The translations under genes and the position numbers were made by a program. Below, in pieces: positions 1-64,000 of a DNA stretch of 64,000 nt. The stretch comes from Fretibacterium sp. OH1220_COT-178. Its GTDB lineage: Bacteria > Synergistota > Synergistia > Synergistales > Aminobacteriaceae. Location of the stretch: the NCBI RefSeq assembly GCF_003860125.1, contig NZ_RQYL01000005.1, positions 1 through 64,000 of the forward strand, read 5' to 3'. Below the pieces are notes generated by a model. It was given only the letters and a program-made list of their open reading frames with translations. It ran no database searches and was not told the origin of the DNA. Each line of letters starts with the position of its first letter. The stretch's first letter is position 1.

Positions 1-118
1 TCGAAACAAACAGACCTTCATCGATATGATTTACCTCGTCGCAGGACATTTGAATTTGACTGAATAGTTCCTTACCCACACAGAATAACGAGGAACCAGG
101 ACGACAGAACCCAAAGGA

Positions 119-140
119 GGGGTGCGGCAGACCGCACCCC
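119..140 (-). terminator. Hairpin downstream of the DUF1445 gene
   Basis: A perfect 9-bp inverted repeat (GGGGTGCGG / CCGCACCCC) with a 4-nt loop lies about 45 bp beyond the stop of the leftward DUF1445 gene. There is no clear T-run on the minus strand, so this is a terminator-like hairpin rather than a textbook intrinsic terminator. Confidence 0.5.
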
Positions 141-185
141 GAAACAAGAGCAGTTTAGGTCAGCCCTTTCAGACGCTTTTTCGGG

Positions 186-986
186 CTAGAAAACGGCGTA
201 GTCGGCGTCCAGCGGGTCGGCGACGAACATGCAGCCCGGGGAGTGGGTGATGGCGAACTCCGGCTTCACCGCCATGATCGCCGCCTGGGGCGTGACCCCG
301 CAGGCCCAGAAGACGGGGATCTCTTCCTTCCGGATTTCGACGGGGTCGCCGAAGTCCGGCTTGCCGATATCCGCGATGCCGATGGCCGCCGGGTCCCCGA
401 TATGGACCGGAGCACCGTGCACCGCCGGGAACCGTCCCGTGCAGAGCACCGCCTTCGGCACCAGGGAGGCGGGGATCGGCCGCATGGAGACGACCATCGG
501 ACCGCTCAGGCGCCCCGCGGGATGGCAGGGGATGCTGGTGACGAACATGGGGACGTTGCAGTCGCACTCGATGTGCCGCACGCCGATGTGCGACTGGATC
601 AGTGCCCCCTCGAAGGAGAAGGAGCAGCCCAGGAGGAAGGCGACGAGGTCGTCCCTCCAGTATTGCGTCACGTCCGTCGGCTGGTCGACGCACTCGCCGT
701 TCTTCCAGACGCGGTAGCGCGGGATGTCCGTCGCGACGTTCGCGCCCGGCGCCACCAGCCGCGGCTCGGTGTCCCCGGGCTCCGTGACGTCGAGAATGGG
801 ACAGGGCTTGGGGTTGCGCTGGGCGAACACCAGAAAGTCGTAGGCCAGATCCTTGGGGAGCACCACCAGGTTGGCCTGCACGTGGCCCGAACACATGCCG
901 GAGGTGGGCCTGTCCCAACGCCCTTCGCGGATCATCCGGCGGACCTCCTGCGGGCTGTGGTTCGCGTAGTCGCTCATCTTGGACAC
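186..986 (-). CDS. DUF1445 / D-glutamate cyclase-type putative hydro-lyase
   Basis: The 266-residue protein matches the DUF1445 family (B. subtilis YcsI; the mammalian relative is D-glutamate cyclase, which interconverts D-glutamate and 5-oxo-D-proline). Conserved features visible are an N-terminal HSPQEVRRMIREG-like segment, the block around CSFSFEGALI and the C-terminal THSPGCMFVAD signature. It is the second gene of a leftward pair, 67 bp after pxpA, within a 5-oxoproline locus, so a role in making or degrading 5-oxoproline (D or L form) is likely by context. The substrate is not shown by sequence. Length is usual for the family. The ATG at 986 fits the conserved N-terminus, and a GGAGG-like site lies upstream on the minus strand. 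Confidence 0.85.
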   Translation of the reverse strand: MSKMSDYANHSPQEVRRMIREGRWDRPTSGMCSGHVQANLVVLPKDLAYDFLVFAQRNPKPCPILDVTEPGDTEPRLVAPGANVATDIPRYRVWKNGECVDQPTDVTQYWRDDLVAFLLGCSFSFEGALIQSHIGVRHIECDCNVPMFVTSIPCHPAGRLSGPMVVSMRPIPASLVPKAVLCTGRFPAVHGAPVHIGDPAAIGIADIGKPDFGDPVEIRKEEIPVFWACGVTPQAAIMAVKPEFAITHSPGCMFVADPLDADYAVF

Positions 987-1053
987 GATTCAAAACCTCC
1001 TTTGCCGGGCCCCGGGGCCCGAATGGATGATGCGGGCGTACGGGGCTCCGTCC

Positions 1054-1824
1054 TCACCGTTTCGATTCCCGCAAGGGGCGTATCGCGATGCCCTCGCCCT
1101 CCAGCACCGTCCTCACGGTGCGGGCCATCGCGACCGCCTCGGGGTTGTCCCCGTGGACGCAGATGGATTGGGCCTTCAAATGCAGTTCGCTGCCGTCGGC
1201 TGCCGTGATTTTGCCCTCCTTGACCAGCCGGACCATCCGGGCCGCGGCCGTTTGGGGATCGTGGATGAAGGCCCCCGGCTGACTCCGCGGGACCAGGGTC
1301 CCGTCGGGCATGTAGCCGCGGTCCACGAACGCCTCCGCGGCGAAGGGCACGCCCGCCTCGGCGGCAGCCGCCTCGAAGGCGGAGCCCGCGAGCCCCATCA
1401 GCACGACGTCCCCGCCCAGGGCCCGCACGGCCCGGGCGATGGCCTCGGCCATCTTCGGATCCTTGGCCGCCTGGTTGTACATCGCCCCGTGCGGCTTGAC
1501 GTGCTGGAGCTCGAGTCCCTCGGAGCGGCAGACGGCCGCAAGCGCCCCCGACTGGTAGAGGGTGTAGGCGTAGAGCTCGTTGGGCGTGCAGGTCATGGCA
1601 CGGCGCCCGAACCCCATCAGGTCCGGGTAGCCCGGATGCGCCCCGACGGCCACGCCCCTGGCCCTGGCCGCGCGCACCGTCCCGAGCATCACCACGGCGT
1701 CGCCCGCGTGCCAGCCGCAGGCCACGTTCGAGGAGCTGATTGATGCCATGACGTCCTCGTCCATCCCCATCTTCCAGTCGCCGAAGCTCTCCCCCAGGTC
1801 GCTGTTCAGGTCTATCGTCCACAT
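1054..1824 (-). CDS. pxpA: 5-oxoprolinase subunit A (LamB/YcsF family)
   Basis: A 256-residue LamB/YcsF protein, full length for the family. The N-terminus holds the hallmark LNSDLGESFG and the NVACGWHAGD motif (about residues 33-43), followed by the VGAHPGYPD block and the KPHGAMYN block. PxpA with PxpB and PxpC forms the bacterial ATP-dependent 5-oxoprolinase, which opens 5-oxo-L-proline to glutamate in the cytoplasm. Here pxpA is transcribed away from pxpBC, with the Nramp-like gene between them, which is a rearranged form of the B. subtilis ycsF-ycsG-ycsI-kipI-kipA order. A good sigma-70-like promoter precedes it (1908-1936). Confidence 0.93.
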   Translation of the reverse strand: MWTIDLNSDLGESFGDWKMGMDEDVMASISSSNVACGWHAGDAVVMLGTVRAARARGVAVGAHPGYPDLMGFGRRAMTCTPNELYAYTLYQSGALAAVCRSEGLELQHVKPHGAMYNQAAKDPKMAEAIARAVRALGGDVVLMGLAGSAFEAAAAEAGVPFAAEAFVDRGYMPDGTLVPRSQPGAFIHDPQTAAARMVRLVKEGKITAADGSELHLKAQSICVHGDNPEAVAMARTVRTVLEGEGIAIRPLRESKR

Positions 1825-1907
1825 CGTAAAAACGCCCCCTTCGACAGGTCGCGGATTCGCTCCGGCAGGACGTATTCCGAAAGCGGCCGAAGCGATGGAT
1901 CGTTTTA

Positions 1908-1936
1908 AGGTTAGGCATTGAAGGGGAGAAAGTCAA
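1908..1936 (-). promoter_or_regulatory. Promoter of pxpA
   Basis: Read on the minus strand, TTGACT (complement of 1931-1936) and TAACCT (complement of 1908-1913) are separated by 17 bp, a close match to a sigma-70-type promoter. It lies about 85 bp upstream of the pxpA start. Confidence 0.6.
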
Positions 1937-1959
1937 GCGAAATATTCCATCGATTTTCG

Positions 1960-1990
1960 TTGCTTTTTTTTGTGTGTATACATGTATAAT
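1960..1990 (+). promoter_or_regulatory. Promoter of the Nramp-pxpBC unit with palindromic operator
   Basis: TTGCTT (1960-1965) and a consensus TATAAT (1985-1990) are separated by 19 bp. The -10 overlaps a perfect 12-bp palindrome TATACATGTATA (1977-1988), a natural site for a dimeric repressor. No regulator gene sits next to it in the window, so the protein that binds is unknown. Confidence 0.5.
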
Positions 1991-2062
1991 TGAGAACACG
2001 AGCGACGCGGCAGTGCGAGGCCTTTACGCCGCTTTGCGCCACACAAAGGGGAGGTAGGGAAC

Positions 2063-3271
2063 ATGACGGAACTGCGGCAGAAACATTCACAGGGAGAGAC
2101 CGTAAGCATTCTTCTGGGCGCGGCCTTTCTGATGGCGACCTCGGCGATCGGGCCGGGGTTCATCACTCAGACGACCGTATTCACCGAACGGCTGAAGGCC
2201 GCCTTTGCCTTCGCCATCGTGGTCTCCATCTTGGTGGATATCGTCGTGCAGCTCAACGTCTGGCGCATTCTGGCCGTCTCCGGCCTGCGCGGGCAGGACG
2301 TCGCCAACAGGGTGCTGCCGGGGTTGGGCTACTTTCTGGCCTTTGCCGTGGCGCTCGGCGGGCTGGCCTTCAACATAGGAAACGTCGGGGGCGCCGCCCT
2401 GGGCTGCAACGTCCTTCTGGGGGTCGACCAGACCGTGGGGGCCGTCGCCAGCGCCCTCGTGGCAATCGCCATCTTCCTCTGGCGCGATCTGGGCAAGGCC
2501 ATGGATCGGTTCACCCAGGTGCTGGGTTTCGTGATGATCGCCATGATCGCCTACGTGGTCTTCAAGACCAATCCCCCCGCAGCCGAGTCCGTCCGGGAAA
2601 TCGTGACCCCCTCCGTCGTCGACTGGACGACGATCCTGACCCTTGTCGGCGGCACCGTCGGCGGCTACATCACCTTCTCCGGGGCCCACCGCATCATCGA
2701 CGCGGGCATTACCGGGACGGAGAATATCGCCCGCATCAGCCGCGGTTCCGTCAACGGCATCTTCATCACCGGCGTCATGCGCTTCCTGCTCTTCCTGGCG
2801 GTGCTGGGCGTCGTCGTCACCGGGGTGAAACTCGATCCGTCCAACCCGGCGGCGGACGCGTTTCGCATCGCGGCGGGCGAGGTGGGCTACAAGATCTTCG
2901 GCGTCATCCTCTGGTCCGCGGCCATCACCTCCGTGGTCGGCTGTTCCTACACCTCCGTCTCCTTCCTGCGCACCTTGTTCGGTTTAGTCGAGCGCCATTA
3001 CCGCTTCTGGATCATCGGCTTCATCCTGGCCTCGACGACGATTCTGACGTGGGTCGGCCGGCCCGTGACGCTGCTTATCCTGGCCGGCTCGATCAACGGC
3101 ATGATTCTGCCTCTTTCGCTGGCGTCCATGCTTTTGGCGGCCCACCGAAAGGACATTATGGGAGAGTACCGTCACCCCGTCTGGCTCACCGCCCTGGGTT
3201 GGGTCATGGTCGTCTTCACGGCCTGGATGGGCTGGGGAGCGCTGATGGGCCTGAGCAAGCTCTTCTCGTGA
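2063..3271 (+). CDS. Nramp-like transporter lacking the DPGN metal site
   Basis: A 402-residue integral membrane protein with about 11 hydrophobic segments, placed in the Nramp superfamily by overall pattern and by synteny with B. subtilis ycsG. The canonical DPGN of helix 1 appears to be replaced by GPGF in the segment SAIGPGFITQ (about residues 29-38). The region expected to hold the MPH motif of helix 6 reads GYITFSGAHRI. Divalent metal transport is therefore doubtful. Being between pxpA and pxpBC, it may carry 5-oxoproline or a related amino acid (inference). Start ATG 2063 is preceded by GGGGAGGTAGGG. The downstream pxpB follows within 95 bp, so co-transcription is likely. Confidence 0.8.
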   Translation: MTELRQKHSQGETVSILLGAAFLMATSAIGPGFITQTTVFTERLKAAFAFAIVVSILVDIVVQLNVWRILAVSGLRGQDVANRVLPGLGYFLAFAVALGGLAFNIGNVGGAALGCNVLLGVDQTVGAVASALVAIAIFLWRDLGKAMDRFTQVLGFVMIAMIAYVVFKTNPPAAESVREIVTPSVVDWTTILTLVGGTVGGYITFSGAHRIIDAGITGTENIARISRGSVNGIFITGVMRFLLFLAVLGVVVTGVKLDPSNPAADAFRIAAGEVGYKIFGVILWSAAITSVVGCSYTSVSFLRTLFGLVERHYRFWIIGFILASTTILTWVGRPVTLLILAGSINGMILPLSLASMLLAAHRKDIMGEYRHPVWLTALGWVMVVFTAWMGWGALMGLSKLFS

Positions 3272-3364
3272 GCTCATGAGCGCCGGCGGTCCCCTTCCTC
3301 GGGGGGTTGAACGGTGTCCCGGGATTCAGGGACGGTTTTTCATGTCATGCAAGGAGGGATCTCC

Positions 3365-4111
3365 ATGGCCGACCCCATCGTTCCCCGCATTCTGAACGCG
3401 GGGGAGTGCTGCCTCGTCGTCGAGTTCGGCAGTGGCATCGACCTCGGCGTGAACGCCCGCGTCCAGGCCCTGCGGAGGAGGATCGAGGGCTCGCCCTTCC
3501 CCGGCTTCGTCGAGACCGTGCCCACCTACCGATCGCTCGCCGTCTGCTTCGATCCGCTTCGCGCGCCCGACCCGTCCGAGCTCGGGCAGCGTCTCCTGAA
3601 GATGGCCGAGACGACGGCGGAAGCGGTCGGCGGCGGCGGCGAGGTGGTCGTCGTTCCCGTCTGCTACGAGGGGGAGTTCGCCCCCGACCTCGGACGAGTG
3701 GCGGAGCACACGGGCCTTGCGCCCGACGAGGTGATCCGCCGCCACGGGGCCGCCGAGTGCTATTGCTACATGCTGGGCTTCACGCCGGGGTTCTCCTACC
3801 TTGGAGGGATGGACGCGACGCTCGAGACGCCGCGGCTTCCGGAGCCCCGGGAGAGGATCCCGGCGGGTTCGGTGGGGATCGCCGGCCGACAGACGGGGAT
3901 CTACCCGATCGACAGCCCCGGGGGCTGGAACCTGATCGGGCGGACCCCGCTGCGGCTCTTCGACCCGGACCGCCCCGTGCCGATCTTTCTGAATGCGGGG
4001 ATGTGGGTGCGCTTTGTCCCCATCCCCATGGAGGACTTCGAGCGCCTGGAGAGGGACGCCGCGTGCCCGGACTGGCGTCCCGAGATCACGAGGCGGGAGG
4101 TGGGGGCGTGA
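3365..4111 (+). CDS. pxpB: 5-oxoprolinase subunit B (KipI family)
   Basis: A 248-residue KipI/PxpB (allophanate hydrolase subunit 1 fold) protein. Family signatures are the VYYEG-like VPVCYEGEFAPDL, the CYCYMLGFTPGFSYLGGM block, RIPAGSVGIAGRQTGIYPID and PGGWNLIGRTP. It acts with PxpC and PxpA to hydrolyse 5-oxoproline to glutamate using ATP. I chose the ATG at 3365 because AAGGAGGG (3351-3358) lies 6 nt upstream. A GTG further up (3314) would add 17 residues that do not look conserved. Its stop overlaps the start of pxpC (TGATG), indicating translational coupling. Confidence 0.93.
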   Translation: MADPIVPRILNAGECCLVVEFGSGIDLGVNARVQALRRRIEGSPFPGFVETVPTYRSLAVCFDPLRAPDPSELGQRLLKMAETTAEAVGGGGEVVVVPVCYEGEFAPDLGRVAEHTGLAPDEVIRRHGAAECYCYMLGFTPGFSYLGGMDATLETPRLPEPRERIPAGSVGIAGRQTGIYPIDSPGGWNLIGRTPLRLFDPDRPVPIFLNAGMWVRFVPIPMEDFERLERDAACPDWRPEITRREVGA

Positions 4112-5190
4112 TGCGCCTGTCGATCGAAAAGCCGGGGATGTTCACCACGGTTCAGGACCTGGGCCGTTACGGTTACCAGCTCCAGGGCGTCCCCGTCGCC
4201 GGGGCGATGGACGGCCCCGCACTGCGGCTGGGCAATATTCTTCTGGGCAACCACGAGGGGGCTGCGGCGCTCGAGATCACCGTGCTGGGGCCGACCCTGG
4301 AGGTCGCGGAAGGGGAGGGCTGCATCGTCGTCACCGGCGCCGACGCCGGCCTGACCCGGAACGGGGAGGTGCTGGAGTCCTGGCGGGTCCATCGCGTCAG
4401 GGCGGGCGACGCGCTCGCGTTCTCCGCTCCGTCCACCGGATCGCGGGCCTATCTCTGCGTCAGCGGGGGGATCGACGTCCCGGTGGTCATGGGGAGCCGT
4501 TCCACCTACGTGCGGGGACGGTTCGGCGGGTACGAGGGGCGGCCCCTCAAGGCGGGCGACTCGCTTCGTACCGGGAGGCCGGACGTCCTTTGGGCCGACT
4601 CCGAGGGGCTGCAGCTTCCCTTCGCGCTGCGTCCGCGGCGGGACCCGGAGGCCCCGCTGCGCGTGGTGCCGGGGCCGCAGGACGACGCCTTCACGCCCGT
4701 GGGGCTCCGGACCTTCCTGAGCGCGGAGTACGCGATATCCGCGTCGGCGGACCGCATGGGGTATCGAATGGAGGGGCCGGTCGTGGAGCACGTCGCGGGG
4801 CCGGACATCGTCTCGGACGCCATCGTCCTGGGCAGCGTTCAGGTGCCCGGACACGGGCAGCCCATCGTGATGCTGGCCGACCGGCAGACGACGGGGGGCT
4901 ACACGAAAATAGCGACGGTCTGCGCCGTCGACATCCCGGTTCTGGCTCAGCGCCTTCCGGGGCAGAAGGCGCGTTTTTCAAGGATCTCTCTCTCGCAGGC
5001 CCTGGACCTGCTCCGTGACGAGGCCCGGCTTTACGAGGAAGCCCGTCTTCTTCGGGCGGCGTGGCGGGCGCGTCCCGGCCCGGCGCCCTGTGCGCCGTCG
5101 GGCGGTCCCGCACCTTGCGCGCGCGACGGCCGGCTGCGGGTGGCGGTGGGCGGCACCGTCCACACGGTCGAATGGGAGCGGATGGATTAG
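4111..5190 (+). CDS. pxpC: 5-oxoprolinase subunit C (KipA family)
   Basis: A 359-residue KipA/PxpC (allophanate hydrolase subunit 2 fold) protein. Signatures are the N-terminal GMFTTVQDLGRYGYQ, AYLCVSGGIDVP followed by MGSRSTYVRGRFGG, the RVVPGPQDDAF block, SADRMGYRMEGP and the C-terminal LADRQTTGGYTKIATV. The last 50 residues are rich in Pro, Ala and Arg and look like a loosely conserved tail. The ATG overlaps the pxpB stop. A 12-bp-stem terminator-like hairpin follows the gene. Confidence 0.93.
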   Translation: MRLSIEKPGMFTTVQDLGRYGYQLQGVPVAGAMDGPALRLGNILLGNHEGAAALEITVLGPTLEVAEGEGCIVVTGADAGLTRNGEVLESWRVHRVRAGDALAFSAPSTGSRAYLCVSGGIDVPVVMGSRSTYVRGRFGGYEGRPLKAGDSLRTGRPDVLWADSEGLQLPFALRPRRDPEAPLRVVPGPQDDAFTPVGLRTFLSAEYAISASADRMGYRMEGPVVEHVAGPDIVSDAIVLGSVQVPGHGQPIVMLADRQTTGGYTKIATVCAVDIPVLAQRLPGQKARFSRISLSQALDLLRDEARLYEEARLLRAAWRARPGPAPCAPSGGPAPCARDGRLRVAVGGTVHTVEWERMD

Positions 5191-5221
5191 AGACGGCGTC
5201 GGAAAATCATCCGGCGTGACG

Positions 5222-5251
5222 CAGGGGCCGGCCCGAGAGGGTCGGCCCCTG
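5222..5251 (+). terminator. Terminator-like hairpin after pxpC
   Basis: CAGGGGCCGGCCC / GGTCGGCCCCTG form a strong stem with one G-T pair around a GAGA loop, 31 bp after the pxpC stop. No T-run follows, so it may be a Rho-assisted or mRNA-stabilising stem. Confidence 0.5.
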
Positions 5252-5357
5252 TCCTGTCCATGGATACCGGTATTTGGGGCGGAGAATATCCGAAAAAAAG
5301 GTTTGAAAAGAGTATGTTGAGGCTGATCAAAATTGATCTATTGGTTTCGAAAATGTG

Positions 5358-5383
5358 ACGGGGCAGCCTTCAGGCTGCCCCGT
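5358..5383. terminator. Hairpin between convergent pxpC and hsp20
   Basis: A perfect 12-bp inverted repeat (ACGGGGCAGCCT / AGGCTGCCCCGT, 2-nt centre) lies between two convergent genes. It is placed to stop transcription arriving from hsp20 on the minus strand, and possibly read-through from pxpC. T-rich sequence follows loosely on each side. Confidence 0.55.
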
Positions 5384-5450
5384 ACACTGCGGCGATTGCA
5401 CTTATTCGCTTTTTCTCTTACAAGGAGGATGTTGCCCCAAAGCTGCCGGG

Positions 5451-5912
5451 CTAGGCCTCGGCGGATATGGCGACCTTCTTGTAGCCCTTTTCCTGGCTCT
5501 TCTCGGCCATCTCGACGGTCAGGACCCCGTTCTTGAAGGAGGCTTTCGCGCTCTCCGGGTCCACCTCCACCGGGAAGGCGATCATCCGCTCGACCTTGCC
5601 GTAGCTGCGCTCGGACCGGAAGTAGTTCTTGTCCTCGCCGCCCTCCTTCTTCTCGAAGCTCTTCTCCGCGGAGAAGGTGAGCTTGTCGGCGCAGACGTGC
5701 AGCTCCACCTCCTCGGGCTTGACCCCCGGCAGCTCGGCCTCGACGAACAGCTTGCTGTCGTGCCGATAGAAGTCCACCTTGGCGCTCAGCCCCGACGCCG
5801 AGTCGAAAAGCGGCATCCCCATCTGCTCGGCCAAGCTCTGCATCCCCTGAAACAGGGAGGCCGTCGGATCCGAAAAACGCTCGAAGACCACCGGAAAATA
5901 TCTGTTCCTCAT
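5451..5912 (-). CDS. Small heat-shock protein (Hsp20/alpha-crystallin)
   Basis: A 153-residue protein with an alpha-crystallin domain at about residues 45-145. It includes the strand ELPGVKPEEVELHV, the FRSERSYGKVER segment and the conserved A-x-F-K-N-G-V-L-T-V motif (AS FKNGVLTV) near the C-terminus. It acts as an ATP-independent holdase that binds unfolding proteins. The IXI-like C-terminal motif is represented only weakly (KVAISAEA end). The ATG has GGAGGG 7 nt upstream. Direct repeats resembling a CtsR box lie upstream (5964-5996), consistent with heat-shock control. Confidence 0.93.
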   Translation of the reverse strand: MRNRYFPVVFERFSDPTASLFQGMQSLAEQMGMPLFDSASGLSAKVDFYRHDSKLFVEAELPGVKPEEVELHVCADKLTFSAEKSFEKKEGGEDKNYFRSERSYGKVERMIAFPVEVDPESAKASFKNGVLTVEMAEKSQEKGYKKVAISAEA

Positions 5913-5963
5913 GAGTTATCCCTCCAAATTTTCAAAATCGCCCCCGAGGGGGCATCTCGTTTC

Positions 5964-5996
5964 TGACCAATATGATACTACTGACCTTTATTGACC
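5964..5996 (-). promoter_or_regulatory. CtsR-like direct repeats upstream of hsp20
   Basis: On the minus strand GGTCAAT-AAA-GGTCAGT gives two GGTCA heptads with a 10-bp period (complement of 5980-5996), the geometry of the CtsR operator. A third GGTCA lies 18 bp nearer the gene (complement of 5964-5968). A TATCAT -10-like hexamer (complement of 5972-5977) lies between them, so a bound repressor would cover the promoter. Binding by CtsR is inference. Confidence 0.5.
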
Positions 5997-6168
5997 ATAT
6001 CGGGCGTTTTAGCGATTCCCGTATGGTGAGTTTTGCGTAGTGTCCGCGTGTGCTTCCGTTTGGGCTTTGCTATACTTCAAAAGTACCGCCCGGAAATGGG
6101 CGGGAACCGAATTTGTGGGCCTGACGACGACTCGTCGAACGACAGGTCCACAACTGGGAGGTCTGTGC

Positions 6169-6771
6169 ATGATACCCTGGAAGGCCGCGATACTCTTCGC
6201 TCTTGTGGCGAGCTATACCCCGGGGCCCAACAACATCATGGCGATGAACGGGGCGCGCCGGTTCGGGCTGAGGCGCAGCCTGCCCTTCTTCGTCGGCATG
6301 GCGTCGGGGCTGGTCATGGTCATGACGATGTCCGGGGCGTTCAACCTGATCCTGAAGACGCTGGTTCCGAAGGTTCAGCCCGTTTTGGGGATGCTGGGAG
6401 CGCTTTACCTTCTCTACCTGGCCTTCAGACCTTTCCTGAGGAGGTCCGCTGGAGGTGCGCGCGAGCCGGAGAGGAGCTACAGCCTGCTTCAGGGGGTGCT
6501 GCTCCAGCTCGTCAATCCCAAGGTCCTGCTCTACAGCCTGACGCTGATGTCGAGCTTCATCGTGCCCTGGAGCGACTCCCTGCCCCTGATCCTTATGGTC
6601 TCGGCCGCCGCCGGGGTCGTGGGGTTCGGTTCCCTGCTTCTGTGGGGGCTCTTCGGGACGCTGTTCCAGCGGTACCTCTCTCGTTACGAGGCGGAGGTCG
6701 ATGCCGTCATGGCCGTGCTGCTGCTCTACTGCGCCTGGACGATATCCGGCCTCGGCCCGCTCTTCCCCTGA
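6169..6771 (+). CDS. LysE-family amino acid exporter
   Basis: A 200-residue membrane protein with about six hydrophobic segments. It carries the LysE/RhtB signature near the N-terminus, ASYTPGPNNIMAMNGARRFG (about residues 13-32), and the LQLVNPKVLLYSL segment after the third helix. The family exports amino acids (lysine, homoserine, threonine) using the proton gradient; the substrate cannot be read here. I chose the ATG at 6169, with GGGAGG 7 nt upstream, over an upstream start that would add an unconserved 43 residues. Confidence 0.88.
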   Translation: MIPWKAAILFALVASYTPGPNNIMAMNGARRFGLRRSLPFFVGMASGLVMVMTMSGAFNLILKTLVPKVQPVLGMLGALYLLYLAFRPFLRRSAGGAREPERSYSLLQGVLLQLVNPKVLLYSLTLMSSFIVPWSDSLPLILMVSAAAGVVGFGSLLLWGLFGTLFQRYLSRYEAEVDAVMAVLLLYCAWTISGLGPLFP

Positions 6772-6857
6772 ATGCGCTGACCGGGGCGCTCCGTTGGAGC
6801 GCCTGATGAAAAGGGCCAATCGAGATTGGCGGAAATGGAACGAAACGAGATAAGACC

Positions 6858-8090
6858 ATGCTGAAGCTCCTCCACACCTCCGACTGGCACCTGGGCCGGG
6901 CCCTCTGCGGCAGAAAGCGCTACGAGGAGTTCGGGGCCTTTCTGGACTGGCTGGCGGAGACCATCGAAAGGCAAGGGATCGACGTCCTGCTGGTGGCCGG
7001 GGACGTCTTCGACAACGGGGCTCCGAGCAACCGCGCCCAGGAGCTCTATTACCGTTTCCTGTGCCGGGCGGCCGCCTCGCCCTGCCGGCACGTCGTCGTC
7101 GTCGCGGGCAACCACGATTCCCCCACCTTCCTGGACGCCCCGAGGTCGCTGCTGGCGACCCTGAACGTGCACGTGGTCGGGAGCGCCGCGGAGGACCCGG
7201 AGGACGAGGTGCTGGTGCTCCGTGGACGCGACGGTGCGCCGGAGCTGATCGTCTGCGCGGTGCCCTACCTCCGGGACCGCGATGTCCGTACGGCGGAGGC
7301 GGGGGAGAGCCCGGAGGACAAGGACCGGAAGCTGACCGACGGCATCCGGGAGCACTACGCGGCCGTCGCCGCCCTGGCCGAGCGGAGGCGGGAGGAGCTG
7401 GGGCCCGACATCCCCATCGTCGCGACGGGGCACCTGTTCGCGGCCGGCGGGCGGACCGTCGAGGGCGACGGCGTGCGCGAGCTCTATATCGGCTCCCTGG
7501 CCCGCGTGACGGCCGACGCCTTTCCCGACTGCCTCGACTACGTGGCACTGGGTCACCTCCACGTCCCGCAGAGGGTGAACGGTTCCGAGATCCTGCGGTA
7601 CAGCGGATCGCCCCTGCCCATGGGGTTCGGGGAGGCCGGTCAGCGCAAGAGCGTCTGCCGGGTCGAGTTCCGCGGCGCCGTCCCCTCCGTGACCCTGATC
7701 GACGTGCCGGTGTTTCAGGAGCTCGAACGCATCGCGGGGGACTGGGACGCCATCGCGGGCCGCATCCTCGAGCTGGCGGCGGCGGGCTCGGAAAGCTGGC
7801 TCGAGGTCGTCTACGACGGGGAGGCGGTCGTCGGAGATCTGCGCGAACGCCTGGAGTCCGCGGTCTCCGGCACCCGCATGGAGGTCCTCCGGGTCCGGAA
7901 CGGCCGCATCGCGGACCGGGTGCTGGAACGGGCCTTCGAGGGGGAGACGCTCGACGATCTGAACGCGGAGGACGTGTTCGAGCGGTGCCTCGCGGCCCAC
8001 GGCGTGACGGGGGAGCAGAGGACGGAGCTGCTCCGGTCCTACCGTGAGGCCGTCGCCTCCCTTCACGAGGACGACCCGATGGCGGAGTAG
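6858..8090 (+). CDS. sbcD: Nuclease SbcCD subunit D
   Basis: A 410-residue metallophosphoesterase of the SbcD/Mre11 family. The five phosphodiesterase motifs are visible: HTSDWHLG (residues 6-13), VAGDVFDNG, AGNHDSP, the histidine in VATGHLFAAGG and the ALGHLHVPQ pair. With SbcC it forms an ATP-dependent dsDNA exonuclease/hairpin endonuclease used in DNA repair. sbcC starts 11 bp after its stop, so the two form an operon. Length is typical. Confidence 0.96.
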   Translation: MLKLLHTSDWHLGRALCGRKRYEEFGAFLDWLAETIERQGIDVLLVAGDVFDNGAPSNRAQELYYRFLCRAAASPCRHVVVVAGNHDSPTFLDAPRSLLATLNVHVVGSAAEDPEDEVLVLRGRDGAPELIVCAVPYLRDRDVRTAEAGESPEDKDRKLTDGIREHYAAVAALAERRREELGPDIPIVATGHLFAAGGRTVEGDGVRELYIGSLARVTADAFPDCLDYVALGHLHVPQRVNGSEILRYSGSPLPMGFGEAGQRKSVCRVEFRGAVPSVTLIDVPVFQELERIAGDWDAIAGRILELAAAGSESWLEVVYDGEAVVGDLRERLESAVSGTRMEVLRVRNGRIADRVLERAFEGETLDDLNAEDVFERCLAAHGVTGEQRTELLRSYREAVASLHEDDPMAE

Positions 8091-8101
8091 GGGGCAGGCC
8101 G

Positions 8102-11100
8102 ATGAAAATTCTGCAGGTCCGTTTCAAGAATCTGAACTCGCTGGCCGGGGAATGGGAGGTCGACCTGACGGACCCCGCCTTCGCCTCGGACGGGATCTTC
8201 GTCATCACCGGTCCCACCGGGGCGGGGAAGACCACGATCCTCGACGCCGTCTGCCTTGCCCTCTACGGGCGGACGCCGCGCCTGCCCAAGGTCACCAAGA
8301 GCGGGAACGAGATCCTGTCCCGCCGGACCGGGGAGTGCTGCGCCGAGGTGACCTTCGAGACCCAGGCCGGGCGGTACCGGTGCCACTGGAGCCAGCGCCG
8401 GGCCCGCAAGAGGCCGGACGGAGAGCTCCAGGCCCCGAAGCACGAGATCGCCGACGCCGACTCCGGCACGATCCTCGAGTCCAACATCAGAGGGGTGGCC
8501 GAACGGATCGAGTCGGTCACCGGCATGGATTTCGACCGTTTCACCCGTTCCATGCTGCTGGCCCAGGGCGGCTTCGCCGCGTTCCTCCAGGCGGCGCCGG
8601 ACGATCGGGCCCCGATCCTGGAGCAGATCACGGGGACGGAGATCTACAGCCGGATCTCCATCCGCGTCCACGAGCGCCAGCGCGCGGAGCGGGAGAAGCT
8701 GGACCGCCTCCAGGCCGAGACGGCGGGCATCGCGATTTTGGGGCCCGAGGAGGAGGAAGAGCTCCGGCGGGCGCTCGAGACCAGGCAGGGGGAGGAGGCG
8801 GACCTGGCCGCCAGGTCCGCCGAGGTCGGAAGGGCCATGGCCTGGCTCACCGCCATCGACGGCCTGAAGGAGGAGCTCGTCGGCCTGGCCGGGGAGGAGT
8901 CCGAGCTCGGGAGCGCTCTCAAGGCCTTCGAGCCGGAGCGGGAAAAACTGGGCCGGGCGACGCGCGCCGCCTCCCTGGACGGCGCCTACGCGACGCTCGC
9001 CGCCGCGCGGAAGCAGCAGGCGGCCGACGAAGCGGCGCTGAAGCTCGAGGAGGAGACGCTTCCCGGGCTGGAATCCTCCGCCGGGGAGGCGTCCCGGGCC
9101 CTGGAATCGGCCGAGCGGGAGGCTGCCCGGGCCAAGGAGGCGCTGAGGGCGGCCGCGCCGACCCTGCAGAGGGTCCGCGCCCTGGACCAGCAGCTTTCCG
9201 ACCGGGCGAGGGCGATCGCGGAGTCCGAGGCGGACTGTGCCAGGGACGCCGCGAGGATCGACGCGGACCGGCGGGCCATGCTGCGGGAGAGGGAGGGGCG
9301 GGCCGAGGCCGCCGCCGCTTTGGAGGGTGCCGGCGCCTACCTCCGGGAGCACGCGTGTGACGAGTGGCTGGTCGGCGGACTGGCCGGTGTTGAGGAGCAG
9401 TTTGCCGGCCTGCTCTCCGTGCAAAAGGAGATCGTCCGGAGGGAGGTCGGGCGGGATGCGGCCGCCGAGGCCCTGGAGCTGGCGGGCCGGTCGCTCGACG
9501 ACCGCCGGAGGGGGACCGAGGTTCGGAGGCGGGAGCTGGAGGAGACGGCGGAGCGGATTCGGGAGGCCCGGGAGGCGCTGGACCGCCTGCTGGGGGACCG
9601 TCTGCTGCGGGAGTACCGCACCGAAAAGGACAGCCTGTTCCGGGAGACGGCCCTGCAGGCCCGCATCGCGGAGCTCGAGGCGCACCGGGCGAGCCTGGTG
9701 GACGGGGAGCCCTGTCCGCTCTGCGGGGCGACCCAACACCCCTTTGCGAAGGGCAACGCCCCGGTCCCCGACGCGATGGAACGAAGGATCGAGGAGCTGT
9801 CCCACCTGATCGACCGGGCGGAGGGGCAGGAGGCGCGCATCGCGGAGCTCGAGGCGGCGGAGGGATTGGCCCGCCAAAACCTGGCGGAGGCTGAACGACT
9901 GGAGGCGGTGGCGGACCACGGCCGAGGGGCCGCCGAGAAAACCCTGGACGAGGCGAAGGGCGGTCTGGAAAGGCTCCTGGCCGATTTTTCCGAGCGCCGG
10001 CGGGCCGTGGCCGAGAGGCTGTCGCCGCTGGGCGTCTCGGAGCTTCCCGAGTCGGACCTCATGTCCGTGATCGAATCCCTCGGCGCGCGCCTGAGGGCGT
10101 GGCAGGACCAGGTCGGGAAGAGGTCGGAGGCCGAACGGCGGATCGCCGGGATCGACGGCGAGGTGAAGCGGCTCGAGGCGGTGATCGAGACTCAGAGCGC
10201 CGCCCTGGCCGAGAGGCGGGAGCGGCTGGAGGCCCTGAAGGCGGAGCTCGCCGCGGGGAGCGAGGAGCGCAGGGCGCTGTACGGCGACGGGAGCCCCGAC
10301 GAGGAGGAGCGCCTTTTGCACGAGGGGGCGTCCAGGGCCGAGGAAGCCGAGAAACAGGCCAGGGAACGGCACGACGCGCTGCGGCAGCAATGGAACAACG
10401 CGAGGGCCCGCGTCGAGGCCCTGAGGAGACGGATCGGCCAGCGCGGTTCGGAACTGGAGCGGCTGGAGGCCGGGTTTGCGGCGGCCCTCGTCCCCCTGGG
10501 CTTCGCCGACGAGGGCGCGTTTCTGGCGGCCGTCCTCTCCCCGGGACGGAGGGCCGAGCTGACGGCCAGGGCCAGGGAGCTCGACGACCGGCGGACGGAC
10601 CTGAGGGCCAGGCGAAGGGATCGGGAGGCGCGCCTGGCGGCGGAGCTGGAAAAAAAAGTGACCGACGAGCCGCTGGGAGAGCTCGAAACCCGGTTCGAGG
10701 CGTGTCAGGAGGCCCTTAGAGGGTTGCGGGCGGTCCTCGCCGGCCTCGGGCACCGGCTGGCCGAGGACGCCGCCGCCAGGGAGCGGGTGAGGGAGAGGCG
10801 GACGGCCCTCGAGGCCCAGCAGGAGGAGTGCCGCAGGTGGGACGATCTGCACGAATTGATCGGGTCCGCGGACGGCAAGAAATACCGCAACTTCGCCCAG
10901 GGACTGACCTTCGACCTCGTGGTCGGCCACGCCAACCGGCAGCTGCGCAGGATGAGCGACCGCTACCTCCTGGTCCGCGACGACGCCCAGCCCCTGGAGC
11001 TCAACGTGATCGACGACTACCAGGCCGGGGAGGTCCGGTCCACCAAGAACCTGTCGGGCGGCGAGAGCTTCATCGTCAGCCTGGCCCTGGCCCTGGGGCT

Positions 11101-11356
11101 CTCCCGGATGGCGAGCCGGAACGTCCGGGTCGATTCGCTGTTCCTGGACGAGGGATTCGGAACGCTGGACGAGGACGCGCTCGACACGGCGCTGGAGGCC
11201 CTGGCGACTTTGCGGCGGGACGGCAAGCTGATCGGCGTCATCTCGCACGTCCCGGCCCTGAAGGAGCGGATCGGGACGCAGATCCGGGTGACGCCGCAGA
11301 CCGGGGGGCGGAGCCGGCTGTCCGGGCCGGGGTGCCGCCGGGTCGGGGACGGCTAG
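8102..11356 (+). CDS. sbcC: Nuclease SbcCD subunit C (SMC-like ATPase)
   Basis: A 1084-residue Rad50/SbcC ATPase. The N-terminal ATPase half has a Walker A GPTGAGKTT (about residues 38-46). Long Glu/Ala/Arg-rich coiled coils follow, broken at residues 538-541 by the zinc-hook CPLC. The C-terminal half has the ABC signature LSGGESFIVSLALALGLS and Walker B LFLDEGFGTLDEDALDTAL. It bridges DNA ends and gates the SbcD nuclease. AGTAGGGGGC precedes the ATG. Codon use matches the neighbours. Confidence 0.96.
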   Translation: MKILQVRFKNLNSLAGEWEVDLTDPAFASDGIFVITGPTGAGKTTILDAVCLALYGRTPRLPKVTKSGNEILSRRTGECCAEVTFETQAGRYRCHWSQRRARKRPDGELQAPKHEIADADSGTILESNIRGVAERIESVTGMDFDRFTRSMLLAQGGFAAFLQAAPDDRAPILEQITGTEIYSRISIRVHERQRAEREKLDRLQAETAGIAILGPEEEEELRRALETRQGEEADLAARSAEVGRAMAWLTAIDGLKEELVGLAGEESELGSALKAFEPEREKLGRATRAASLDGAYATLAAARKQQAADEAALKLEEETLPGLESSAGEASRALESAEREAARAKEALRAAAPTLQRVRALDQQLSDRARAIAESEADCARDAARIDADRRAMLREREGRAEAAAALEGAGAYLREHACDEWLVGGLAGVEEQFAGLLSVQKEIVRREVGRDAAAEALELAGRSLDDRRRGTEVRRRELEETAERIREAREALDRLLGDRLLREYRTEKDSLFRETALQARIAELEAHRASLVDGEPCPLCGATQHPFAKGNAPVPDAMERRIEELSHLIDRAEGQEARIAELEAAEGLARQNLAEAERLEAVADHGRGAAEKTLDEAKGGLERLLADFSERRRAVAERLSPLGVSELPESDLMSVIESLGARLRAWQDQVGKRSEAERRIAGIDGEVKRLEAVIETQSAALAERRERLEALKAELAAGSEERRALYGDGSPDEEERLLHEGASRAEEAEKQARERHDALRQQWNNARARVEALRRRIGQRGSELERLEAGFAAALVPLGFADEGAFLAAVLSPGRRAELTARARELDDRRTDLRARRRDREARLAAELEKKVTDEPLGELETRFEACQEALRGLRAVLAGLGHRLAEDAAARERVRERRTALEAQQEECRRWDDLHELIGSADGKKYRNFAQGLTFDLVVGHANRQLRRMSDRYLLVRDDAQPLELNVIDDYQAGEVRSTKNLSGGESFIVSLALALGLSRMASRNVRVDSLFLDEGFGTLDEDALDTALEALATLRRDGKLIGVISHVPALKERIGTQIRVTPQTGGRSRLSGPGCRRVGDG

Positions 11357-11403
11357 CGGGGCGGCGTGCTCCTCCCCAAGGACGGGAACGGACGCGATCG
11401 GCG

Positions 11404-11433
11404 TTAGTCTCCACGCCCTTTTTAGGGTAAAAT
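11404..11433 (+). promoter_or_regulatory. Possible promoter of the arn operon
   Basis: In the 267-bp gap between sbcC and the arn genes, TTAGTC (11404-11409) and TAAAAT (11428-11433) are spaced 18 bp apart. The -35 is weak. A short GGGT/ACCC inverted repeat spans the -10. The leader to the first ATG would be about 185 nt. Confidence 0.3.
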
Positions 11434-11623
11434 AACCCGTGCTTTTCTTTTGATGCTTACGGAGTGCATCCGACGGGACTGCGAACGTCCTTCGCGGCGT
11501 GCGGTCCTTTTTTCGAGTCCTGGCAGGCGGCCGGCCCCGGACCGGTCTGGAACCCCGGAAAATCCGCCGTTTTTCGGGGCGCGAGCGTTTTTTCGATCTC
11601 TGTACTTTGGAGGTAGGCTGTAC

Positions 11624-12637
11624 ATGCGGATACTTTTGCTGGGGGCGAACGGATTCATCGGGAGCCACCTGACCGAAAAAATTCTGGACGCCTCGGACGA
11701 CGAGGTCGTCGCGTTCGACCTGGAGGGCGCGAACCTGGAGCGCTTCGCCGGGCGGGAACGTTTCTCGTTCCGGAGGGGCGACATCTTCACCGACGACGCC
11801 TGGATCGAGGAGCAGGTCGCGGCCTGCGACGTCGTCCTGCCGTTTGCGGGCGTGGCGAAGCCCGCCTACTACCTCAGCCACCCGCTCTGGACCTTCGAGC
11901 TGGACTTCGAGCAGAACCTCAAGATCGTTCGGCTCTGCGCGAAGCACGGGAAGCGCGTGGTCTTCCCGTCGACCTCGGAGGTCTACGGGCTCTCCAGCGA
12001 CAATTTGCTGCTGGAGGACGAGAGCCCCCTGATCGTGGGCCCCATCGGCAAGATGCGCTGGATCTACAGCTGCGGCAAGCAGATGCTCGACCGCGTCATC
12101 GCGGCCTACGGACAGGAACGGGGGCTGCGCTACACGATCTTCCGTCCGTTCAACTGGGTGGGGCCCAGGCTGGACACCCTCGAGGACGCCCGGGAGCGCC
12201 GGGCCCGGTCCATCACGCAGATCGTCCACGACATCCTGTACCGCGGCACGGTGACGCTCGTCGGCGGGGGGGAGCAGCGCCGCAGCTTCACCTGGATCGG
12301 CGACGGGACCGACGCCCTCATGGCCATCCTGCGGAACGAGGGGGATCGGGCCGACGGCCAGATCTTCAACATCGGCAGCCCCTCCAACAACGTCTCGATC
12401 CGCGAGCTGGCGGAGACGATCCTCGAAACGATGCGGAGCCTGCCCCGTTTCGAGTCCCGCCTGAACGGCGTGAAGATCGAGTCCGTCCCGGCGGAGCGGT
12501 ATTACCGCAACGGGTACGACGACATGCGCAACCGGGTTCCCTCCGTGGACAAGATCCGCGCCCTGCTGGGCTGGGAGCCCAAGGTCTCCCTGAAGGACGC
12601 CATCCGCAGGACCCTGGAGGAGTTCGAGGAGCGATGA
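11624..12637 (+). CDS. UDP-glucuronate decarboxylase (ArnA C-terminal-type)
   Basis: A 337-residue short-chain dehydrogenase/epimerase that aligns throughout with the C-terminal half of E. coli ArnA, which oxidatively decarboxylates UDP-glucuronate to the UDP-4-keto-pentose. Seen: the NAD-binding GANGFIGSH (residues 7-15), STSEVYG with the catalytic Glu, YSCGKQMLDRVI (Tyr-x3-Lys), FRPFNWVGPRLD and a C-terminal GYDDMRNRVPSV that keeps the arginine of the ArnA decarboxylation step. ArnA's formyltransferase half is a separate gene at 15284, so the usual fusion is split. GGAGGT lies 9 nt before the ATG. It overlaps arnT by ATGA. Confidence 0.9.
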   Translation: MRILLLGANGFIGSHLTEKILDASDDEVVAFDLEGANLERFAGRERFSFRRGDIFTDDAWIEEQVAACDVVLPFAGVAKPAYYLSHPLWTFELDFEQNLKIVRLCAKHGKRVVFPSTSEVYGLSSDNLLLEDESPLIVGPIGKMRWIYSCGKQMLDRVIAAYGQERGLRYTIFRPFNWVGPRLDTLEDARERRARSITQIVHDILYRGTVTLVGGGEQRRSFTWIGDGTDALMAILRNEGDRADGQIFNIGSPSNNVSIRELAETILETMRSLPRFESRLNGVKIESVPAERYYRNGYDDMRNRVPSVDKIRALLGWEPKVSLKDAIRRTLEEFEER

Positions 12638-14289
12638 CGGCCCTGGAGGGGCGGCGCAGCCGGATCCTAGCGGTCCTGCTGGTGTTGCTCGTTTATCTTT
12701 GGAACCTGGGGGCCTACGGGCTGATCGACCCGGACGAGGGGCGCTACGCGGAGATCCCGCGCGAGATGCTCGAGTCCGGGGACCTCGTGACCCCGCGGCT
12801 GAACTACGTCAAGTACTTCGAGAAGCCGGTGCTGCACTACTGGCTGACGGCCGGGTCCTTCCTCGTCCTGGGCCGGAACGAGTTCGCCGCCCGGCTGGTG
12901 CCGGTGCTCTGCGGGCTGGGAGGCTGCCTCCTGACCCTCTTTCTCGCGAGGCGGATGACGGGCAGCGCCCGGGCCGGTGTCCTCTCCGCCCTGGTGCTGG
13001 CGAGCTCGCTCCTCTGGTTCGGGGTGTCCCGGCTCAACATCATCGACATGACGCTGACGTTCTTCTTCACGGCGGCGCTCTTCGGCTACGGGATGTGGTC
13101 CTCGGAGCCGGACCGGTCCCGCGGTCGCCCCTGGCTGCTCCTCTTCTACGCGGGGATGGCCCTGGCGACCTTGTCCAAGGGGCTGATCGGCGTGGTGCTC
13201 CCCGGCGGGATCGCCGTGCTGCACCTGCTGTTCGCACGGCGGTGGCGGGAGCTGCCCCGGATCTTTCCCCCGTCGGGGATCGCCCTCTACTTCGCGCTCA
13301 CGGTGCCGTGGTTCTGGGCGGTCTGCCGCGCGAACCCCGACTTCTTCGACTTCTTCTTCGTCCGGGAACATCTGATGCGCTACCTGACCAAGGTGCACGA
13401 CCGCTACGAGCCGTTCTGGTTCTTCGTCCCCATCCTTCTGGCGGGGCTCGTTCCCTGGACCGGGATGCTGCTGGAGGCCCTGCACGCGGCGCGCGGAAAG
13501 TGGAGCTTCCTCTCGCGGGACTCGGGGCGTCTCCTGGGGCTCTGGGTCGCGCTCCCGTTCCTCTTCTTCTCGCTCTCGGACTCCAAGCTGATCCCCTACG
13601 TCGCGCCCTGCATGCCCCCGCTGGCCATCCTGATCGGTACGGCGCTCGAGGCCCTGTCTCAGGGCCGTGCCGGGGCGGTGCCGATGTCCCGGCGCTTCGT
13701 CATCCTGAACGGGATGGTCCTCCTTCCGCTGGCGTCGGCGGGCGTCCTGTATCCGGTGCTGAGCTCCCGCCCCGGGGCGGGGGATCTGCTTGCCCATACG
13801 CTGCCCGCCTTGGCCGCCCTCCTGCTCTTTTGGGGCGCGTCGCTGGCGATGCACCGCCGGAGGTCGTTCTCCCTCATGCCCGCGGTCCTGTGCGTCCTGG
13901 CTCTGCTCAACGCCTTTGCGTTCTCGCGGGGCTTCGAGGCGAAGGCGCGGCTGGACTCGCCCCGTGACGTCGCGGCACTGGTCCGTGAGAGGGGCCGGGA
14001 GGGGGACCGGATCGTCGCCTACCGGTCGCTGATGCAGGGGCTCTCCTTCTACCTGGGGCGGCGCATCGTCGTCGCCGGGACTTTGAACGAGCTGGAGTTC
14101 GGCGCCGCTCGGGAGGAGGACCCCCAGTGGTTCATCGACGCCGCACAGCTGCGCAGGCTGTGGAACGGGCCGGATCGGGTGCTGCTGGTGACGAAGCCGA
14201 GGCACGCGGGCCTTCTGGCGTCGGACCTCGGCCGGGAGCCGGTGCGCCTGGGCGAGACCCCGGGCGGCGTGCTGTTCGCCAATTTTTGA
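12634..14289 (+). CDS. arnT: Lipid A 4-amino-4-deoxy-L-arabinose transferase
   Basis: A 551-residue GT-C glycosyltransferase of the PMT/ArnT family, the same length as E. coli ArnT. The first periplasmic loop holds DPDEGRYAEIPREML (about residues 32-46), the ArnT signature that carries the catalytic acidic residues. About 12 hydrophobic helices follow and a soluble C-terminal domain ends the protein. It transfers L-Ara4N from undecaprenyl phosphate to lipid A in the inner membrane, which lowers surface charge and gives polymyxin resistance in species where it is studied. It overlaps the upstream decarboxylase gene by 4 bp. Confidence 0.9.
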   Translation: MTALEGRRSRILAVLLVLLVYLWNLGAYGLIDPDEGRYAEIPREMLESGDLVTPRLNYVKYFEKPVLHYWLTAGSFLVLGRNEFAARLVPVLCGLGGCLLTLFLARRMTGSARAGVLSALVLASSLLWFGVSRLNIIDMTLTFFFTAALFGYGMWSSEPDRSRGRPWLLLFYAGMALATLSKGLIGVVLPGGIAVLHLLFARRWRELPRIFPPSGIALYFALTVPWFWAVCRANPDFFDFFFVREHLMRYLTKVHDRYEPFWFFVPILLAGLVPWTGMLLEALHAARGKWSFLSRDSGRLLGLWVALPFLFFSLSDSKLIPYVAPCMPPLAILIGTALEALSQGRAGAVPMSRRFVILNGMVLLPLASAGVLYPVLSSRPGAGDLLAHTLPALAALLLFWGASLAMHRRRSFSLMPAVLCVLALLNAFAFSRGFEAKARLDSPRDVAALVRERGREGDRIVAYRSLMQGLSFYLGRRIVVAGTLNELEFGAAREEDPQWFIDAAQLRRLWNGPDRVLLVTKPRHAGLLASDLGREPVRLGETPGGVLFANF

Positions 14290-14324
14290 TCGTCGTCGAT
14301 CGCGAGGGATTTGGAGCGGTGCAC

Positions 14325-15287
14325 ATGGAAAAAACGGACGTCTCGGTGATCGTTCCCGTCTACAACGAGGAGGAGAGCCTGCCCGGGCTGTTCGGGCGGC
14401 TCTTTCCGGTGCTGGACGCAATGGAACGCCCCTACGAGGTGATATTTATCAACGACGGCAGCCGGGACGCGTCGCTGCCCCTGTTGCTGCGTCAGCGGGC
14501 CGAACGGCCGGAGGTCGTCCGGATCATCGACTTCAACGGCAACTTCGGCCAGCACATGGCGATCATGGCGGGCTTCGAGGCTTCGAGGGGGGAGATCGTC
14601 GTCACGCTCGACGCGGACCTTCAGAACCCTCCGGAGGAGATCCCCCGCATCGCGGCCTGCATCGACGAGGGGCACGACGTCGTCGGGACGGTGCGCAGCC
14701 AGCGCAAGGACGCCTTTTTCCGGAAGGCGGCCTCCCGCATCGTCAACCGGATCACGAACCGGATCACGGGCCTCTCGCTTCACGACTACGGCTGCATGCT
14801 CCGGGGGTATCGGCGGGATGTCGTCGACATCATCAACGAGGCCGCGGAGAGCACGACCTTCATCCCCGCCCTGGCCCAGAAGTTCGCGGTCAATCCCGTG
14901 GAGATCGACGTGGGGCACAGCGAGCGGGAGCGGGGGGAGTCCAAGTACAGCCTGTTCCGCCTGATCCGGCTGAACTTCGACCTGATGACGGGGTTCTCGC
15001 TCGTGCCGCTCCAGGCGGTCACCATGACGGGGATGCTCCTGTCCGTGCTGAGCCTGCTCTTCGCCGTCTACATGTTCGTCCGCAGGCTCTGGATCGGGCC
15101 CGAGGCGGAGGGAGTGTTCACCCTTCTGGCGCTGAACTTCCTGCTGATGGGCGTCACCATCTTCTGCGTCGGCATCGCGGGGGAGTACGTGGGGCGCATC
15201 TACCAGGAGGTGCGCCGACGTCCGCGCTACGTGGTGCGGAAGGTCTATGGCCCCCAGGACGACCCGGGGCCGGAGCCCGGCCGGTGA
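14325..15287 (+). CDS. arnC: Undecaprenyl-phosphate L-Ara4FN transferase
   Basis: A 320-residue GT2 glycosyltransferase close in length to E. coli ArnC (322). It begins VSVIVPVYNEEESL, then shows FINDGSRD, FNGNFGQHMAIMAG, VTLDADLQNPPEEIP and the SLHDYGCMLRGYRR block. Two C-terminal membrane helices follow (about residues 230-290). It loads UDP-L-Ara4-formyl-N onto undecaprenyl phosphate on the cytoplasmic face. I chose the ATG at 14325, with TTGGAG upstream, over a longer in-frame extension that overlaps arnT. The next gene starts inside its stop (GTGA). Confidence 0.9.
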   Translation: MEKTDVSVIVPVYNEEESLPGLFGRLFPVLDAMERPYEVIFINDGSRDASLPLLLRQRAERPEVVRIIDFNGNFGQHMAIMAGFEASRGEIVVTLDADLQNPPEEIPRIAACIDEGHDVVGTVRSQRKDAFFRKAASRIVNRITNRITGLSLHDYGCMLRGYRRDVVDIINEAAESTTFIPALAQKFAVNPVEIDVGHSERERGESKYSLFRLIRLNFDLMTGFSLVPLQAVTMTGMLLSVLSLLFAVYMFVRRLWIGPEAEGVFTLLALNFLLMGVTIFCVGIAGEYVGRIYQEVRRRPRYVVRKVYGPQDDPGPEPGR

Positions 15288-16201
15288 GGGCCGTGCGCCG
15301 GGCGGTGGTCTTCGCCTACAGCTCCGTCGGTTGCGTCTGTCTGGACGCGCTGCTGGAGGGGGGCGTCGAGGTGGCCGCGGTCTACACCCACGAGGACGAC
15401 CCCGGGGAGGAGCGCTGGTTCGCCTCCGTGGCCGACCGCGCGCGCTCCCACGGCCTGACCGTCCTCACCCCGGAGGCTCTGGACGCCGAGGAGGAGAGCA
15501 TCCGCGCCCTGGCGCCCGACCTGATCTTCTCGTTCTACTACCGCTCTCTGATCCCGGAGCGGATCCTGAACCTGGCGCCGCTCGGGGCCTTCAACATGCA
15601 CGGCTCGCTGCTGCCCCGCTATCGGGGCCGGGCCTGCGTCAACTGGGCCGTCCTGAACGGCGAGACGGAGACCGGGGTGACGCTGCACCGCATGACCGCG
15701 CGTGCGGACCGCGGCCGCATCGTCGATTGCGCGGCCGTCCCCATCGGGCCCGACGAAACCGCGCACGACGTATTTCTGAAGCTGATCCCCCGGGCGGGGG
15801 AGGTGCTGCGGCGCAGCCTGCCGGCCATCCTGGCGGGGCGGGCGGAGGGCGTGGAGCAGGACGAGTCCCGGGCGACGACCTTCGGGCGGCGCCGGCCGTC
15901 GGATGGGCTCTTGGACTGGTCGAAGGGTGCACGGGCCCTCCACGACCTGGTCCGGGCCGTGGCCCCGCCCTTCCCCGGAGCGTTCACCTTCCTGGAGGGA
16001 CGGAAGCTCTTCGTGTGGAGGACCCGGCCCGCGGAGGGGGCCGACGGTGCGGAGGCCGCGCCCGGGACGGTGCTGGCGGCGGAGCCCCTGACCGTGACGA
16101 CGGGCTCGGGCGTGCTGACGGTCCTGAGCGCGCGATGGGCCGACGAGGAGGGCCGGGACGGGGACTGCCCCCGCATCGCCGTCGGGGCGGTTCTGGGCTG
16201 A
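15284..16201 (+). CDS. UDP-L-Ara4N formyltransferase (ArnA N-terminal-type)
   Basis: A 305-residue formyltransferase of the Fmt/ArnA N-terminal type that uses 10-formyl-tetrahydrofolate to N-formylate UDP-L-Ara4N. The catalytic triad is present as N104, H106 (FNMHGSLLPRYRGR) and D142 (TARADRGRIVD). A C-terminal Fmt-like domain follows from about residue 205. The GTG start overlaps the arnC stop. In enterobacteria this activity is fused to the decarboxylase; here three genes separate the two halves. No arnB aminotransferase, which must act between them, is in the window. Confidence 0.87.
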   Translation: MRAVRRAVVFAYSSVGCVCLDALLEGGVEVAAVYTHEDDPGEERWFASVADRARSHGLTVLTPEALDAEEESIRALAPDLIFSFYYRSLIPERILNLAPLGAFNMHGSLLPRYRGRACVNWAVLNGETETGVTLHRMTARADRGRIVDCAAVPIGPDETAHDVFLKLIPRAGEVLRRSLPAILAGRAEGVEQDESRATTFGRRRPSDGLLDWSKGARALHDLVRAVAPPFPGAFTFLEGRKLFVWRTRPAEGADGAEAAPGTVLAAEPLTVTTGSGVLTVLSARWADEEGRDGDCPRIAVGAVLG

Positions 16202-16284
16202 CGCCCTGCGCGCGGCCCGAGGGAGAAAATCGGGGAAAATATCACATTCGAGGGGGACGCTCCCCTGGGAGGAACGTTCATAAA

Positions 16285-17202
16285 ATGACGGACAATTGCG
16301 CTCTGGCGCTGAAGATAGATGTCGATACGCTGAAGGGATATCGGGAGGGGCTTCCGCGGCTCCTGGACGTTCTGAAGCGCCGGGAGATCCGGGCTTCGAT
16401 CTTCTTCTCCATGGGGCCGGACAACTCCGGCAAGGCGCTGCGGCGCATCTTCCGGAGGGGCTTCGTCTCCAAGATGCTGCGCACCCGGGCTCCCTCGACC
16501 TACGGTCTGAGGACGCTCCTCTACGGCACGCTGCTGCCGGCGCCGATGATCGTGGAATCCCGGCCCGACCTGTTGCGCCGGGCGGTGGACGAAGGGCACG
16601 ACTGCGGCATCCACGCGTGGGACCACGTGCTCTGGCAGGACAGGCTGACCGGGCTCTCCCGCGAGGCCGTCCGGGAGCAGTTCGGACGCGCGATGGAGCT
16701 CTTCGAGCGGGTGACGGGGAGGACCCCGGCCTGCTGTGCCGCGCCGGGCTGGCAGACGACGCCCGACGCCCTGGCCGTCCAGGACGAGCTGGGTTTCGAC
16801 TACTGCAGCGACGTCCGGGGGGCGGGGCCGGCGGGACCGTTTTTGCCCCGCATGGGGGGAACGACGTTCCGCACGCCCCAGATCCCCACGACGCTTCCGA
16901 CCCTGGACGAGCTCTGGGGGACGGACGGGCTGAATGCCGAGACGGTGAACGACCGCTATCTCGACCTGCTGGAGCCGGGGCTGAACGTCCACACCATCCA
17001 TACGGAGATGGAGGGCGGCGCGATGAGCGCCGTCTTCGAGGGCTTCCTGGACGCCTGCATCGCGGGGGAGATGGCGTTCCTGACGCTGCGCGAGGCCCTG
17101 GCGGACCGCGGCGATCTGCCCGTCTCCGATGTCGCCCCGCGGGGGATTCCGGGGCGGGCGGGGACGGTGGCCGTCCGGCTTCAGGAGGCTTCGGGAGGCT
17201 GA
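16285..17202 (+). CDS. arnD: 4-deoxy-4-formamido-L-arabinose-phosphoundecaprenol deformylase
   Basis: A 305-residue polysaccharide deacetylase (NodB fold) of the ArnD type. The N-terminus LALKIDVDTLKGYREG carries the metal-binding aspartates (D12, D14). The EGHDCGIHAWDHVLWQD block carries the metal-binding histidines, and GWQTTPDALAVQDELGFDYCSDVRG is characteristic of ArnD. It removes the formyl group from undecaprenyl-phosphate-linked L-Ara4FN so that ArnT can use the sugar. GGGAGGA (16267-16273) lies 11 nt before the ATG. An 83-bp gap separates it from the formyltransferase. It ends 4 bp before the cardiolipin synthase. Confidence 0.9.
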   Translation: MTDNCALALKIDVDTLKGYREGLPRLLDVLKRREIRASIFFSMGPDNSGKALRRIFRRGFVSKMLRTRAPSTYGLRTLLYGTLLPAPMIVESRPDLLRRAVDEGHDCGIHAWDHVLWQDRLTGLSREAVREQFGRAMELFERVTGRTPACCAAPGWQTTPDALAVQDELGFDYCSDVRGAGPAGPFLPRMGGTTFRTPQIPTTLPTLDELWGTDGLNAETVNDRYLDLLEPGLNVHTIHTEMEGGAMSAVFEGFLDACIAGEMAFLTLREALADRGDLPVSDVAPRGIPGRAGTVAVRLQEASGG

Positions 17203-17206
17203 GGCC

Positions 17207-18775
17207 ATGCGCATTTCCCTCAAGTCCCTTCTCGGGTACGCATTGCTGTTGCTGGCGGTGTTGGCCTGCTGGCGCTACCTCGCGTCCCTCAGGGAGTCCC
17301 CGGTCCGGTGGGTGCAGGGAGGCCTGGCGCTCTCGCAGGAGATCTGGGGACAGCTGAACGCGCTGTGGGGGGCGGTGCGGCGTTACATCTACTGGATACT
17401 GGCCGCCTACGCGGTCGTGGCCGCGCTCACGGTATTCTTCGAGGAGAGCAACCCGGACCGCGCGAACCTCTGGCTCTTCACGCTGCTCCTGTTCCCCTTC
17501 GTCGGCCTCGCGGCCTATATGTTCTTCGGGCCAGACGTGCGGAGCGTCCCGCACCGCTGGCGCGTGTTCCGACGCTCCCGGCGGCGCAGAAGGGGCCGCG
17601 GACGGGTCTCGTCCGATGCGCCCAACGGCCTGGAGCGCCTGCTGGAGGTCTCGAGCGGCGCCGTCCCGACCTGCGGCAACGAGCTCAGGCTCCTGCTGGA
17701 CGGGGAGGAGACCTTCTCGGCCATCGAGGAGGCTTTGATCTCGGCGCGCCACAGCATCCACATGGAGTACTTCTCCGTGGCCCACGACGAGCTGGGAACG
17801 CGGATCAAGGATCTGCTGACGGACCGTGCGAGGGCGGGAGTGAGGATCCGGTTCCTCTACGACGCGGTCGGCAGCTGGCGCATCGGCCGCGATTTTGTGG
17901 AGGAGCTGCGCGCGGCGGGGGTGGAGGTCCGGGCCTTCATGCCGGTGGCCTTCGCGCGTTTCCGGAGCGGGCTGAACCACCGGGACCACCGGAAGATCGT
18001 CGTGGTGGACGGCGAGGTGGGCTTTCTGGGGGGGCTGAACATCGGCGACATGTACCTGGGCAGGGATCCCAGGATGGGCCTATGGCGCGACACGCACCTG
18101 AAGCTGGAGGGGCCGGCCGTGTCCGAGCTGGACCGCGTCTTCTGGGAGCTGTGGGAGCAGTGCGTCGGGCCGGTCGCGGAGCGCGACGACTGCGAGCTGC
18201 GCCCGTCCCCTCCGCCCCGGGAGGGGGGCGTTGCGGTGCAGATCGCGTCCAGCGGGCCCGGCCCCACCTTCCGGGCCGTGGCGGACGGCTACTTCCAGAT
18301 GATCACCTCGGCGCGCCGGCGCGTCTGGATCACGACGCCCTACCTCGTCCCGGGCGAGACCCTGTCCAACGCCCTGTCCATCGCCGCCCGGAGCGGCGTG
18401 GACGTGCGCGTGATCGTCCCCTCCAAGGCGGACCACACCCTGGTGTTCTGGGCGTCGCAGTTCAACGTCGACGCTCTGCTGCGGAACGGCGTCCGCGTCT
18501 TCAGCTACAAGGGCGGCTTCATCCATGCCAAGACGATGGTGGCGGACTCCGAGGTCGCCTCGGTCGGCACGACGAACCTGGACGTCCGGAGCCTGGAGAT
18601 CAATTACGAAGTTCAGGCTTTCGTGCGCTCGAAATCTCTGGCCGCGGACCTGGAGACCGCCTTCCTGGACGATCTGGAGCAGTGCGAGGAGGAGTCCCTG
18701 GCGGGCAGAAGGGGAAGGCCCCTCGTCCAGAAGGCGCAGGCCGCAGTCGGCCGCCTCTGGTCCGCGCTGCTGTAG
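17207..18775 (+). CDS. Cardiolipin synthase (phospholipase D family)
   Basis: A 522-residue protein with two or three N-terminal hydrophobic helices (about residues 6-27, 63-83 and 88-110) and two HKD catalytic motifs: H261-x-K263-x4-D268 (HRKIVVVD) and H440-x-K442-x4-D447 (HAKTMVAD). This is the architecture of bacterial ClsA-type cardiolipin synthases, which join two phosphatidylglycerol molecules at the inner membrane. The ATG at 17207 has a GGGAGG upstream and starts 4 bp after arnD, so it is probably co-transcribed with the arn operon. Together the two would remodel the envelope. Confidence 0.9.
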   Translation: MRISLKSLLGYALLLLAVLACWRYLASLRESPVRWVQGGLALSQEIWGQLNALWGAVRRYIYWILAAYAVVAALTVFFEESNPDRANLWLFTLLLFPFVGLAAYMFFGPDVRSVPHRWRVFRRSRRRRRGRGRVSSDAPNGLERLLEVSSGAVPTCGNELRLLLDGEETFSAIEEALISARHSIHMEYFSVAHDELGTRIKDLLTDRARAGVRIRFLYDAVGSWRIGRDFVEELRAAGVEVRAFMPVAFARFRSGLNHRDHRKIVVVDGEVGFLGGLNIGDMYLGRDPRMGLWRDTHLKLEGPAVSELDRVFWELWEQCVGPVAERDDCELRPSPPPREGGVAVQIASSGPGPTFRAVADGYFQMITSARRRVWITTPYLVPGETLSNALSIAARSGVDVRVIVPSKADHTLVFWASQFNVDALLRNGVRVFSYKGGFIHAKTMVADSEVASVGTTNLDVRSLEINYEVQAFVRSKSLAADLETAFLDDLEQCEEESLAGRRGRPLVQKAQAAVGRLWSALL

Positions 18776-18889
18776 CCCTTCCGAAGGCTCCCCTCCCTTT
18801 CTTGCCGATGGATATCCCGTCCCTTTTGGGTTAAACTTAGGGCGCGGAGCGAGGCCCGCAGGATTCTCGTCCTTCCGGGAGGTGGTGGA

Positions 18890-20176
18890 ATGAGAAGCTA
18901 CATGAGCGCTCTGAAAGCGGTGGAGGAGACCGGGGTGAGGGCCTGGCTGGTCGGGGATACGGCCCGGATGATCGCCATGGACGCCCAGCCGGCGACCCTC
19001 TCCATGGTCGCGGAGCCGTGCGATCTGGACGCCCTGGCCGCGGCGCTGGGCAACGGGACCGTCGACGCCGTGGGCGGCTTTCCGGTGCTTCGCGCAAAGG
19101 TCCTGGACACGCCCGTGGAGATCGTGCTCCTGCAGGGCGATTCGATCGAGGAGGACCTGGCGCGCAGGGATTTCAGCATGAACGCCATCGCGTTCCGCGG
19201 CGACGGCGGGGTGGTCGACCCCTTCGGCGGACGCCACGACATCCGCAACCGGGTGATACGCCTGACGGGGGACGATATCGAGCTGGTCCGGCGGGACCCG
19301 CTGCGCATTGTCCGCATGCTCCGTTTCGCCGCCGAGCTCGGCATGGACATCTTCTGGAAGACCGAGACCGACGTCCGTACCTTCATCGAGAGTTACCCCG
19401 GCCAAATCCGCGGCATGCCCTCCGAGCGCTGGGGGCGCGAGATCCTGAACGGTGTTCGCCGCTGCCCCTACAACTTCGTGCGCCTGTGCGACGGCTATCG
19501 TCTGCTGTCCTTCTTCCTGCCGGAGCTCGAGGACCTCAAGGCGGTCGTCGAACCCCGGACGGGCCTGACCCTTTTCGAACACGCCATGACGACGCTCCGG
19601 GCCGTTCAGGACCGCCTCGGGGGCAACAAGATCAAAGATCACCAGTCCTTTTCCCTGGCTGGGCTCTTCTGCCGTCTGGGGACGCGGGAGCTCGACGCTC
19701 CGGATCTCGCCCCTGCGGCGAAGATCGCGTCCGGGTACCTCGGACGCTGGAACATCCCTTCCGATACGATCGACAGGGTGGCCGCGATCGTCATGAACTA
19801 TCGTGCTTTCTACGCGCCCCGGACCGAGGAGGAGCTCTGCCGGGACGTGCTTCGGGACGGATTGGAGGCGGTGGAGATGACGTTCGAGTTCGCGTCGTGC
19901 GGTGCACTGGCGGAGCGCTTCCCGGGGACCGACGTGCTGAAGGGCAACCGCTGGAGGCTGGAGCAGGTCGTGGGGCGCTTCGAGTCCGTGGCGCGCCGGA
20001 CGGACGGGTCGAGTCGTTTCCTCACGGGCGACGAGGTGATGGACCTGCTGAAGCTCCCGCCGGGACGAAAGGTGGGGGAGATCCTGGGCGGTCTGGATGT
20101 GGCGGTCGGGACCGGTCGGGTCGCCAGCCGGTCCGAGGCCGAGGACTGGGTGCTGCGCCGTGGATGTTCTCTATGA
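18890..20176 (+). CDS. tRNA nucleotidyltransferase/poly(A) polymerase homologue with eroded active site
   Basis: The 428-residue protein has the class II tRNA nucleotidyltransferase fold. RRDFSMNAIAF, then GGVVDPFGGRHDIRNRVIRL and DPLRIVRMLRFAAELG, are all well conserved (about residues 87-150), and an all-helical C-terminal region follows. The N-terminal catalytic signature, normally GG-x-VRD followed by D-x-D, reads VGDTARM...PATLSM (about residues 21-42). The VRD aspartate and both metal-binding aspartates are therefore missing. I infer a catalytically inactive or repurposed protein. The gene is intact, keeps typical codon use and overlaps mnmE, so it is under selection rather than decaying. 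The ATG is preceded by GGGAGGTGG. Confidence 0.8.
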   Translation: MRSYMSALKAVEETGVRAWLVGDTARMIAMDAQPATLSMVAEPCDLDALAAALGNGTVDAVGGFPVLRAKVLDTPVEIVLLQGDSIEEDLARRDFSMNAIAFRGDGGVVDPFGGRHDIRNRVIRLTGDDIELVRRDPLRIVRMLRFAAELGMDIFWKTETDVRTFIESYPGQIRGMPSERWGREILNGVRRCPYNFVRLCDGYRLLSFFLPELEDLKAVVEPRTGLTLFEHAMTTLRAVQDRLGGNKIKDHQSFSLAGLFCRLGTRELDAPDLAPAAKIASGYLGRWNIPSDTIDRVAAIVMNYRAFYAPRTEEELCRDVLRDGLEAVEMTFEFASCGALAERFPGTDVLKGNRWRLEQVVGRFESVARRTDGSSRFLTGDEVMDLLKLPPGRKVGEILGGLDVAVGTGRVASRSEAEDWVLRRGCSL

Positions 20177-21530
20177 GACCATAGCGGCGATCGCCACGGC
20201 CTGGGGCGAGGCGGGCGTGGCCATCGTCCGGCTGTCGGGGCCCGATGCCGTCGCCCTCGCCAGGACGACCCTGCGCTTCGGCCCGGGAGGGTTCCCCCCG
20301 CCCCGGGAGATGCGCCTGGCGTCCCTGCTGGACGACACGGAGAGCGTGATCGACCGGGTTCTGGTGGTCCACTTCGCCGCGCCCAGAAGCTATACGGGCG
20401 AGGACGTGGTGGAGATCCACACCCATGGCGGCACCCTGGTGGTGCAGCTTTGTCTCGAGGCCCTGCTCCGTCGTGGAGCGCGACTTGCGGAGCCCGGGGA
20501 GTTCACGAAGCGCGCCTTCCTGAACGGGCGCATCGACCTCTCGCAGTCGGAGGGTGTGCTGGGCATCATCCGATCGCGGAGTGCCGAGGCCCTGCGCGCG
20601 GCGGCCCGGACCCTTTCGGGCGAGCTTTCGGAGTTCGTCCGGGAGATTCGGGACGAGCTCCTGGAACTTCAGAGCGGGCTCGAGGTGGGGCTGGACTTCC
20701 CGGAGGGCGAGGCCCCTCACGTCGACGAGACGACGCTGCTGGATGCGGTTGCGACGCTGAAGTTGGGATTGCAGGACCTGCTGGACCGGTGTTCCCTGGG
20801 GCTGCTGCTGAGGGAGGGCATCCGCGTCGTGCTGTCGGGCCGCCCGAACGTCGGCAAGTCCTCGCTGCTGAATGCGCTCCTGAAACAGGCCCGGGCCATC
20901 GTCACGGCGCTCCCGGGCACGACGCGGGACGTCATCGAGGAGGCCATCACCTACCGGGGCGTCCCGATCCGCCTGGTGGATACCGCAGGGCTGCGAACTC
21001 CGGTCGACGAGATCGAGGCCAGCGGGATCGAACGGACCAAGATGGAGCTGAAACAGGCGGACATCTGCCTCTGGCTCCTGGACGGCTCCGTCCCGCTGGA
21101 CGACGAGGAGCTGGGCTACCTGCGATCCCTGAGCGAGCGGGAGCACATCGTCCTGCTGAACAAGGCGGACAAGGCGCATGTCGTGACGGAGGACGACGTT
21201 CACGAGATCGTCCCGGAGAGCTCCGTGATCTCCCTGTCGGCCAGGACGGGCGAGGGGCTGGAGCTCCTCAAGGAGGCGATTTTGTCGATCGCGACGGGCA
21301 ACGGCTCGCTGGACGCCGGGCTCAACGTGACGGCCCGCCAGCTCGAGGACATCCGCCAGTCCCTGAACGCCATCGTGGAGGCGGAGACGGCGGCTGCGGA
21401 CGGCGTCGGCCAGGATGTGGTCGCGGGGCTCCTGGGCTCGGCCCGCGGATCCCTGGAGCGGCTCCTGGGCATCGCCTGCGACGATGCGTTGCTCGACTCC
21501 ATTTTCAGCCGATTTTGCGTGGGGAAGTGA
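20160..21530 (+). CDS. mnmE: tRNA uridine-5-carboxymethylaminomethyl modification GTPase MnmE
   Basis: A 456-residue MnmE/TrmE. The N-terminal folate-binding domain starts ETIAAIATAWGEAGVAIVRL. The inserted Ras-like G domain has GRPNVGKSS (residues 227-235), DTAGLRT, NKAD and an SARTGEG-like motif. The C-terminus ends CVGK, a variant of the invariant CIGK whose cysteine is catalytic. With MnmG it modifies wobble U34 of tRNAs. The likely start is the GTG at 20160, giving the short family-typical N-terminus. It overlaps the preceding gene's stop by 17 bp, so translation is coupled. Confidence 0.95.
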   Translation: MDVLYETIAAIATAWGEAGVAIVRLSGPDAVALARTTLRFGPGGFPPPREMRLASLLDDTESVIDRVLVVHFAAPRSYTGEDVVEIHTHGGTLVVQLCLEALLRRGARLAEPGEFTKRAFLNGRIDLSQSEGVLGIIRSRSAEALRAAARTLSGELSEFVREIRDELLELQSGLEVGLDFPEGEAPHVDETTLLDAVATLKLGLQDLLDRCSLGLLLREGIRVVLSGRPNVGKSSLLNALLKQARAIVTALPGTTRDVIEEAITYRGVPIRLVDTAGLRTPVDEIEASGIERTKMELKQADICLWLLDGSVPLDDEELGYLRSLSEREHIVLLNKADKAHVVTEDDVHEIVPESSVISLSARTGEGLELLKEAILSIATGNGSLDAGLNVTARQLEDIRQSLNAIVEAETAAADGVGQDVVAGLLGSARGSLERLLGIACDDALLDSIFSRFCVGK

Positions 21531-21620
21531 GCTTCCGCACGGAGAAACTTTTTTCCGCGGGGACGGGCGGCGAGGGGGCCGTCCCTTTCTGCGGTCGGAG
21601 CACCGAGGGGGTGTGTCGTC

Positions 21621-22445
21621 TTGTCGTTCTACACCGTCGGCGAGGCCTGCACGAGCTGTGGGCTGTGCGTCGAACTTTGTCCCGCGCGGATCATCACGGC
21701 GGATTCGGAGGGCCGTCCCTTCGTGGAGGAGGGCCGGGAGGCGCTCTGCATCCGCTGCGGGCAGTGCGTGTCGTTCTGTCCCGTGTCCTGCAACGCCCTT
21801 GCCTTTCAGGAGGGGCCTCCTCTGGCCGTTCTGCCGGAGCTCTTCCCGACGCCCGAGGCGGCCGAGACGCTGCTGCGCAGCCGGCGCAGCGTGCGCCGAT
21901 TCCGGAGGGAGGGGGTGCCCCGAGCGGTTCTTGAGCGCCTTTTCGAGACGGTCCGCTACGCACCGACCGCCCAGAACCTCCAAAAGGTCCGGTGGATCGT
22001 CCTGGAGACCCGGGAGAGGGTCGAGAGGCTGGAGCGCGAGGTCGTGGGCTTCTTCCGCGCCGCGGCCGAGGCGCCGGACGTACCTTCCGGACGGGCCCAG
22101 CTGCTGCGCGCGATCGTCCGCCGCTCCGATGCGGGGGTGCCCATCATCCTGCGGGGCGCGCCGCAGGTGGCCGTGGCCGTCGTCCCCAAGGGCGACGGGT
22201 TCACCCCGGAGGATGGGGCGATCGCGTTGACGTACTTGGAGCTGGCCGCCCATGCGCTGGGGATCGGCTGTTGTTGGGGCGGTTTCCTCACCAGGGCCTG
22301 CCGGGCCTCCGAGGCGCTGCGGAGGTCCCTTGGCGTTGCGGAGGACGAGCTCGTCGCCGGCGCCCAGATGTTGGGCTACTCCGCACAGGGGCGTTCCCGG
22401 CGGCTGCCGCCGCGCAAGGCTGTCGCGATCACGTGGATGAATTGA
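21621..22445 (+). CDS. Ferredoxin-nitroreductase fusion protein
   Basis: A 274-residue protein. Residues 1-65 form a 2[4Fe-4S] ferredoxin domain (CTSCGLCVELCP and CIRCGQCVSFCP). From about residue 85, an FMN nitroreductase domain begins with RRSVRRFRREGVP and RYAPTAQNLQKVRW and continues with IALTYLELAAHALGIGCCWGGF. This fusion is common in anaerobes, where it links ferredoxin to FMN-dependent reduction of an unknown acceptor. The start is TTG 21621 with GAGGGGG about 10 nt upstream; no ATG fits the conserved cysteine motif. It is possibly co-transcribed with mnmE (90-bp gap), and a strong terminator follows. Confidence 0.9.
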   Translation: MSFYTVGEACTSCGLCVELCPARIITADSEGRPFVEEGREALCIRCGQCVSFCPVSCNALAFQEGPPLAVLPELFPTPEAAETLLRSRRSVRRFRREGVPRAVLERLFETVRYAPTAQNLQKVRWIVLETRERVERLEREVVGFFRAAAEAPDVPSGRAQLLRAIVRRSDAGVPIILRGAPQVAVAVVPKGDGFTPEDGAIALTYLELAAHALGIGCCWGGFLTRACRASEALRRSLGVAEDELVAGAQMLGYSAQGRSRRLPPRKAVAITWMN

Positions 22446-22453
22446 GACGGGTG

Positions 22454-22508
22454 GGGAACGTTCCGTTCCCAAAGATAGGGAGCCGGGGATTTCCCCGGCT
22501 CCCGTCCT
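22454..22508. terminator. Double-hairpin bidirectional terminator
   Basis: Two adjacent perfect hairpins lie here. The first is GGGAACG / CGTTCCC (22454-22470). The second, stronger one is GGGAGCCGGGG / CCCCGGCTCCC (22478-22503, ATTT loop), followed by GTCCTTTT. They sit between the convergent nitroreductase gene and the aldolase operon, so they can serve both directions. Confidence 0.85.
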
Positions 22509-22509
22509 T

Positions 22510-23409
22510 TTATCGGTATTTCCCCAGCAGACCCAGCTTTTCGAGCTCGCCGCGGATCTCCCGGACCGCATCGGCGCCCGCCGGCTGGATGGGCAGGCGC
22601 GGAGCACCGCCATAGAACCCGGCCAGGTCCATCGCGGCCTTCATGCCTCCGATCCCGTGGCGCGCGGTGACGCAGGCGTTCAGCCGCAGGAGGCTCAGCT
22701 GGATTTTGCGGGCGGGCTCGATCTCTCCCTTACGGCAGAGCGCGTACATCCCGGCGCAGAGGTCGGGGGCGACGTTCGCCACGGCCAGGGTCCCGCCCCG
22801 TCCGCCCAGAAGGGTTGTCGCGAAGAGATAGCTGCCCGAGCCGGCGAACACCGAGAAGTCCTCGGGCGTGCCCGCGATGATCTCCGAGATCTGCACGATG
22901 TTGCCGCCGGAGTCCTTGACCCCCACGATGTTGGGGTGGGCGGAGAGGCGCACGACCAGCCCGGACGGGAGGTTGATCCCGCTGTTGCCCGGCATGTTGT
23001 AGACCATGAGCGGGACGGGAGAGGCGTCTGCGACGGCCGTGTAGAACTTCTCCAGCGCCCCCTCGTTCAGGTCGCGCTTGTAGTAGCTGGGGTTGATCAC
23101 GAGTACCGCGTCGGCTCCCCTATCGGCGGCGGCCCGGCTCAGCTCCGTCGTCTCCTTGAGCGACTCGCAGCCGGTACCGGCGATGACGAGCTTGTCCGGG
23201 GAAAGGCCTTTGCGGATGGCGGCGATCAGGTCCAGCTTTTCCTGGTGGGAGAGCAGCGCGAACTCGCCGTTGCTGCCCAGGGCGACGATGCCCGCAAGGC
23301 CCGTTTTGTCGAACTTGGACAAATTTTCGGCGAGCCTCCCGAAATCGATGGCGCCGTCGTCGCCGAACGGCGTCGCGATGGGGGCGAAGATGCCTTCTAT
23401 CTTTTTCAT
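22510..23409 (-). CDS. DHDPS/HOGA-family aldolase (class I)
   Basis: A 299-residue DapA-superfamily TIM-barrel lyase. The Schiff-base lysine is K165 in VGVKDSGGN and the proton-relay tyrosine is Y137 in YNMPGN. The substrate loop reads GSNGE (residues 45-49), as in 4-hydroxy-2-oxoglutarate aldolase (HOGA), rather than the GTTGE of true dihydrodipicolinate synthase. It is the last gene of a leftward operon with an aminotransferase, a dicarboxylate symporter and an RraA-type aldolase. I therefore favour cleavage of a 2-keto-4-hydroxy acid to pyruvate over lysine synthesis (inference). Confidence 0.85.
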   Translation of the reverse strand: MKKIEGIFAPIATPFGDDGAIDFGRLAENLSKFDKTGLAGIVALGSNGEFALLSHQEKLDLIAAIRKGLSPDKLVIAGTGCESLKETTELSRAAADRGADAVLVINPSYYKRDLNEGALEKFYTAVADASPVPLMVYNMPGNSGINLPSGLVVRLSAHPNIVGVKDSGGNIVQISEIIAGTPEDFSVFAGSGSYLFATTLLGGRGGTLAVANVAPDLCAGMYALCRKGEIEPARKIQLSLLRLNACVTARHGIGGMKAAMDLAGFYGGAPRLPIQPAGADAVREIRGELEKLGLLGKYR

Positions 23410-23432
23410 GGTGTCGTTTTCCTCCTTGTCCG

Positions 23433-24602
23433 TCAGAGCGCCAGGGCCCTCTTTATCCTCTCGACCGCCTCGGTGAGGTTCTCCATGGATGTTGCGTAGG
23501 TCAGGCGGATGTTCTTCCGTGCCGACTCGCCGAACGCCTGTCCCGGGGTGACCGCCACGTGGGCCTCGGAGATCAGATATTCCGCGAGCTGCCAGGAATC
23601 GTAGCCCTTGTAGTCGATCTCGGGGAAAAGGTAGAAGGCGCCCTCCGGCAGGGGACAGCGGACCCCGGGGATCGCGTTCAGTGCCTCCGAGATCCGGCGC
23701 CGGCGTCGATCGTACTCCTGGCGCATCGTCTCCACGCAGTCCTGGGACCCCTGCAGAGCCGCGGCTGCGGCGACCTGGCCGAACGATGTGGCGCAGGTGA
23801 CGACGTGCTGCTGGACCTTCAAAATCTGTTCGGTGAGGGCCGCCGGGGCCGCCAGGTACCCCAGCCTCCAGCCCGTCATGGCATAGGCCTTGGACATCCC
23901 GTTCACGACTACGGTCCGCTCCCGCATATCGGGAAGCGTCGCGATGCTGACGTGCCGGTGCTCATCGTAGACCAGGTGCTCGTAGATCTCGTCGCCGACG
24001 ACCCAGAGGTCGTGCTTGACCGCCACATCCCGAATCGCCTGGAGTTCCTGTTCAGTCAGGACGCGACCGGTCGGGTTGTTGGGGGAGTTGATCAGGATCG
24101 CCTTCGTACGCGGCGTCACCTTTTTTTCCAGCTGTTCGGCGCGAACGGCGAAGTTCTCCGACGGGGAGAGCGGCACCGCAACGGGGCGCCCGCCGACCAG
24201 AGTGATCAAGGGGCGGTAGCTGACCCAGGCGGGTTCCAGATAGAGCACCTCGTCGTCCGGGTCCAGAAGGGACTCCAGCGCGATGTAGAGCGCCAGTTTC
24301 CCACTGGCCGTAGCGATGATCTCCTTTGCGGGATCGTAGGAGAGCCCGTTTTCCCGAAGAAGTTTCTCCGCGACGGCTTGTCGAAGTGCGGGGATGCCCT
24401 GGCTGGCGACGTAGTGGGTCTGGCCGCTCCGTATGGCCTTGACGCCCGCGTCCGCAATATGGGCAGGCGTGTCGAAATCCGGATCGCCGCCTCCGAGGTT
24501 GACGACGTTCACCCCCTGCTGCTGGAGCTGTCGTGCGCGGTCCGATATGGCGACGGTGCTGGAGCCTGCAAGCGCTCCTATCTTTCGTGAAAAATCAGGC
24601 AT
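23433..24602 (-). CDS. Class I pyridoxal-phosphate aminotransferase (AspC-like)
   Basis: A 389-residue fold-type I aminotransferase. PLP lysine K238 lies in NGMSKAYAMTGWRLGY. Also seen are NSPNNPTGR (N of the aspartate-aminotransferase core), DEIYEHLVYD and the substrate-carboxylate arginine in NIRLTYATS. This is subfamily Ib, which includes aspartate and aromatic aminotransferases. I chose the ATG at 24602 over the longer start at 24644 because GGAGGAGGGG lies 8 nt upstream and the N-terminus then matches the family. It sits between the symporter and the aldolase, so it probably deaminates the imported amino acid for aldol cleavage. Confidence 0.9.
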   Translation of the reverse strand: MPDFSRKIGALAGSSTVAISDRARQLQQQGVNVVNLGGGDPDFDTPAHIADAGVKAIRSGQTHYVASQGIPALRQAVAEKLLRENGLSYDPAKEIIATASGKLALYIALESLLDPDDEVLYLEPAWVSYRPLITLVGGRPVAVPLSPSENFAVRAEQLEKKVTPRTKAILINSPNNPTGRVLTEQELQAIRDVAVKHDLWVVGDEIYEHLVYDEHRHVSIATLPDMRERTVVVNGMSKAYAMTGWRLGYLAAPAALTEQILKVQQHVVTCATSFGQVAAAAALQGSQDCVETMRQEYDRRRRRISEALNAIPGVRCPLPEGAFYLFPEIDYKGYDSWQLAEYLISEAHVAVTPGQAFGESARKNIRLTYATSMENLTEAVERIKRALAL

Positions 24603-24621
24603 GATGATGTCCCCTCCTCCT

Positions 24622-25851
24622 TCAGTCCGCGTCGAAGACGGCACGGTTCATTTGTCCCAGCCTGGAGGCGCAGACGGTGGTCCCCACCAGATCGCCGGTG
24701 ATGTTGCCTGTCGTATGGGCGATGTCGATGATCGGCCATATGGCGGCCAGGATGGGAATCAGGGTGAGCGGAAGCCCCAGCGTCTCCAGAAGAACCGTCG
24801 ACATGACGATGCCCGATCCCTTCACACCCGCCGCTCCGACCGAGAGCAGCAATCCCAGATAGACGATCTGGAAGAGGAGCCCCGGGGTGACCGGAATATT
24901 GAAAAGGTCGAGGGCGAAGACGGCGATGACGCCGATCGCGACGGCCATCCCGTTCATGTTGGCGGTGTTGCCCAGGGGCAGGGCGAAGCCGTAGATCGGT
25001 TCGGGAAGGCCCAGTTTTTCCTCGGCGACCTGCATCGAGACGGGCAGGGTGGCCGCGCTGGAGGTGGTGGTGGCGGCGACCAGCATGGCCGGGAAGATGT
25101 GGCGGAAGAAGCGCAGGACGGGGACGGAGTAGAACTTGAGGATTGGGGGATAGATCAGGAAAAGGACGATTCCCACCGCGATGTAGTCGGCCAGGATGAA
25201 CTTGAGGACGGCGGACATCATCTTGTCGCCGATGGTTCCGACGAGGATGGCCACAAGGGCGAAGATGCCGTAGGGGGCAACCCTCATGACGAAGTCCGTG
25301 ATCTGGATCATGACCTCCGCGCCCTCTTGGAGGAAGCGCCTGAAGGTCTCCGTCCTCTTGTCCAGGATCAGGAGGGCGATGCCCACGATCAGGGAGAAGA
25401 AGATGACCTGCAGCATGTTGGCGTTGGCCATTGCCTCCACCGGGTTGGTGGGAATCCAGTTGAGGACCGACGCGACGACCGAGTAGCTGGACGTTTTGAT
25501 CTCGCCGACCGTACCGAGGATCCCTTCGGCTCCGATGCCGGGACGGATGACGAGTGCGACTGCACAGCCCACGGCAGCCGCCAGAAGTGAGGAGAGAAGA
25601 TAATAGGAGACGATGAAGCCCCCGACTCGGCGCAGGTGGGCAGGGCTGCCCATCCGGGTGACCCCGGAGGAGAGGGTGAAGAAGACGAGCGGAACGATGA
25701 GCATCTTCAGCAGACGAATGAAGGCGTCCCCCAAAGGCTGAAGAACCAGGACCTTGGGACCGGCCAGCCAGCCGGTCAGAATACCCAGGAGAAGCATCAC
25801 GAAGATCTTCTTGTGCAGCGGCAATCCGAACCAGTGCTTCAATTTTTCCAC
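24622..25851 (-). CDS. Dicarboxylate/amino acid:cation symporter (DAACS)
   Basis: A 409-residue GltP/SstT-type symporter with about eight transmembrane helices and two hairpins. The family marks are the serine-rich hairpin ATTTSSAATLPVSM, the GNTANMNGMAV motif (NMDGT type) and the C-terminal DIAHTTGNITGDLVGT, where aspartate and asparagine bind cation and substrate. It imports glutamate, aspartate or C4-dicarboxylates with Na+ or H+. The GTG at 25851 is only 1-2 nt from AGGAG, so the TTG at 25842 may be the true start. A second DAACS carrier is encoded at 46097. Confidence 0.92.
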   Translation of the reverse strand: MEKLKHWFGLPLHKKIFVMLLLGILTGWLAGPKVLVLQPLGDAFIRLLKMLIVPLVFFTLSSGVTRMGSPAHLRRVGGFIVSYYLLSSLLAAAVGCAVALVIRPGIGAEGILGTVGEIKTSSYSVVASVLNWIPTNPVEAMANANMLQVIFFSLIVGIALLILDKRTETFRRFLQEGAEVMIQITDFVMRVAPYGIFALVAILVGTIGDKMMSAVLKFILADYIAVGIVLFLIYPPILKFYSVPVLRFFRHIFPAMLVAATTTSSAATLPVSMQVAEEKLGLPEPIYGFALPLGNTANMNGMAVAIGVIAVFALDLFNIPVTPGLLFQIVYLGLLLSVGAAGVKGSGIVMSTVLLETLGLPLTLIPILAAIWPIIDIAHTTGNITGDLVGTTVCASRLGQMNRAVFDAD

Positions 25852-25910
25852 GCTCCTTTTCTATTGTGGGGTTCCGATCGAGAAAACCCAAAAATGCACT
25901 TCTTCAGGGG

Positions 25911-26597
25911 CTACGCCCCGTAACGCCTGAAAGGGGGAAGCTTGAGCCTTTCCACCACGGCCGGGAGGCCCAGAAGGTCGAACAGGGATTCTCCCTCGCC
26001 GATCCTTCTTGCCAGGTCCCCCTCCTTGGCCGCTGTGCCCTCGGCCGCGCTCGCCACGGACTCGGCCAAGGCCGCCGGGACGACCACGACCCCATCCGCG
26101 TCGCCCACCACGACATCCCCCGGAGAGACGCTGACGCCCCCGCAGGCGATCGGGACGTTGACCGAGCCGGGAGAATCTTTGAACCCTCCCATGGGGGAGA
26201 TGCCGGCCGCGAATACGGGAAACCCCATCTCGACGATCTCCAGCTTGTCCCGAACCCCTCCGTCCACGACGAGACCGCCCAGGGACTTTTTCATGGCCAT
26301 CGTCGTCATCAGAGCTCCCCAAAGCCCCGTCTCACGGAAGCCACAGGCGTCGACGACAAGGACGTCGCCGGGATGCGCCATCTCCAGGGCCACATGGCAC
26401 ATGAGGTTGTCCGCCCTGTAGGTCTGTACCGTCAGGGCCGGACCGGCGAAGCGCATGGCGTCGCTCAGAGGCTTTATACTGCTGTGCATGCAGCCGAAGC
26501 GCCCCAGAGCGTCGCCGATCACGGGAACCGGCAGACGTCCCAGCCGGCGGATCGTCTCGGCCGGTACGATCGTGGAGCGATCGTTGATCCTGTACAT
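25911..26597 (-). CDS. RraA-family aldolase/decarboxylase
   Basis: A 228-residue RraA-like protein. The family includes 4-hydroxy-4-methyl-2-oxoglutarate/4-carboxy-4-hydroxy-2-oxoadipate aldolases that also decarboxylate oxaloacetate. The active-site segment is VVDGGVRDKLEI, preceded by GALMTTMAMKKSLGG. It is the first gene of the leftward operon, opposite a LysR regulator. With the aminotransferase and the HOGA-like aldolase it suggests breakdown of a 4-substituted glutamate to pyruvate (inference). The ATG at 26597 has GGAGGG 7 nt upstream and gives a family-typical N-terminus. Confidence 0.87.
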   Translation of the reverse strand: MYRINDRSTIVPAETIRRLGRLPVPVIGDALGRFGCMHSSIKPLSDAMRFAGPALTVQTYRADNLMCHVALEMAHPGDVLVVDACGFRETGLWGALMTTMAMKKSLGGLVVDGGVRDKLEIVEMGFPVFAAGISPMGGFKDSPGSVNVPIACGGVSVSPGDVVVGDADGVVVVPAALAESVASAAEGTAAKEGDLARRIGEGESLFDLLGLPAVVERLKLPPFRRYGA

Positions 26598-26904
26598 TGC
26601 TCGTCCCTCCTGCAAAATGGAATGGATGGGGCCTTCTCCCAATCGAATGCATGAGCGACGCCCCGTCCCCCTCCAGCTTCACGGCAGATTCTGCAGAGCC
26701 GGAAATGAGATGGTTTCGCGGACGGGCGTTTTTGAAGGGGACGCCCCCGCCGTGTGTGCCGCGGCCGGGAAAGAGGGCCGATTCGATTCGGAGTTGAAAA
26801 GAGAGGTGCACGTCTCCGTTTCAGAATAAGGCATCGGTGCAAAATAAAAAAACGATAATTGGCTATAATGGATATAAATTTTTTTTGTATTTGGAGGGGT
26901 CGGT
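26598..26904. promoter_or_regulatory. Divergent control region between the RraA operon and lysR
   Basis: This 307-bp gap holds no convincing gene. Its last 90 bp are AT-rich, unlike the rest of the window. TATAAT at 26864-26869 is a good -10 for the lysR-type gene, whose GTG is at 26905 after GGAGGGG. I could not fix a -35 or a clear T-N11-A LysR site. The promoter for the leftward operon must also lie here, because its leader would be up to about 230 nt. Confidence 0.45.
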
Positions 26905-27798
26905 GTGAACGAACGCGGGCTGGAGGCCTTCACCGCCATCGTCATGGGGCAGACTCTGAGGCGTGCGGCGGAGCTTTTGAACCTGACGCAATCGGCGGTC
27001 AGCTATCGGCTGAAGGAATTGGAGGACGACCTCGGGACGATTCTGGTCGACCGAAGGAAGGGGCTGAAGGCGATCCGCCTTACCCCGGCGGGACGGGACC
27101 TTCTTCCTCTGGCGATGCAGTGGCAGGAATTGCAGGGGCAGGTTCGCAGCTTTCGTTCCAAGGTTCCCGCCCACTTTTTGATGATCGGCAGCGTGGACAG
27201 CATGAACAACCACGTCCTGCCTCCCTTGTTCAAGGCGCTTAGGAAGAACGAACCTCCCGTCTTCTGCAGGATAACGACCAGCGATTCCATCGTGCTCTAC
27301 CGCAAGATCGAGAGTCGAGAGGTCGACGTCGCCTTCGTGCTTCAGGAGCAGCACTTCCCCTACGTGTCCGTGGAGCCGTTCACTCGGGAGCGCATGCTGG
27401 TGCTGCGTGTAAAACAGGAGGGGCTTCCTTCACGGATTCGGGCCGACGAGCTGGATCCCCGTTTCGAGCTCCGGTTCCCATGGTCCAGTCCTTATCAGCT
27501 CTGGCACGACAAGGTCTGGCCTCCCGAGGAGATCGGGGAGATCTTCGTCGACACCCTGCTCCTGGTCCGAAACCTCCTGCAGGACGAGCGCCAATGGGCC
27601 ATCATTCCCGAATCCTCCGTTCCCTTCATGATGGAGCGGGATTTGATGGTCCAGACGCTTGTCCCGCCGCCGCCGGACAGGCTGAGCTACAAGCTGACCC
27701 ACCGCTACCCCAAGGGCACCACGGTCGAGGCACTGGACATTCTGAACCGGCTTATCGCCGGCATGGATTTCGGGAATGCATACGCCGGACTGCTGTAG
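26905..27798 (+). CDS. LysR-family transcriptional regulator
   Basis: A 297-residue LysR regulator. The N-terminal winged helix-turn-helix (about residues 3-62) includes GQTLRRAAELLNLTQSAVSYRLKELEDDLG. The remainder is a periplasmic-binding-like effector domain starting near residue 90. It is divergent from the RraA-symporter-aminotransferase-aldolase operon, the classic position for a LysR activator, so it probably senses that operon's substrate. It starts with GTG, with TTGGAGGGG upstream. Confidence 0.92.
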   Translation: MNERGLEAFTAIVMGQTLRRAAELLNLTQSAVSYRLKELEDDLGTILVDRRKGLKAIRLTPAGRDLLPLAMQWQELQGQVRSFRSKVPAHFLMIGSVDSMNNHVLPPLFKALRKNEPPVFCRITTSDSIVLYRKIESREVDVAFVLQEQHFPYVSVEPFTRERMLVLRVKQEGLPSRIRADELDPRFELRFPWSSPYQLWHDKVWPPEEIGEIFVDTLLLVRNLLQDERQWAIIPESSVPFMMERDLMVQTLVPPPPDRLSYKLTHRYPKGTTVEALDILNRLIAGMDFGNAYAGLL

Positions 27799-27818
27799 CC
27801 CGGCGTACAGGATTGCCC

Positions 27819-28295
27819 CTACCGTCCCCCCGCCAGCATGTCCGTACGGATTCGGATGACGACCTTCTTGATCGGGGCGGGTTCGCCCAAGGTGACGTAG
27901 GGCTGGTGGCCGTCCTCGGGATAGAAGAGGGCGAAGCTCCTGCCCGCGTCGTTGCGCATCAGGAAGTCCCCCTCGCCGTCGTAGAGCTGGACATCCGTCT
28001 CGGCGTTGTAGTCGCCTTTCGGGGTCAGCTTGCCGATAGGGCAGTACCCCACGTACTCGACGCCCCTCAGCGTGGCCTGAAGGTCGGCGTGCTTCATGTG
28101 GTTCTCGAACGGCGCCCGGTCCCGGGGCAGGGTGGTCGGCTCCTGAATCAGCGCGAACACGCGGTCTCCGTCGATAGGGTACCGCCCCGGCGCCAGGGCG
28201 AGCAGGTCGTTGCCCCGAATGTACTCAAGCGCCAGCCTCACGCCCTCGCCGAGAGGGTAGTATCGTTCCGCGTCCTCCAGAAGAGCTCGGATCAT
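27819..28295 (-). CDS. YhcH/YjgK/YiaL-family (DUF386) protein
   Basis: A 158-residue cupin-like protein of the YhcH/EbgC family. It has FENHMKHADLQATLRGVEYVG with metal-binding histidines and a glutamate-rich middle, and FALFYPEDGHQPYV with the third histidine. Members occur in sugar and sialic-acid operons and are thought to act as sugar anomerases or isomerases; none has a firmly general role. The ATG at 28295 has AGGAG 10 nt upstream, while a TTG at 28301 would be too close to it. It stands alone, divergent from the IclR regulator, with no sugar operon beside it. Confidence 0.85.
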   Translation of the reverse strand: MIRALLEDAERYYPLGEGVRLALEYIRGNDLLALAPGRYPIDGDRVFALIQEPTTLPRDRAPFENHMKHADLQATLRGVEYVGYCPIGKLTPKGDYNAETDVQLYDGEGDFLMRNDAGRSFALFYPEDGHQPYVTLGEPAPIKKVVIRIRTDMLAGGR

Positions 28296-28401
28296 GGTCA
28301 AAAGTCTCCTTTCGTGATTTGCCGTTTGGTTTCTCCATTTTCAATTCTAACGGGAAAAAGTTTTTTGGCCTTCGATTGTTTCTTAATAGGAAATATAGTT
28401 T

Positions 28402-28429
28402 TTGATTGTGAAAATGCCGGTGGTATACT
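28402..28429 (+). promoter_or_regulatory. Promoter of the iclR-type gene
   Basis: TTGATT (28402-28407) and TATACT (28424-28429) are spaced by 16 bp, in an AT-rich stretch (28301-28430) that also separates the divergent yhcH-type gene. The translation start lies about 30 bp downstream. Confidence 0.5.
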
Positions 28430-28460
28430 CCAAGGAGAAAGACGGAGGGGGTGAGTCGGG

Positions 28461-29243
28461 TTGGCGGGAGAACGTTCCGAGGGCATCAAGTCCCTGGCCA
28501 AGGCGCTGGACATTCTCGAATGCGTGGCGGACGGGGCCGAAGGGGCCGGGGTCAGCGAGGTCTCCGCGCGTCTTGGGATCAACAAGGCCACGGTCTCGAA
28601 GATGCTCTCCACGATGGCGGTGCGTCGATTTGTCCGCAAGGATCCTCAGACCCGGCACTATCGCCTGGGGTATCGTCTGGTCGAGCTCGGTACGCGCCTC
28701 ATAGAGTCCATCGACCTCCGCACCGAGGCCTGGCCGCATCTCAAGGCTCTCGAGCGGGCCGTCAACGAGGTGATCAATCTGGCCGTCTACCACAACGGAG
28801 AGGTCATCTACGTCGACAAGTTCGAGGGCACCAAATCCCTGCGTCTGCATTCGCGCGTCGGAGGGCGCGCCAGCTTCACCTGCACCTCCGTGGGCAAGGT
28901 GCTGCTGGCCTTTCTGCCGGAGTCCGAACGGCGCTACATCATGGAGGCCGAGGTCCCGGAACGCCGAACCCGCCACAGCGTTTCGTCCTGGGAGGAGCTG
29001 GAGAGGCAATTCGATGGCATCCGCGAGCGCGGCTACGCTCTGGACCTCGAGGAGAACGTGGAGGGCATCGTCTGCGTCGGGGCGCCGATCTTCGATTATT
29101 CGGGGGCGGTCATCGGGGCCGCCAGCGTCTCGTGTCCCACGGTGCGCGGAGATATGGCTCGATTGCTGGAGCTGAAGGACCGCTTGCTGGAGGCCTGTAC
29201 GAGGATCTCCGCGGACTGCGGCTATTACGCCGGGGAGCGGTGA
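28461..29243 (+). CDS. IclR-family transcriptional regulator
   Basis: A 260-residue IclR regulator. An N-terminal winged helix (about residues 9-70, KSLAKALDILECVADG then GINKATVSKMLSTM) precedes the effector domain, which has SVGKVLLAFLPESERR and GYALDLEENVEGIVCVGAPIF. The family includes AllR, the allantoin-pathway repressor of E. coli. The gene is followed by a class V aminotransferase and a PucR-family gene, both families with known roles in ureide metabolism, so a similar role is possible (inference). The TTG start follows GGAGGGGGTGAG. Confidence 0.9.
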   Translation: MAGERSEGIKSLAKALDILECVADGAEGAGVSEVSARLGINKATVSKMLSTMAVRRFVRKDPQTRHYRLGYRLVELGTRLIESIDLRTEAWPHLKALERAVNEVINLAVYHNGEVIYVDKFEGTKSLRLHSRVGGRASFTCTSVGKVLLAFLPESERRYIMEAEVPERRTRHSVSSWEELERQFDGIRERGYALDLEENVEGIVCVGAPIFDYSGAVIGAASVSCPTVRGDMARLLELKDRLLEACTRISADCGYYAGER

Positions 29244-29356
29244 CGGCCCGGCATGGGGACGGCCGTGGGAACGGTTGCGCTCCTCTTTTCGTCGGGTTGG
29301 CGGTATGTCGGTTCGTGTCCGTATTCATTTCATATTTCAAAGGGAGGAATGCAGTG

Positions 29357-30514
29357 ATGATCAAGACGCCGAAACTTGTTATGATCCCTGGACCCACGCC
29401 GGTGGTCCGCTCGATTCAGGACCAGATGGCCCGGGAGACCGTGGCCTTCGGCGACGCCGGGTTCGTCGCGGACTTCAAGGAGGTGGTCGCGGACCTCAAG
29501 TCGATGTGGCGCTGCGACGGCGAGGCCTTCGTCATCGCGGGCAGCGGAACGCTGGCCATGGAGATGGCGGTGGCGAACGTCACCAAGCGAGGGGATTCCG
29601 TCCTGATCTGCTCCCATGGGTTCTTCGGGGACCGCTTCATCGACATGTGCAAGAACAAGGGGCTCGACGTGGACACCCTGAAGGCGGAGTGGGGCACGGT
29701 CTACACGCCCGAGCAGATGGACGCCGCGCTCTCGGCCAAGAAATACGCGGCCGTGACCGTCACCCACGTGGACACCTCCACGGGCGTCGTGGTGCCCCTC
29801 AAGGCGATCTGCGACATGATGAAGAAGAAGCACCCCGACGTGATGCTGATCGTCGACGCGGTCGCGGCCGCGGCGGGGGCGGAGTCCTGGATGGACTGGG
29901 GCATCGACGTCCTGCTGACGTGCAGCCAGAAGGCGTTTGGCGTCGCCCCGGGCCTGGCGATCCTCTGGGCCAGCAAGCAGGCCGTCGAGAAGCGCCGTTC
30001 CCTGGGGACCATCCCCGAGTCCTACGCCGATTTCGAGCGCTGGATCCCCATCATGAACGATCCCTCCAAGTATTGGGGCACTCCGCCCGTCAACATGATC
30101 TGGGCCCTCAAGGAGAGCGTCCGGATCATCAAGGAGGAGGGGCTGGACGAGCGCTATGCGCGCCACATCCGTCAGGCCGGCTATTTCGTGGCGGGGATGG
30201 AGGCCCTGGGGTTCCGGACCGCGGCGTCCAAGGAGCTGCGCGCGCCGACCTTGACCATCTTCTTCTATCCCGAGGGGTCGGGGCTGGAGGATGCGGCCTT
30301 CCGCGCGAAGCTGGCGGAGGAGGGCGTCCAGTCCGCTGGGTGCCTGGCCGGGTTCGCCGGCAAGGGCTTCCGGCTCGGGCACATGGGCAACATCGACAAG
30401 CACATCCTGGTCGGTGCGATGGCCGCCGTCGAGCGGGCCTGCCTCAAGTGCGGCTACAAGATCGAGCCCGGCAAGGGGTTGGGCGCTCTCCAGGCCGGCC
30501 TTGCGAAGGAATGA
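29357..30514 (+). CDS. Class V aminotransferase (alanine- or ureidoglycine-glyoxylate type)
   Basis: A 385-residue fold-type I PLP enzyme. The N-terminus PKLVMIPGPTPVVRSIQDQM and the IAGSGTLAMEMAVANV and IVDAVAAAAG blocks are those of alanine-glyoxylate/serine-pyruvate aminotransferases. PLP lysine K192 lies in CSQKAFGVAPG. The same family includes PucG, the ureidoglycine-glyoxylate aminotransferase. A PucR-family regulator lies directly downstream and a ureide island is 12 kb away, so PucG activity is an open alternative. I cannot separate the two from motifs alone. GGGAGGA lies 8 nt before the ATG. A strong terminator follows. Confidence 0.87.
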   Translation: MIKTPKLVMIPGPTPVVRSIQDQMARETVAFGDAGFVADFKEVVADLKSMWRCDGEAFVIAGSGTLAMEMAVANVTKRGDSVLICSHGFFGDRFIDMCKNKGLDVDTLKAEWGTVYTPEQMDAALSAKKYAAVTVTHVDTSTGVVVPLKAICDMMKKKHPDVMLIVDAVAAAAGAESWMDWGIDVLLTCSQKAFGVAPGLAILWASKQAVEKRRSLGTIPESYADFERWIPIMNDPSKYWGTPPVNMIWALKESVRIIKEEGLDERYARHIRQAGYFVAGMEALGFRTAASKELRAPTLTIFFYPEGSGLEDAAFRAKLAEEGVQSAGCLAGFAGKGFRLGHMGNIDKHILVGAMAAVERACLKCGYKIEPGKGLGALQAGLAKE

Positions 30515-30529
30515 CGGAAAGACGAGCGG

Positions 30530-30554
30530 GGCGGTCCTTCGGGGCCGCCTTTTT
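30530..30554 (+). terminator. Intrinsic terminator after the class V aminotransferase
   Basis: GGCGGTCC / GGGCCGCC (one G-T pair) closes on a TTCG tetraloop and is followed at once by TTTTT, 15 bp past the stop codon. Confidence 0.88.
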
Positions 30555-30565
30555 CGTAGGGGAGC

Positions 30566-32188
30566 TTGTATAATGGCCTCGATCGAGTCGTTAGTGCGAG
30601 GGAGGCGAGGGGCATTTCTCTGACCGTCCGTGAACTTTTAACCTTGCGGGAACTGGACGGAGTCGAGCTGATCGCGGGCGCCGGCGGGCTGGACCGTCCG
30701 ATCCGGAGCGTCAACGTCATGGAGGCCCCGGACATTGCCCGGTGGCTGCGCGGGGGGGAGCTTCTGCTCTCCACGGGGTACCAGTTCCGCGACCAGCCGG
30801 AGGACTTCGAGGACCTCGTGATGGCCCTGCACGGCGCCGGAGCTGCGGCCCTGGGGTTCAAAGGCCGTTTCCTGCACGAGTTTCCGCCGCACGCCAGGGA
30901 CCTGGCGGAGTGGCTGGGACTGCCCATAATCAGCCTGCCCCTCGAGCTGCCCTATTCGGACATCATCCGAATCGTCATCCTGCGGACGGACGAGGTGGAG
31001 AACCTCCGCTTCTCCGAGTCGGTGCTTCGGTCCTTCACTCAGCTCGTGGCGGAGGGAGGGGGCGCGGAGGGGATCGTCCGCAACCTGATGTCCTTCCTGA
31101 ATACCGAGGTCTGTTTTCTGGACACGATCTCGGGTCGCTGTTTCTGCGCCTCGGAGGGCAGCTTCAGCCCGGTGTCGAGCGCGAGGGAGAAAAAGGCGCT
31201 CCTCAATCGGCACTACAACGAGCGGATCGGCCTGGGAAACACCACGTACGGCTACTTCATCTTCAAGCGCTGCCCGCAAGGCAACTCCTGGCGCATCGTC
31301 CTGGAGCACGCCAAGACCGCGATGCTCTTCAGCTTTCAGCGGGATATCGCCGCCAGGCAGGTGGAGGCCCGTTACCGGGACGAGTTCGTCCAGGACCTCA
31401 TCACCCACAACATCCGCTACCGGGAGGAGCTCCTGAACCGGGGCCTTCAGTTCGGATGGGACCTGTCCGGCTCCGTCCGCTGCGTGATCTTCGACATCGA
31501 CGACTACAAGCGGCACTTCGGCCGTCCGATGTCGAGGGCGGAGGCTCGGGAGCTGGAGGAGGCCCGGCAGCGCATCTACGCCCTATGCAAGCAGGAGATG
31601 AGGAGCGTTTTCCGGGAGGGGCCCTACTCCGCCATGAGCGACTTCATCGTCTTCCTGACGACGCCGGGCCGGGCGGAGAACTTTGGGGCCAGGCTCCGCG
31701 GGGTGTTCGAGAGCATCCGGAAAAAGGTTCGGTCGTGGACGGACTTCACCGTCACCGTCGGTTGCGGGGACGAGAAGCCGGACTTCATGGGATGCGAGGA
31801 GAGCTATGAGGAGGCCCGCAAAGCGATCGAGATGATGCGTCCATCCTGCGGAGGGGACGCCCTGTATTTTTGGGAGGAGCTGGGAATCCTCACCGTGCTC
31901 GCCCCCCTCGTCGGGAGCAGGGAGGCCCGAAATTTCTGCCTGCGGCGGCTGGGGGCGCTCCGGAGTCGGGAGACGTATGCCGAGCTCTTCGACACGCTTC
32001 AGGTGCTGGTGCGGTGCGGCTGGAACCTCAGGGAGGCGGCCCGGGAGCTGCGGATCCACTACAACACCGTCCGCTATCGCTACGAGCGGATCTGCGAGCT
32101 GGCGGGCGACCTCTCGGGGCCCGAGGCCCGGCTGGAGATGGCCGTGGCGCTCGGCCTGTGTCGTCTGGACCCCGAGCTCCTGGCATGA
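30566..32188 (+). CDS. PucR-family transcriptional regulator
   Basis: The protein has about 520-540 residues. The N-terminal PucR domain starts LTVRELLTLRELDGVELIAG and includes RPIRSVNVMEAPDIARWLRGGELLLSTGY. A GGDEF-like (CdaR-type) middle follows (about residues 250-420). The C-terminal PucR helix-turn-helix reads LVRCGWNLREAARELRIHYNTVRYRYERI. In B. subtilis PucR controls purine and allantoin use. The start is unclear. The TTG at 30566 lies within a TATAAT-like element, whereas GGAGG at 30601 would suit an unusual ATT (30614) or CTG (30620) start that fits the domain boundary better. Confidence 0.88.
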   Translation: MYNGLDRVVSAREARGISLTVRELLTLRELDGVELIAGAGGLDRPIRSVNVMEAPDIARWLRGGELLLSTGYQFRDQPEDFEDLVMALHGAGAAALGFKGRFLHEFPPHARDLAEWLGLPIISLPLELPYSDIIRIVILRTDEVENLRFSESVLRSFTQLVAEGGGAEGIVRNLMSFLNTEVCFLDTISGRCFCASEGSFSPVSSAREKKALLNRHYNERIGLGNTTYGYFIFKRCPQGNSWRIVLEHAKTAMLFSFQRDIAARQVEARYRDEFVQDLITHNIRYREELLNRGLQFGWDLSGSVRCVIFDIDDYKRHFGRPMSRAEARELEEARQRIYALCKQEMRSVFREGPYSAMSDFIVFLTTPGRAENFGARLRGVFESIRKKVRSWTDFTVTVGCGDEKPDFMGCEESYEEARKAIEMMRPSCGGDALYFWEELGILTVLAPLVGSREARNFCLRRLGALRSRETYAELFDTLQVLVRCGWNLREAARELRIHYNTVRYRYERICELAGDLSGPEARLEMAVALGLCRLDPELLA

Positions 32189-32204
32189 GACGGGCCCGCG
32201 GGCT

Positions 32205-33029
32205 TCACAGGACCAACACGCCGCCGGTCGCGATGGGGTGCAGGCGGTCGCCCATCCTCCTCTTCATCCTCTCGTACACCTCGGAACCCGTGCAGTGTCC
32301 CGTGTAGAAGCGGGCGTTGGTGCTCAGCAGGGCGTCGGCGATGGCGTCGACGGTCTCGTCGGTCTCGCGGGTGCCGTCCGTCGGGTTGGTGAGGTGGAAG
32401 CCTCCGAACACGTGATCGGGCATGAACCCCTTTAGCGCGTGGAATCGGTCCAGGATGTTGAGGATCCCGGCGTGGGCGCAGCCCGCGAACAGGACGCTCG
32501 TCCCCCCCTCCGTGACCGCCAGGCTCTGCTCGTGGGCGAAGTCGTCCGGCCCGAGACGGTCCCCCTCCTTCATCAGCAGCACCCGGTTGCCGGACGGATT
32601 GAACCGCTCCCCCCGGACCCCGGAGAACAGCTCCAGCCCCCCGCCGAGCACCGTGTGTTCGTCCGTCGGGACGAGGCGCGGATGGCCGCGAAGCTCCGGA
32701 TCGAGCCCGATGTAGACGCTCTCCCCACCGGCGGTGCGGAGACGGTAGTCCCCGAAGGCCCGGCGGGAGACGTAAATCTTGGCGCTGGCGTTGCGGCTCA
32801 GGAAGGTCCGGATGCCGCCGCCGTGGTCGGAGTGCCCGTGGGAGATCGCCAGCAGGTCGACCGCGGCGAGGTCGACGCCCATCCTCCCGGCGTTCTCCGC
32901 GAAGAGCCCGGTGCGCCCCGTGTCGAAGAGTATCCTGCGCCCTTCCGTCTCGATGTGCAGGCTCAGCCCGTGCTCGCAGCCCAGCTCCGCGGACAGCGAG
33001 GTGTTCTCCAGCAGCGTGCGTACGATCAT
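32205..33029 (-). CDS. MBL-fold metallo-hydrolase (COG1237 type)
   Basis: A 274-residue metallo-beta-lactamase-fold protein. It has the zinc motif SHGHSDHGGGI (HxHxDH), FAGCAHAGILNI with a further histidine, and a terminal GHCTGSEVY with the last histidine ligand. This matches the COG1237 group, which includes proteins annotated as dihydropterin-ribofuranosyl-aminobenzene phosphate synthase-like; the true substrate is unknown. The ATG overlaps the stop of the upstream kinase gene (ATGA) and has GGGAGGACC upstream, so the two are translationally coupled. It ends convergently 16 bp from the pucR-type gene. Confidence 0.87.
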   Translation of the reverse strand: MIVRTLLENTSLSAELGCEHGLSLHIETEGRRILFDTGRTGLFAENAGRMGVDLAAVDLLAISHGHSDHGGGIRTFLSRNASAKIYVSRRAFGDYRLRTAGGESVYIGLDPELRGHPRLVPTDEHTVLGGGLELFSGVRGERFNPSGNRVLLMKEGDRLGPDDFAHEQSLAVTEGGTSVLFAGCAHAGILNILDRFHALKGFMPDHVFGGFHLTNPTDGTRETDETVDAIADALLSTNARFYTGHCTGSEVYERMKRRMGDRLHPIATGGVLVL

Positions 33030-34528
33030 GCTCGGTCCTCCCGATTCGCAAAAGGGATTTTGCCCAGGTCCGGCCTGGGGCCCGGGGTCCAGTGTCCGGT
33101 GACCCGAAGGGTCCGCCGCAGGGCGGCCTTCAGCCCGTCCTCCCCGCCTAAAATGTCGCCCGCCGCGAGGGCGGCGACGAGGGCGTTGGTCGTCAGGGCC
33201 CCGCCCGTCTCCAGAGTCACGGTCTCGGCCCGGGTCGTGTCCGCCTTGATCTGGTTCCACAGCGCGTCCCGGCTGCCTCCCTCCGTCACGATGATGCGGT
33301 CCACAGGCGTGCCCGCCGCCCGGCAGGTCTCGGCGATGTCCCCGTACTCGGCGGCGATGCCCTCCAGCACGGCGCGCCAGAGGACGAACCGGTCCGTGTC
33401 GAGCGTCATGTTCAGGAAGCAGCCGCGCACCTCCTCGTGCCCCGCGGGGCCGCCCGTCAGCCAGGGCAGGAAGCGGACGCCCCCCGAGCCGGCCGGCACG
33501 CGCGCGGCCCCCTCGCTGAGCTCGGCGTAGCAGCCGTCGTCCCCAGAGCGGCCGCAGACCCCGTCGCGGAACCAGCGCAGGGCCAGCCCTCCCGTCCGCA
33601 CGAACCCCCAGTAGAAGTAGCTGTCCGAAAGGGTGCCGCTGTTGAAGATCAGTCCGCTGCCCCTTCGGCTGAGGCCGGGGACGATGCCGCCCGTCGAGAT
33701 GCAGAACATGGAGCAGGTCCCGGCGACGTCCACGGCGTGTCCGGGCTCGAAGACGCCGCAGCCCAGCAGCGACTGCATGGTGTCCCCAGCCCCGGCGCAG
33801 ACCGGGATCCCGGTGCGAAAGCCCGTTCGGGCGGCCGATTCCTCCGAGAGCGTCCCGACGATGTCCCAGGGCTTCACGATCCGGGGCATGAGCGCAGCGT
33901 CGATCCCCAACAGGGCCAGCTGCTCGTCGGACCAGCGTTTTTGTGTCACGTCGTAGCCCAGGCCCCACCCGGACATCGCGCCCCAGTCCAGGAAGGCCCG
34001 CTCCGCGCTCAGCCCCGCGAGGTGCATCAGGATGTAGGGGGCGTTGTGGACGAACTTCCGGCCCCTCCTCCGAAAGGGCTCGGAGTTGGCCAGAAGCCAG
34101 CGTGCGTGCAGGGCGGGGAAGAGGCAGAGCGGATCGGGGTTGCCCGTCTCCCGTCCCCAGATCTCCAGCCGTCGGGAGGCGAGCGCCTCGGCGTCCGCTC
34201 CCGTCCGGGAATCCAGGTAGTTGATGTAGGGCGTCACGGCCCGCCCCGAGTCGTCCACCCCCACGATGCCGCAGATGATGCCGTCCCCCATGATGGCCCG
34301 GACGCCAGCGGGGTCCAGGCCCTTGCGCTCCATCTGCTCCGCGCAGTCCCTCATGCCGGCCAGGGCGAGGGTCAGGTACTCGTCCGCGTCCATCTCGACC
34401 CAGCCGGGGTGCGGACAGGAGAGCGTCGTCGGATGGACGGATCGGGCGAGCGTCTCGCCCTCCGCCGTGCAGACCGCGACCTTGACGCTTTGGGTACCCG
34501 CGTCGAAGCAAAGATAGGCGTTCGTCAT
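33026..34528 (-). CDS. FGGY-family carbohydrate kinase (xylulokinase-like)
   Basis: A 500-residue FGGY kinase. The N-terminal phosphate loop is LCFDAGTQSVKVAV (residues 6-19). The substrate-side GDGIICGIVGVDDSGRAVTPYINYLDSR block, the catalytic-Asp segment AGAGDTMQSLLGCG and the FGGY-C motif IIVTEGGSRDALWNQIKAD are all seen. It phosphorylates a pentulose, polyol or related sugar; the exact one is not readable. It is the first gene of a leftward pair with the MBL-fold protein and has no sugar transporter beside it. Its start follows GAGGTG. A TATAAT hexamer on the minus strand (complement of 34569-34574) is a likely -10. Confidence 0.88.
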   Translation of the reverse strand: MTNAYLCFDAGTQSVKVAVCTAEGETLARSVHPTTLSCPHPGWVEMDADEYLTLALAGMRDCAEQMERKGLDPAGVRAIMGDGIICGIVGVDDSGRAVTPYINYLDSRTGADAEALASRRLEIWGRETGNPDPLCLFPALHARWLLANSEPFRRRGRKFVHNAPYILMHLAGLSAERAFLDWGAMSGWGLGYDVTQKRWSDEQLALLGIDAALMPRIVKPWDIVGTLSEESAARTGFRTGIPVCAGAGDTMQSLLGCGVFEPGHAVDVAGTCSMFCISTGGIVPGLSRRGSGLIFNSGTLSDSYFYWGFVRTGGLALRWFRDGVCGRSGDDGCYAELSEGAARVPAGSGGVRFLPWLTGGPAGHEEVRGCFLNMTLDTDRFVLWRAVLEGIAAEYGDIAETCRAAGTPVDRIIVTEGGSRDALWNQIKADTTRAETVTLETGGALTTNALVAALAAGDILGGEDGLKAALRRTLRVTGHWTPGPRPDLGKIPFANREDRA

Positions 34529-34903
34529 GTTTGCGCACCTCGGAAAAAATGTTTGGATTTCCCCTCCCATTATAGCGCCGGCCCCTTCGGTGCGGCCGTT
34601 TTTCGTCCGGCGGAGAGCTCCCTCGGGGACTGTATCGGTCGGGGGCTTGGGGATGATGTGGTACTGTTTTATGGGGGGAGGAGGACGGCGGAGAGGACTG
34701 CGAAGCCCGATATCCCGTGGTCGGCGATGAGCAGGCGGCCCCGGGGGGGCATCGGAACATCGGCCCGGAGGTATATCGCGCCCTGGGGGATGAACCGACG
34801 GCTCCCCGGCCGGTGGAAAGGTTTCGCTTCGTACGGGGTTTTCCCTTGGGGCCTCCGATTCCTGCCGGAAAATCTTTCGTGCTGTCGAGAAGGGGTGTTT
34901 GGA
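34529..34903. other. 375-bp intergenic region between kinase and nagZ
   Basis: No convincing gene is seen. On the minus strand a TATAAT (complement of 34569-34574) probably serves the kinase gene, although I find no good -35. On the plus strand the region must hold the nagZ promoter. A GATGATGTGGTACTGTTTTATG stretch near 34651 is the least GC-rich part but has no convincing hexamer pair. Confidence 0.4.
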
Positions 34904-36046
34904 ATGATGCAATGGATCGTAAAGTTTGGGCTCGCGGTGTTCTGCCTCCTTGCGGCCTTAGTCCCGCCCGCCGTTGCGGGGCCTTCGGTGGAGGAGATGG
35001 CCGCTCAGATGCTGATGGTCGGATTCCGGGGCATGGAGGCGGGACCGGAAGCGCCGATCGTGCGTCACATCAAAGCGGGATGCGTCGGCAACGTCATCCT
35101 GTTCGGCCGCGATCTGACGAAGGGGGCGGGTCCCGGCCGGAACATCCGCTCGCCCGAGCAGCTCAAGGCCCTGTCGGCGGGCCTCAAGGCTGCGGTCCCA
35201 GCGGACATGCCGCTCTGGGTCGCTCTGGATCAGGAGGGAGGCAGGGTGCAGAGGCTGCGTCCCAGCCAGGGGTTCGATGAGGACTATCCCTCCGCTGGAA
35301 CCTTGGGAGCCAGCGACGACGTCGCCCTGACCCGGGCCGTGGGGGAACGGATGGGACGGGAGCTGGCGGAGCTGGGGATCGACGTGGATTTCGCGCCGGT
35401 GGCCGACGTGAACGTCAATCCCGAGAGTCCGGCCATCGGTGCACTCGGACGCAGTTTCGGCGCCGATCCCGAAGCGGTCGCCCGGCACGCGGCCGCGTTC
35501 TCCGAGGGGCTGCGGGCCGCGGGGATCATCCCCTGTCTGAAGCACTTTCCCGGGCACGGCAGCGCCGCCGCGGATACGCACATCGGCGCCGCCGACGTCA
35601 CGCACACCTGGAGGGAGGAGGAGCTGATTCCCTACCGCCGGGCCGTCGCGTCCGGGTGGCGGGGCATGATCATGACCAGCCACATCTTCAACGCCGCTTT
35701 GGACCCCGCTCTGCCCGCCTCCTTGTCCGAGAGGATCGTGACCGGCCTTTTGCGTGAGAGCCTGGGCTGGAACGGTATCGTCGTCACGGACGATCTGGAC
35801 ATGGGGGCCCTGACGCGGAGCTACAGTCTGGAGGAGCGCATCCTGCTGGCCGTCTCCGCCGGGTCGGACCTGCTGATCTTTGCCCAGAACCGAAAGGACA
35901 TGGATTTCGATCCCGACCTCCCGAGAAGGGCCCACGAGACTTTGGTGAGGCTGGTCAAAGAGGGCAGAATCCCGGAGGGACGGCTGCGCGAGTCCTGGGG
36001 GCGGATCGCGAAGATGAAGCGGGGGGCCGGGCGCGCCCCGAAGTAG
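34904..36046 (+). CDS. nagZ: Glycoside hydrolase family 3 beta-N-acetylhexosaminidase, exported
   Basis: A 380-residue NagZ-type GH3 enzyme. Residues 1-25 form a signal peptide (hydrophobic FGLAVFCLLAALV, then AVAG cleavage region). The mature part has ALDQEGGRVQRL, the His-Asp catalytic loop KHFPGHGSAAADTHIG and the nucleophile aspartate in VTDDLDMGAL. It removes N-acetylglucosamine from muropeptides or other glycans. Classical NagZ is cytoplasmic, but this copy is predicted to be periplasmic or lipid-free secreted, as in several diderms and Bacillus. The ATG at 34904 lies after GTGTTTGGA with a weak ribosome site. Confidence 0.9.
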   Translation: MMQWIVKFGLAVFCLLAALVPPAVAGPSVEEMAAQMLMVGFRGMEAGPEAPIVRHIKAGCVGNVILFGRDLTKGAGPGRNIRSPEQLKALSAGLKAAVPADMPLWVALDQEGGRVQRLRPSQGFDEDYPSAGTLGASDDVALTRAVGERMGRELAELGIDVDFAPVADVNVNPESPAIGALGRSFGADPEAVARHAAAFSEGLRAAGIIPCLKHFPGHGSAAADTHIGAADVTHTWREEELIPYRRAVASGWRGMIMTSHIFNAALDPALPASLSERIVTGLLRESLGWNGIVVTDDLDMGALTRSYSLEERILLAVSAGSDLLIFAQNRKDMDFDPDLPRRAHETLVRLVKEGRIPEGRLRESWGRIAKMKRGAGRAPK

Positions 36047-36047
36047 G

Positions 36048-36075
36048 GAAAAACGCTCCCGGCGATCGGGAGGCG
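36048..36075 (-). terminator. Terminator of the glutamine synthetase gene
   Basis: On the minus strand CGCCTCCCG / CGGGAGCG forms a stem followed by TTTTT (complement of 36048-36052), directly after the glnN-type stop at 36079. It sits between two convergent genes. Confidence 0.75.
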
Positions 36076-36078
36076 GAT

Positions 36079-38226
36079 TTATACCGACAGCGACAGCAGG
36101 TTGCGCGATATGGGATACGGCCAGATATCGGCCGCGATGTTCAGCTCGGCGGCGTCGCAGCGCCCGCGGATCGTCTCCATCAGGGGGACGACCGTCCCGA
36201 CGAGGAAGTCCGCCCTCTCCCTGACGGGCAGCTCCGCCATGCGGCCGCGGAGCTCGTTCAGCCTGTGGGCGTCCGCGATCAGCAGCGCCTTGGTCCGGCC
36301 CAGGTCAAGAATGTACTCCCGCCAGGGGGCGGCCTCCTGGAAATCCATCCCGTCCAGGGCGGAGAGGGAGTTTTTCTCCAGGACCAGCTGCCTGGAGATG
36401 GCGGGGAGAACCCCCTCCCACAGCATGTCGTAGAGTATCGCCACCTCGATCTCGAGCGCCCTCACGAAGGACTCCATCCGGATGTCGTGCAGGGCCTCCA
36501 GCTCGTGTGCGCGGAACACCCCCAGTTCGTCGAGCATCCTCCTGTTCTCCGGCAGCAGCAGGAGGTCGATCTTGCCGGGCAGGGTCTCGGCCTGGATCAG
36601 GCCCCGGCGCCGTGCCTCCCCGTGCCACTCGTGCGAATAGGCGTCCCCCTCGAACAGGATCTTGCCCCCCCGTCTCACGGCCTCCTTCACCGCATCCAGG
36701 GCCACGTCTACGGGATCCCCGCCCCCCGCACTCCGCGCCTCGATCATCTCGGTAAGCTGCTGCACTCCCCAGGCCCAGATCGAGGCGAACATCGTCACGG
36801 GCAGGGCGATGGACTGCGAGGCGCCGGGCGCCCGGAACTCGAACTTGTCCCCCGTGAAGGCGACGGGCGCCGTCCGGTTCCGATCGCTGTCGAAGGGGAT
36901 GATCGCCGGCAGCTTCGCGAGTCCCAGGTCCATCAGGCCCCTGTCCGGCAAAGAGACGTCCGCCTGATCGAGCCGGGAGAGGAGATCGGTCAGGGCGGAC
37001 CCCAGGTAGACGCTGATGATGGAGGGGGGCGCCTCGTGCCCGCCCAGGCGGAACAGGTTGCCCGCCGTGGCCGTGGCGGCATGGAGCAAACCGTGGTATT
37101 CCGAGATGCCCAGTACGGCCGCGGCCAGGAAGGTCAGGAACACGACGTTGCGCCGGTGGCCGTGGGACGGCTTCAGCAGGTTGACCCCCTCGCTGTCCAT
37201 CAGGGAGAGGTTGACGTGCTTTCCGCTCCCGTTCATCCCCTGAAAGGGCTTCTCGTGGAAGAGCAGCCTGAGGTCGTGCTGGCGGGCGAGCTTCCGCATC
37301 GTCTCCATGAGGATCTGGTTCTGGTCGCAGGCCGTGTTCGCGTCCGAGAAGAGGGGCGCGAACTCGAACTGGCAGCGCGCCACCTCGTTGTGCCGGGTGG
37401 CGACGGAGATCCCGAGCCGGGCGAGGTCCCGCTCCACGTCCTCCATGTAGCTCAGGACCCGGGGAGGGATGGCGCCGAGATAATGATGGTCCAGCTTCTG
37501 GTCCTTTGCGGGCTGAGCTCCGATCAGGGTTCGGCCGCAGAACCGGATGTCCGGACGCCCCTGCGCGCGCGGGCGGTCCAGGAGAAAAAATTCCTGCTCC
37601 GCCCCGACCGTCATGCGAACCCCGCGCACCCCCCTGCGGCCGAAGAGCTTCAGGAGCTTGAGGGAACGGCTCTCCAGGGCGTCGAGCGCCCTCAAAAGGG
37701 GCGTCTTGAGGTCGAGAGGCGTGCCGTCGCAGGACAGGAACACCGAGGGTATGCAGAGCGTCCCCCCCTTGGCGCTCTTCACGATGAACGCGGGGCTGCT
37801 GATGTCCCAGGCGCTGTAGCCCCGGGCTTCGAAGGTGGAGCGCTTTCCCGCCGAGGGAAAGGAGGAGGCGTCCGGCTCGCCCTGCATCAGGTCCGATCCC
37901 CGGAACACCTCGATGGGCGTCCCCTCGGAGCCGGCTACGGTGAAGGCCTGGTGCTTCTCGGCCGTCAGCTCGGTCTGAGGATGGAACCAATGCGCCCAGT
38001 GCGTCGCCCCATGCGCCACGGCCCAGTCCCGCATCGCCATCGCCACGATGTCGGCCACCCCGGCATCCAGCTTCTGGCGTCCCTCCATCGCGGCAACGAG
38101 CCGCTCGTAGACGTCCTGATTCAACTTCTCCTTCATCACCCTGCGGTCGAAGACCATGGACCCAAAAATCTCCCGTATCGTCGGGTATCTGCGCGCCTCT
38201 ATCGGGAACACCTCCAGGATAAGCAT
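36079..38226 (-). CDS. glnN: Glutamine synthetase type III
   Basis: A protein of about 715-742 residues of the large GSIII class. Signatures are EIFGSMVFDRRVM near the N-terminus, THWAHWFHPQTELTAEKH, GAEQEFFLLD, ARCQFEFAPLFSDANTACDQN, FHEKPFQGMNGSGKHVNLSL and FRAPGASQSIALP. It makes glutamine from glutamate, ammonia and ATP. Start choice is uncertain. The ATG at 38226 lacks a ribosome site, while GGAGGTG lies inside the reading frame about 10-15 bp further on. A TATGAT element sits upstream in an AT-rich leader. It is divergent from the metal ABC transporter. Confidence 0.93.
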   Translation of the reverse strand: MLILEVFPIEARRYPTIREIFGSMVFDRRVMKEKLNQDVYERLVAAMEGRQKLDAGVADIVAMAMRDWAVAHGATHWAHWFHPQTELTAEKHQAFTVAGSEGTPIEVFRGSDLMQGEPDASSFPSAGKRSTFEARGYSAWDISSPAFIVKSAKGGTLCIPSVFLSCDGTPLDLKTPLLRALDALESRSLKLLKLFGRRGVRGVRMTVGAEQEFFLLDRPRAQGRPDIRFCGRTLIGAQPAKDQKLDHHYLGAIPPRVLSYMEDVERDLARLGISVATRHNEVARCQFEFAPLFSDANTACDQNQILMETMRKLARQHDLRLLFHEKPFQGMNGSGKHVNLSLMDSEGVNLLKPSHGHRRNVVFLTFLAAAVLGISEYHGLLHAATATAGNLFRLGGHEAPPSIISVYLGSALTDLLSRLDQADVSLPDRGLMDLGLAKLPAIIPFDSDRNRTAPVAFTGDKFEFRAPGASQSIALPVTMFASIWAWGVQQLTEMIEARSAGGGDPVDVALDAVKEAVRRGGKILFEGDAYSHEWHGEARRRGLIQAETLPGKIDLLLLPENRRMLDELGVFRAHELEALHDIRMESFVRALEIEVAILYDMLWEGVLPAISRQLVLEKNSLSALDGMDFQEAAPWREYILDLGRTKALLIADAHRLNELRGRMAELPVRERADFLVGTVVPLMETIRGRCDAAELNIAADIWPYPISRNLLSLSV

Positions 38227-38398
38227 AAAAAATGACGCAAAAACATCTTGCGATTGTATTATCATAGCATAAACGATCTTAAAATATAAAATAGGAACCA
38301 TGAACACGTTTTTAAGCGGATAAGACCATTCTCCCTCTTCCCCCGCTCCGCAACTTTACGTATTGCTTTTATCTCTCGGGAATAATATCCTCTCGAAA

Positions 38399-38422
38399 TA
38401 AAGTTTTGTTTGTCAAACTTTA
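38399..38422 (+). promoter_or_regulatory. Palindromic operator of the metal ABC operon
   Basis: TAAAGTTT and AAACTTTA form a perfect 8-bp inverted repeat around an 8-bp spacer, 69 bp upstream of the metal-binding lipoprotein-type gene and in an AT-rich patch. Size and symmetry fit a DtxR/MntR- or Fur/Zur-family operator; which one binds is inference. Confidence 0.55.
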
Positions 38423-38490
38423 TTTGGGCGAAAAATTCCGGGGCGGATTGCCCGGGATGCGCCGGCTTCAAAAATCGAGGAGGTTTTTCC

Positions 38491-39393
38491 ATGAAACGCT
38501 TCAAAGTGCTGAGGGTCCTGTCGCTTTCCCTGTTCCTGCTCTCCGCCGCCGTCGGCTGGGCCGAGGTCCGGGTCGTCGCCACGACGACGATGCTCGCCGA
38601 TCTGGCCGGGGTCGTCGGAGGCCCGCACGTTGCGGTGGAGGCCTTGATGGGGCCCGGAATCGATCCGCATCTCTACCAGGCCAGCGCGGGGGATGTGGGC
38701 AGGATGCAGAATGCGGACGTCGTCGTCTACAACGGGCTGCACCTCGAGGGCAAGATGGGGGACGTCTTTGCGGCCCTGAACCGGCAGGGCAAGACCGTGG
38801 TGTGCATCGCCGACGGCATCGACAAGGCGGACCTTCTGACGGAGGAAGGGGGCATTCCGGACCCGCACATCTGGTTCGACGTGCGGCTCTGGAAGGATGC
38901 CGCCTTGGAGCTCGCCCGCGGGCTGGGCGAGGCGGACCCCGAGCGCGCCGGGGATTACAGGGCCAACGCCGAGAACTACAGGAAGGAGCTGGATGCCCTT
39001 CAGGATTACATCACGGAAAAAGTGAAGGAGGTTCCCGAGGGGCAGCGCGTTATGGTCACGGCTCACGACGCCTTCAACTACTTCGGCAGGGCCTACGGCT
39101 TCGAGGTGCGCGGACTTCAGGGGATCAGCACGGCGGCCGAGGCGGGGACCGCGGACGTCAGGGCCTTGGCGGACTTCATCGTCGAACGCAGGATCAAGGC
39201 GGTCTTCGTGGAGTCCTCCGTTCCGCGCAAGACCATCGAGGCCCTCCAGGACGCGGTGAAGGCCAAGGGCTTCGATGTCGGCATCGGCGGAGAGCTCTAC
39301 TCCGATTCGCTCGGCGGGGCCGGCTCGGGGGCCGAGACCTATATCCTGACGGTCAGGGCGAACGTCGACACCATCACGGGCGCCCTGAAGTAA
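38491..39393 (+). CDS. Metal ABC transporter substrate-binding protein (TroA/ZnuA family)
   Basis: A 300-residue cluster A-I solute-binding protein. Residues 1-24 form a signal peptide ending VGWAE, with no lipobox cysteine. Expected metal ligands are H60 (GIDPHLYQ), H126 (DPHIWFD), H192 (TAHDAFNYF) and D272 (LYSDSLGG). That is a His-His-His-Asp set as in TroA, rather than the His-His-Glu-Asp of PsaA. It would capture Zn2+ or Mn2+ in the periplasm. The ATG follows GAGGAGG. It is the first gene of an operon with an ATPase and two permeases. Confidence 0.92.
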   Translation: MKRFKVLRVLSLSLFLLSAAVGWAEVRVVATTTMLADLAGVVGGPHVAVEALMGPGIDPHLYQASAGDVGRMQNADVVVYNGLHLEGKMGDVFAALNRQGKTVVCIADGIDKADLLTEEGGIPDPHIWFDVRLWKDAALELARGLGEADPERAGDYRANAENYRKELDALQDYITEKVKEVPEGQRVMVTAHDAFNYFGRAYGFEVRGLQGISTAAEAGTADVRALADFIVERRIKAVFVESSVPRKTIEALQDAVKAKGFDVGIGGELYSDSLGGAGSGAETYILTVRANVDTITGALK

Positions 39394-39458
39394 CCTGCAT
39401 TTCCGGGCATGGCTTGGGACGGGTCGCACCCGTGAGCACGAAGGGAAGGGACATAAAG

Positions 39459-40190
39459 ATGCAGCTGACCGAAGAGGCTCCCTGGGCGCTGGAGGTCGAG
39501 GACCTCACGGTCGCCTACGATATCGAACCGGTGCTCTGGGACGTGGACCTCGGCATTCCCAGGGGCAGCCTGACCGCGGTCATCGGCCCCAACGGCGCGG
39601 GCAAGAGCACCCTGATCAAGGCCGTGCTGAATCTGGTGCGCTGCGTCGCGGGCGAGGTGCGCATTCATGCCGAACGGGTCGCCTACGTGCCACAGAGCGG
39701 CAGCGTGGACTGGGATTTTCCCGCGACGGTCCGGGACGTGGTCCTGATGGGGCGCTACGGGCACTTGGGATGGTTCCGGCGGCCTGGAGCGGCGGACCGG
39801 CGAATTGCGATGGAGACCCTGTCCCAGGTGGGGATGGCCGATTTCGCGGATCGGCAGATCAGCCAGCTCTCCGGAGGGCAGCAGCAGCGCGTCTTTCTGG
39901 CCCGGGCCCTGGCTCAGGAGGCGGACCTCTACCTGATGGACGAGCCCTTCAAGGGCGTGGACGCGCGAACGGAGCGGATCATCGTCGATCTGCTCAAGCT
40001 CCTGAAGGGCAAGGGGAAGACCGTCGTCGTGGTGCACCACGACCTCCATACGGTCCGAAGCTACTTCGATCGTGCGGTGCTGCTCAATCTGCGCCTCATC
40101 GCAGCGGGGCCGACCGACGAGGTCTTCACGGAGGAGAACATAAGGCGCACCTACCGCAGCACGGAGACGCTTTTGGGGGAGAACGCGTGA
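39459..40190 (+). CDS. Metal ABC transporter ATP-binding protein
   Basis: A 243-residue ABC ATPase of the ZnuC/TroB type. It has Walker A GPNGAGKST (about residues 42-50), the Q-loop VAYVPQSGSVDWDFPATV that is typical of the Mn/Zn family, the signature LSGGQQQRVFLARAL, Walker B LYLMDEPFKGVD and the H-loop VVVHHD. I chose the ATG at 39459, with AAGGGAAGGG 8 nt before it, over an in-frame GTG 27 bp upstream. Its stop overlaps the first permease gene (TGATG). Confidence 0.93.
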   Translation: MQLTEEAPWALEVEDLTVAYDIEPVLWDVDLGIPRGSLTAVIGPNGAGKSTLIKAVLNLVRCVAGEVRIHAERVAYVPQSGSVDWDFPATVRDVVLMGRYGHLGWFRRPGAADRRIAMETLSQVGMADFADRQISQLSGGQQQRVFLARALAQEADLYLMDEPFKGVDARTERIIVDLLKLLKGKGKTVVVVHHDLHTVRSYFDRAVLLNLRLIAAGPTDEVFTEENIRRTYRSTETLLGENA

Positions 40191-41074
40191 TGAGCGCGCT
40201 CTCCCTGTTTCATGACTACACCTTTCAGGTGGTCGCCCTGGGGGCCGCCCTGCTGGGCATGACCAGCGGGCTGATCGGCAGCTTTGCGGTGCTGCGCCGC
40301 GAGAGCCTGCTGGGGGACGTCGTGTCCCACGCGGCGTTGCCGGGCATCGCAGCCGTTTTTCTGATGACCGGGACGAAGGATACCGTGTGGCTGCTGGTCG
40401 GAGCCCTGTGCTCGGGACTGGCGGCCACCGGTTTCATCCTCGGCGTCGTGCGCTACTCCCGCATCCGGTTCGACACTGCGCTGGCCCTTGGGATGTCGGT
40501 GTTCTTCGGGCTGGGGCTGGTTCTGCTCACCTACGTGCAGAAGATCCCGAACTCGAACCAGGCGGGCCTCCAGCGCTTCATCTTCGGCCAGGCCGCCATC
40601 CTCCTGAAGGGCGACATCCTCGTCATTGCGGTCACGGGGGCCGTGCTGCTGGCCCTCACGCTCCTGTTCTGGAAGGAGCTCAAGCTGCTGAGCTTCGATC
40701 CGGAGTTCGCGAGGAGCCTCGGGCTTCCCACCCGCGCCCTGAACGTCCTCCTGTCCGCGATGACCGTCGCGGCCATCATCGCGGGCCTCCAGACCGTCGG
40801 GGTCATTTTGATGAGCGCGATGCTGGTGGCCCCGGCCGTCGCCGCCCGGCAGTGGACGAATCGGCTGGGGGTCATGGTGGGGCTGGCTTCCCTCTTCGGC
40901 GCCGTATCGGGCGTGGCGGGGACTCTGGCCAGCTCCGCGGCGGCGAAGCTTCCCGCCGGCCCCGCCATCGTCGTGGCCGCGGACGTGATCGTGCTCGTCA
41001 GCCTGGCCTTCGGCAGGGCCAGGGAAAGCCGGGGGCGGAGAGGGAGGGCGGCGGACCGTGTCTCCCGCGCTTGA
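40190..41074 (+). CDS. Metal ABC transporter permease (first)
   Basis: A 294-residue ABC-3 family permease with about eight transmembrane helices. Conserved features are GLIGSFAVLRRESLLGDVVSHAALPGI near the N-terminus, which contacts the ATPase and forms the channel, and QTVGVILMSAMLVAPAVAARQ. It overlaps the ATPase gene at its start and the second permease gene at its end by 17 bp. Two non-identical permeases probably form a heterodimer. Confidence 0.92.
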   Translation: MSALSLFHDYTFQVVALGAALLGMTSGLIGSFAVLRRESLLGDVVSHAALPGIAAVFLMTGTKDTVWLLVGALCSGLAATGFILGVVRYSRIRFDTALALGMSVFFGLGLVLLTYVQKIPNSNQAGLQRFIFGQAAILLKGDILVIAVTGAVLLALTLLFWKELKLLSFDPEFARSLGLPTRALNVLLSAMTVAAIIAGLQTVGVILMSAMLVAPAVAARQWTNRLGVMVGLASLFGAVSGVAGTLASSAAAKLPAGPAIVVAADVIVLVSLAFGRARESRGRRGRAADRVSRA

Positions 41075-42152
41075 GATCCAGCTGATCGCGGTCCTCGTCG
41101 CCGTCGCCTGTGCGCTGCCGGGCTGCTTTCTCGTGCTGCGCCGGATGTCCATGATGTCCGACGCCATCACCCATACCCTGCTGCTGGGGATCGTCCTCGC
41201 GTTCCTGGCCACGCACAGCCTGACCTCCCCGTTCCTGATCGTGGGGGCCGCGTCGGTCGGCCTGCTTACGGTCTGGATGGCGGAGGCGCTTCAGCACTCG
41301 CGCCGCGTCTCCGAGGATTCCGCCATCGGCCTGACCTTCCCGCTGCTCTTCAGCATCGCGATCGTCCTCATCACACGCTATGCGGATTCCGTCCATCTGG
41401 ATGCGGACGCCGTGCTGCTGGGGGAGCTGGCCTTCGCCCCATTCGACCGCATGATCGTGGGCGGCGCCGACATCGGCCCCAGGGCGGCCTGGTCGATGGG
41501 CTGCGTGCTGCTGCTCAACCTCGCCGCCCTTTCCCTGTTCTTCAAGGAGTTGAAGCTGACGACGTTCGATCCCGTCCTGGCGGCTCTGATGGGCTTCGCC
41601 CCCGTGTGGCTGCACTACGGCCTGATGGCGGCGGTGTCGATCACCGCCGTGGCGGCCTTTCAGGCCGTGGGATCCATCCTGGTGGTCGCATTCATGATCG
41701 GGCCTCCGGCGAGCGCCTACCTGCTGACCGACGACCTGAGGCGCATGGTCGTCCTGAGCGCCCTCATCGGGGGGCTGAACGCCGTGGCGGGGTATTGGAT
41801 GGCCGCATGGCTGGACGTCTCCATCGCGGGCAGCATCGCCGTGATGACGGGGCTCTCGTTTCTCGGCGTCTTCATCCTGTCGCCGAGCCGGGGGCTGCTG
41901 AGCGTCGTGCGGCGGCGGGCCCGGCAAAGGATGGAGTACCGGGAGCGCATCGTCCTGATCCACCTGCACCACCACGAGGGCAGCGGGACCGAGGCCCAGG
42001 AATCGGGCATCGACTCCATTCATCGGCACCTCGGCTGGCCGAGGCCCCTCGCCGAGGCCGTGCTGCGGCGCCTCGAAGAGAGGGGGCGCATCCGCATCGA
42101 GGGCGGGGTGGCCAAGCCCGCCGATGCCGATCGGCCGGAGGGAGGGGAATAG
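41058..42152 (+). CDS. Metal ABC transporter permease with C-terminal winged-helix extension
   Basis: A 364-residue ABC-3 permease. Residues 1-280 carry eight helices and the family motifs GCFLVLRRMSMMSDAITHTLL and QAVGSILVVAFMIGPPASAYLLT. About 70 further residues form a soluble tail starting MEYRERIVLIHLHHHEG and containing GWPRPLAEAVLRRLEERGRI, which resembles a DtxR-type winged helix. Similar tails occur on TroC/TroD-type permeases and may sense intracellular metal. The GTG start lies within the previous gene. Confidence 0.9.
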   Translation: MSPALEIQLIAVLVAVACALPGCFLVLRRMSMMSDAITHTLLLGIVLAFLATHSLTSPFLIVGAASVGLLTVWMAEALQHSRRVSEDSAIGLTFPLLFSIAIVLITRYADSVHLDADAVLLGELAFAPFDRMIVGGADIGPRAAWSMGCVLLLNLAALSLFFKELKLTTFDPVLAALMGFAPVWLHYGLMAAVSITAVAAFQAVGSILVVAFMIGPPASAYLLTDDLRRMVVLSALIGGLNAVAGYWMAAWLDVSIAGSIAVMTGLSFLGVFILSPSRGLLSVVRRRARQRMEYRERIVLIHLHHHEGSGTEAQESGIDSIHRHLGWPRPLAEAVLRRLEERGRIRIEGGVAKPADADRPEGGE

Positions 42153-42490
42153 GGGGCGGGCTCCCGCCGTCCCGAGGCCAGGCTGGCCCGGGGCGAGGAA
42201 ATGTGGGGCCGCCGGGCAAAATTTCCACGTTTTGGGGGCGTTTCTCGAGCGGAAAGCTCGAGATGAATATATTATTTACGGGAACGGCGGCCCCGTGATG
42301 CCGACGCAACGCTCCCGCGCGGCTGAAGAAAAAGGCGCTGCCTCCCGTCGCAGCCTTACTCCGTGAGGGCTCCGGGGCTCAGGCACGCCCGCTCTTCATG
42401 AGAGGGCTCTCCTCTTTGTTGTTTTTTGTCCATAATTCGAGGTCGCTTTTTTCGTATCTTGTTTACAATGATTTTCCTTTCATCCTTCCC
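42153..42490. other. Gene-free stretch with several inverted repeats
   Basis: Nothing in these 340 bp looks like a gene. Small hairpins occur: GGCGGG / CCCGCC (42155-42168), just after the permease stop, and TCTCGAG / CTCGAGA (42243-42263). From about 42410 the sequence turns AT-rich and leads into the allE promoter. Confidence 0.5.
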
Positions 42491-42572
42491 TATACTTTTC
42501 TCAAAAGGAAACGGCGCACCCCCTCGGGGTTGTCGCTCTGGCGGCCCCGTCGTGAAGGAACGGGGCCGTTTT
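42491..42572 (+). promoter_or_regulatory. allE leader with terminator/antiterminator-like hairpins
   Basis: A -10-like TATACT (42491-42496) is followed by a leader of about 130 nt. Inside it lies a perfect hairpin CGGCCCCGT / ACGGGGCCG (42542-42568) followed by TTTT, which looks like an intrinsic terminator 60 bp before the allE ATG. GCGGCCCC at its 5' side can also pair with GGGGCCGC near 42580-42587, giving an alternative fold. This suggests transcription attenuation of the ureide operon. No -35 is convincing. Confidence 0.45.
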
Positions 42573-42631
42573 GCAGCGGGGGGCCGCTTCCGGCTTTCTC
42601 GGAAAAAATCAAGCTAAGGCGGTGTTTTGCA

Positions 42632-43402
42632 ATGGGTTATCCGAAGGGCAACCTGACGACGCGGGCAGTGGTGAAACCTGGTCTTTACACGGTGATTCCC
42701 CCGGAGGGGCGGGTGAAGAACGTCCTTCCCTTCTTCGAGGGCTTTTCGACCACCATTCTGGCCTCTCCGAAGTACGGGGCCAGCTTCGTGTTCTACATCT
42801 CGACCGTCGAGCCGGGCGCGAAGACCACGAAGACCTGGTGCGCCGAGGAGGGGATCGAGACCTTCGTCTACTTCATGGATGGCGAGGGCGAGCTGACGGT
42901 CCGGATCGGCGGAGAGGAAAAGGCGCTGAAGCAGGGCGGCTACGCCTACTCGCCCGCCGGGGTCGGGATGGACTTCCTCAACAAATCCAACGGGACGATG
43001 CGGATTCTCTTCTACAAACAGCGCTACACGCCCATCGAAGGGCATTCCGCGCGCACCGTCTGGGGCAACGTCCACGACATCCCGGAGCGCATCTACGAGG
43101 ACATGGCCAACGTCTTCCTGCAGGACCTGCTGCCCACGGACCTCGGGTTCGACATGAACTTCCACATTCTGAGCTTCGAGCCGGCCGGGTGCCACCCCTT
43201 CATCGAGACCCATGTCCAGGAGCACGGGGCCTACATGCTCTCGGGGCAGGGCGTCTACATTCTGGGCGACGACTACGTCCAGGTGCAGAAGGAGGACTTC
43301 GTCTGGTTCGGCCCCTTCACGCAGCAGGCCGTCTACGCCACGGGGCGCGAGCGCCTGAGCTACATCTATTCCAAGGATTTCAACCGGGACGCCGAGATCT
43401 AG
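42632..43402 (+). CDS. allE: (S)-ureidoglycine aminohydrolase
   Basis: A 256-residue bicupin of the AllE/YlbA family, which hydrolyses (S)-ureidoglycine to (S)-ureidoglycolate and ammonia in allantoin breakdown. It has the N-terminal KGNLTTRAVVKPGLYTVIPP stretch, the first cupin (FVYFMDGEGELTV) and the second cupin with the Mn-binding CHPFIETHVQEHGAYMLSG. The start at ATG 42632 fits the family; upstream AAGGCGG is a weak ribosome site. It is the first gene of a long plus-strand ureide island and is followed by a transcarbamylase 40 bp later. Confidence 0.92.
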   Translation: MGYPKGNLTTRAVVKPGLYTVIPPEGRVKNVLPFFEGFSTTILASPKYGASFVFYISTVEPGAKTTKTWCAEEGIETFVYFMDGEGELTVRIGGEEKALKQGGYAYSPAGVGMDFLNKSNGTMRILFYKQRYTPIEGHSARTVWGNVHDIPERIYEDMANVFLQDLLPTDLGFDMNFHILSFEPAGCHPFIETHVQEHGAYMLSGQGVYILGDDYVQVQKEDFVWFGPFTQQAVYATGRERLSYIYSKDFNRDAEI

Positions 43403-43442
43403 TCTCGCGGGATCCCGAAGAACCGAAAGGAGAAATCGTTTC

Positions 43443-44459
43443 ATGGCTTTGCCGAAGAGCTTCACCCCGTTTCAGATCAAGGACAAACTGGCCGAGACGG
43501 GGCTCAGGGGAAAGAATTTCGAGTTTTTGACGGATTATACGCGCCAGCAGCTCCAGAGCCTCTTCGAGGCCGGCGAGATGCTGGAGCCCTATTGGCGGTC
43601 CAAGCTGAACCTGATGGAGGGCAAGGTGCTGGCGACGCTCTTCTTTCAGCCGAGCACCCGCACGCGCTTCAGCACGGAGGTCGCCATGCTGCGCCTCGGC
43701 GGCAGCGTACTCTCGGAGTCGAATCCCACCACCAGTTCCTCCACCGCGAAGGGCGAATCGCTCTCGGACTATCTCCGTACCGTGTCGGTCTACGCGGACA
43801 TCATCGCCCTCCGGCACCCCAACGATGCGGAGGTCTTCCCCGCGCTCTCCGGTGCGCGCGTCCCCGTGATCAGCGGGGGCTGGGGCAACGTCACGCACCC
43901 CACCCAGGGCCTGCTCGACGTCTACACCATCTACCGGGCGCTGGGCCGTTTCGAGGGCGTGAAGGTCATGATCGCCTCCTCGGACCTGTCCAGGGCGCGC
44001 AGCGGTCACTCCTTCGCCCTGGGGCTGGCCACCATGGGGGCGGAGCTGGTGTACGTCGGGACGAGCGTCAACCCCATCCCGCAGGTCATCATGGACAAGA
44101 TCAAGGCGACGGGGGCCAAGGTCACGGTGCACAACGACCTGAGCAACGAGGAGTACATGGAGTGCATGGCTGATGTCGACGCCTGCTACCTTCCGGGATG
44201 CAGCGTGCCCAAGGACGACCCTGCGGCGCGCGCGGCCTTCCTGGACACGATCAAGCCGTTCTACATCACCCTCGACGGCCTCAGGAAGATCAAGGAGAAG
44301 ACCGGCAAGGTCGTAGGCATCATGCATTCTCTGCCTCGCAACGACGTGGAGTTCGACTACGCGATCGACGACAGCGAGTTCCAGCTCTATTTCCGCCAGA
44401 TGGCCTTCAGCGTTCCCATCCGCATGGCGCTGATCGCCGGAATGGTCGGTGTGGACTGA
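43443..44459 (+). CDS. Aspartate/ornithine carbamoyltransferase-family enzyme of unknown acceptor
   Basis: A 338-residue transcarbamylase. The carbamoyl-phosphate site is intact: PSTRTRFSTE (about residues 63-72), SSSTAKGESLSD, a RHPND motif and HPTQGLLDVYTI. The acceptor side differs from ATCase. The TRxQxER motif that binds aspartate is absent; the matching region reads ACYLPGCSVPKDDPAARAAF. The HPLPR loop is HSLPR. Next to allE, it probably works as a catabolic transcarbamylase on a ureide such as ureidoglycine or oxalurate, yielding carbamoyl phosphate (inference). The ATG has GAAAGGAG upstream. Confidence 0.87.
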   Translation: MALPKSFTPFQIKDKLAETGLRGKNFEFLTDYTRQQLQSLFEAGEMLEPYWRSKLNLMEGKVLATLFFQPSTRTRFSTEVAMLRLGGSVLSESNPTTSSSTAKGESLSDYLRTVSVYADIIALRHPNDAEVFPALSGARVPVISGGWGNVTHPTQGLLDVYTIYRALGRFEGVKVMIASSDLSRARSGHSFALGLATMGAELVYVGTSVNPIPQVIMDKIKATGAKVTVHNDLSNEEYMECMADVDACYLPGCSVPKDDPAARAAFLDTIKPFYITLDGLRKIKEKTGKVVGIMHSLPRNDVEFDYAIDDSEFQLYFRQMAFSVPIRMALIAGMVGVD

Positions 44460-44480
44460 CAAAAGGCTTATCAATATAAA

Positions 44481-44516
44481 GACGAGGAGGTCCTAAGGGG
44501 ACTGCCTCGTCTTTTT
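44481..44516 (+). terminator. Intrinsic terminator after the transcarbamylase
   Basis: GACGAGG / CCTCGTC encloses a further GTCC / GGAC pairing and is followed by TTTTTCTT. It splits the allE-transcarbamylase pair from the transporter genes downstream. Confidence 0.88.
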
Positions 44517-44608
44517 CTTCCGCTTTTGAGGGCACCGAAAGTACGGCGTTCCAAAGGCAGTCTCCAGGGAGCGTCTTGTCCCCGATCCCGAAACGAGGTG
44601 AAAACAAC

Positions 44609-46030
44609 ATGAAGGAAATGCCTCTCAACAGAAAAACGCGTTTTGCCGAGCCCCATATTTTTGCCATCCTCTTCTTCTTTATCGTTCTGATGGCTCTCTG
44701 TACCCGCATCGTTCCCGCAGGCCTCTACAACCGCGTCCCTATCGAAGTGGAAGGCTCCACACGCATGATGGTGGACCCCTCCTCCTATCGTCGGGTGGAG
44801 AACACCCCGGTGGACCTGTTGGGCATCTTCATGTCCATTCCCCGGGGGTTCACGGAGGCTGCGGCCGTAATCGCCGTGACCTTCTGTGTGGGGGGAGCGT
44901 TCGGCGTCGTCAAGCGTACCGGAGCCATTTCCATCGGAGTCGCAGCGCTGGCACGACGGATGTCCAAGCGAGGCATCCTGGTCATCCCCGTTTTGATGGT
45001 GGTCTTTTCCGCCATAGCGGCCTTTATAGGAACCCAGGAACTTTCGCTGATCTACGTGCCCATCATCCTGCCTTTGATGCTGGCGCTTGGGTTCGATTCC
45101 ATTACAGCCGCCGCTACAGCGCTTTGCGCTACGACGGCCGGCTTCACCGGAGCGATCACCAACCCGTTCACGGTCGGCCTGGCCCAAAAGATCTCCGACA
45201 TACCGCTCTACTCCGGATCCAGCTACCGCTTCCTTGTGCTCGTTGTTCTGACCTTTTCCACGGTCCTCTACGTCATGCGCTACGCGGGGAAGGTCCGAAA
45301 GGATCCCTCAAAAAGCCTCGTACGCGAGGTCGACGAGCGCTGGCGGGCGCAATTTGCCGCCGAGGGGGAGACGACACGTACCAAGGCAACGACGCGCGAG
45401 ATGCTGGCGGGGGTCTCAGCCGTATTGATGTTTGCCTGGATGATCTGGGGCGTCCTGGCCTGGAAATGGGAGATGATCCACATGGCCGGGATGCTGCTGG
45501 CCATCGGACTGGTCTCCGGGGTACTCGGAGGCCTGAATCCCAATGCCATCTGCCGCGCCTTCGAGGAAGGGTTCGGAGAGGTCCTGCTGGGAGCCATGAT
45601 CATGGGAGTGGCGCGCGGCGTGGCCGTGGTGATGACCCAGGGGCAGATCATCGACACCGTGATCCACTATATGGCGCAGATGATCCAGAACATCCCGCCG
45701 GCAGTGAATGCCGTGGGGATGTTCCTGGCTCAGACGGGGTTCAACTTCCTGGTGTCCTCGGGCAGCGGTCAGGCCGTCATCACAATGCCCATCATGGCGC
45801 CCTTGTCGGATTTGGTGGGCGTCACCAGACAGGTCGCCATCCTGGCCTTTCAGCTTGGGGATGGATTGTCGAACATCATCTTCCCGACTTCCGGCTACTT
45901 CATGGCCGTTCTGGCTCTGGCCAAGGTCCCTTGGGACCGCTGGTTGCGCTTCATGCTGCCGCTGTTTTTCATCCAAGCCTTACTGGGCAGCGGATTTTTG
46001 GTGGTGGCGCAGATGATCGGCTGGCAGTGA
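44609..46030 (+). CDS. YfcC-family (C4-dicarboxylate carrier-like) transporter
   Basis: A 473-residue membrane protein with about 12 helices. It belongs to the YfcC/DcuC-related group: N-terminal PHIFAILFFFIVLMALCTRIVPAG, the repeat half-site TTAGFTGAITNPFTVGLAQ, and FLVSSGSGQAVITMPIMAPLSDLVGV with HTIFPTSGYF-like NIIFPTSGYFMAVLAL. These are membrane re-entrant loops of the ion-transporter superfamily. Members are found beside peptidase, arginine or ureide genes. The substrate here is probably a ureide or its acid product (inference). GAGGTG lies 8 nt before the ATG. Confidence 0.85.
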   Translation: MKEMPLNRKTRFAEPHIFAILFFFIVLMALCTRIVPAGLYNRVPIEVEGSTRMMVDPSSYRRVENTPVDLLGIFMSIPRGFTEAAAVIAVTFCVGGAFGVVKRTGAISIGVAALARRMSKRGILVIPVLMVVFSAIAAFIGTQELSLIYVPIILPLMLALGFDSITAAATALCATTAGFTGAITNPFTVGLAQKISDIPLYSGSSYRFLVLVVLTFSTVLYVMRYAGKVRKDPSKSLVREVDERWRAQFAAEGETTRTKATTREMLAGVSAVLMFAWMIWGVLAWKWEMIHMAGMLLAIGLVSGVLGGLNPNAICRAFEEGFGEVLLGAMIMGVARGVAVVMTQGQIIDTVIHYMAQMIQNIPPAVNAVGMFLAQTGFNFLVSSGSGQAVITMPIMAPLSDLVGVTRQVAILAFQLGDGLSNIIFPTSGYFMAVLALAKVPWDRWLRFMLPLFFIQALLGSGFLVVAQMIGWQ

Positions 46031-46096
46031 CGATGTTCGAGGACCTCAGTTTTTTGCGTACCTCACACCTATAACCTACCAAGGGAGAATCGATTG

Positions 46097-47359
46097 ATGA
46101 CAGAAACCAGCGCCACCCCAAAAAAGTTCAAAATTTCCCTGACGCACAGCATCCTTCTGGCCACCGTGCTGGGCATGGTGACGGGATACATCGTCGGGCC
46201 GAGCATCGCGCCGATCAAGATCTTCGGCGACATCTTCCTGCGTCTGATCCAGATGTCCGTGCCTCTGATCATCCTCGGCGCGGTCCTGGAGGCCGTGGGA
46301 CAGATCAACCCCAAGGAGCTCGGCAAGCTGGGCTTCAAGATGTTTGCGTGGTTCGGCATCTCCACGGTCCTGGCTGCCGTCGTCGGACTCGGACTGGCCT
46401 TTGCGATCCAGCCCGGCGTCGGGCTCCCGCCCATGGAGACGGCGAATCCGGTCCAGCCTCCGACTCAGACGATAACGCAGGTCATCCTCAACTTCTTCCC
46501 CGTCAACATCGTCGACTCCATGGCCAAGGGCTCCATGATCCAGGTCATCGTCTTCGCGATCGTGCTGGGGGTGGCGGTCAGCCTGAACGTCAGGGACGAC
46601 GGAGACCGCTCCCTGCTGAACGGGCTGCGCGTCTTCAACAGGTCCCTCCTGACCATGATCAAGGTGATCATGAGGACCGCGCCCCTGGGCGTCTTCTCGC
46701 TCATGGCCTGGGTCTCGGGGTCCCTGGGCTTCGACATCATCCTTCCGCTGGCCAAGTACCTTGGCGGCATCGCGCTCGGCGTCGTCCTCATCATGGTGGT
46801 CATGATCGCCGTCACCGCGGTCTACGTGGGGGTCAATCCCTTCAAGCTGGCCGCCAAGCTCAGCGAGATGACCCTGGTCGCCGCGACGACCACGTCCTCC
46901 GCCATATCCCTGCCCGTCAAGATGCAGGACTCGGAGAACAAGCTGGGCGTCAGCAAGAAGATCTCGAACCTCGTCAACCCCCTGGGCATGGTGCTCAACA
47001 GCGCGGGACAGGCCCTGTTCCTGTCCATGGGCAGCATCATGATCGCCCAGTTCTTCCACATCGACATGCCCCTCAGCAGGGCCATTCAGGTCGTCGCCAT
47101 CTCCACCCTGGCCTGCATGGGTACCCTGGCGGTTCCGGGCGGGGCCCTGATCATCCTGGCGAGCCTCATGCCGACCCTGGGGCTTCCTGCGGAGGGCATC
47201 GCCATCCTGGCGAGCGTGGACTGGTTCCGGGGCATGATCACGACGATCCCGAACGTCGACTGCGACGCGCTGATCGCCCTGATCATCGCGAAGGGCGAGG
47301 GCGAGTTCAACCGGGACATCTTCGACGGCAAGGTCGATCCCACGCGGACCGCGGCATGA
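46097..47359 (+). CDS. Dicarboxylate/amino acid:cation symporter (second copy)
   Basis: A 420-residue DAACS carrier. It has TTTSSAISLPVKMQDSENKLG (serine-rich hairpin), NPLGMVLNSAGQALFLSMGS in place of the usual NMDGT, and PNVDCDALIALIIAKGEGEF in the last helix. The NMDGT substitution (NSAGQ) suggests a substrate other than glutamate or aspartate. It lies between the YfcC-type carrier and two hydantoin/allantoin racemases, so a hydantoin or carbamoyl amino acid is possible (inference). AAGGGAG lies 10 nt upstream of the ATG. Confidence 0.88.
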   Translation: MTETSATPKKFKISLTHSILLATVLGMVTGYIVGPSIAPIKIFGDIFLRLIQMSVPLIILGAVLEAVGQINPKELGKLGFKMFAWFGISTVLAAVVGLGLAFAIQPGVGLPPMETANPVQPPTQTITQVILNFFPVNIVDSMAKGSMIQVIVFAIVLGVAVSLNVRDDGDRSLLNGLRVFNRSLLTMIKVIMRTAPLGVFSLMAWVSGSLGFDIILPLAKYLGGIALGVVLIMVVMIAVTAVYVGVNPFKLAAKLSEMTLVAATTTSSAISLPVKMQDSENKLGVSKKISNLVNPLGMVLNSAGQALFLSMGSIMIAQFFHIDMPLSRAIQVVAISTLACMGTLAVPGGALIILASLMPTLGLPAEGIAILASVDWFRGMITTIPNVDCDALIALIIAKGEGEFNRDIFDGKVDPTRTAA

Positions 47360-47391
47360 CCGCAGCGTCGGGATCCTGAGAGGGTATCGCT

Positions 47392-48120
47392 ATGAAGATT
47401 CTGGCCATCAACTCGAATATGAACCGTGCGATCACGGACAAGATCCGCGACGTCGCCCGGGGGTTGGCAAGCCCGGGGACGACGGTGGATGCGGTGTGCG
47501 CGGAGTGGGGCGTGCCCGCGATCGAGGGCAGCTACGACGCGGCCTTTGCCGCGCTGGCGACGGTCGAGCTGGTCAAGCGCCACGAGAGGGACTACGACGC
47601 CTTCATCGTCGTCTGCTATTCCGACCCCGGCCTCTATGCCGCCCGGGAGCTGACGAACAAGCCGGTCTACGGCATCGCCCAGTCCTCCATGCTGGCGGCA
47701 TGCACCTTCGGGCACCGGTTCAGCATCCTCTCCCCCCTGGACCGTTTCAGGCCGGTGCTCGAAAGCCTGGTGCGGTTCTACGGACTGGAGGCCCTGTGCG
47801 CCTCGGTCCGGACCGTCAATATGGACGTGAGGCAGTCCTTTGACGACCTGAAGGCCGCCAATACGGCCTTCGCCCTCGAGGCGCGCCGGGCCGTGGAGGA
47901 GGACGGCGCCGAGGTGATCTGTCTGGGTGGGGCCGTCTTCGCCGGCCGCGACCGCGCGATCGGCGAGGAGGCGGGCGGCGTGGTCTGCATCGACGGGCTG
48001 TCCGCGGCCCTCAAACAGGCGGAGGCCTATCACGCCCTCGGGTACACGAGCAGCAAGGTGGGGCTTTTCGAGACCCCGCGCGCCAAGGTGCGCACGCTGC
48101 CCGGCGGCGTGGAGATTTAG
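47392..48120 (+). CDS. Asp/Glu/hydantoin racemase family protein, copy 1
   Basis: A 242-residue racemase of the HyuE/allantoin-racemase family. It begins MKILAINSNMNRAITDKI. Catalytic cysteines are C75 (VVCYSDPG) and C177 (VICLGG), the two-base pair of the family. It would interconvert enantiomers of allantoin or a 5-substituted hydantoin so that a stereospecific hydrolase downstream can act. GAGGGTATCGCT precedes the ATG. A near copy lies 157 bp downstream, with about 31 substitutions by hand count and roughly 87% identity. Confidence 0.92.
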   Translation: MKILAINSNMNRAITDKIRDVARGLASPGTTVDAVCAEWGVPAIEGSYDAAFAALATVELVKRHERDYDAFIVVCYSDPGLYAARELTNKPVYGIAQSSMLAACTFGHRFSILSPLDRFRPVLESLVRFYGLEALCASVRTVNMDVRQSFDDLKAANTAFALEARRAVEEDGAEVICLGGAVFAGRDRAIGEEAGGVVCIDGLSAALKQAEAYHALGYTSSKVGLFETPRAKVRTLPGGVEI

Positions 48121-48127
48121 GGAATCG

Positions 48128-48162
48128 CTTGGGGCTCGGGGATCAACCTCTTGAGCCCCAAG
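48128..48162 (+). repeat. Hairpin between the tandem racemase genes
   Basis: CTTGGGGCTC and GAGCCCCAAG form a perfect 10-bp inverted repeat with a 15-nt loop, in the 157-bp gap between the duplicated genes. There is no T-run, so it may be an RNA-processing or stability element or a weak terminator. Confidence 0.5.
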
Positions 48163-48277
48163 AACTGCAAACGTCCGGCAAGGGCATCCGGAACAGCTTT
48201 GACGACGCCGGGGGCAAGGTCGATTCCCCAAGTATCCGCGGCATGCCCGCGGCACCGGAACGAAGAGGTGTATCGAA

Positions 48278-49009
48278 ATGAAATTGCTGGTGATCAACTC
48301 CAACATGAACCGAGACATCACGGACAAAATCCGCGACGTCTCCCGCAGCCTGGTGAACCCCGGAACGACGGTGGACGTGATCTGTGCGGAGTGGGGCGTG
48401 CCGGTGATCGAGGGCAACTACGACGCGGCCTTCGGCGCATTGGCGACGGTCGAGCTGGTCAAGCGCCATGAAGAGGACTACGACGCCTTTGTCATCGCCT
48501 GCTACTGCGACCCCGGCCTCTATGCCGCCCGCGAGCTGACGGACAAGCCGGTCTACGGCATCGCCCAGTCCTCCATGCTGGCGGCATGCACCTTCGGGCA
48601 TCGCTTCAGCATCCTCTCCCCCCTGAACCGCTTCAAGCCCGTGATCGAGAGCCTGGTTCGCTATTACGGGCTGGAGGCCCTGTGCGCCTCGGTCCGAACG
48701 GTCAACACGATGGATGTCAAGCAGTCCTTCGACAACCTCAAGGAGGCCAACAGGGTCTTCGCCCTCGAGGCGCGCCGGGCCGTGGAGGAGGACGGAGCCG
48801 AGGTGATCTGCCTTGGCGGGGCCTCCTTCTCCGGCCGGGATCGTGCGATCGGCGAGGAGGCGGGCGGCGTGGTCTGCATCGACGGGCTGTCCGCCGCTCT
48901 CAAGCAGGCGGAGGCCTATCACAGCCTCGGCTACACGAGCAGCAAGGTGGGGCTCTTCGAGGCTCCGCGCGCCAAGGTGCGGACGCTGCCGGGCGGAGTG
49001 GAGATTTAG
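48278..49009 (+). CDS. Asp/Glu/hydantoin racemase family protein, copy 2
   Basis: A 243-residue paralogue of the upstream racemase with the same catalytic cysteines, C75 (IACYCDPG) and C178 (VICLGG). Differences cluster in the first 80 residues (for example A13D, S47N, R66E and S77C), and one threonine is inserted after position 143. Residues 77-117 and 160-229 are nearly unchanged. S77C puts an extra cysteine next to the catalytic one. The two copies may have split chirality or substrate. GAGGTG lies 12 nt upstream of the ATG, and the hydrolase gene follows 26 bp later. Confidence 0.92.
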   Translation: MKLLVINSNMNRDITDKIRDVSRSLVNPGTTVDVICAEWGVPVIEGNYDAAFGALATVELVKRHEEDYDAFVIACYCDPGLYAARELTDKPVYGIAQSSMLAACTFGHRFSILSPLNRFKPVIESLVRYYGLEALCASVRTVNTMDVKQSFDNLKEANRVFALEARRAVEEDGAEVICLGGASFSGRDRAIGEEAGGVVCIDGLSAALKQAEAYHSLGYTSSKVGLFEAPRAKVRTLPGGVEI

Positions 49010-49035
49010 GGCGTCTCGGAGGGATTCGTGGAGCG

Positions 49036-50409
49036 ATGGAAATGAACTGCGATCTGCTGGTCAAAAATGGTCGGGTCGTGACCGCCGAGGGGGTCGATGC
49101 GGCGGACGTCGTCGTGAAGGATGGGCGGGTGGCCGCACTGCTCTCTCCAGGCGCTCGGGAGGATGTCCGCGCCGACCGGGTTCTCGATGCGGCGGGCAAG
49201 CTCGTCCTGCCGGGGGCGATCGACGTCCATGCGCACCTCAACGATCCGGGGTTCACCTGGCGCGAGGATTTTGCCCATGGGACCGCTGCGGCGGCGGCCG
49301 GCGGCGTGACCACGGTGGTGGACATGCCGCTGCAGAACGAGCCCGCCCTGACCAACGCCGAGATCTTCGCCCGCAAGCACGAGGCCGTTCGGGAGAAGGC
49401 CCTTGTGGATTATGCGTTCTGGGGCGGTCTGACGGGCGACAACCTCGACCGGATGCACGAGCTCCACGAGGCGGGCGTCACCTCCTTCAAGGTCTTTCTG
49501 GGCCCCGTGTCCCCGGATTACCGGACGCTCGATCTGGGGGTCGTCCGCGAGGCCCTGGAGATCGCCGCATCGTTCGGCGGCTTGCTGGGCTTTCACGCCG
49601 AGGACTACTCCATCATCCGGCACGAGGAGGACCGCGCGATTCGTGCCGGAAGGACCGGGCGCCCGGACTTCCTGCGATCCCGTCCGGTCGATGCCGAGCG
49701 CATCGCCACCGCGGGGGTCATCGAGCTGGCTCGCGCGACGGGCGCGCGGGTCCACATCTGCCACGTCAGCCATCCCGAGGTGGCGGAGCTGATCCGTCGG
49801 GCCCGGGCCGAGGGGCTGTCCGTGACGGGCGAGACCTGCACGCACTACCTCGTCTTCGGGGAGGACGACGTCCTGGAGCGCGGGATGCTCTTCAAGTGCG
49901 CCCCTCCGCTGCGGGATTCGGCGGCTCGGGAGGGGCTCTGGGACTATGTCGTCGACGGAACCCTGGCCTGCGTGGCCTCCGACCATTCGCCCTGCGCCCC
50001 GCAGGAGAAGGACGAATCGGAGGGAGCGTTCAAGGCCTGGGGCGGGATCAGCGGCATCCAGAGTTTGATGGCGGTCTTCTTCGACCGTGCCGTACACCGC
50101 CGCGGCCTGTCCCCTTCGCTCGTTGCCGCCCGTCTCTCCGAGGGGCCGGCGCGGATCTTCGGCCTCTGGGGGCGCAAGGGGACGATCCGGGTGGGCTCGG
50201 ACGCGGACCTGGTGATTCTGGACCCGAACCGGGGGTGGAGGATTACCGAGGAATCCCTTCAATACCTCAACCGCATCTCGGCGTTCGTCGGGCTGGAGGG
50301 CAAGGGGGTGCCCGAGACCACCATCGTGCGCGGCCGGGTCGTCTGGAGCGACGGCGCCGTTCGTGCGCCGTTCGGGTGCGGGCAGTTGGTGAGACGTCGG
50401 GGCGCCTGA
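49036..50409 (+). CDS. Allantoinase/dihydropyrimidinase-type amidohydrolase, copy 1
   Basis: A 457-residue cyclic amidohydrolase of the allantoinase group. The binuclear metal site is complete: DVHAHLND (HxH), the carbamylated lysine in SFKVFLGP, GFHAED, HICHVSHPE and the aspartate in ASDHSPC. It opens the hydantoin ring of allantoin or a related hydantoin or dihydropyrimidine. It follows the racemase pair, so the three likely form racemase-hydrolase steps. The ATG at 49036 was chosen for the family N-terminus (NGRVVTAEGV). A second, divergent copy is at 55451. Confidence 0.92.
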   Translation: MEMNCDLLVKNGRVVTAEGVDAADVVVKDGRVAALLSPGAREDVRADRVLDAAGKLVLPGAIDVHAHLNDPGFTWREDFAHGTAAAAAGGVTTVVDMPLQNEPALTNAEIFARKHEAVREKALVDYAFWGGLTGDNLDRMHELHEAGVTSFKVFLGPVSPDYRTLDLGVVREALEIAASFGGLLGFHAEDYSIIRHEEDRAIRAGRTGRPDFLRSRPVDAERIATAGVIELARATGARVHICHVSHPEVAELIRRARAEGLSVTGETCTHYLVFGEDDVLERGMLFKCAPPLRDSAAREGLWDYVVDGTLACVASDHSPCAPQEKDESEGAFKAWGGISGIQSLMAVFFDRAVHRRGLSPSLVAARLSEGPARIFGLWGRKGTIRVGSDADLVILDPNRGWRITEESLQYLNRISAFVGLEGKGVPETTIVRGRVVWSDGAVRAPFGCGQLVRRRGA

Positions 50410-50573
50410 ACGCTCCAAAGAGCGCCCTTCGCCTTTGAGGGAACAAAGCAGTGCGCGTGCGGGCGGGGGACGGGGATTCCCCTCCTCCGCCGGGCGGAGA
50501 ATGGGGTCGACCCCCGGCCGCCGTGGAGTCTGGATTGGGACGTCTTGTCCCGCGAGAGGAGCGTGTTTTTGTA

Positions 50574-51779
50574 ATGGGTAAGTTCTGTGTTGGGTCTCGT
50601 AAGGTCCTCGCGTCGCTTCTGGTTGTCCTGCTTTCCCTGTCGCTCTGCGGAGCCGCGCTGGCGGCGGAGAAGGAACTGAAGATCGGAGTGCTTGGCGTCA
50701 TGAGCGGCCCGGCGGCCTCCTGGGGGCTGGTCAATCGCTACTGCGCCGAGGCGTCCGCCAAGATGATCAACGACAAGGGCGGATTCCAGATCGGGGAGGA
50801 CACCTACAAGATCAAGATCGTCGCGGTCGACGACCGCAACGATCCCAAGGTCTCCGTGTCCGGCGCCGAGCGGCTCATTTACGAGGAGGGGATCCGCTAC
50901 ATCATCGGTCCCAACATCGACCCCACCTCCATGGCCATCGTCCCCGTGATCGAGAAGGGCAAGGCCATCAGCATCCCCTACGCCTTCTCCAAGAAGCTCT
51001 ACACCGCCCCGGCCAGCAACTCGATCCTGGGCATGATCGCCTCCTACCAGGCCGGGCCCGTCATCTACTCCTATCTGATGAAGGAGAAGGGCATCAAGAC
51101 CATCGCGTTCGTCGCGCGCAACGACTCCGAGTCCCTCAACCAGAGGGAGGAGGGCGTCGAGGCCGCCAAGAAACTGGGGCTGGAGATCGTCGCGGATAAG
51201 GACACCTACGAGCCCGGCACCACGGACTTCTTCCCCGTCATGTCGAGCGTCGTCGGCAAGAAGCCCGACCTGCTGGTGCTCTCCGGAGCCGCTCCCGCGG
51301 ACACGCCCCTTCTGATCAAGACGGCGCGCGAGCTCGGGTTCGAGGGGATCCTCAGCACGGAGACCGCCCAGGACGCGAAGGTGATCGCGGAACTGGCCGG
51401 CGATGCGGCCAACGGATTCATCTCCGTGGGCGGCGCGAGCACCCCCGAGATCCGCAGCGACTACATGGAGGAGTTCATCAAGGAGTACGAGAAGGTCGCC
51501 GGCGAGTGGAACGACGAGGCGGGGACGAAGGTCTACGCGCTCGAGATCATCCTGAACACCCTCAAGCAGGCCGGTCCCGAGGCCATCGACGACGTGGAGA
51601 AGTTCAAGGCCGCCATGGAGACCTTCACGATGCCCAACCCCTACCTGAAGGACAACAGGCCCCTGCACTACATCGGCACGCCCTACTTCGGCCAGAAGCG
51701 CCAGATCTCCATCCCCATGGTCGTCACCGTCTTCGAGGGCGGGGACTTCAAGACCCTCTTCGTCGGCAGCGCGGAGTAG
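50574..51779 (+). CDS. Liv-type ABC transporter substrate-binding protein
   Basis: A 401-residue type I periplasmic binding protein. Residues 1-30 form a signal peptide (VLASLLVVLLSLSLCGAALA). The mature domain starts KELKIGVLGVMSGPAASWG and shows VAVDDRNDPKVSVSGAERLIYEEG and IGPNIDPTSMAIVPVIEKG. It resembles LivK/UrtA-type proteins. With no amino-acid genes near and allantoinases on both sides, the ligand may be a ureide, urea or hydantoin (inference). The 164-bp upstream gap is hairpin-rich. GAGAGGA lies 13 nt before the ATG. Confidence 0.9.
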   Translation: MGKFCVGSRKVLASLLVVLLSLSLCGAALAAEKELKIGVLGVMSGPAASWGLVNRYCAEASAKMINDKGGFQIGEDTYKIKIVAVDDRNDPKVSVSGAERLIYEEGIRYIIGPNIDPTSMAIVPVIEKGKAISIPYAFSKKLYTAPASNSILGMIASYQAGPVIYSYLMKEKGIKTIAFVARNDSESLNQREEGVEAAKKLGLEIVADKDTYEPGTTDFFPVMSSVVGKKPDLLVLSGAAPADTPLLIKTARELGFEGILSTETAQDAKVIAELAGDAANGFISVGGASTPEIRSDYMEEFIKEYEKVAGEWNDEAGTKVYALEIILNTLKQAGPEAIDDVEKFKAAMETFTMPNPYLKDNRPLHYIGTPYFGQKRQISIPMVVTVFEGGDFKTLFVGSAE

Positions 51780-52041
51780 TGTCGGCCCTCTGAGAGAACG
51801 GTCGCGTGTCTTAGCCCGCCCTGCCCGCATACGACTTGGGGAACGGGATAGGGCTGTTTTCCGAGGCGAAGGTGTTTTTTGATTTTTTCTTTCGCCGGTT
51901 TGGGAGGCTTCGGGGCGCGCTTTCGAAGTGCGCCTCGAAGCTTGTCGAGATATCTTGGTGTCGGACGGCGTTCTCCCCTGGCAGAGGACGTTTCCGGCGG
52001 AACGATCCGGGGCCTCGCCGTCCCGGTAGGAGGGATTGTCT
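51780..52041 (+). other. 262-bp leader between binding protein and permease genes, with hairpins
   Basis: No gene is seen. An imperfect stem CTTCGGGGCGC / GCGCCTCGAAG (about 51908-51940) and a GGCGAA / TTCGCC pair flanking T-rich tracts lie here. Such structures commonly lower permease expression relative to the binding protein. This reading is inference. Confidence 0.45.
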
Positions 52042-52902
52042 TTGGGACAAGTATTGTTTAACGGACTGTACACAGGGGCTCAGTACGCGTTGATCGCCCT
52101 GGGGCTGACGCTGATCTTCGCCCTGATGAACGTCCTCAACTTCGCTCACGGACAGCTTTATGTCCTGGGCGGATTCGTCACCTATTACATCTACGGCGGC
52201 ATGAAGCTGCCGTTCTTCGTCGCCCTGATCGCGTCCGCACTGACCCTGGCCGCGGTGGGCTGTCTTTTCGAGCTTTTCTTCTTCCGTCCCGTTCTTCGTC
52301 GCAGCGCCCGCGAGGAGAGCTCGATGCTTCTCTCCGCCGGAACGGCCATGATGGTGGAGAGCCTCGTCCTCATCTTCTTCGGGGAGAAGCACCGCGGGGT
52401 CCCCGCCGTCATCGGCGGGGTCTTCAACGTAGGCGGCGTCTTCATCCCCAAGGGAAGGCTTCTCGTGATCGGCCTCTCCTGCCTGTTCATCGCAGTATTC
52501 ATCCTTTTCATGCGCTACACCCGTCCCGGCCGGGCCCTGAGGGCCATGGCTCAGGACGCCGAGACCGCCCGCCTGATGGGAGTCAACGTGGGACGCTACG
52601 CCATCCTGGGTTGGGCCCTCGCGGCGATGCTGGCCGGCCTGGCGGGCGCGATGCTGGTGCCCATCTCGGGGGTCAACGCGGGGCTGGGGCAGTGGATCTC
52701 CGTCAAGGCCTTCATCATGGTCATGATCGGCGGGGCCGGAGCCATCTCGGGGGCCATACTCGGCGGGCTCACTCTAGGTATGCTCGAGTCCTGGGGCTAC
52801 TACTTCTTCCCCGGCGGAGAGACGTACCTGATCATCTTCGCGGCACTGATCGTCTTCCTTGCCCTGCGTCCGAACGGCCTGATGGGCAAGGCCGTCAGCT
52901 AG
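52042..52902 (+). CDS. Liv-type ABC transporter permease (LivH)
   Basis: A 286-residue LivH-family permease with about eight helices. It has NGLYTGAQYALIALGLTLIF, the family's N-terminal signature, NFAHGQLYVLGGF, and the EAA-like loop RALRAMAQDAETARLMGVNVGR followed by GAMLVPISG and MIGGAGAISGAILGG. I prefer the TTG at 52042 over that at 52036 because AGGAGGGA (52028-52034) would otherwise abut the start. It is the second gene of the five-gene importer. Confidence 0.92.
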   Translation: MGQVLFNGLYTGAQYALIALGLTLIFALMNVLNFAHGQLYVLGGFVTYYIYGGMKLPFFVALIASALTLAAVGCLFELFFFRPVLRRSAREESSMLLSAGTAMMVESLVLIFFGEKHRGVPAVIGGVFNVGGVFIPKGRLLVIGLSCLFIAVFILFMRYTRPGRALRAMAQDAETARLMGVNVGRYAILGWALAAMLAGLAGAMLVPISGVNAGLGQWISVKAFIMVMIGGAGAISGAILGGLTLGMLESWGYYFFPGGETYLIIFAALIVFLALRPNGLMGKAVS

Positions 52903-52915
52903 GGAGGGCGAACTC

Positions 52916-53929
52916 ATGAAACCGAAAAAAATCGCGCTGCTCGCGCTGTTTTTGTTGATCTATCTCGTGGGGATCCCCCTCGTCCTCAAAGGGAAACCCT
53001 ATTTTCTCGGGGTCCTGACCACCGCGTCCGTCCTGAGCGTGATCAGCGCCGGCGTCTGGCTGATCTTCTACATCGGCCGCATCAACATCGGTCAGGGAGC
53101 CTTCACCCTGGTGGGGGGCTATACCTCCGCCATCCTGGTCTCCCGGCTGGGTTGCTCCTTCTGGACCTCCCTGGTGGGCGCCGTCGTCGTGACGGTGTTG
53201 CTCAGCATCCTGATCGGGATGCCCCTGCTGCGCCTGAAGGGCGTCTATTTCTCGATGATCACCCTGAGCCTGACGGAGACGGCGCGTTTGGCGGCCCAGA
53301 GCTTTCCCTCGATCACCAACGGGGCCAAGGGCATCCTCAACCTGCCTCTGCCCGGGGCGCTGAAGATCGGCGGGCTGACCCTCGTGCCCGATTTCGCGAC
53401 GGTGGACAAGCACCTGGCCTTCTACTACCTCGGTGCGCTCCTCCTCATCGTGGGGTTCGCCGTGCTCTACAGGATCGTCAACAGCCGCCTGGGCTGGCTC
53501 TTCCGATCCCTGCAGCAGAACGAGGACCTGGCCTCCTCCTTCGGGGTCGACGTCCCCAGGCTGCGCGTGATCGCTCTGGCGATCTGCGCCGCGTTCGCCG
53601 GGGTCGGCGGCGCGTTCTTCGTCGCCATGCAGCAGTCCGTCTATCCTGCGTCCTTCACCGTTCAGGACTCCACCTACTTTCTGCTCTACTGCTTCCTCGG
53701 CGGCCTGGGCAGCGTCTGGGGGGCGCTCGTCGGGACGTTCGTGCTCTTCATCAGCTTCGAGATGCTCCAGGGGCTCAACCAGTATCAGCCCCTCATCTAC
53801 TCCCTGATCATGATCGGCATGATGCTCTGGCTGCCCAACGGGCTTCTGAGCCTCAAACTGCCCTGGGGGCGCAACCATTTCGTCTGCGCGGATGACTCTG
53901 CCCCGGAAGAAAGGGAGGTGGAGAGATGA
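52916..53929 (+). CDS. Liv-type ABC transporter permease (LivM)
   Basis: A 337-residue LivM-family permease. It has IGRINIGQGAFTLVGGYTSA, RLKGVYFSMITLSLTE, the EAA loop SLQQNEDLASSFGVDVPRLR and LLYCFLGGLGSVWGALVGTFVL. About nine helices are present. AGGGAGGG lies 7 nt before the ATG. Its stop overlaps the ATPase start (ATGA). Confidence 0.92.
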   Translation: MKPKKIALLALFLLIYLVGIPLVLKGKPYFLGVLTTASVLSVISAGVWLIFYIGRINIGQGAFTLVGGYTSAILVSRLGCSFWTSLVGAVVVTVLLSILIGMPLLRLKGVYFSMITLSLTETARLAAQSFPSITNGAKGILNLPLPGALKIGGLTLVPDFATVDKHLAFYYLGALLLIVGFAVLYRIVNSRLGWLFRSLQQNEDLASSFGVDVPRLRVIALAICAAFAGVGGAFFVAMQQSVYPASFTVQDSTYFLLYCFLGGLGSVWGALVGTFVLFISFEMLQGLNQYQPLIYSLIMIGMMLWLPNGLLSLKLPWGRNHFVCADDSAPEEREVER

Positions 53930-54708
53930 GCGCTCCGCTCATGGAGGTCAGGAATCTGACCAAGCGCTTCGGGGGACTGGCGGCCGTGAACGACGTCTCC
54001 TTCTCGGTCACGGAGGGGGAGATCCTGAGCGTCATCGGCCCCAACGGGGCGGGAAAGAGCACGCTCTTCAAGCTGATCTCGTCCTTCCTCTCCGTCAGCT
54101 CCGGCAAGGTCGTCTATCGGGGGGAGGACATCACCTCGATGTCGCCCCATCTGGTCGCCCGCAAGGGAATCGTCCGGACCTTCCAGGAGACGACGATCTT
54201 CCGCAACATGACGGCCATCGACAACGTCGTGGTGGCCCACCACCTGCAGAGCACGGCATCCCTGCCCGGCTTCTTCCTCGGGACTCCGGCGGCGCGGAGC
54301 GACGAGGCCCGTTTCCGGGAGAGCGCCGCGGAGATCCTCGACTACCTGGGGCTCGGGGATGTGAAGGAGATGCTGGCCTCCACGCTGCCGCACGGCTACC
54401 TCCGCGCCCTGGGCATCGCCATCGGGATGGCGGCCCGACCGAAACTGCTGCTTCTGGACGAACCCTTCGCCGGCATGAACTCCGACGAGACGGAGCACGC
54501 GATGCAGATGGTGCGCGGCATTCGCGACCGGGGCGTCACGGTGCTGCTGGTGGAGCACGACATGCCCGCCGTCATGAGCATCAGCGACCGGATCGTGGTG
54601 CTGAACTTCGGCAAGAAGATCGCGGAGGGCGTCCCTGCCGCGATACAATCGGACGAGGCGGTTATCGAGGCCTACCTTGGCCGTGAGGATGAGGAGGTGG
54701 GGTTCTGA
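53926..54708 (+). CDS. Liv-type ABC transporter ATP-binding protein (LivG)
   Basis: A 260-residue ABC ATPase of the LivG subgroup. It has Walker A GPNGAGKST, the LivG-type GIVRTFQETTIFRNMTAIDNVVVAHH and Walker B LLLLDEPFAGMNSDETEH. The signature reads LPHGYLRALGIAIGMAA in place of LSGGQ; the divergent form LPYGxxR is normal for LivG. It ends with an H-loop LLVEHDM. It overlaps both neighbours. Confidence 0.93.
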   Translation: MSAPLMEVRNLTKRFGGLAAVNDVSFSVTEGEILSVIGPNGAGKSTLFKLISSFLSVSSGKVVYRGEDITSMSPHLVARKGIVRTFQETTIFRNMTAIDNVVVAHHLQSTASLPGFFLGTPAARSDEARFRESAAEILDYLGLGDVKEMLASTLPHGYLRALGIAIGMAARPKLLLLDEPFAGMNSDETEHAMQMVRGIRDRGVTVLLVEHDMPAVMSISDRIVVLNFGKKIAEGVPAAIQSDEAVIEAYLGREDEEVGF

Positions 54709-55448
54709 TGCTGGAAGCCAAGAATATGAACATCACCTACGACTGCGTTCGGGCGCTTCGCGGCGTCTCCGTCTCGTTGAAGAGCGGGGAGATCGTGACG
54801 CTCATAGGGGCGAACGGGGCGGGCAAGACCTCGGTGCTCCGCGCGATCACGGGGCTTCGCCGTCTGGACTCCGGCGAGATCACCTTCGAGGGCGAACGGA
54901 TCGACCGCCTCTCGGTGGAGGAGATCGTGGAGCGGGGGATCACCATGGTCCCGGAGGGGCGTCACGTCTTTCCGCTGATGACGGTCAAGGACAACCTGCT
55001 GATGGGGGCCTTCCTGCGCCGCAAGCGTGCGGAGATCGAGGAGTCCCTGGAACAGGTTTTCGCCCGTTTCCCCCGGCTCAAGGAAAGGATCGGCCAGATT
55101 GCGGGGACCATGAGCGGCGGCGAACAGCAGATGCTCGTCATCGGCCGCGGGCTGATGGCGCGTCCCAAGCTCCTGCTGCTGGACGAGCCGTCGCTGGGGG
55201 TGGCGCCCATCTTCGTTCAGGAGATCGCCCGAGCCATCGTCCAGATCAACCGAGAGGACAAGGTCGGCATCATCCTGGTGGAGCAGAACTCCCGCATGGC
55301 CCTTAAGATCTCCCACCGTGCCTACGTGATGGTGACGGGACGGGTCGCCCTGGAGGGCGATTCGGCGGCCCTGCGCGACGACGAGCGGGTGCGCAAGGCC
55401 TACCTGGGCGGAGAGGTCGATGGCTCCACATCGTCCTCAAACAACTGA
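54708..55448 (+). CDS. Liv-type ABC transporter ATP-binding protein (LivF)
   Basis: A 246-residue LivF-type ABC ATPase. It has GANGAGKTSVLRAITG (Walker A), TMVPEGRHVFPLMTVKDNLLMGA, the signature MSGGEQQMLVIGRGLM and LLLLDEPSLGVAP (Walker B). The H-loop is LVEQNSRMALKISH, with Gln replacing His as is usual in this group. It starts on the last base of livG and ends 2 bp before the second amidohydrolase, so the importer and that enzyme are one transcription unit. Confidence 0.93.
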   Translation: MLEAKNMNITYDCVRALRGVSVSLKSGEIVTLIGANGAGKTSVLRAITGLRRLDSGEITFEGERIDRLSVEEIVERGITMVPEGRHVFPLMTVKDNLLMGAFLRRKRAEIEESLEQVFARFPRLKERIGQIAGTMSGGEQQMLVIGRGLMARPKLLLLDEPSLGVAPIFVQEIARAIVQINREDKVGIILVEQNSRMALKISHRAYVMVTGRVALEGDSAALRDDERVRKAYLGGEVDGSTSSSNN

Positions 55449-55450
55449 CC

Positions 55451-56809
55451 ATGAACACAAGCCTTTTTTCCTGTACGATCACGAACGGCCTCGTCGCGAC
55501 CCCCTCGGGGGTCGTCGAGGCCGATATCGGAATAGCCGACGGTAAAATCGCGGCCCTGGCCGCCAGAGGAATGCTCGGCGGGGGGGAGCGCGTCCTCGAC
55601 GCGGCGGGCAAGCTGGTTCTGCCGGCTGTGGTCGACGCACACGTCCACTTCAACGACCCGGGGCTCCCCGAACGCGAGGACATGGCGACGGGCACCGCCG
55701 CGGCTGCGGCCGGCGGGGTCGGTACGGTCGTCGACATGCCGCTCTCCGGCGCTCCGGCCGTGACCTCGGTGGAGACTCTGGAGCTCAAGAAACGCGCCGC
55801 CGCGGAGCGCGCGGTGGTGGACTACGCCCTGTGGGGCGGTCTGGTGGACGACAACGTCTCTGAGCTGCGCGCGATGCGTGATGCCGGGGCGATCGCCTTC
55901 AAGGCGTTCACCTGTTTTGCGGGCAACGATTTCCCCTACGCCCGGCCGGAGGTCCTCTACCGGGGCCTGATCGAGGCGAAACGGAGCGATCTTCTGGTGG
56001 GCGTTCACTGCGAGGACGAGGGCCTGACCTCGTCCCTGGAGCGGAGAGCCCGGGAGGAAGGGCGCAGCGGCGCACGCGACTTTCTGGACGCCCACGCGCC
56101 CGTCACCGAGCTTCTGGCCGTCGACGCGCTGCTCGAGATGGCCCGCTCCACGGGGGCTCGGGTGCACATCTGTCACGCCACCCTGCCGGAGGTCATCGAC
56201 CGGGCCTCCCGGGCCCGGGGGGAAGCACGGGTCACGGTGGAGACCTGTCCCCACTACCTGATCTTCTCCGACGCCGATCTGGATCGCCTGAAGGGCGTCC
56301 TGAAGTGCACGCCCCCCGTGCGGAGCCGCGAGAGCATCGAGGGCCTCTGGGAGCGCGTCCTGAACGGTTCGGTGGACGTGATCTCCTCGGACCACTCGCC
56401 CTCGACGGCGGCGCAGAAGAACCCCGCGAGCGGCAGCTTCTGGGACATGTGGGGTGGGGTGCAGGGCGTTCAGACGATGCTTCCGGCGCTCTTCACCCAT
56501 GGCGTGAAGCGTCGGGGCATGAGCGTGGAGGCCCTGGTGCGTCTGGTCTGCGAGAACCCCGCGCGCCTGATGGGCCTCTATCCCCGAAAAGGGGCCGTCC
56601 GCATCGGCAGCGACGCGGATCTCACGATCCTGGATCCGGATGCGCGGTGGACGCTGGCCCCCGAGATGCTGCTTCACAAGAACAAGCACAGCCCCTACAT
56701 TGGGATGGAGTTCGAGGGGCGCGTCACGGCGACGCTGGTGCGTGGTGCGGTCGTCTTCGACGGGGAGAAGATAACGGCGTCACCGGGGACGGGGCGGCTT
56801 TTGAGCTGA
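55451..56809 (+). CDS. Allantoinase/dihydropyrimidinase-type amidohydrolase, copy 2
   Basis: A 452-residue cyclic amidohydrolase. Metal ligands are DAHVHFNDPG (HxH), the lysine in AFKAFTCF, GVHCEDEG, HICHATLPE and SSDHSPS. It shares the overall layout with the copy at 49036 but is clearly divergent, for example FTCFAGND instead of FLGPVSPD after the lysine, a substrate-loop region. The two probably handle different ring compounds or enantiomers. It starts 2 bp after livF and lies just upstream of an ATZ/TRZ amidohydrolase. Confidence 0.92.
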   Translation: MNTSLFSCTITNGLVATPSGVVEADIGIADGKIAALAARGMLGGGERVLDAAGKLVLPAVVDAHVHFNDPGLPEREDMATGTAAAAAGGVGTVVDMPLSGAPAVTSVETLELKKRAAAERAVVDYALWGGLVDDNVSELRAMRDAGAIAFKAFTCFAGNDFPYARPEVLYRGLIEAKRSDLLVGVHCEDEGLTSSLERRAREEGRSGARDFLDAHAPVTELLAVDALLEMARSTGARVHICHATLPEVIDRASRARGEARVTVETCPHYLIFSDADLDRLKGVLKCTPPVRSRESIEGLWERVLNGSVDVISSDHSPSTAAQKNPASGSFWDMWGGVQGVQTMLPALFTHGVKRRGMSVEALVRLVCENPARLMGLYPRKGAVRIGSDADLTILDPDARWTLAPEMLLHKNKHSPYIGMEFEGRVTATLVRGAVVFDGEKITASPGTGRLLS

Positions 56810-56830
56810 GCCCCGTCCGGGGGCACAGCG

Positions 56831-58372
56831 ATGGAACGGGAGAGTCGGAATTTGATGACTTTGGATGGGACCAGGAAGCACGCGGACCTCGTCCTGAGAC
56901 GGGGTACCGTGATCGCGATGGACCCGAAGCGGCGCATTCTGGAGAACGCATCCGTGGCCGTGGAGGGAACGCGGATCGCGGCCGTGGGTCCCGCGGAGGA
57001 GATCGAGGCGGCCTACCGGGCCGAGAGGGAGATCGACTGCCTTCACAAGGCGATTCTGCCGGGACTGATCGACGCCCACGGACACGCGGGGCACGCGCTC
57101 CTCAAGACGATCGGTGCGGACACCCGCAGCCATTGGATGCACATCGCGACGCCGACGTACCATCACTACACGACGGACGAATTCTGGTACGTCGAGGCGC
57201 GCCTGGCGGCGCTGGAGCGTTTGAAGATGGGGGTGACCTGCGGAGTCAGCGTCATCAGCTCGGCTCAACGCAGCGACGACCCGATATTTGGAAGCAACAA
57301 CGCACGCGGTTACGCCGACGTGGGCGTTCGGGGGATCGTGGCCGTCGGCCCCTGCAATCCGCCCTTCCCGCGGAAGTTCAGTCGGTGGAGAGACGGCGTC
57401 CGCCACGAGGTGGAGGTCCCCTTCGAGAGGATGATGGAGGGGGCCGAGGCCGTCATCGAGGCTTGGAACGGCGGGGCCGACGGGCGCATTCGGGTCTTCA
57501 TTGCGCCGTTCGTCCTGTTGACCTCGATCTTCGGTTCCGGTCCCTCGGCTGCGGACGTCGCCGTGGCCCTGTCGGATCACGACCGGCTGATGATGCGCCG
57601 GGTCCGGGAGGTTGCGGCCAAGCACGGGGTCCGCATTCACACGGAGGCGTTCGGCGGCATGATCCGTCTCGCGCGGCGCTGCGAGCACGCCCTCCTGGGG
57701 CCGGATGTGCATATCCAGCACTGCACCGGCATCTCCTTCGAGGAGGCCATGATCCTGGCGGAGACGGGGACCCACGTGACCAGCGCGCCCGGCTACGGAC
57801 AGATCAACGGGCGTTGTCCGATCCCCGAGTTGATCGGGCTGGGGGCCAACGTCGCGATCACGACGGACGGGAACTCGCCGTCCACGCCGTTCGACCTCCT
57901 TCAGGCCGCCCGGCAGACCCAGCTGATCCAGCGGATGCTCTGCCGCGACCCCTTCCTGATTCCCAACGGCAAGGCGCTCGAGATGATCACGATCGATGCC
58001 GCCAAGGCGCTGGGCTGGGACGACGAGATCGGCTCGCTCGAGCCGGGGAAGCAGGCGGACATCGCCGTCATCAACCTATGGCAGCCTCACCTGGTCCCCA
58101 ACGTCATGCCGGTGCACCGCGTGATCTGCGAGTCCGTGGGGCACGACGTGGAGACCGTCGTCGTGGCCGGACGCGTGCTGATGGAGGGGCGCCGCGTTCT
58201 GTCCGTGGACGAGGACGAGGTGCTGAGCGAGGGGGAGGCGGAGGCTCGCCGTCTGATCGAGCGCGCCGGATTGGAACGGCACATGGCGTTGCCGAGTACC
58301 TTTTGGGGGCACGCACAGGGCTGGCTGGACGAGCAGCGGGTGGATTACGACTCGCTCCCGAGCCGGCCTTAG
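56831..58372 (+). CDS. ATZ/TRZ-family amidohydrolase (deaminase/chlorohydrolase group)
   Basis: A 513-residue amidohydrolase of the group that includes guanine, adenosylhomocysteine and 5-methylthioadenosine deaminases and atrazine chlorohydrolase. Metal ligands visible are DAHGHAGH (HxH), HTEAFGG, HIQHCTGIS and the aspartate in AITTDGNSPS. The C-terminal LGWDDEIGSLEPGKQADIAVI closes the barrel domain. Next to allantoinases it may remove an amino group from a purine or ureide (inference). A later in-frame ATG (56855) is a possible start. The next reading frame holds a fragment of a related enzyme. Confidence 0.88.
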   Translation: MERESRNLMTLDGTRKHADLVLRRGTVIAMDPKRRILENASVAVEGTRIAAVGPAEEIEAAYRAEREIDCLHKAILPGLIDAHGHAGHALLKTIGADTRSHWMHIATPTYHHYTTDEFWYVEARLAALERLKMGVTCGVSVISSAQRSDDPIFGSNNARGYADVGVRGIVAVGPCNPPFPRKFSRWRDGVRHEVEVPFERMMEGAEAVIEAWNGGADGRIRVFIAPFVLLTSIFGSGPSAADVAVALSDHDRLMMRRVREVAAKHGVRIHTEAFGGMIRLARRCEHALLGPDVHIQHCTGISFEEAMILAETGTHVTSAPGYGQINGRCPIPELIGLGANVAITTDGNSPSTPFDLLQAARQTQLIQRMLCRDPFLIPNGKALEMITIDAAKALGWDDEIGSLEPGKQADIAVINLWQPHLVPNVMPVHRVICESVGHDVETVVVAGRVLMEGRRVLSVDEDEVLSEGEAEARRLIERAGLERHMALPSTFWGHAQGWLDEQRVDYDSLPSRP

Positions 58373-58419
58373 GCGGCTTTCGGGCCCTTGTCGGGAAAGG
58401 AGCGGCTTTCGGAATTGAG

Positions 58420-59211
58420 GACAAAACTGAGCGCAAAGTACATTGTGGCGTTCGTCTGCACGCGGCCCAGGGCTCCTTCGAGTACGGCTGGATCCGTAGG
58501 AAACAAGGGCTCACGCCGCTCCAGTATCTGGACAAGATAGGCTTTCTGGGCCGGACGACGTTGATCCCGCACGCCCTGTACGTTCCGGGATACGGCGACA
58601 TCCAGGATGGGCCTTCGGGCGACGACGTGGCGCTGCTGGCCCGCACGGGGACGACCGTCATCCACTGTCCCCTGGTCTACGCCCGATCGGGGGTGGCGCT
58701 GGAATCGTTTGGGCGCTACCGCAGGGCGGGGGTCAACATGGCGATGGGCACGGACACCTTCCCGCCCGACATGTTGGCGAACATCCGCATTGGCAGCATC
58801 ATGGCGCGCCGCGTCGATCGTTCCCTGGAGGGCAACACCTACGCGGACTTCTTCGAGGCGGCCACCCTGGGGGGCGCGCTGGCTCTGGGCCGCGAGGACC
58901 TGGGCCGCATCGCGGTGGGGGCACGGGCGGACATGATCGTCCTCGACCTCGACGGGCTGGACGTCGGTACGATCGACGACCCGCTGCGGACCATCGTCAA
59001 CTCCGGGACCTCGCGGGAGGTGCGCCATTCGATCATCGATGGCCGCTTCGTGATGCGCGACCGCGTGATCCCGGGCGTCGACGAGGCCGAACTGCGCGAT
59101 CGGGCGCAGGCCTATTACGAGAAGATGCGCATGGGGTACTGGGAGCGGAGCGATGGGTCTTTGCCCCCCGAGCGGCTCTTCCCCGGCTCGTTCCCGGAGG
59201 AGGGACGATAG
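58420..59211 (+). pseudogene. C-terminal remnant of an ATZ/TRZ amidohydrolase
   Basis: About 260 codons match the second half of an amidohydrolase. LHAAQGSFEY at the N-terminal end corresponds to the third metal-ligand region, then TPLQYLDKIGFL and IPHALYV follow. GTDTFPPDM carries the barrel aspartate, and LGREDLGRIAVGARADMIVL marks the end. The first half, including the HxH motif, is missing. There is no ATG, GTG or TTG at a sensible place upstream, though AAAGGAG at about 58395 precedes an ATT. It directly follows an intact paralogue. I infer a decayed or recombined gene copy rather than an active enzyme. Confidence 0.75.
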
Positions 59212-59242
59212 CCGCGGCAGGGGGACCGTTTCGTTCGGCCGG

Positions 59243-59285
59243 AAAAGGCGACGGACGCGGGGCGACGACCCCGCGTCCGTCGCCT
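59243..59285 (-). terminator. Long-stem terminator of the lyase operon
   Basis: AGGCGACGGACGCGGGG and its complement form a perfect 17-bp stem with a CGACGA loop. On the minus strand TTTT follows (complement of 59243-59246). It lies between the convergent amidohydrolase remnant and the lyase-like gene. Confidence 0.75.
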
Positions 59286-59388
59286 GGCCCTGCCGGTCCG
59301 CCACCCGCTCCCCCCGGGGAGGCCTTCGGCGTATTGGAAATGGCTTGGGGCGGCGGGAGCCGGAGAGGGCGGGACCGGAAAATTTTCG

Positions 59389-60930
59389 TCAGAAGCGAAG
59401 AGGGCCGGCAAACGCTTCCGCCCTGTCGAGGATCGTCCCGTCCCGTATCAGTGCGGCGATGTACTCCATGTCCTCGTGCATGGCGCGATCCTTCGTCAGG
59501 AAGGGCACCTTCTCGCGCACGAGATCCCGTACGGCCTTGGTCGCGGGGGAAGGGTTCGGGTCGTCGTAAAAATCCTGTGCCTGGCAGGCGTTCATCAGTT
59601 CGATGGCCAGGATGTACCGTGCGAGCCCGACGCTTTCGTAGGCTTTGATGGCGGCGTTGTATCCCATGGAAACGTAATCTTCCTGAAGGGCGCAGGTCGG
59701 CACGCTGTCCACGGTCGCGGGGTGGGCCTTCAGTCGTATTTCTCCGAGCAGCCCGGCCGCCGTGTACTGGGGAATCATGTAGCCGTTGCTTATGCCGGGG
59801 GTGGGGGTCAGAAAGGCCGGAAGTTCGCTGACGTGCTGATTGACCAGCCGGTCCAGCCTGCGTTCCGACATCTTGGCCAGATTGCCCATCGCGATGCAAA
59901 GGACATCCGCGGCGGTTCCCGCATAGGCTCCGTCGCAGTTGCACCCCATCAAAGCCGTTCCGGCACCGTCCTCCGTCTCGAAAATCTGCGGGTTGTCCAC
60001 CGTGGAGTTCAGTTCGATCTCCAGCGTTTCCACGCTGTCGCCGATCAGTTTGCGGACCGCGCCATGGAGTTGGGGGATGCAGCGCAGGGAGAGGGCATCC
60101 TGAACCCTGTAACCAGCGTATTTTTTTTGTATCCCGCTCCCCTCCAGGACCTTCCGGACGTTCGCGGCGGCGGCTCCCTGGTTGGGGTGCGGCCTGGTCC
60201 CCATGAGCATTTCATGCATCGCGCCCAGGTTGCCTTTCAGTCCCTCGAGGGACATGGCCCCGATCACATCGCTCGTCAGGGCGAGGATGGAGGCGTCGTA
60301 AGCGGCCAATGCGGACAGCGCGGTGACCGAAGTGGTCCCCGATACCAGGCTCAGCCCCTCCTTGGCTCCGATGTCGATGGGTTGGATTCCGGCCTGCACG
60401 AGCGCGTCGCCGCCCCGAAGTCGTTTCCCTCTGTACCAGGCGCTGCCCTCGCCGATCAGGACGAGAGCGATGTGCCCTTCCAACCCGAGATACCCGACCG
60501 AACCGTGCCCCGGGACATGGGGCACAATGTCGGCATTGAGCATGCGCCTCAAAACCTCCACGGTCTCCAAACGTATTCCGGTATGCCCCGTTCCCAAATG
60601 TTGAAGCAGAACCAACATCATGGCCCGGACGCACTCTTTTTCGAGCGGTTCTCCCACGGACACCGCGTGGGACAAAATGGTGTCGCGCTGAAAACGAGCG
60701 CGCTCTTCCCTACTCACATAGTGATTGACATTATCGCCAAGCCCGGTGGTGACGCCATAGACCACTCGTTCCTCGTCGGAGAAGCGCTCCACCAACCTGC
60801 GGCAGGCAGAGACCCTTTCTTTGTATTCCGGGGAGAATTCGACGTGCGCTCCGCAGCGGGCCACCGCCACAACGTCCGAAAGCGCCAGCCGATCTCCCAG
60901 CGTGACCGTCCCGATCTCTCCCGCCCGCAT
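59389..60930 (-). CDS. HAL/PAL-family ammonia-lyase homologue lacking the MIO triad
   Basis: A 513-residue aromatic amino acid lyase-fold protein. Family features are Y58 in VVYGVTTGLGDN, KEGLSLVSGTTSVTA, RVQDALSLRCIPQLHGA (Q277, R283), NSTVDNPQ and LQEDYVSMG (E417). The segment that makes the MIO electrophile (GSVG-ASG-DLAPLAH in HAL) reads GSVGYLGLEGHIALVL (residues 143-158) and has no Ala-Ser-Gly. The HAL Asn195 position is S197 and Tyr280 is L280. It therefore cannot deaminate by the known route. I chose the ATG at 60930 (GAAAGGGG upstream) over 60978. It is the first recognised family of a leftward group; its substrate is unknown. Confidence 0.85.
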   Translation of the reverse strand: MRAGEIGTVTLGDRLALSDVVAVARCGAHVEFSPEYKERVSACRRLVERFSDEERVVYGVTTGLGDNVNHYVSREERARFQRDTILSHAVSVGEPLEKECVRAMMLVLLQHLGTGHTGIRLETVEVLRRMLNADIVPHVPGHGSVGYLGLEGHIALVLIGEGSAWYRGKRLRGGDALVQAGIQPIDIGAKEGLSLVSGTTSVTALSALAAYDASILALTSDVIGAMSLEGLKGNLGAMHEMLMGTRPHPNQGAAAANVRKVLEGSGIQKKYAGYRVQDALSLRCIPQLHGAVRKLIGDSVETLEIELNSTVDNPQIFETEDGAGTALMGCNCDGAYAGTAADVLCIAMGNLAKMSERRLDRLVNQHVSELPAFLTPTPGISNGYMIPQYTAAGLLGEIRLKAHPATVDSVPTCALQEDYVSMGYNAAIKAYESVGLARYILAIELMNACQAQDFYDDPNPSPATKAVRDLVREKVPFLTKDRAMHEDMEYIAALIRDGTILDRAEAFAGPLRF

Positions 60931-61065
60931 TTTCGTCCCCTTTCGTTCGATGCCGAATCGTGCTCGATGAATCTTCAATCCTCAGAAACAAGGCCATGGG
61001 CTCCATTCGGCGATCTTTCCAGGCTCACGCCAAACCTCCGGTGCCGGTGCCGTGGGGCATAGGGC

Positions 61066-62028
61066 CTATTGGGCCTTGACGATGGATATCGCGCCCTTGG
61101 GGCAATTGTTCATGCAAATGGTGCAGCCCCAGCATTTTTCCCGATCGAAGGAGATCCTTTTTTCGGCATCCTGGGTGAAGGCGCCGAAATTGCATATCCT
61201 GGCGCATTTTCCACAGCGGATGCAGGCTTCTTCATCCCAGACGATGTCGTAGATCTTTTTGGGCCAAAGCCCCTTCGCTCCGATCTGCTGCGAGGAACGA
61301 ATCGGGTAACAACAGCATCCGCAACAGTTGCAGATGCCCCACTCGGTCTCCGTGGTCTGCATCAGTCCGTTTTTATTGGCCATGCGCACCAAGGCCTTGG
61401 CCTCTTCCTTCGTGATGAGCTTGCCGTGCCCCCTGTCGTAATCCGAATTGATCGATTTGTAATGGAAGCCGAGGCAAACATTCGACGGTTTCCTGCCCTC
61501 GCACTTCAAAGCAAGGGCCTTGCAGTTGCAGGGAAAAACGCAGAACTCCTCCTGCTCCTGCCGATCGATCAGGGCCAGGGTCTCCTCGAGCGTGTAGAAA
61601 AAAGCATTTTCTATGAGCTTCGAGGGATTGCGCAGGGATTCCTCGAGTCGGGGCTTTGCCTCCTCCGCGTACTTGTTCACGTACCAGACATCGATTTTTT
61701 CCCGGACCTCCGCAGGAATTTTTTTCCAGGCTTCCGGATCGTATTGAGCCAGGTAGGTGATGCATTTGGCGAAGGTGCCCACCTTGTAGCCGATCTCTCC
61801 CAGTTCCGCGGTCTTGTTGAATATTCCCCGGGAATAGGCGTCCTGGGTGTAGGCCTGGGGATCTTCGACAATGGGCTTCAGGAGACGGAACAGGTCCTCG
61901 GGCAGATAGCTCCCGGCCCCCATGAGCTCGATGGCCTTGACATCGGTATCCGTCAGGTAAACCTCTATGAACGGGCGGGCCTCCTCCGGAATCTCGAAAG
62001 TTTCGACGATCGTTTCCCAGATCTTCAT
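61066..62028 (-). CDS. Cysteine-rich ferredoxin-like protein
   Basis: A 320-residue protein. The C-terminus carries two [4Fe-4S] motifs, C269-x2-C-x2-C-x3-C279 and C299-x2-C-x2-C-x3-C309. Upstream lie FPCNCKALALKC with C185 and an unusual CNCCGCCC run (residues 233-240), which could bind a further cluster or metal. Residues 1-160 are helical and charged, with no clear family. It probably passes electrons to or from a neighbouring enzyme. The ATG at 62028 has AGGGAGGAG 8 nt upstream; a longer start is open to 62115. The lyase-like gene follows 135 bp later. Confidence 0.82.
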   Translation of the reverse strand: MKIWETIVETFEIPEEARPFIEVYLTDTDVKAIELMGAGSYLPEDLFRLLKPIVEDPQAYTQDAYSRGIFNKTAELGEIGYKVGTFAKCITYLAQYDPEAWKKIPAEVREKIDVWYVNKYAEEAKPRLEESLRNPSKLIENAFFYTLEETLALIDRQEQEEFCVFPCNCKALALKCEGRKPSNVCLGFHYKSINSDYDRGHGKLITKEEAKALVRMANKNGLMQTTETEWGICNCCGCCCYPIRSSQQIGAKGLWPKKIYDIVWDEEACIRCGKCARICNFGAFTQDAEKRISFDREKCWGCTICMNNCPKGAISIVKAQ

Positions 62029-62206
62029 TCCCTTCACTCCTCCCTCTGCCATGATTGATGGGCGTTTCTCTTGGGCTGTATTTTTTCTTCCTGCTCGTTC
62101 GCAAACGGAGTGCACCGATACGATGGGGGCAGGGAGTCGTTTTCACGATGGTTTTATCCCTCGTTTGCCGGCGTCCGGCCGGTAAGGACGCCCACGCTTT
62201 TCCCCG

Positions 62207-62755
62207 TCAGAAGGTGCGCTTCACGGTGCACCCGTCCGCAGGAAAGGGGATGTACCGGACTTTGGCCCCCTCGCGAAGTTCTCCGTAAAAGGCGACATGA
62301 TAAGGCCTGAATACGCTCTCGATACTCTCCACCTCCAGGGTGATGTGTCCGCCGATCCGCCTTTTCAGGATCCTTCTGGCCAAAGCATTGCCCCGGACGG
62401 CCAGAGCCGAGTCCGAAAAATCCGAAAGCTGGATCTGTTCCTCGTCGACATCCATGTCGGTTATCTCCACCCCTTGGGGATCGTAATAGGAGACCCCGCA
62501 AGTGGAGCCGTTGGCGATCATCTGAATCAGAAAGTCGGAGTGCCGACCGGACTCCGACCTGCGTACGATTCGGGAGATCCAGTTGGGTGCGGACGAAACT
62601 CTGTACGTGATGATCTTGTTCTCGATATAGATCGTCTTCATGTGGACCGCGACGTCTTTCCCGAGGAAAAGACGCCCGAAGAAGCCGTTGCCCCTGCTCG
62701 CTTTCTTTTGTGCCTCTTCCAGGCTCAGCTTTTCTGCGAACGCTCGAATTTTCAT
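62207..62755 (-). CDS. Protein of unknown function, 182 residues
   Basis: I do not recognise the family. The protein starts MKIRAFAEKLSLEEAQKKA, has a basic GFFGRLFLGKD segment and a probable beta-rich middle (TIYIENKIITYRVSS). It contains SESGRHSDFLIQMIANGSTCGVSYYD and an acidic DMDVDEEQIQLSDFSD. No signal peptide or membrane segment is seen. GGAG lies 7 nt before the chosen ATG; an in-frame start 30 bp upstream is possible. It lies between the Fe-S gene and the symporter on the same strand, with a long inverted repeat just upstream. Confidence 0.65.
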   Translation of the reverse strand: MKIRAFAEKLSLEEAQKKASRGNGFFGRLFLGKDVAVHMKTIYIENKIITYRVSSAPNWISRIVRRSESGRHSDFLIQMIANGSTCGVSYYDPQGVEITDMDVDEEQIQLSDFSDSALAVRGNALARRILKRRIGGHITLEVESIESVFRPYHVAFYGELREGAKVRYIPFPADGCTVKRTF

Positions 62756-62788
62756 CTTGGTCTCCACAGTCCCGTTCGAAAGCATGAA

Positions 62789-62853
62789 AGGACGTCGCCC
62801 GCGAGGGGGCGACGAGGATTCAATACAGTCCCTCGTGGGGCGGGCGACGTCCT
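62789..62853 (-). repeat. Long inverted repeat in the symporter-hypothetical gene gap
   Basis: AGGACGTCGCCCGC (62789-62802) and its exact complement (62840-62853) form a 14-bp stem. An inner GAGGG / CCCTC can extend the pairing. It sits between the stop of the small membrane protein gene and the start of the next gene on the minus strand. It may be a terminator with a weak T-run (CTTTC) or a leader structure. Confidence 0.6.
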
Positions 62854-62861
62854 CAAGGATT

Positions 62862-63119
62862 TTACCTGGATGCGCTCTTCCGGGTTTGGCGGGAGAAGGA
62901 AAAGACCTCCAGGATGTATTTCAGAAAGATCATTGTGGTCACGCCCAACGTAAAATAAGGGGCCACGGTTCCGATCATGAAATCGACGTCGTACAGCAGG
63001 CAGTACCCGAAGACGAGGGCTTCGACGAAGTAGAGCAATACCAGAAAACCGTCCAGGCCGGACCATTGGATTTTCTCGTCGCCGACAGAGGGGGTCGTAT
63101 TGAGTTTTTCGTCCTGCAT
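62862..63119 (-). CDS. Small two-helix membrane protein next to a symporter
   Basis: An 85-residue protein with a polar N-terminus (MQDEKLNTTPSVGDE) and two hydrophobic segments (about residues 24-44, FLVLLYFVEALVFGYCLLY, and 48-68, FMIGTVAPYFTLGVTTMIF), then a basic tail. Its gene starts 6 bp after the stop of the sodium:solute symporter gene and has GGAGG before the ATG. Several SSS carriers are paired with a small two-helix subunit (for example DUF485, DUF997 and DUF4212). I cannot say it belongs to any of these, but the role may be similar. Confidence 0.72.
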   Translation of the reverse strand: MQDEKLNTTPSVGDEKIQWSGLDGFLVLLYFVEALVFGYCLLYDVDFMIGTVAPYFTLGVTTMIFLKYILEVFSFSRQTRKSASR

Positions 63120-63124
63120 TGTCG

Positions 63125-64000
63125 TCAGCCTCCTATAATGATGTTCCTGCGATCGCTGATATCCGTGCCGAATCGATTGCCGACAAACCAGGCGAGGAAG
63201 GAAACCGGAATCGCCGCCAGCAGTGGCTCGAGCGTTCCCAGGCCCCCAGGAAGCGGGATGGGATGCTGCCTGATGACGATAAACGTCAGGCACCCCAGGA
63301 CGAGGGAGCATCTTCCGGACCACACCGTCTTTTTCCCCTTGTACATGATGGCCATGAGGACGGGTACGAAGGCGGTGGACATCCAAAGGCTGGAGAGGAA
63401 CACGACGGCGTCGAAGACCATCTTGAACCGGAAGGCGAGGGTCAACCCCATCCCTCCGAGGAGCAGGGCTCCGATGCGGCTCAGGGTTATCAGTTTCTTG
63501 TCGTCCACGTCTTTTCTGAAGAATATTCTGCCATAGATATCCTTCGCGAGCGTCGTCCCGCCGATCAGGTAGTAACTGTCGAGGGTCGAGATGACGGCGC
63601 CGAACAAGCCTATGATGAAGAGTGCGCGGACGCCTTGGGGGAGTTTGGACAGGACCATGTGGACGTAGGCGACCTCGGGGATGGCGTCCGGGTGAAGAAC
63701 CCTGGTGATGACGCCGCACATGATGGCGACGAGGTCGAAGCCCAGCCATATGACGAAGCAGGTCAGCATGGCGCGGCGGCCCGTCCTGGCCGAATTGGAG
63801 GCGGAAAATCTTTGATAGAAGCTGGGGTCGGCATAGACGTTCAGACAAAGTCCGAGCAGCATGGCCGCTTTTGTGAAGGGCATGCCCGCTATGGGATGCA
63901 CCAGTTCGGGCTTTGAGGCCAGTGCCGTCCGAATGCCCTGCATGCCGCCGGCATCGGAAAAAATCTGGGGAAAGACGACGCAAACGCTGAATACCATGAG
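63125..64000 (-). CDS. Sodium:solute symporter (SSS family), partial
   Basis: At least 290 residues of the C-terminal part of an SSS carrier; the start lies beyond the window. Family marks are NVYADPSFYQRFSASNS, which is the helix with ARTGRRAM, then IIGLFGAVISTLDSYYLIGGTTLAKDIY with the Na+-site serines, and seven or more hydrophobic helices. It brings in a solute with Na+. The carried solute may be the substrate of the MIO-less lyase encoded downstream (inference). Confidence 0.87.
   Translation of the reverse strand, partial: LMVFSVCVVFPQIFSDAGGMQGIRTALASKPELVHPIAGMPFTKAAMLLGLCLNVYADPSFYQRFSASNSARTGRRAMLTCFVIWLGFDLVAIMCGVITRVLHPDAIPEVAYVHMVLSKLPQGVRALFIIGLFGAVISTLDSYYLIGGTTLAKDIYGRIFFRKDVDDKKLITLSRIGALLLGGMGLTLAFRFKMVFDAVVFLSSLWMSTAFVPVLMAIMYKGKKTVWSGRCSLVLGCLTFIVIRQHPIPLPGGLGTLEPLLAAIPVSFLAWFVGNRFGTDISDRRNIIIGG

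What the first reader, a model, noticed from the sequence alone, without database searches (positions are those of the whole stretch)
59389..60930. Ammonia-lyase homologue that cannot form the MIO cofactor
The protein keeps the histidine/phenylalanine ammonia-lyase fold markers (YGVTTG, VQD-SLRC-PQ, QEDYVSM). The Ala-Ser-Gly triad that cyclises to MIO is absent; the site reads GSVGYLGLEGH, about three residues shorter. The HAL Asn195 and Tyr280 equivalents are S197 and L280. All three changes hit the same chemistry, so this is not a random loss. The reading frame is intact and the rest is conserved, which argues for a new MIO-free reaction or a binding function. I know of no described role for such a variant.
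Basis: partly seen in the sequence, partly recalled or inferred. Interest (0 to 1): 0.8.

Follow-up and report, generated by a model that had tools for sequence, protein, structure and literature searches.

The report
MIO-free histidine-betaine lyase, misnamed histidase
This gene belongs to a widespread but undescribed group of bacterial enzymes that look like histidine ammonia-lyase but have lost its built-in cofactor, and the gene neighbourhoods suggest that they split trimethylamine off a methylated form of histidine (hercynine) rather than ammonia off histidine.

Summary
The gene (59389-60930, minus, 513 aa) is an intact PF00221 protein whose MIO-forming Ala-Ser-Gly is replaced by a loop three residues shorter (GSVGY---LGLEGH). 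It is no sequencing error: 37 relatives from several phyla share it and form one clade (support 100/100), with four invariant residues of their own (Y147, E151, D333, N67). S197 and L280 are not clade-wide. The query is not an ergothionase; it belongs to a second MIO-free clade ("YL").

Context indicates the reaction. Several YL lyases fill the HutH slot beside a true urocanate hydratase (Paenibacillus, Fictibacillus, Klebsiella plasmids). Ergothionase-type lyases, even in the same genome, sit beside thiourocanate hydratase instead. Betaine transporters adjoin YL and ergothionase-type genes but none of 41 canonical HutH genes in the same genomes. I infer hercynine -> urocanate + trimethylamine: a quaternary amine leaves without MIO. 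The query closes a nine-gene run, reaching beyond the window, that starts with an ergothionase-type lyase; its own substrate is less certain. No function is tested. New variant of a known kind.

The parts
59389..60930 (-). YL-type MIO-free PF00221 lyase, 513 aa (the finding); possible upstream TTG start at 60978
   Evidence: AlphaFold2 mean pLDDT 92.3, pTM 0.93; closest PDB folds are HALs, TM about 0.90
60484..60504 (-). Shortened former MIO loop GSVGYLG (residues 143-149); Y147 replaces Ala142 of Ala-Ser-Gly; S143, G144 and D145 are deleted
60478..60480 (-). E151 codon, invariant in 37/37 YL members (Leu149 in HAL)
59932..59934 (-). D333 codon, invariant in 37/37 YL members (His330 in HAL, Glu327 in ergothionase 6S7J)
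60730..60732 (-). N67 codon, invariant in 37/37 YL members (Leu62 in P. putida HAL, Asn62 in ergothionase 6S7J)
61066..62028 (-). Fe-S protein with a C-terminal 4Fe-4S dicluster, upstream gene of the same run; found only in YL-bearing genomes among 41 relatives (alternative start 62052)
62207..62785 (-). Conserved protein of unknown family (cluster c11), 192 aa, next to YL lyases in five other genomes
62862..63119 (-). Small membrane protein, 85 aa, directly after the symporter gene
63125..64000 (-). SSS-family Na+/solute symporter, C-terminal part; the gene continues to contig position 64546. The run then goes on outside the window: Mo-hydroxylase subunits at 64632-66929, 66898-67764 and 67734-68237, then an ergothionase-type lyase at 68234-69835

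Best explanation
The protein is a MIO-free trimethylamine-lyase for a histidine-type betaine, most likely hercynine (Na,Na,Na-trimethyl-L-histidine): hercynine -> trans-urocanate + trimethylamine. In histidase, MIO makes an ordinary amino group a good leaving group; a quaternary trimethylammonium is already one, so the cofactor is dispensable. Proposed mechanism (inferred): His88 and Glu417, the equivalents of HAL His83 and Glu414, hold the imidazole; Arg283 binds the carboxylate; Tyr58, the equivalent of the essential HAL Tyr53, takes the beta-proton; and the pocket vacated by MIO, with invariant Tyr147, Glu151 and Asp333, receives and stabilises the trimethylammonium group. Shown here: loop loss, clade, conserved residues, fold and gene neighbourhoods. 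Inferred: substrate, product and catalytic roles. For the hut-linked sister branch, urocanate as product is strongly indicated. The query lies in another branch (subclade A: L280, Ala/Cys at HAL F329, Tyr at HAL H416), so it may use hercynine or a close ring-modified imidazole betaine.
For: (1) Clade of 37 with the shortened loop and four invariant new residues, while the imidazole, carboxylate and base residues are kept. (2) YL lyase in the HutH slot: MFS-lyase-AraC-(hutG)-hutU-hutI in Paenibacillus; hut genes also adjoin it in Fictibacillus and a Lachnospiraceae. Of the genomes searched, G054, G056 and G057 have a single urocanase, in that operon; P. alginolyticus (G054) has no other PF00221 gene. 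(3) A second YL branch lies in a Klebsiella plasmid hut cluster with a ProV/OsmF-type ABC transporter; K. pneumoniae has its own chromosomal hutUH (PMC12188710). (4) Paired control: YL operons carry urocanate hydratase (990-1020 bits to TIGR01228, 694-718 to thiourocanate hydratase, cutoff 930; the divergent Lachnospiraceae one also fits hutU best), ergothionase-type operons carry thiourocanate hydratase (1007-1022 bits); in G053 both occur in one genome. (5) BCCT betaine transporter within 1 kb of 5/38 YL and 3/10 ergothionase-type genes, 0/41 canonical HAL; MttB-superfamily genes beside two YL loci. (6) In the own genome an ergothionase-type lyase heads the same gene run. (7) Precedent: ergothionase is MIO-free and releases trimethylamine.
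Against: No activity data. Most YL loci have no urocanase nearby, and the query itself has neither hutU nor BCCT next to it. The query's subclade differs from the hut-linked branch near the active site (HAL F329, H416, mostly N195). Tandem A and B copies in four genomes suggest two substrates. The MttB neighbours fall below the TMA-methyltransferase cutoff and lack an internal pyrrolysine codon, so they do not prove that TMA is made. Bacillus operons carry an N-methyl-amino-acid oxidase (SolA-like), which could point to less-methylated histidines.
Confidence: 0.62

Rival explanations
1. It is an ordinary histidine ammonia-lyase that deaminates histidine without MIO; the YL loop is a tolerated variant.
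For: It sits in the HutH slot of hut operons, P. alginolyticus has no other PF00221 gene, and the imidazole-binding residues are kept. Automatic models call some members HutH: L022 exceeds both HutH cut-offs.
Against: Removing MIO by a Ser-to-Ala change abolishes activity in a characterised relative, RxPAL S153A (PMC3903478). Nearly all genomes searched also carry a canonical ASG HutH or several PF00221 genes. Betaine transporters, not histidine transporters, accompany the YL lyases. Asp replaces the HutH-invariant His330 in 37/37 members.
Confidence: 0.1
2. It is an ergothionase (ergothioneine -> thiourocanate + trimethylamine) with a different loop.
For: MIO-free, Asn at HAL 62, an acidic residue at HAL 330, Ser at 195 and Leu at 280, as in 6S7J. 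The query shares a gene run with an ergothionase-type paralogue. YL plus ergothionase as one clade is not rejected (p-AU 0.30-0.38).
Against: Separate, fully supported clades. The query scores 196 bits to 6S7J against 323 to a HAL, while the genome has its own sister of 6S7J (C13 copy). YL operons carry urocanate hydratase and ergothionase-type operons carry thiourocanate hydratase. Loops differ (Y---L against E-[GA]D).
Confidence: 0.12
3. It is a MIO-free lyase for a different imidazole or aromatic betaine (ring-modified hercynine, S-methyl-ergothioneine, another amino-acid betaine), or for partly methylated histidine.
For: The query's subclade has Ala/Cys at HAL F329 and Tyr at H416. A Mo-hydroxylase adjoins it here and in L008. 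A rhizobial YL branch sits in an operon with CoA-transferase, enoyl-CoA hydratase and hydroxyacyl-CoA dehydrogenase, so other substrates exist. SolA-like oxidases occur in Bacillus operons.
Against: His88 and Glu417, the imidazole binders, are invariant in the query's subclade too, and the Klebsiella member of the other YL branch is hut-linked.
Confidence: 0.28
4. It is a catalytically dead binding or regulatory protein.
For: MIO, N195 and Y280 are changed.
Against: The catalytic base, carboxylate and imidazole residues are invariant over a deep clade, tandem copies are kept, and it is the only lyase in some catabolic operons.
Confidence: 0.03

Closest known systems
Ergothionase (ergothioneine trimethylamine-lyase), T. 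denticola 6S7J/6S7Q; Maurer et al. 2019 (cited in PMC13405746)
   Same: PF00221 fold, no MIO, Asn at HAL 62, acidic residue at HAL 330, Ser at 195, Leu at 280; betaine transporter often adjacent; predicted leaving group trimethylamine
   Different: Separate clade; loop E-[GA]D-I with one deletion instead of Y---L with three; thiourocanate hydratase instead of urocanate hydratase in the operons; about 30% identity to the query
Histidine ammonia-lyase HutH (EC 4.3.1.3), e.g. P. putida 1B8F
   Same: Fold (TM about 0.91), Y53, H83, R283, E414 equivalents; same operon slot in the hut-linked members; urocanate as predicted product
   Different: No Ala-Ser-Gly and so no MIO; His330 becomes Asp, Leu149 becomes Glu; betaine-type rather than histidine transport
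MIO-dependent aromatic ammonia-lyases and aminomutases (PAL, TAL, TAM)
   Same: PF00221 fold
   Different: They keep the MIO triad; lower similarity

Membership tests
Histidine ammonia-lyase (HutH) | PF00221 domain and HAL fold | tested here: met
   E 9e-160; TM about 0.90 to HAL structures
Histidine ammonia-lyase (HutH) | Ala/Ser/Cys-Ser-Gly triad that cyclises to MIO | tested here: not met
   Y147 plus a 3-residue deletion, in 37/37 clade members; triad present in 41/41 HALs compared
Histidine ammonia-lyase (HutH) | NCBIfam hutH equivalog cut-off (TIGR01225, 539 bits) | tested here: not met
   491 bits for the query (hut-linked relative L022 passes at 546)
Histidine ammonia-lyase (HutH) | Asn195 and Tyr280 | tested here: not met
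   S197 and L280
Histidine ammonia-lyase (HutH) | Deaminates L-histidine to urocanate | not testable with these tools
   needs purified protein
Ergothionase | MIO-free PF00221 protein | tested here: met
   MIO-free nature of ergothionase from PMC13405746
Ergothionase | Falls in the clade of 6S7J | tested here: not met
   ergothionase clade 100/100, YL clade 100/100, HALs in between; a joint origin of the two is not rejected (p-AU 0.30)
Ergothionase | E-[GA]D-I loop | tested here: not met
Ergothionase | Thiourocanate hydratase in the operon | tested here: not met
   hutU instead in hut-linked YL operons; the query's own run has no hydratase at all
Ergothionase | Releases trimethylamine from ergothioneine | not testable with these tools
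   needs enzyme assay
YL clade (proposed MIO-free histidine-betaine lyases) | Shortened Y---L loop with invariant N67, Y147, E151, D333 | tested here: met
   37/37 including the query
YL clade (proposed MIO-free histidine-betaine lyases) | Betaine transporter or urocanate hydratase adjacent | tested here: inconclusive
   met for several clade members; for the query only an SSS symporter and an ergothionase-type lyase in the same run

The most novel reading that the evidence does not exclude
The YL clade is a second MIO-free lineage of betaine lyases that arose from histidase independently of ergothionase. It opens an undescribed hercynine catabolic route and an overlooked bacterial source of trimethylamine, mislabelled HutH in public genomes. 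The query's subclade, with its Mo-hydroxylase, Fe-S protein and paired ergothionase-type lyase, handles a further, unknown imidazole betaine.
Probability: 0.35. Interest if true: 0.75.

Novelty: new variant of a known kind. Interest (0 to 1): 0.62.

Why it matters
Hercynine is the precursor of the antioxidant ergothioneine, and I found no described catabolic enzyme for it in the papers I could search. If the prediction holds, a large set of genes annotated as histidine ammonia-lyase or aromatic amino acid ammonia-lyase, including a copy in 203 Klebsiella, Raoultella and Escherichia plasmid records, are trimethylamine-producing enzymes. It would also show that losing MIO in this superfamily goes with a change of leaving group from ammonia to trimethylamine, perhaps twice, which makes the question of what MIO is for directly testable.

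Tried and rejected
Sequencing or assembly error: rejected, the loop is shared by all relatives in the clade. Query as ergothionase: rejected as membership by tree, loop and operon partner, although a single origin of the two MIO-free clades cannot be excluded. 'All three changes hit the same chemistry': the S197 and L280 part does not hold for the whole clade. MttB neighbours as proof of trimethylamine: weakened, they lack an internal pyrrolysine codon and fall below the TMA-methyltransferase cut-off. Function of the Fe-S neighbour from PDB or NCBIfam: only generic ferredoxin matches. Literature: Maurer 2019 is not held; no paper in the library names a hercynine lyase, but subscription papers are not in it.

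Full report
WHAT IS THERE. The ORF on the minus strand at 59389-60930 (513 aa; an upstream TTG would extend it to 60978) is intact and matches PF00221 over the whole profile. Aligned with P. putida histidase, the Ala142-Ser143-Gly144-Asp145 stretch is replaced by Tyr147 followed by a three-residue gap: GSVGY---LGLEGH (DNA 60484-60504). MIO cannot form. AlphaFold2 gives a confident HAL fold (mean pLDDT 92.3, pTM 0.93), with HAL structures as the closest solved folds (TM about 0.90) and ergothionase 6S7J close behind.

NOT CHANCE, NOT AN ERROR. A scan of bacterial and archaeal genomes found 31 loci encoding relatives of up to 59% identity in Bacillus, Paenibacillus, Clostridium, Lachnospiraceae, Mycobacterium, Prescottella, Calditrichota, Neomarinimicrobiota and a Bacteroidetes MAG; seven more came from genomes related to the window's own. 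Every full-length YL member has the same shortened loop. With the loop columns removed, 37 members form one clade with SH-aLRT 100, and 100/100 in the careful trees of a subset. Four positions are invariant in the clade and differ from histidase: Y147 (Ala142), E151 (Leu149), D333 (His330), N67 (Leu/Phe62). Y58 (Y53), H88 (H83), R283 and E417 (E414) are kept. S197 and L280 vary within the clade (N25/S12; L26/Y7/H2/I2).

The window's genome has six PF00221 genes: one canonical HutH, the query, and four with an E-[GA]D loop. One of those four groups with T. denticola ergothionase (6S7J) at 100/99. Ergothionase is an MIO-free enzyme that eliminates trimethylamine from ergothioneine (PMC13405746). 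Ergothionase also has Asn at HAL 62, an acid at HAL 330, Ser at 195 and Leu at 280. But the query is not in that clade and scores better against HALs than against 6S7J (323 vs 196 bits). In the best tree histidases lie between the two MIO-free clades; one common origin is not rejected (p-AU 0.30-0.38).

WHAT THE NEIGHBOURHOODS SAY. In Paenibacillus (L019, L020, L022, L034) the order is MFS transporter - YL lyase - AraC regulator - (hutG) - hutU - hutI, with hut genes also near the YL lyase in Fictibacillus (L023) and a Lachnospiraceae (L030). G054, G056 and G057 have a single urocanase, in this operon. P. alginolyticus (G054) has no other PF00221 gene. A second YL branch (joined to the first at 98/97.5) sits in a Klebsiella pneumoniae plasmid between a ProV/OsmF-type ABC transporter and hutD/hutC/hutF, with hutU upstream, although K. 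pneumoniae has its own chromosomal hutUH (PMC12188710). The lyases in the HutH slot therefore most likely make urocanate.

PAIRED CONTROL. The hydratases next to YL lyases score 990-1020 bits on hutU and only 694-718 on thiourocanate hydratase (cut-off 930); the more divergent Lachnospiraceae one also fits hutU best (446 vs 308). Those next to ergothionase-type lyases score 1007-1022 on thiourocanate hydratase and 708-733 on hutU; in Paenibacillus agri (G053) both kinds of operon are present. YL enzymes thus look like the sulfur-free counterpart of ergothionase, and ergothioneine without its sulfur is hercynine.

BETAINE CONTEXT. BCCT betaine transporters lie within 1 kb of 5 of 38 YL genes and 3 of 10 ergothionase-type genes, but of none of 41 canonical HutH genes in the same genomes. 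MttB-superfamily methyltransferases without an internal pyrrolysine codon adjoin two YL loci. A Rhizobium/Agrobacterium YL branch pairs a ProV/OsmF transporter with a CoA-dependent acrylate route, so the MIO-free YL chemistry may extend to other betaines.

THE QUERY'S OWN GENE RUN. On contig C5 the query is the last of nine tightly spaced minus-strand genes: ergothionase-type lyase (68234-69835), three Mo-hydroxylase subunits, SSS symporter, small membrane protein, conserved protein c11, Fe-S protein, YL lyase; a GntR-type regulator of cluster c12 lies beside the run and beside YL loci of relatives. The Fe-S gene occurs in 5 of 41 related genomes, all five among the eight with a YL lyase. The query is in subclade A, which has Leu280, Ala/Cys at HAL F329 and Tyr at HAL H416, and A and B copies occur side by side in L007, L008, L018 and L031. 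Its substrate may therefore be hercynine or a ring-modified relative.

MECHANISM (INFERRED). MIO turns NH3 into a leaving group (established knowledge of the family). Trimethylammonium needs no such help. H88 and E417 would hold the imidazole, R283 the carboxylate, Y58 would remove the beta-proton, and Y147, E151 and D333 in the vacated MIO pocket would receive the cation by cation-pi and charge contacts. None of this was tested experimentally, and the geometry could not be measured with the tools available.

VERDICT. Likely function: hercynine (histidine-betaine) trimethylamine-lyase, about 0.62 for the query and higher for hut-linked members.

Noticed in passing
L132 6980-8512 (K. pneumoniae plasmid p5921_tmexCD): A YL-type lyase annotated 'aromatic amino acid ammonia-lyase' lies in a plasmid hut cluster with a betaine-type ABC transporter; 203 plasmid records hold it at 90% identity or more (191 Klebsiella, 10 Raoultella, 2 Escherichia).
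   Followed up: partly
L131 2453-10445 and L130 2503-10430 (Rhizobium, Agrobacterium plasmids): ProV/OsmF-type ABC transporter, YL-type MIO-free lyase, CoA-transferase, hydroxyacyl-CoA dehydrogenase and enoyl-CoA hydratase: looks like a catabolic route for another aromatic betaine.
   Followed up: partly
G000 C5:68234-69835, C13:41741-43111, C22:7000-8382, C37:13599-14984: Four ergothionase-type paralogues in one 2.9-Mb genome, one with BCCT adjacent and two next to Mo-hydroxylase genes.
   Followed up: partly
L095 2990-4384 (Mycobacterium sp. AZCC_0083): A further PF00221 protein without the ASG triad (YASIGTGDLAAL), very long branch; not followed up.
   Followed up: no
L010, L012-L016, L019, L021, L023, L037: SolA-like N-methyl-amino-acid oxidase (PRK11259 passes its cut-off in L019) near the YL lyase; role unexplained.
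   Followed up: no
window 58380-59211 (+): An amidohydrolase-like reading frame that seems to lack its N-terminal part, downstream of the intact amidohydrolase 56831-58372; possibly truncated or frameshifted.
   Followed up: no
L022 7986-9572: This MIO-free protein passes the NCBIfam cut-offs for histidine ammonia-lyase (571 vs 524; 546 vs 539), so automatic annotation would call such genes HutH.
   Followed up: yes
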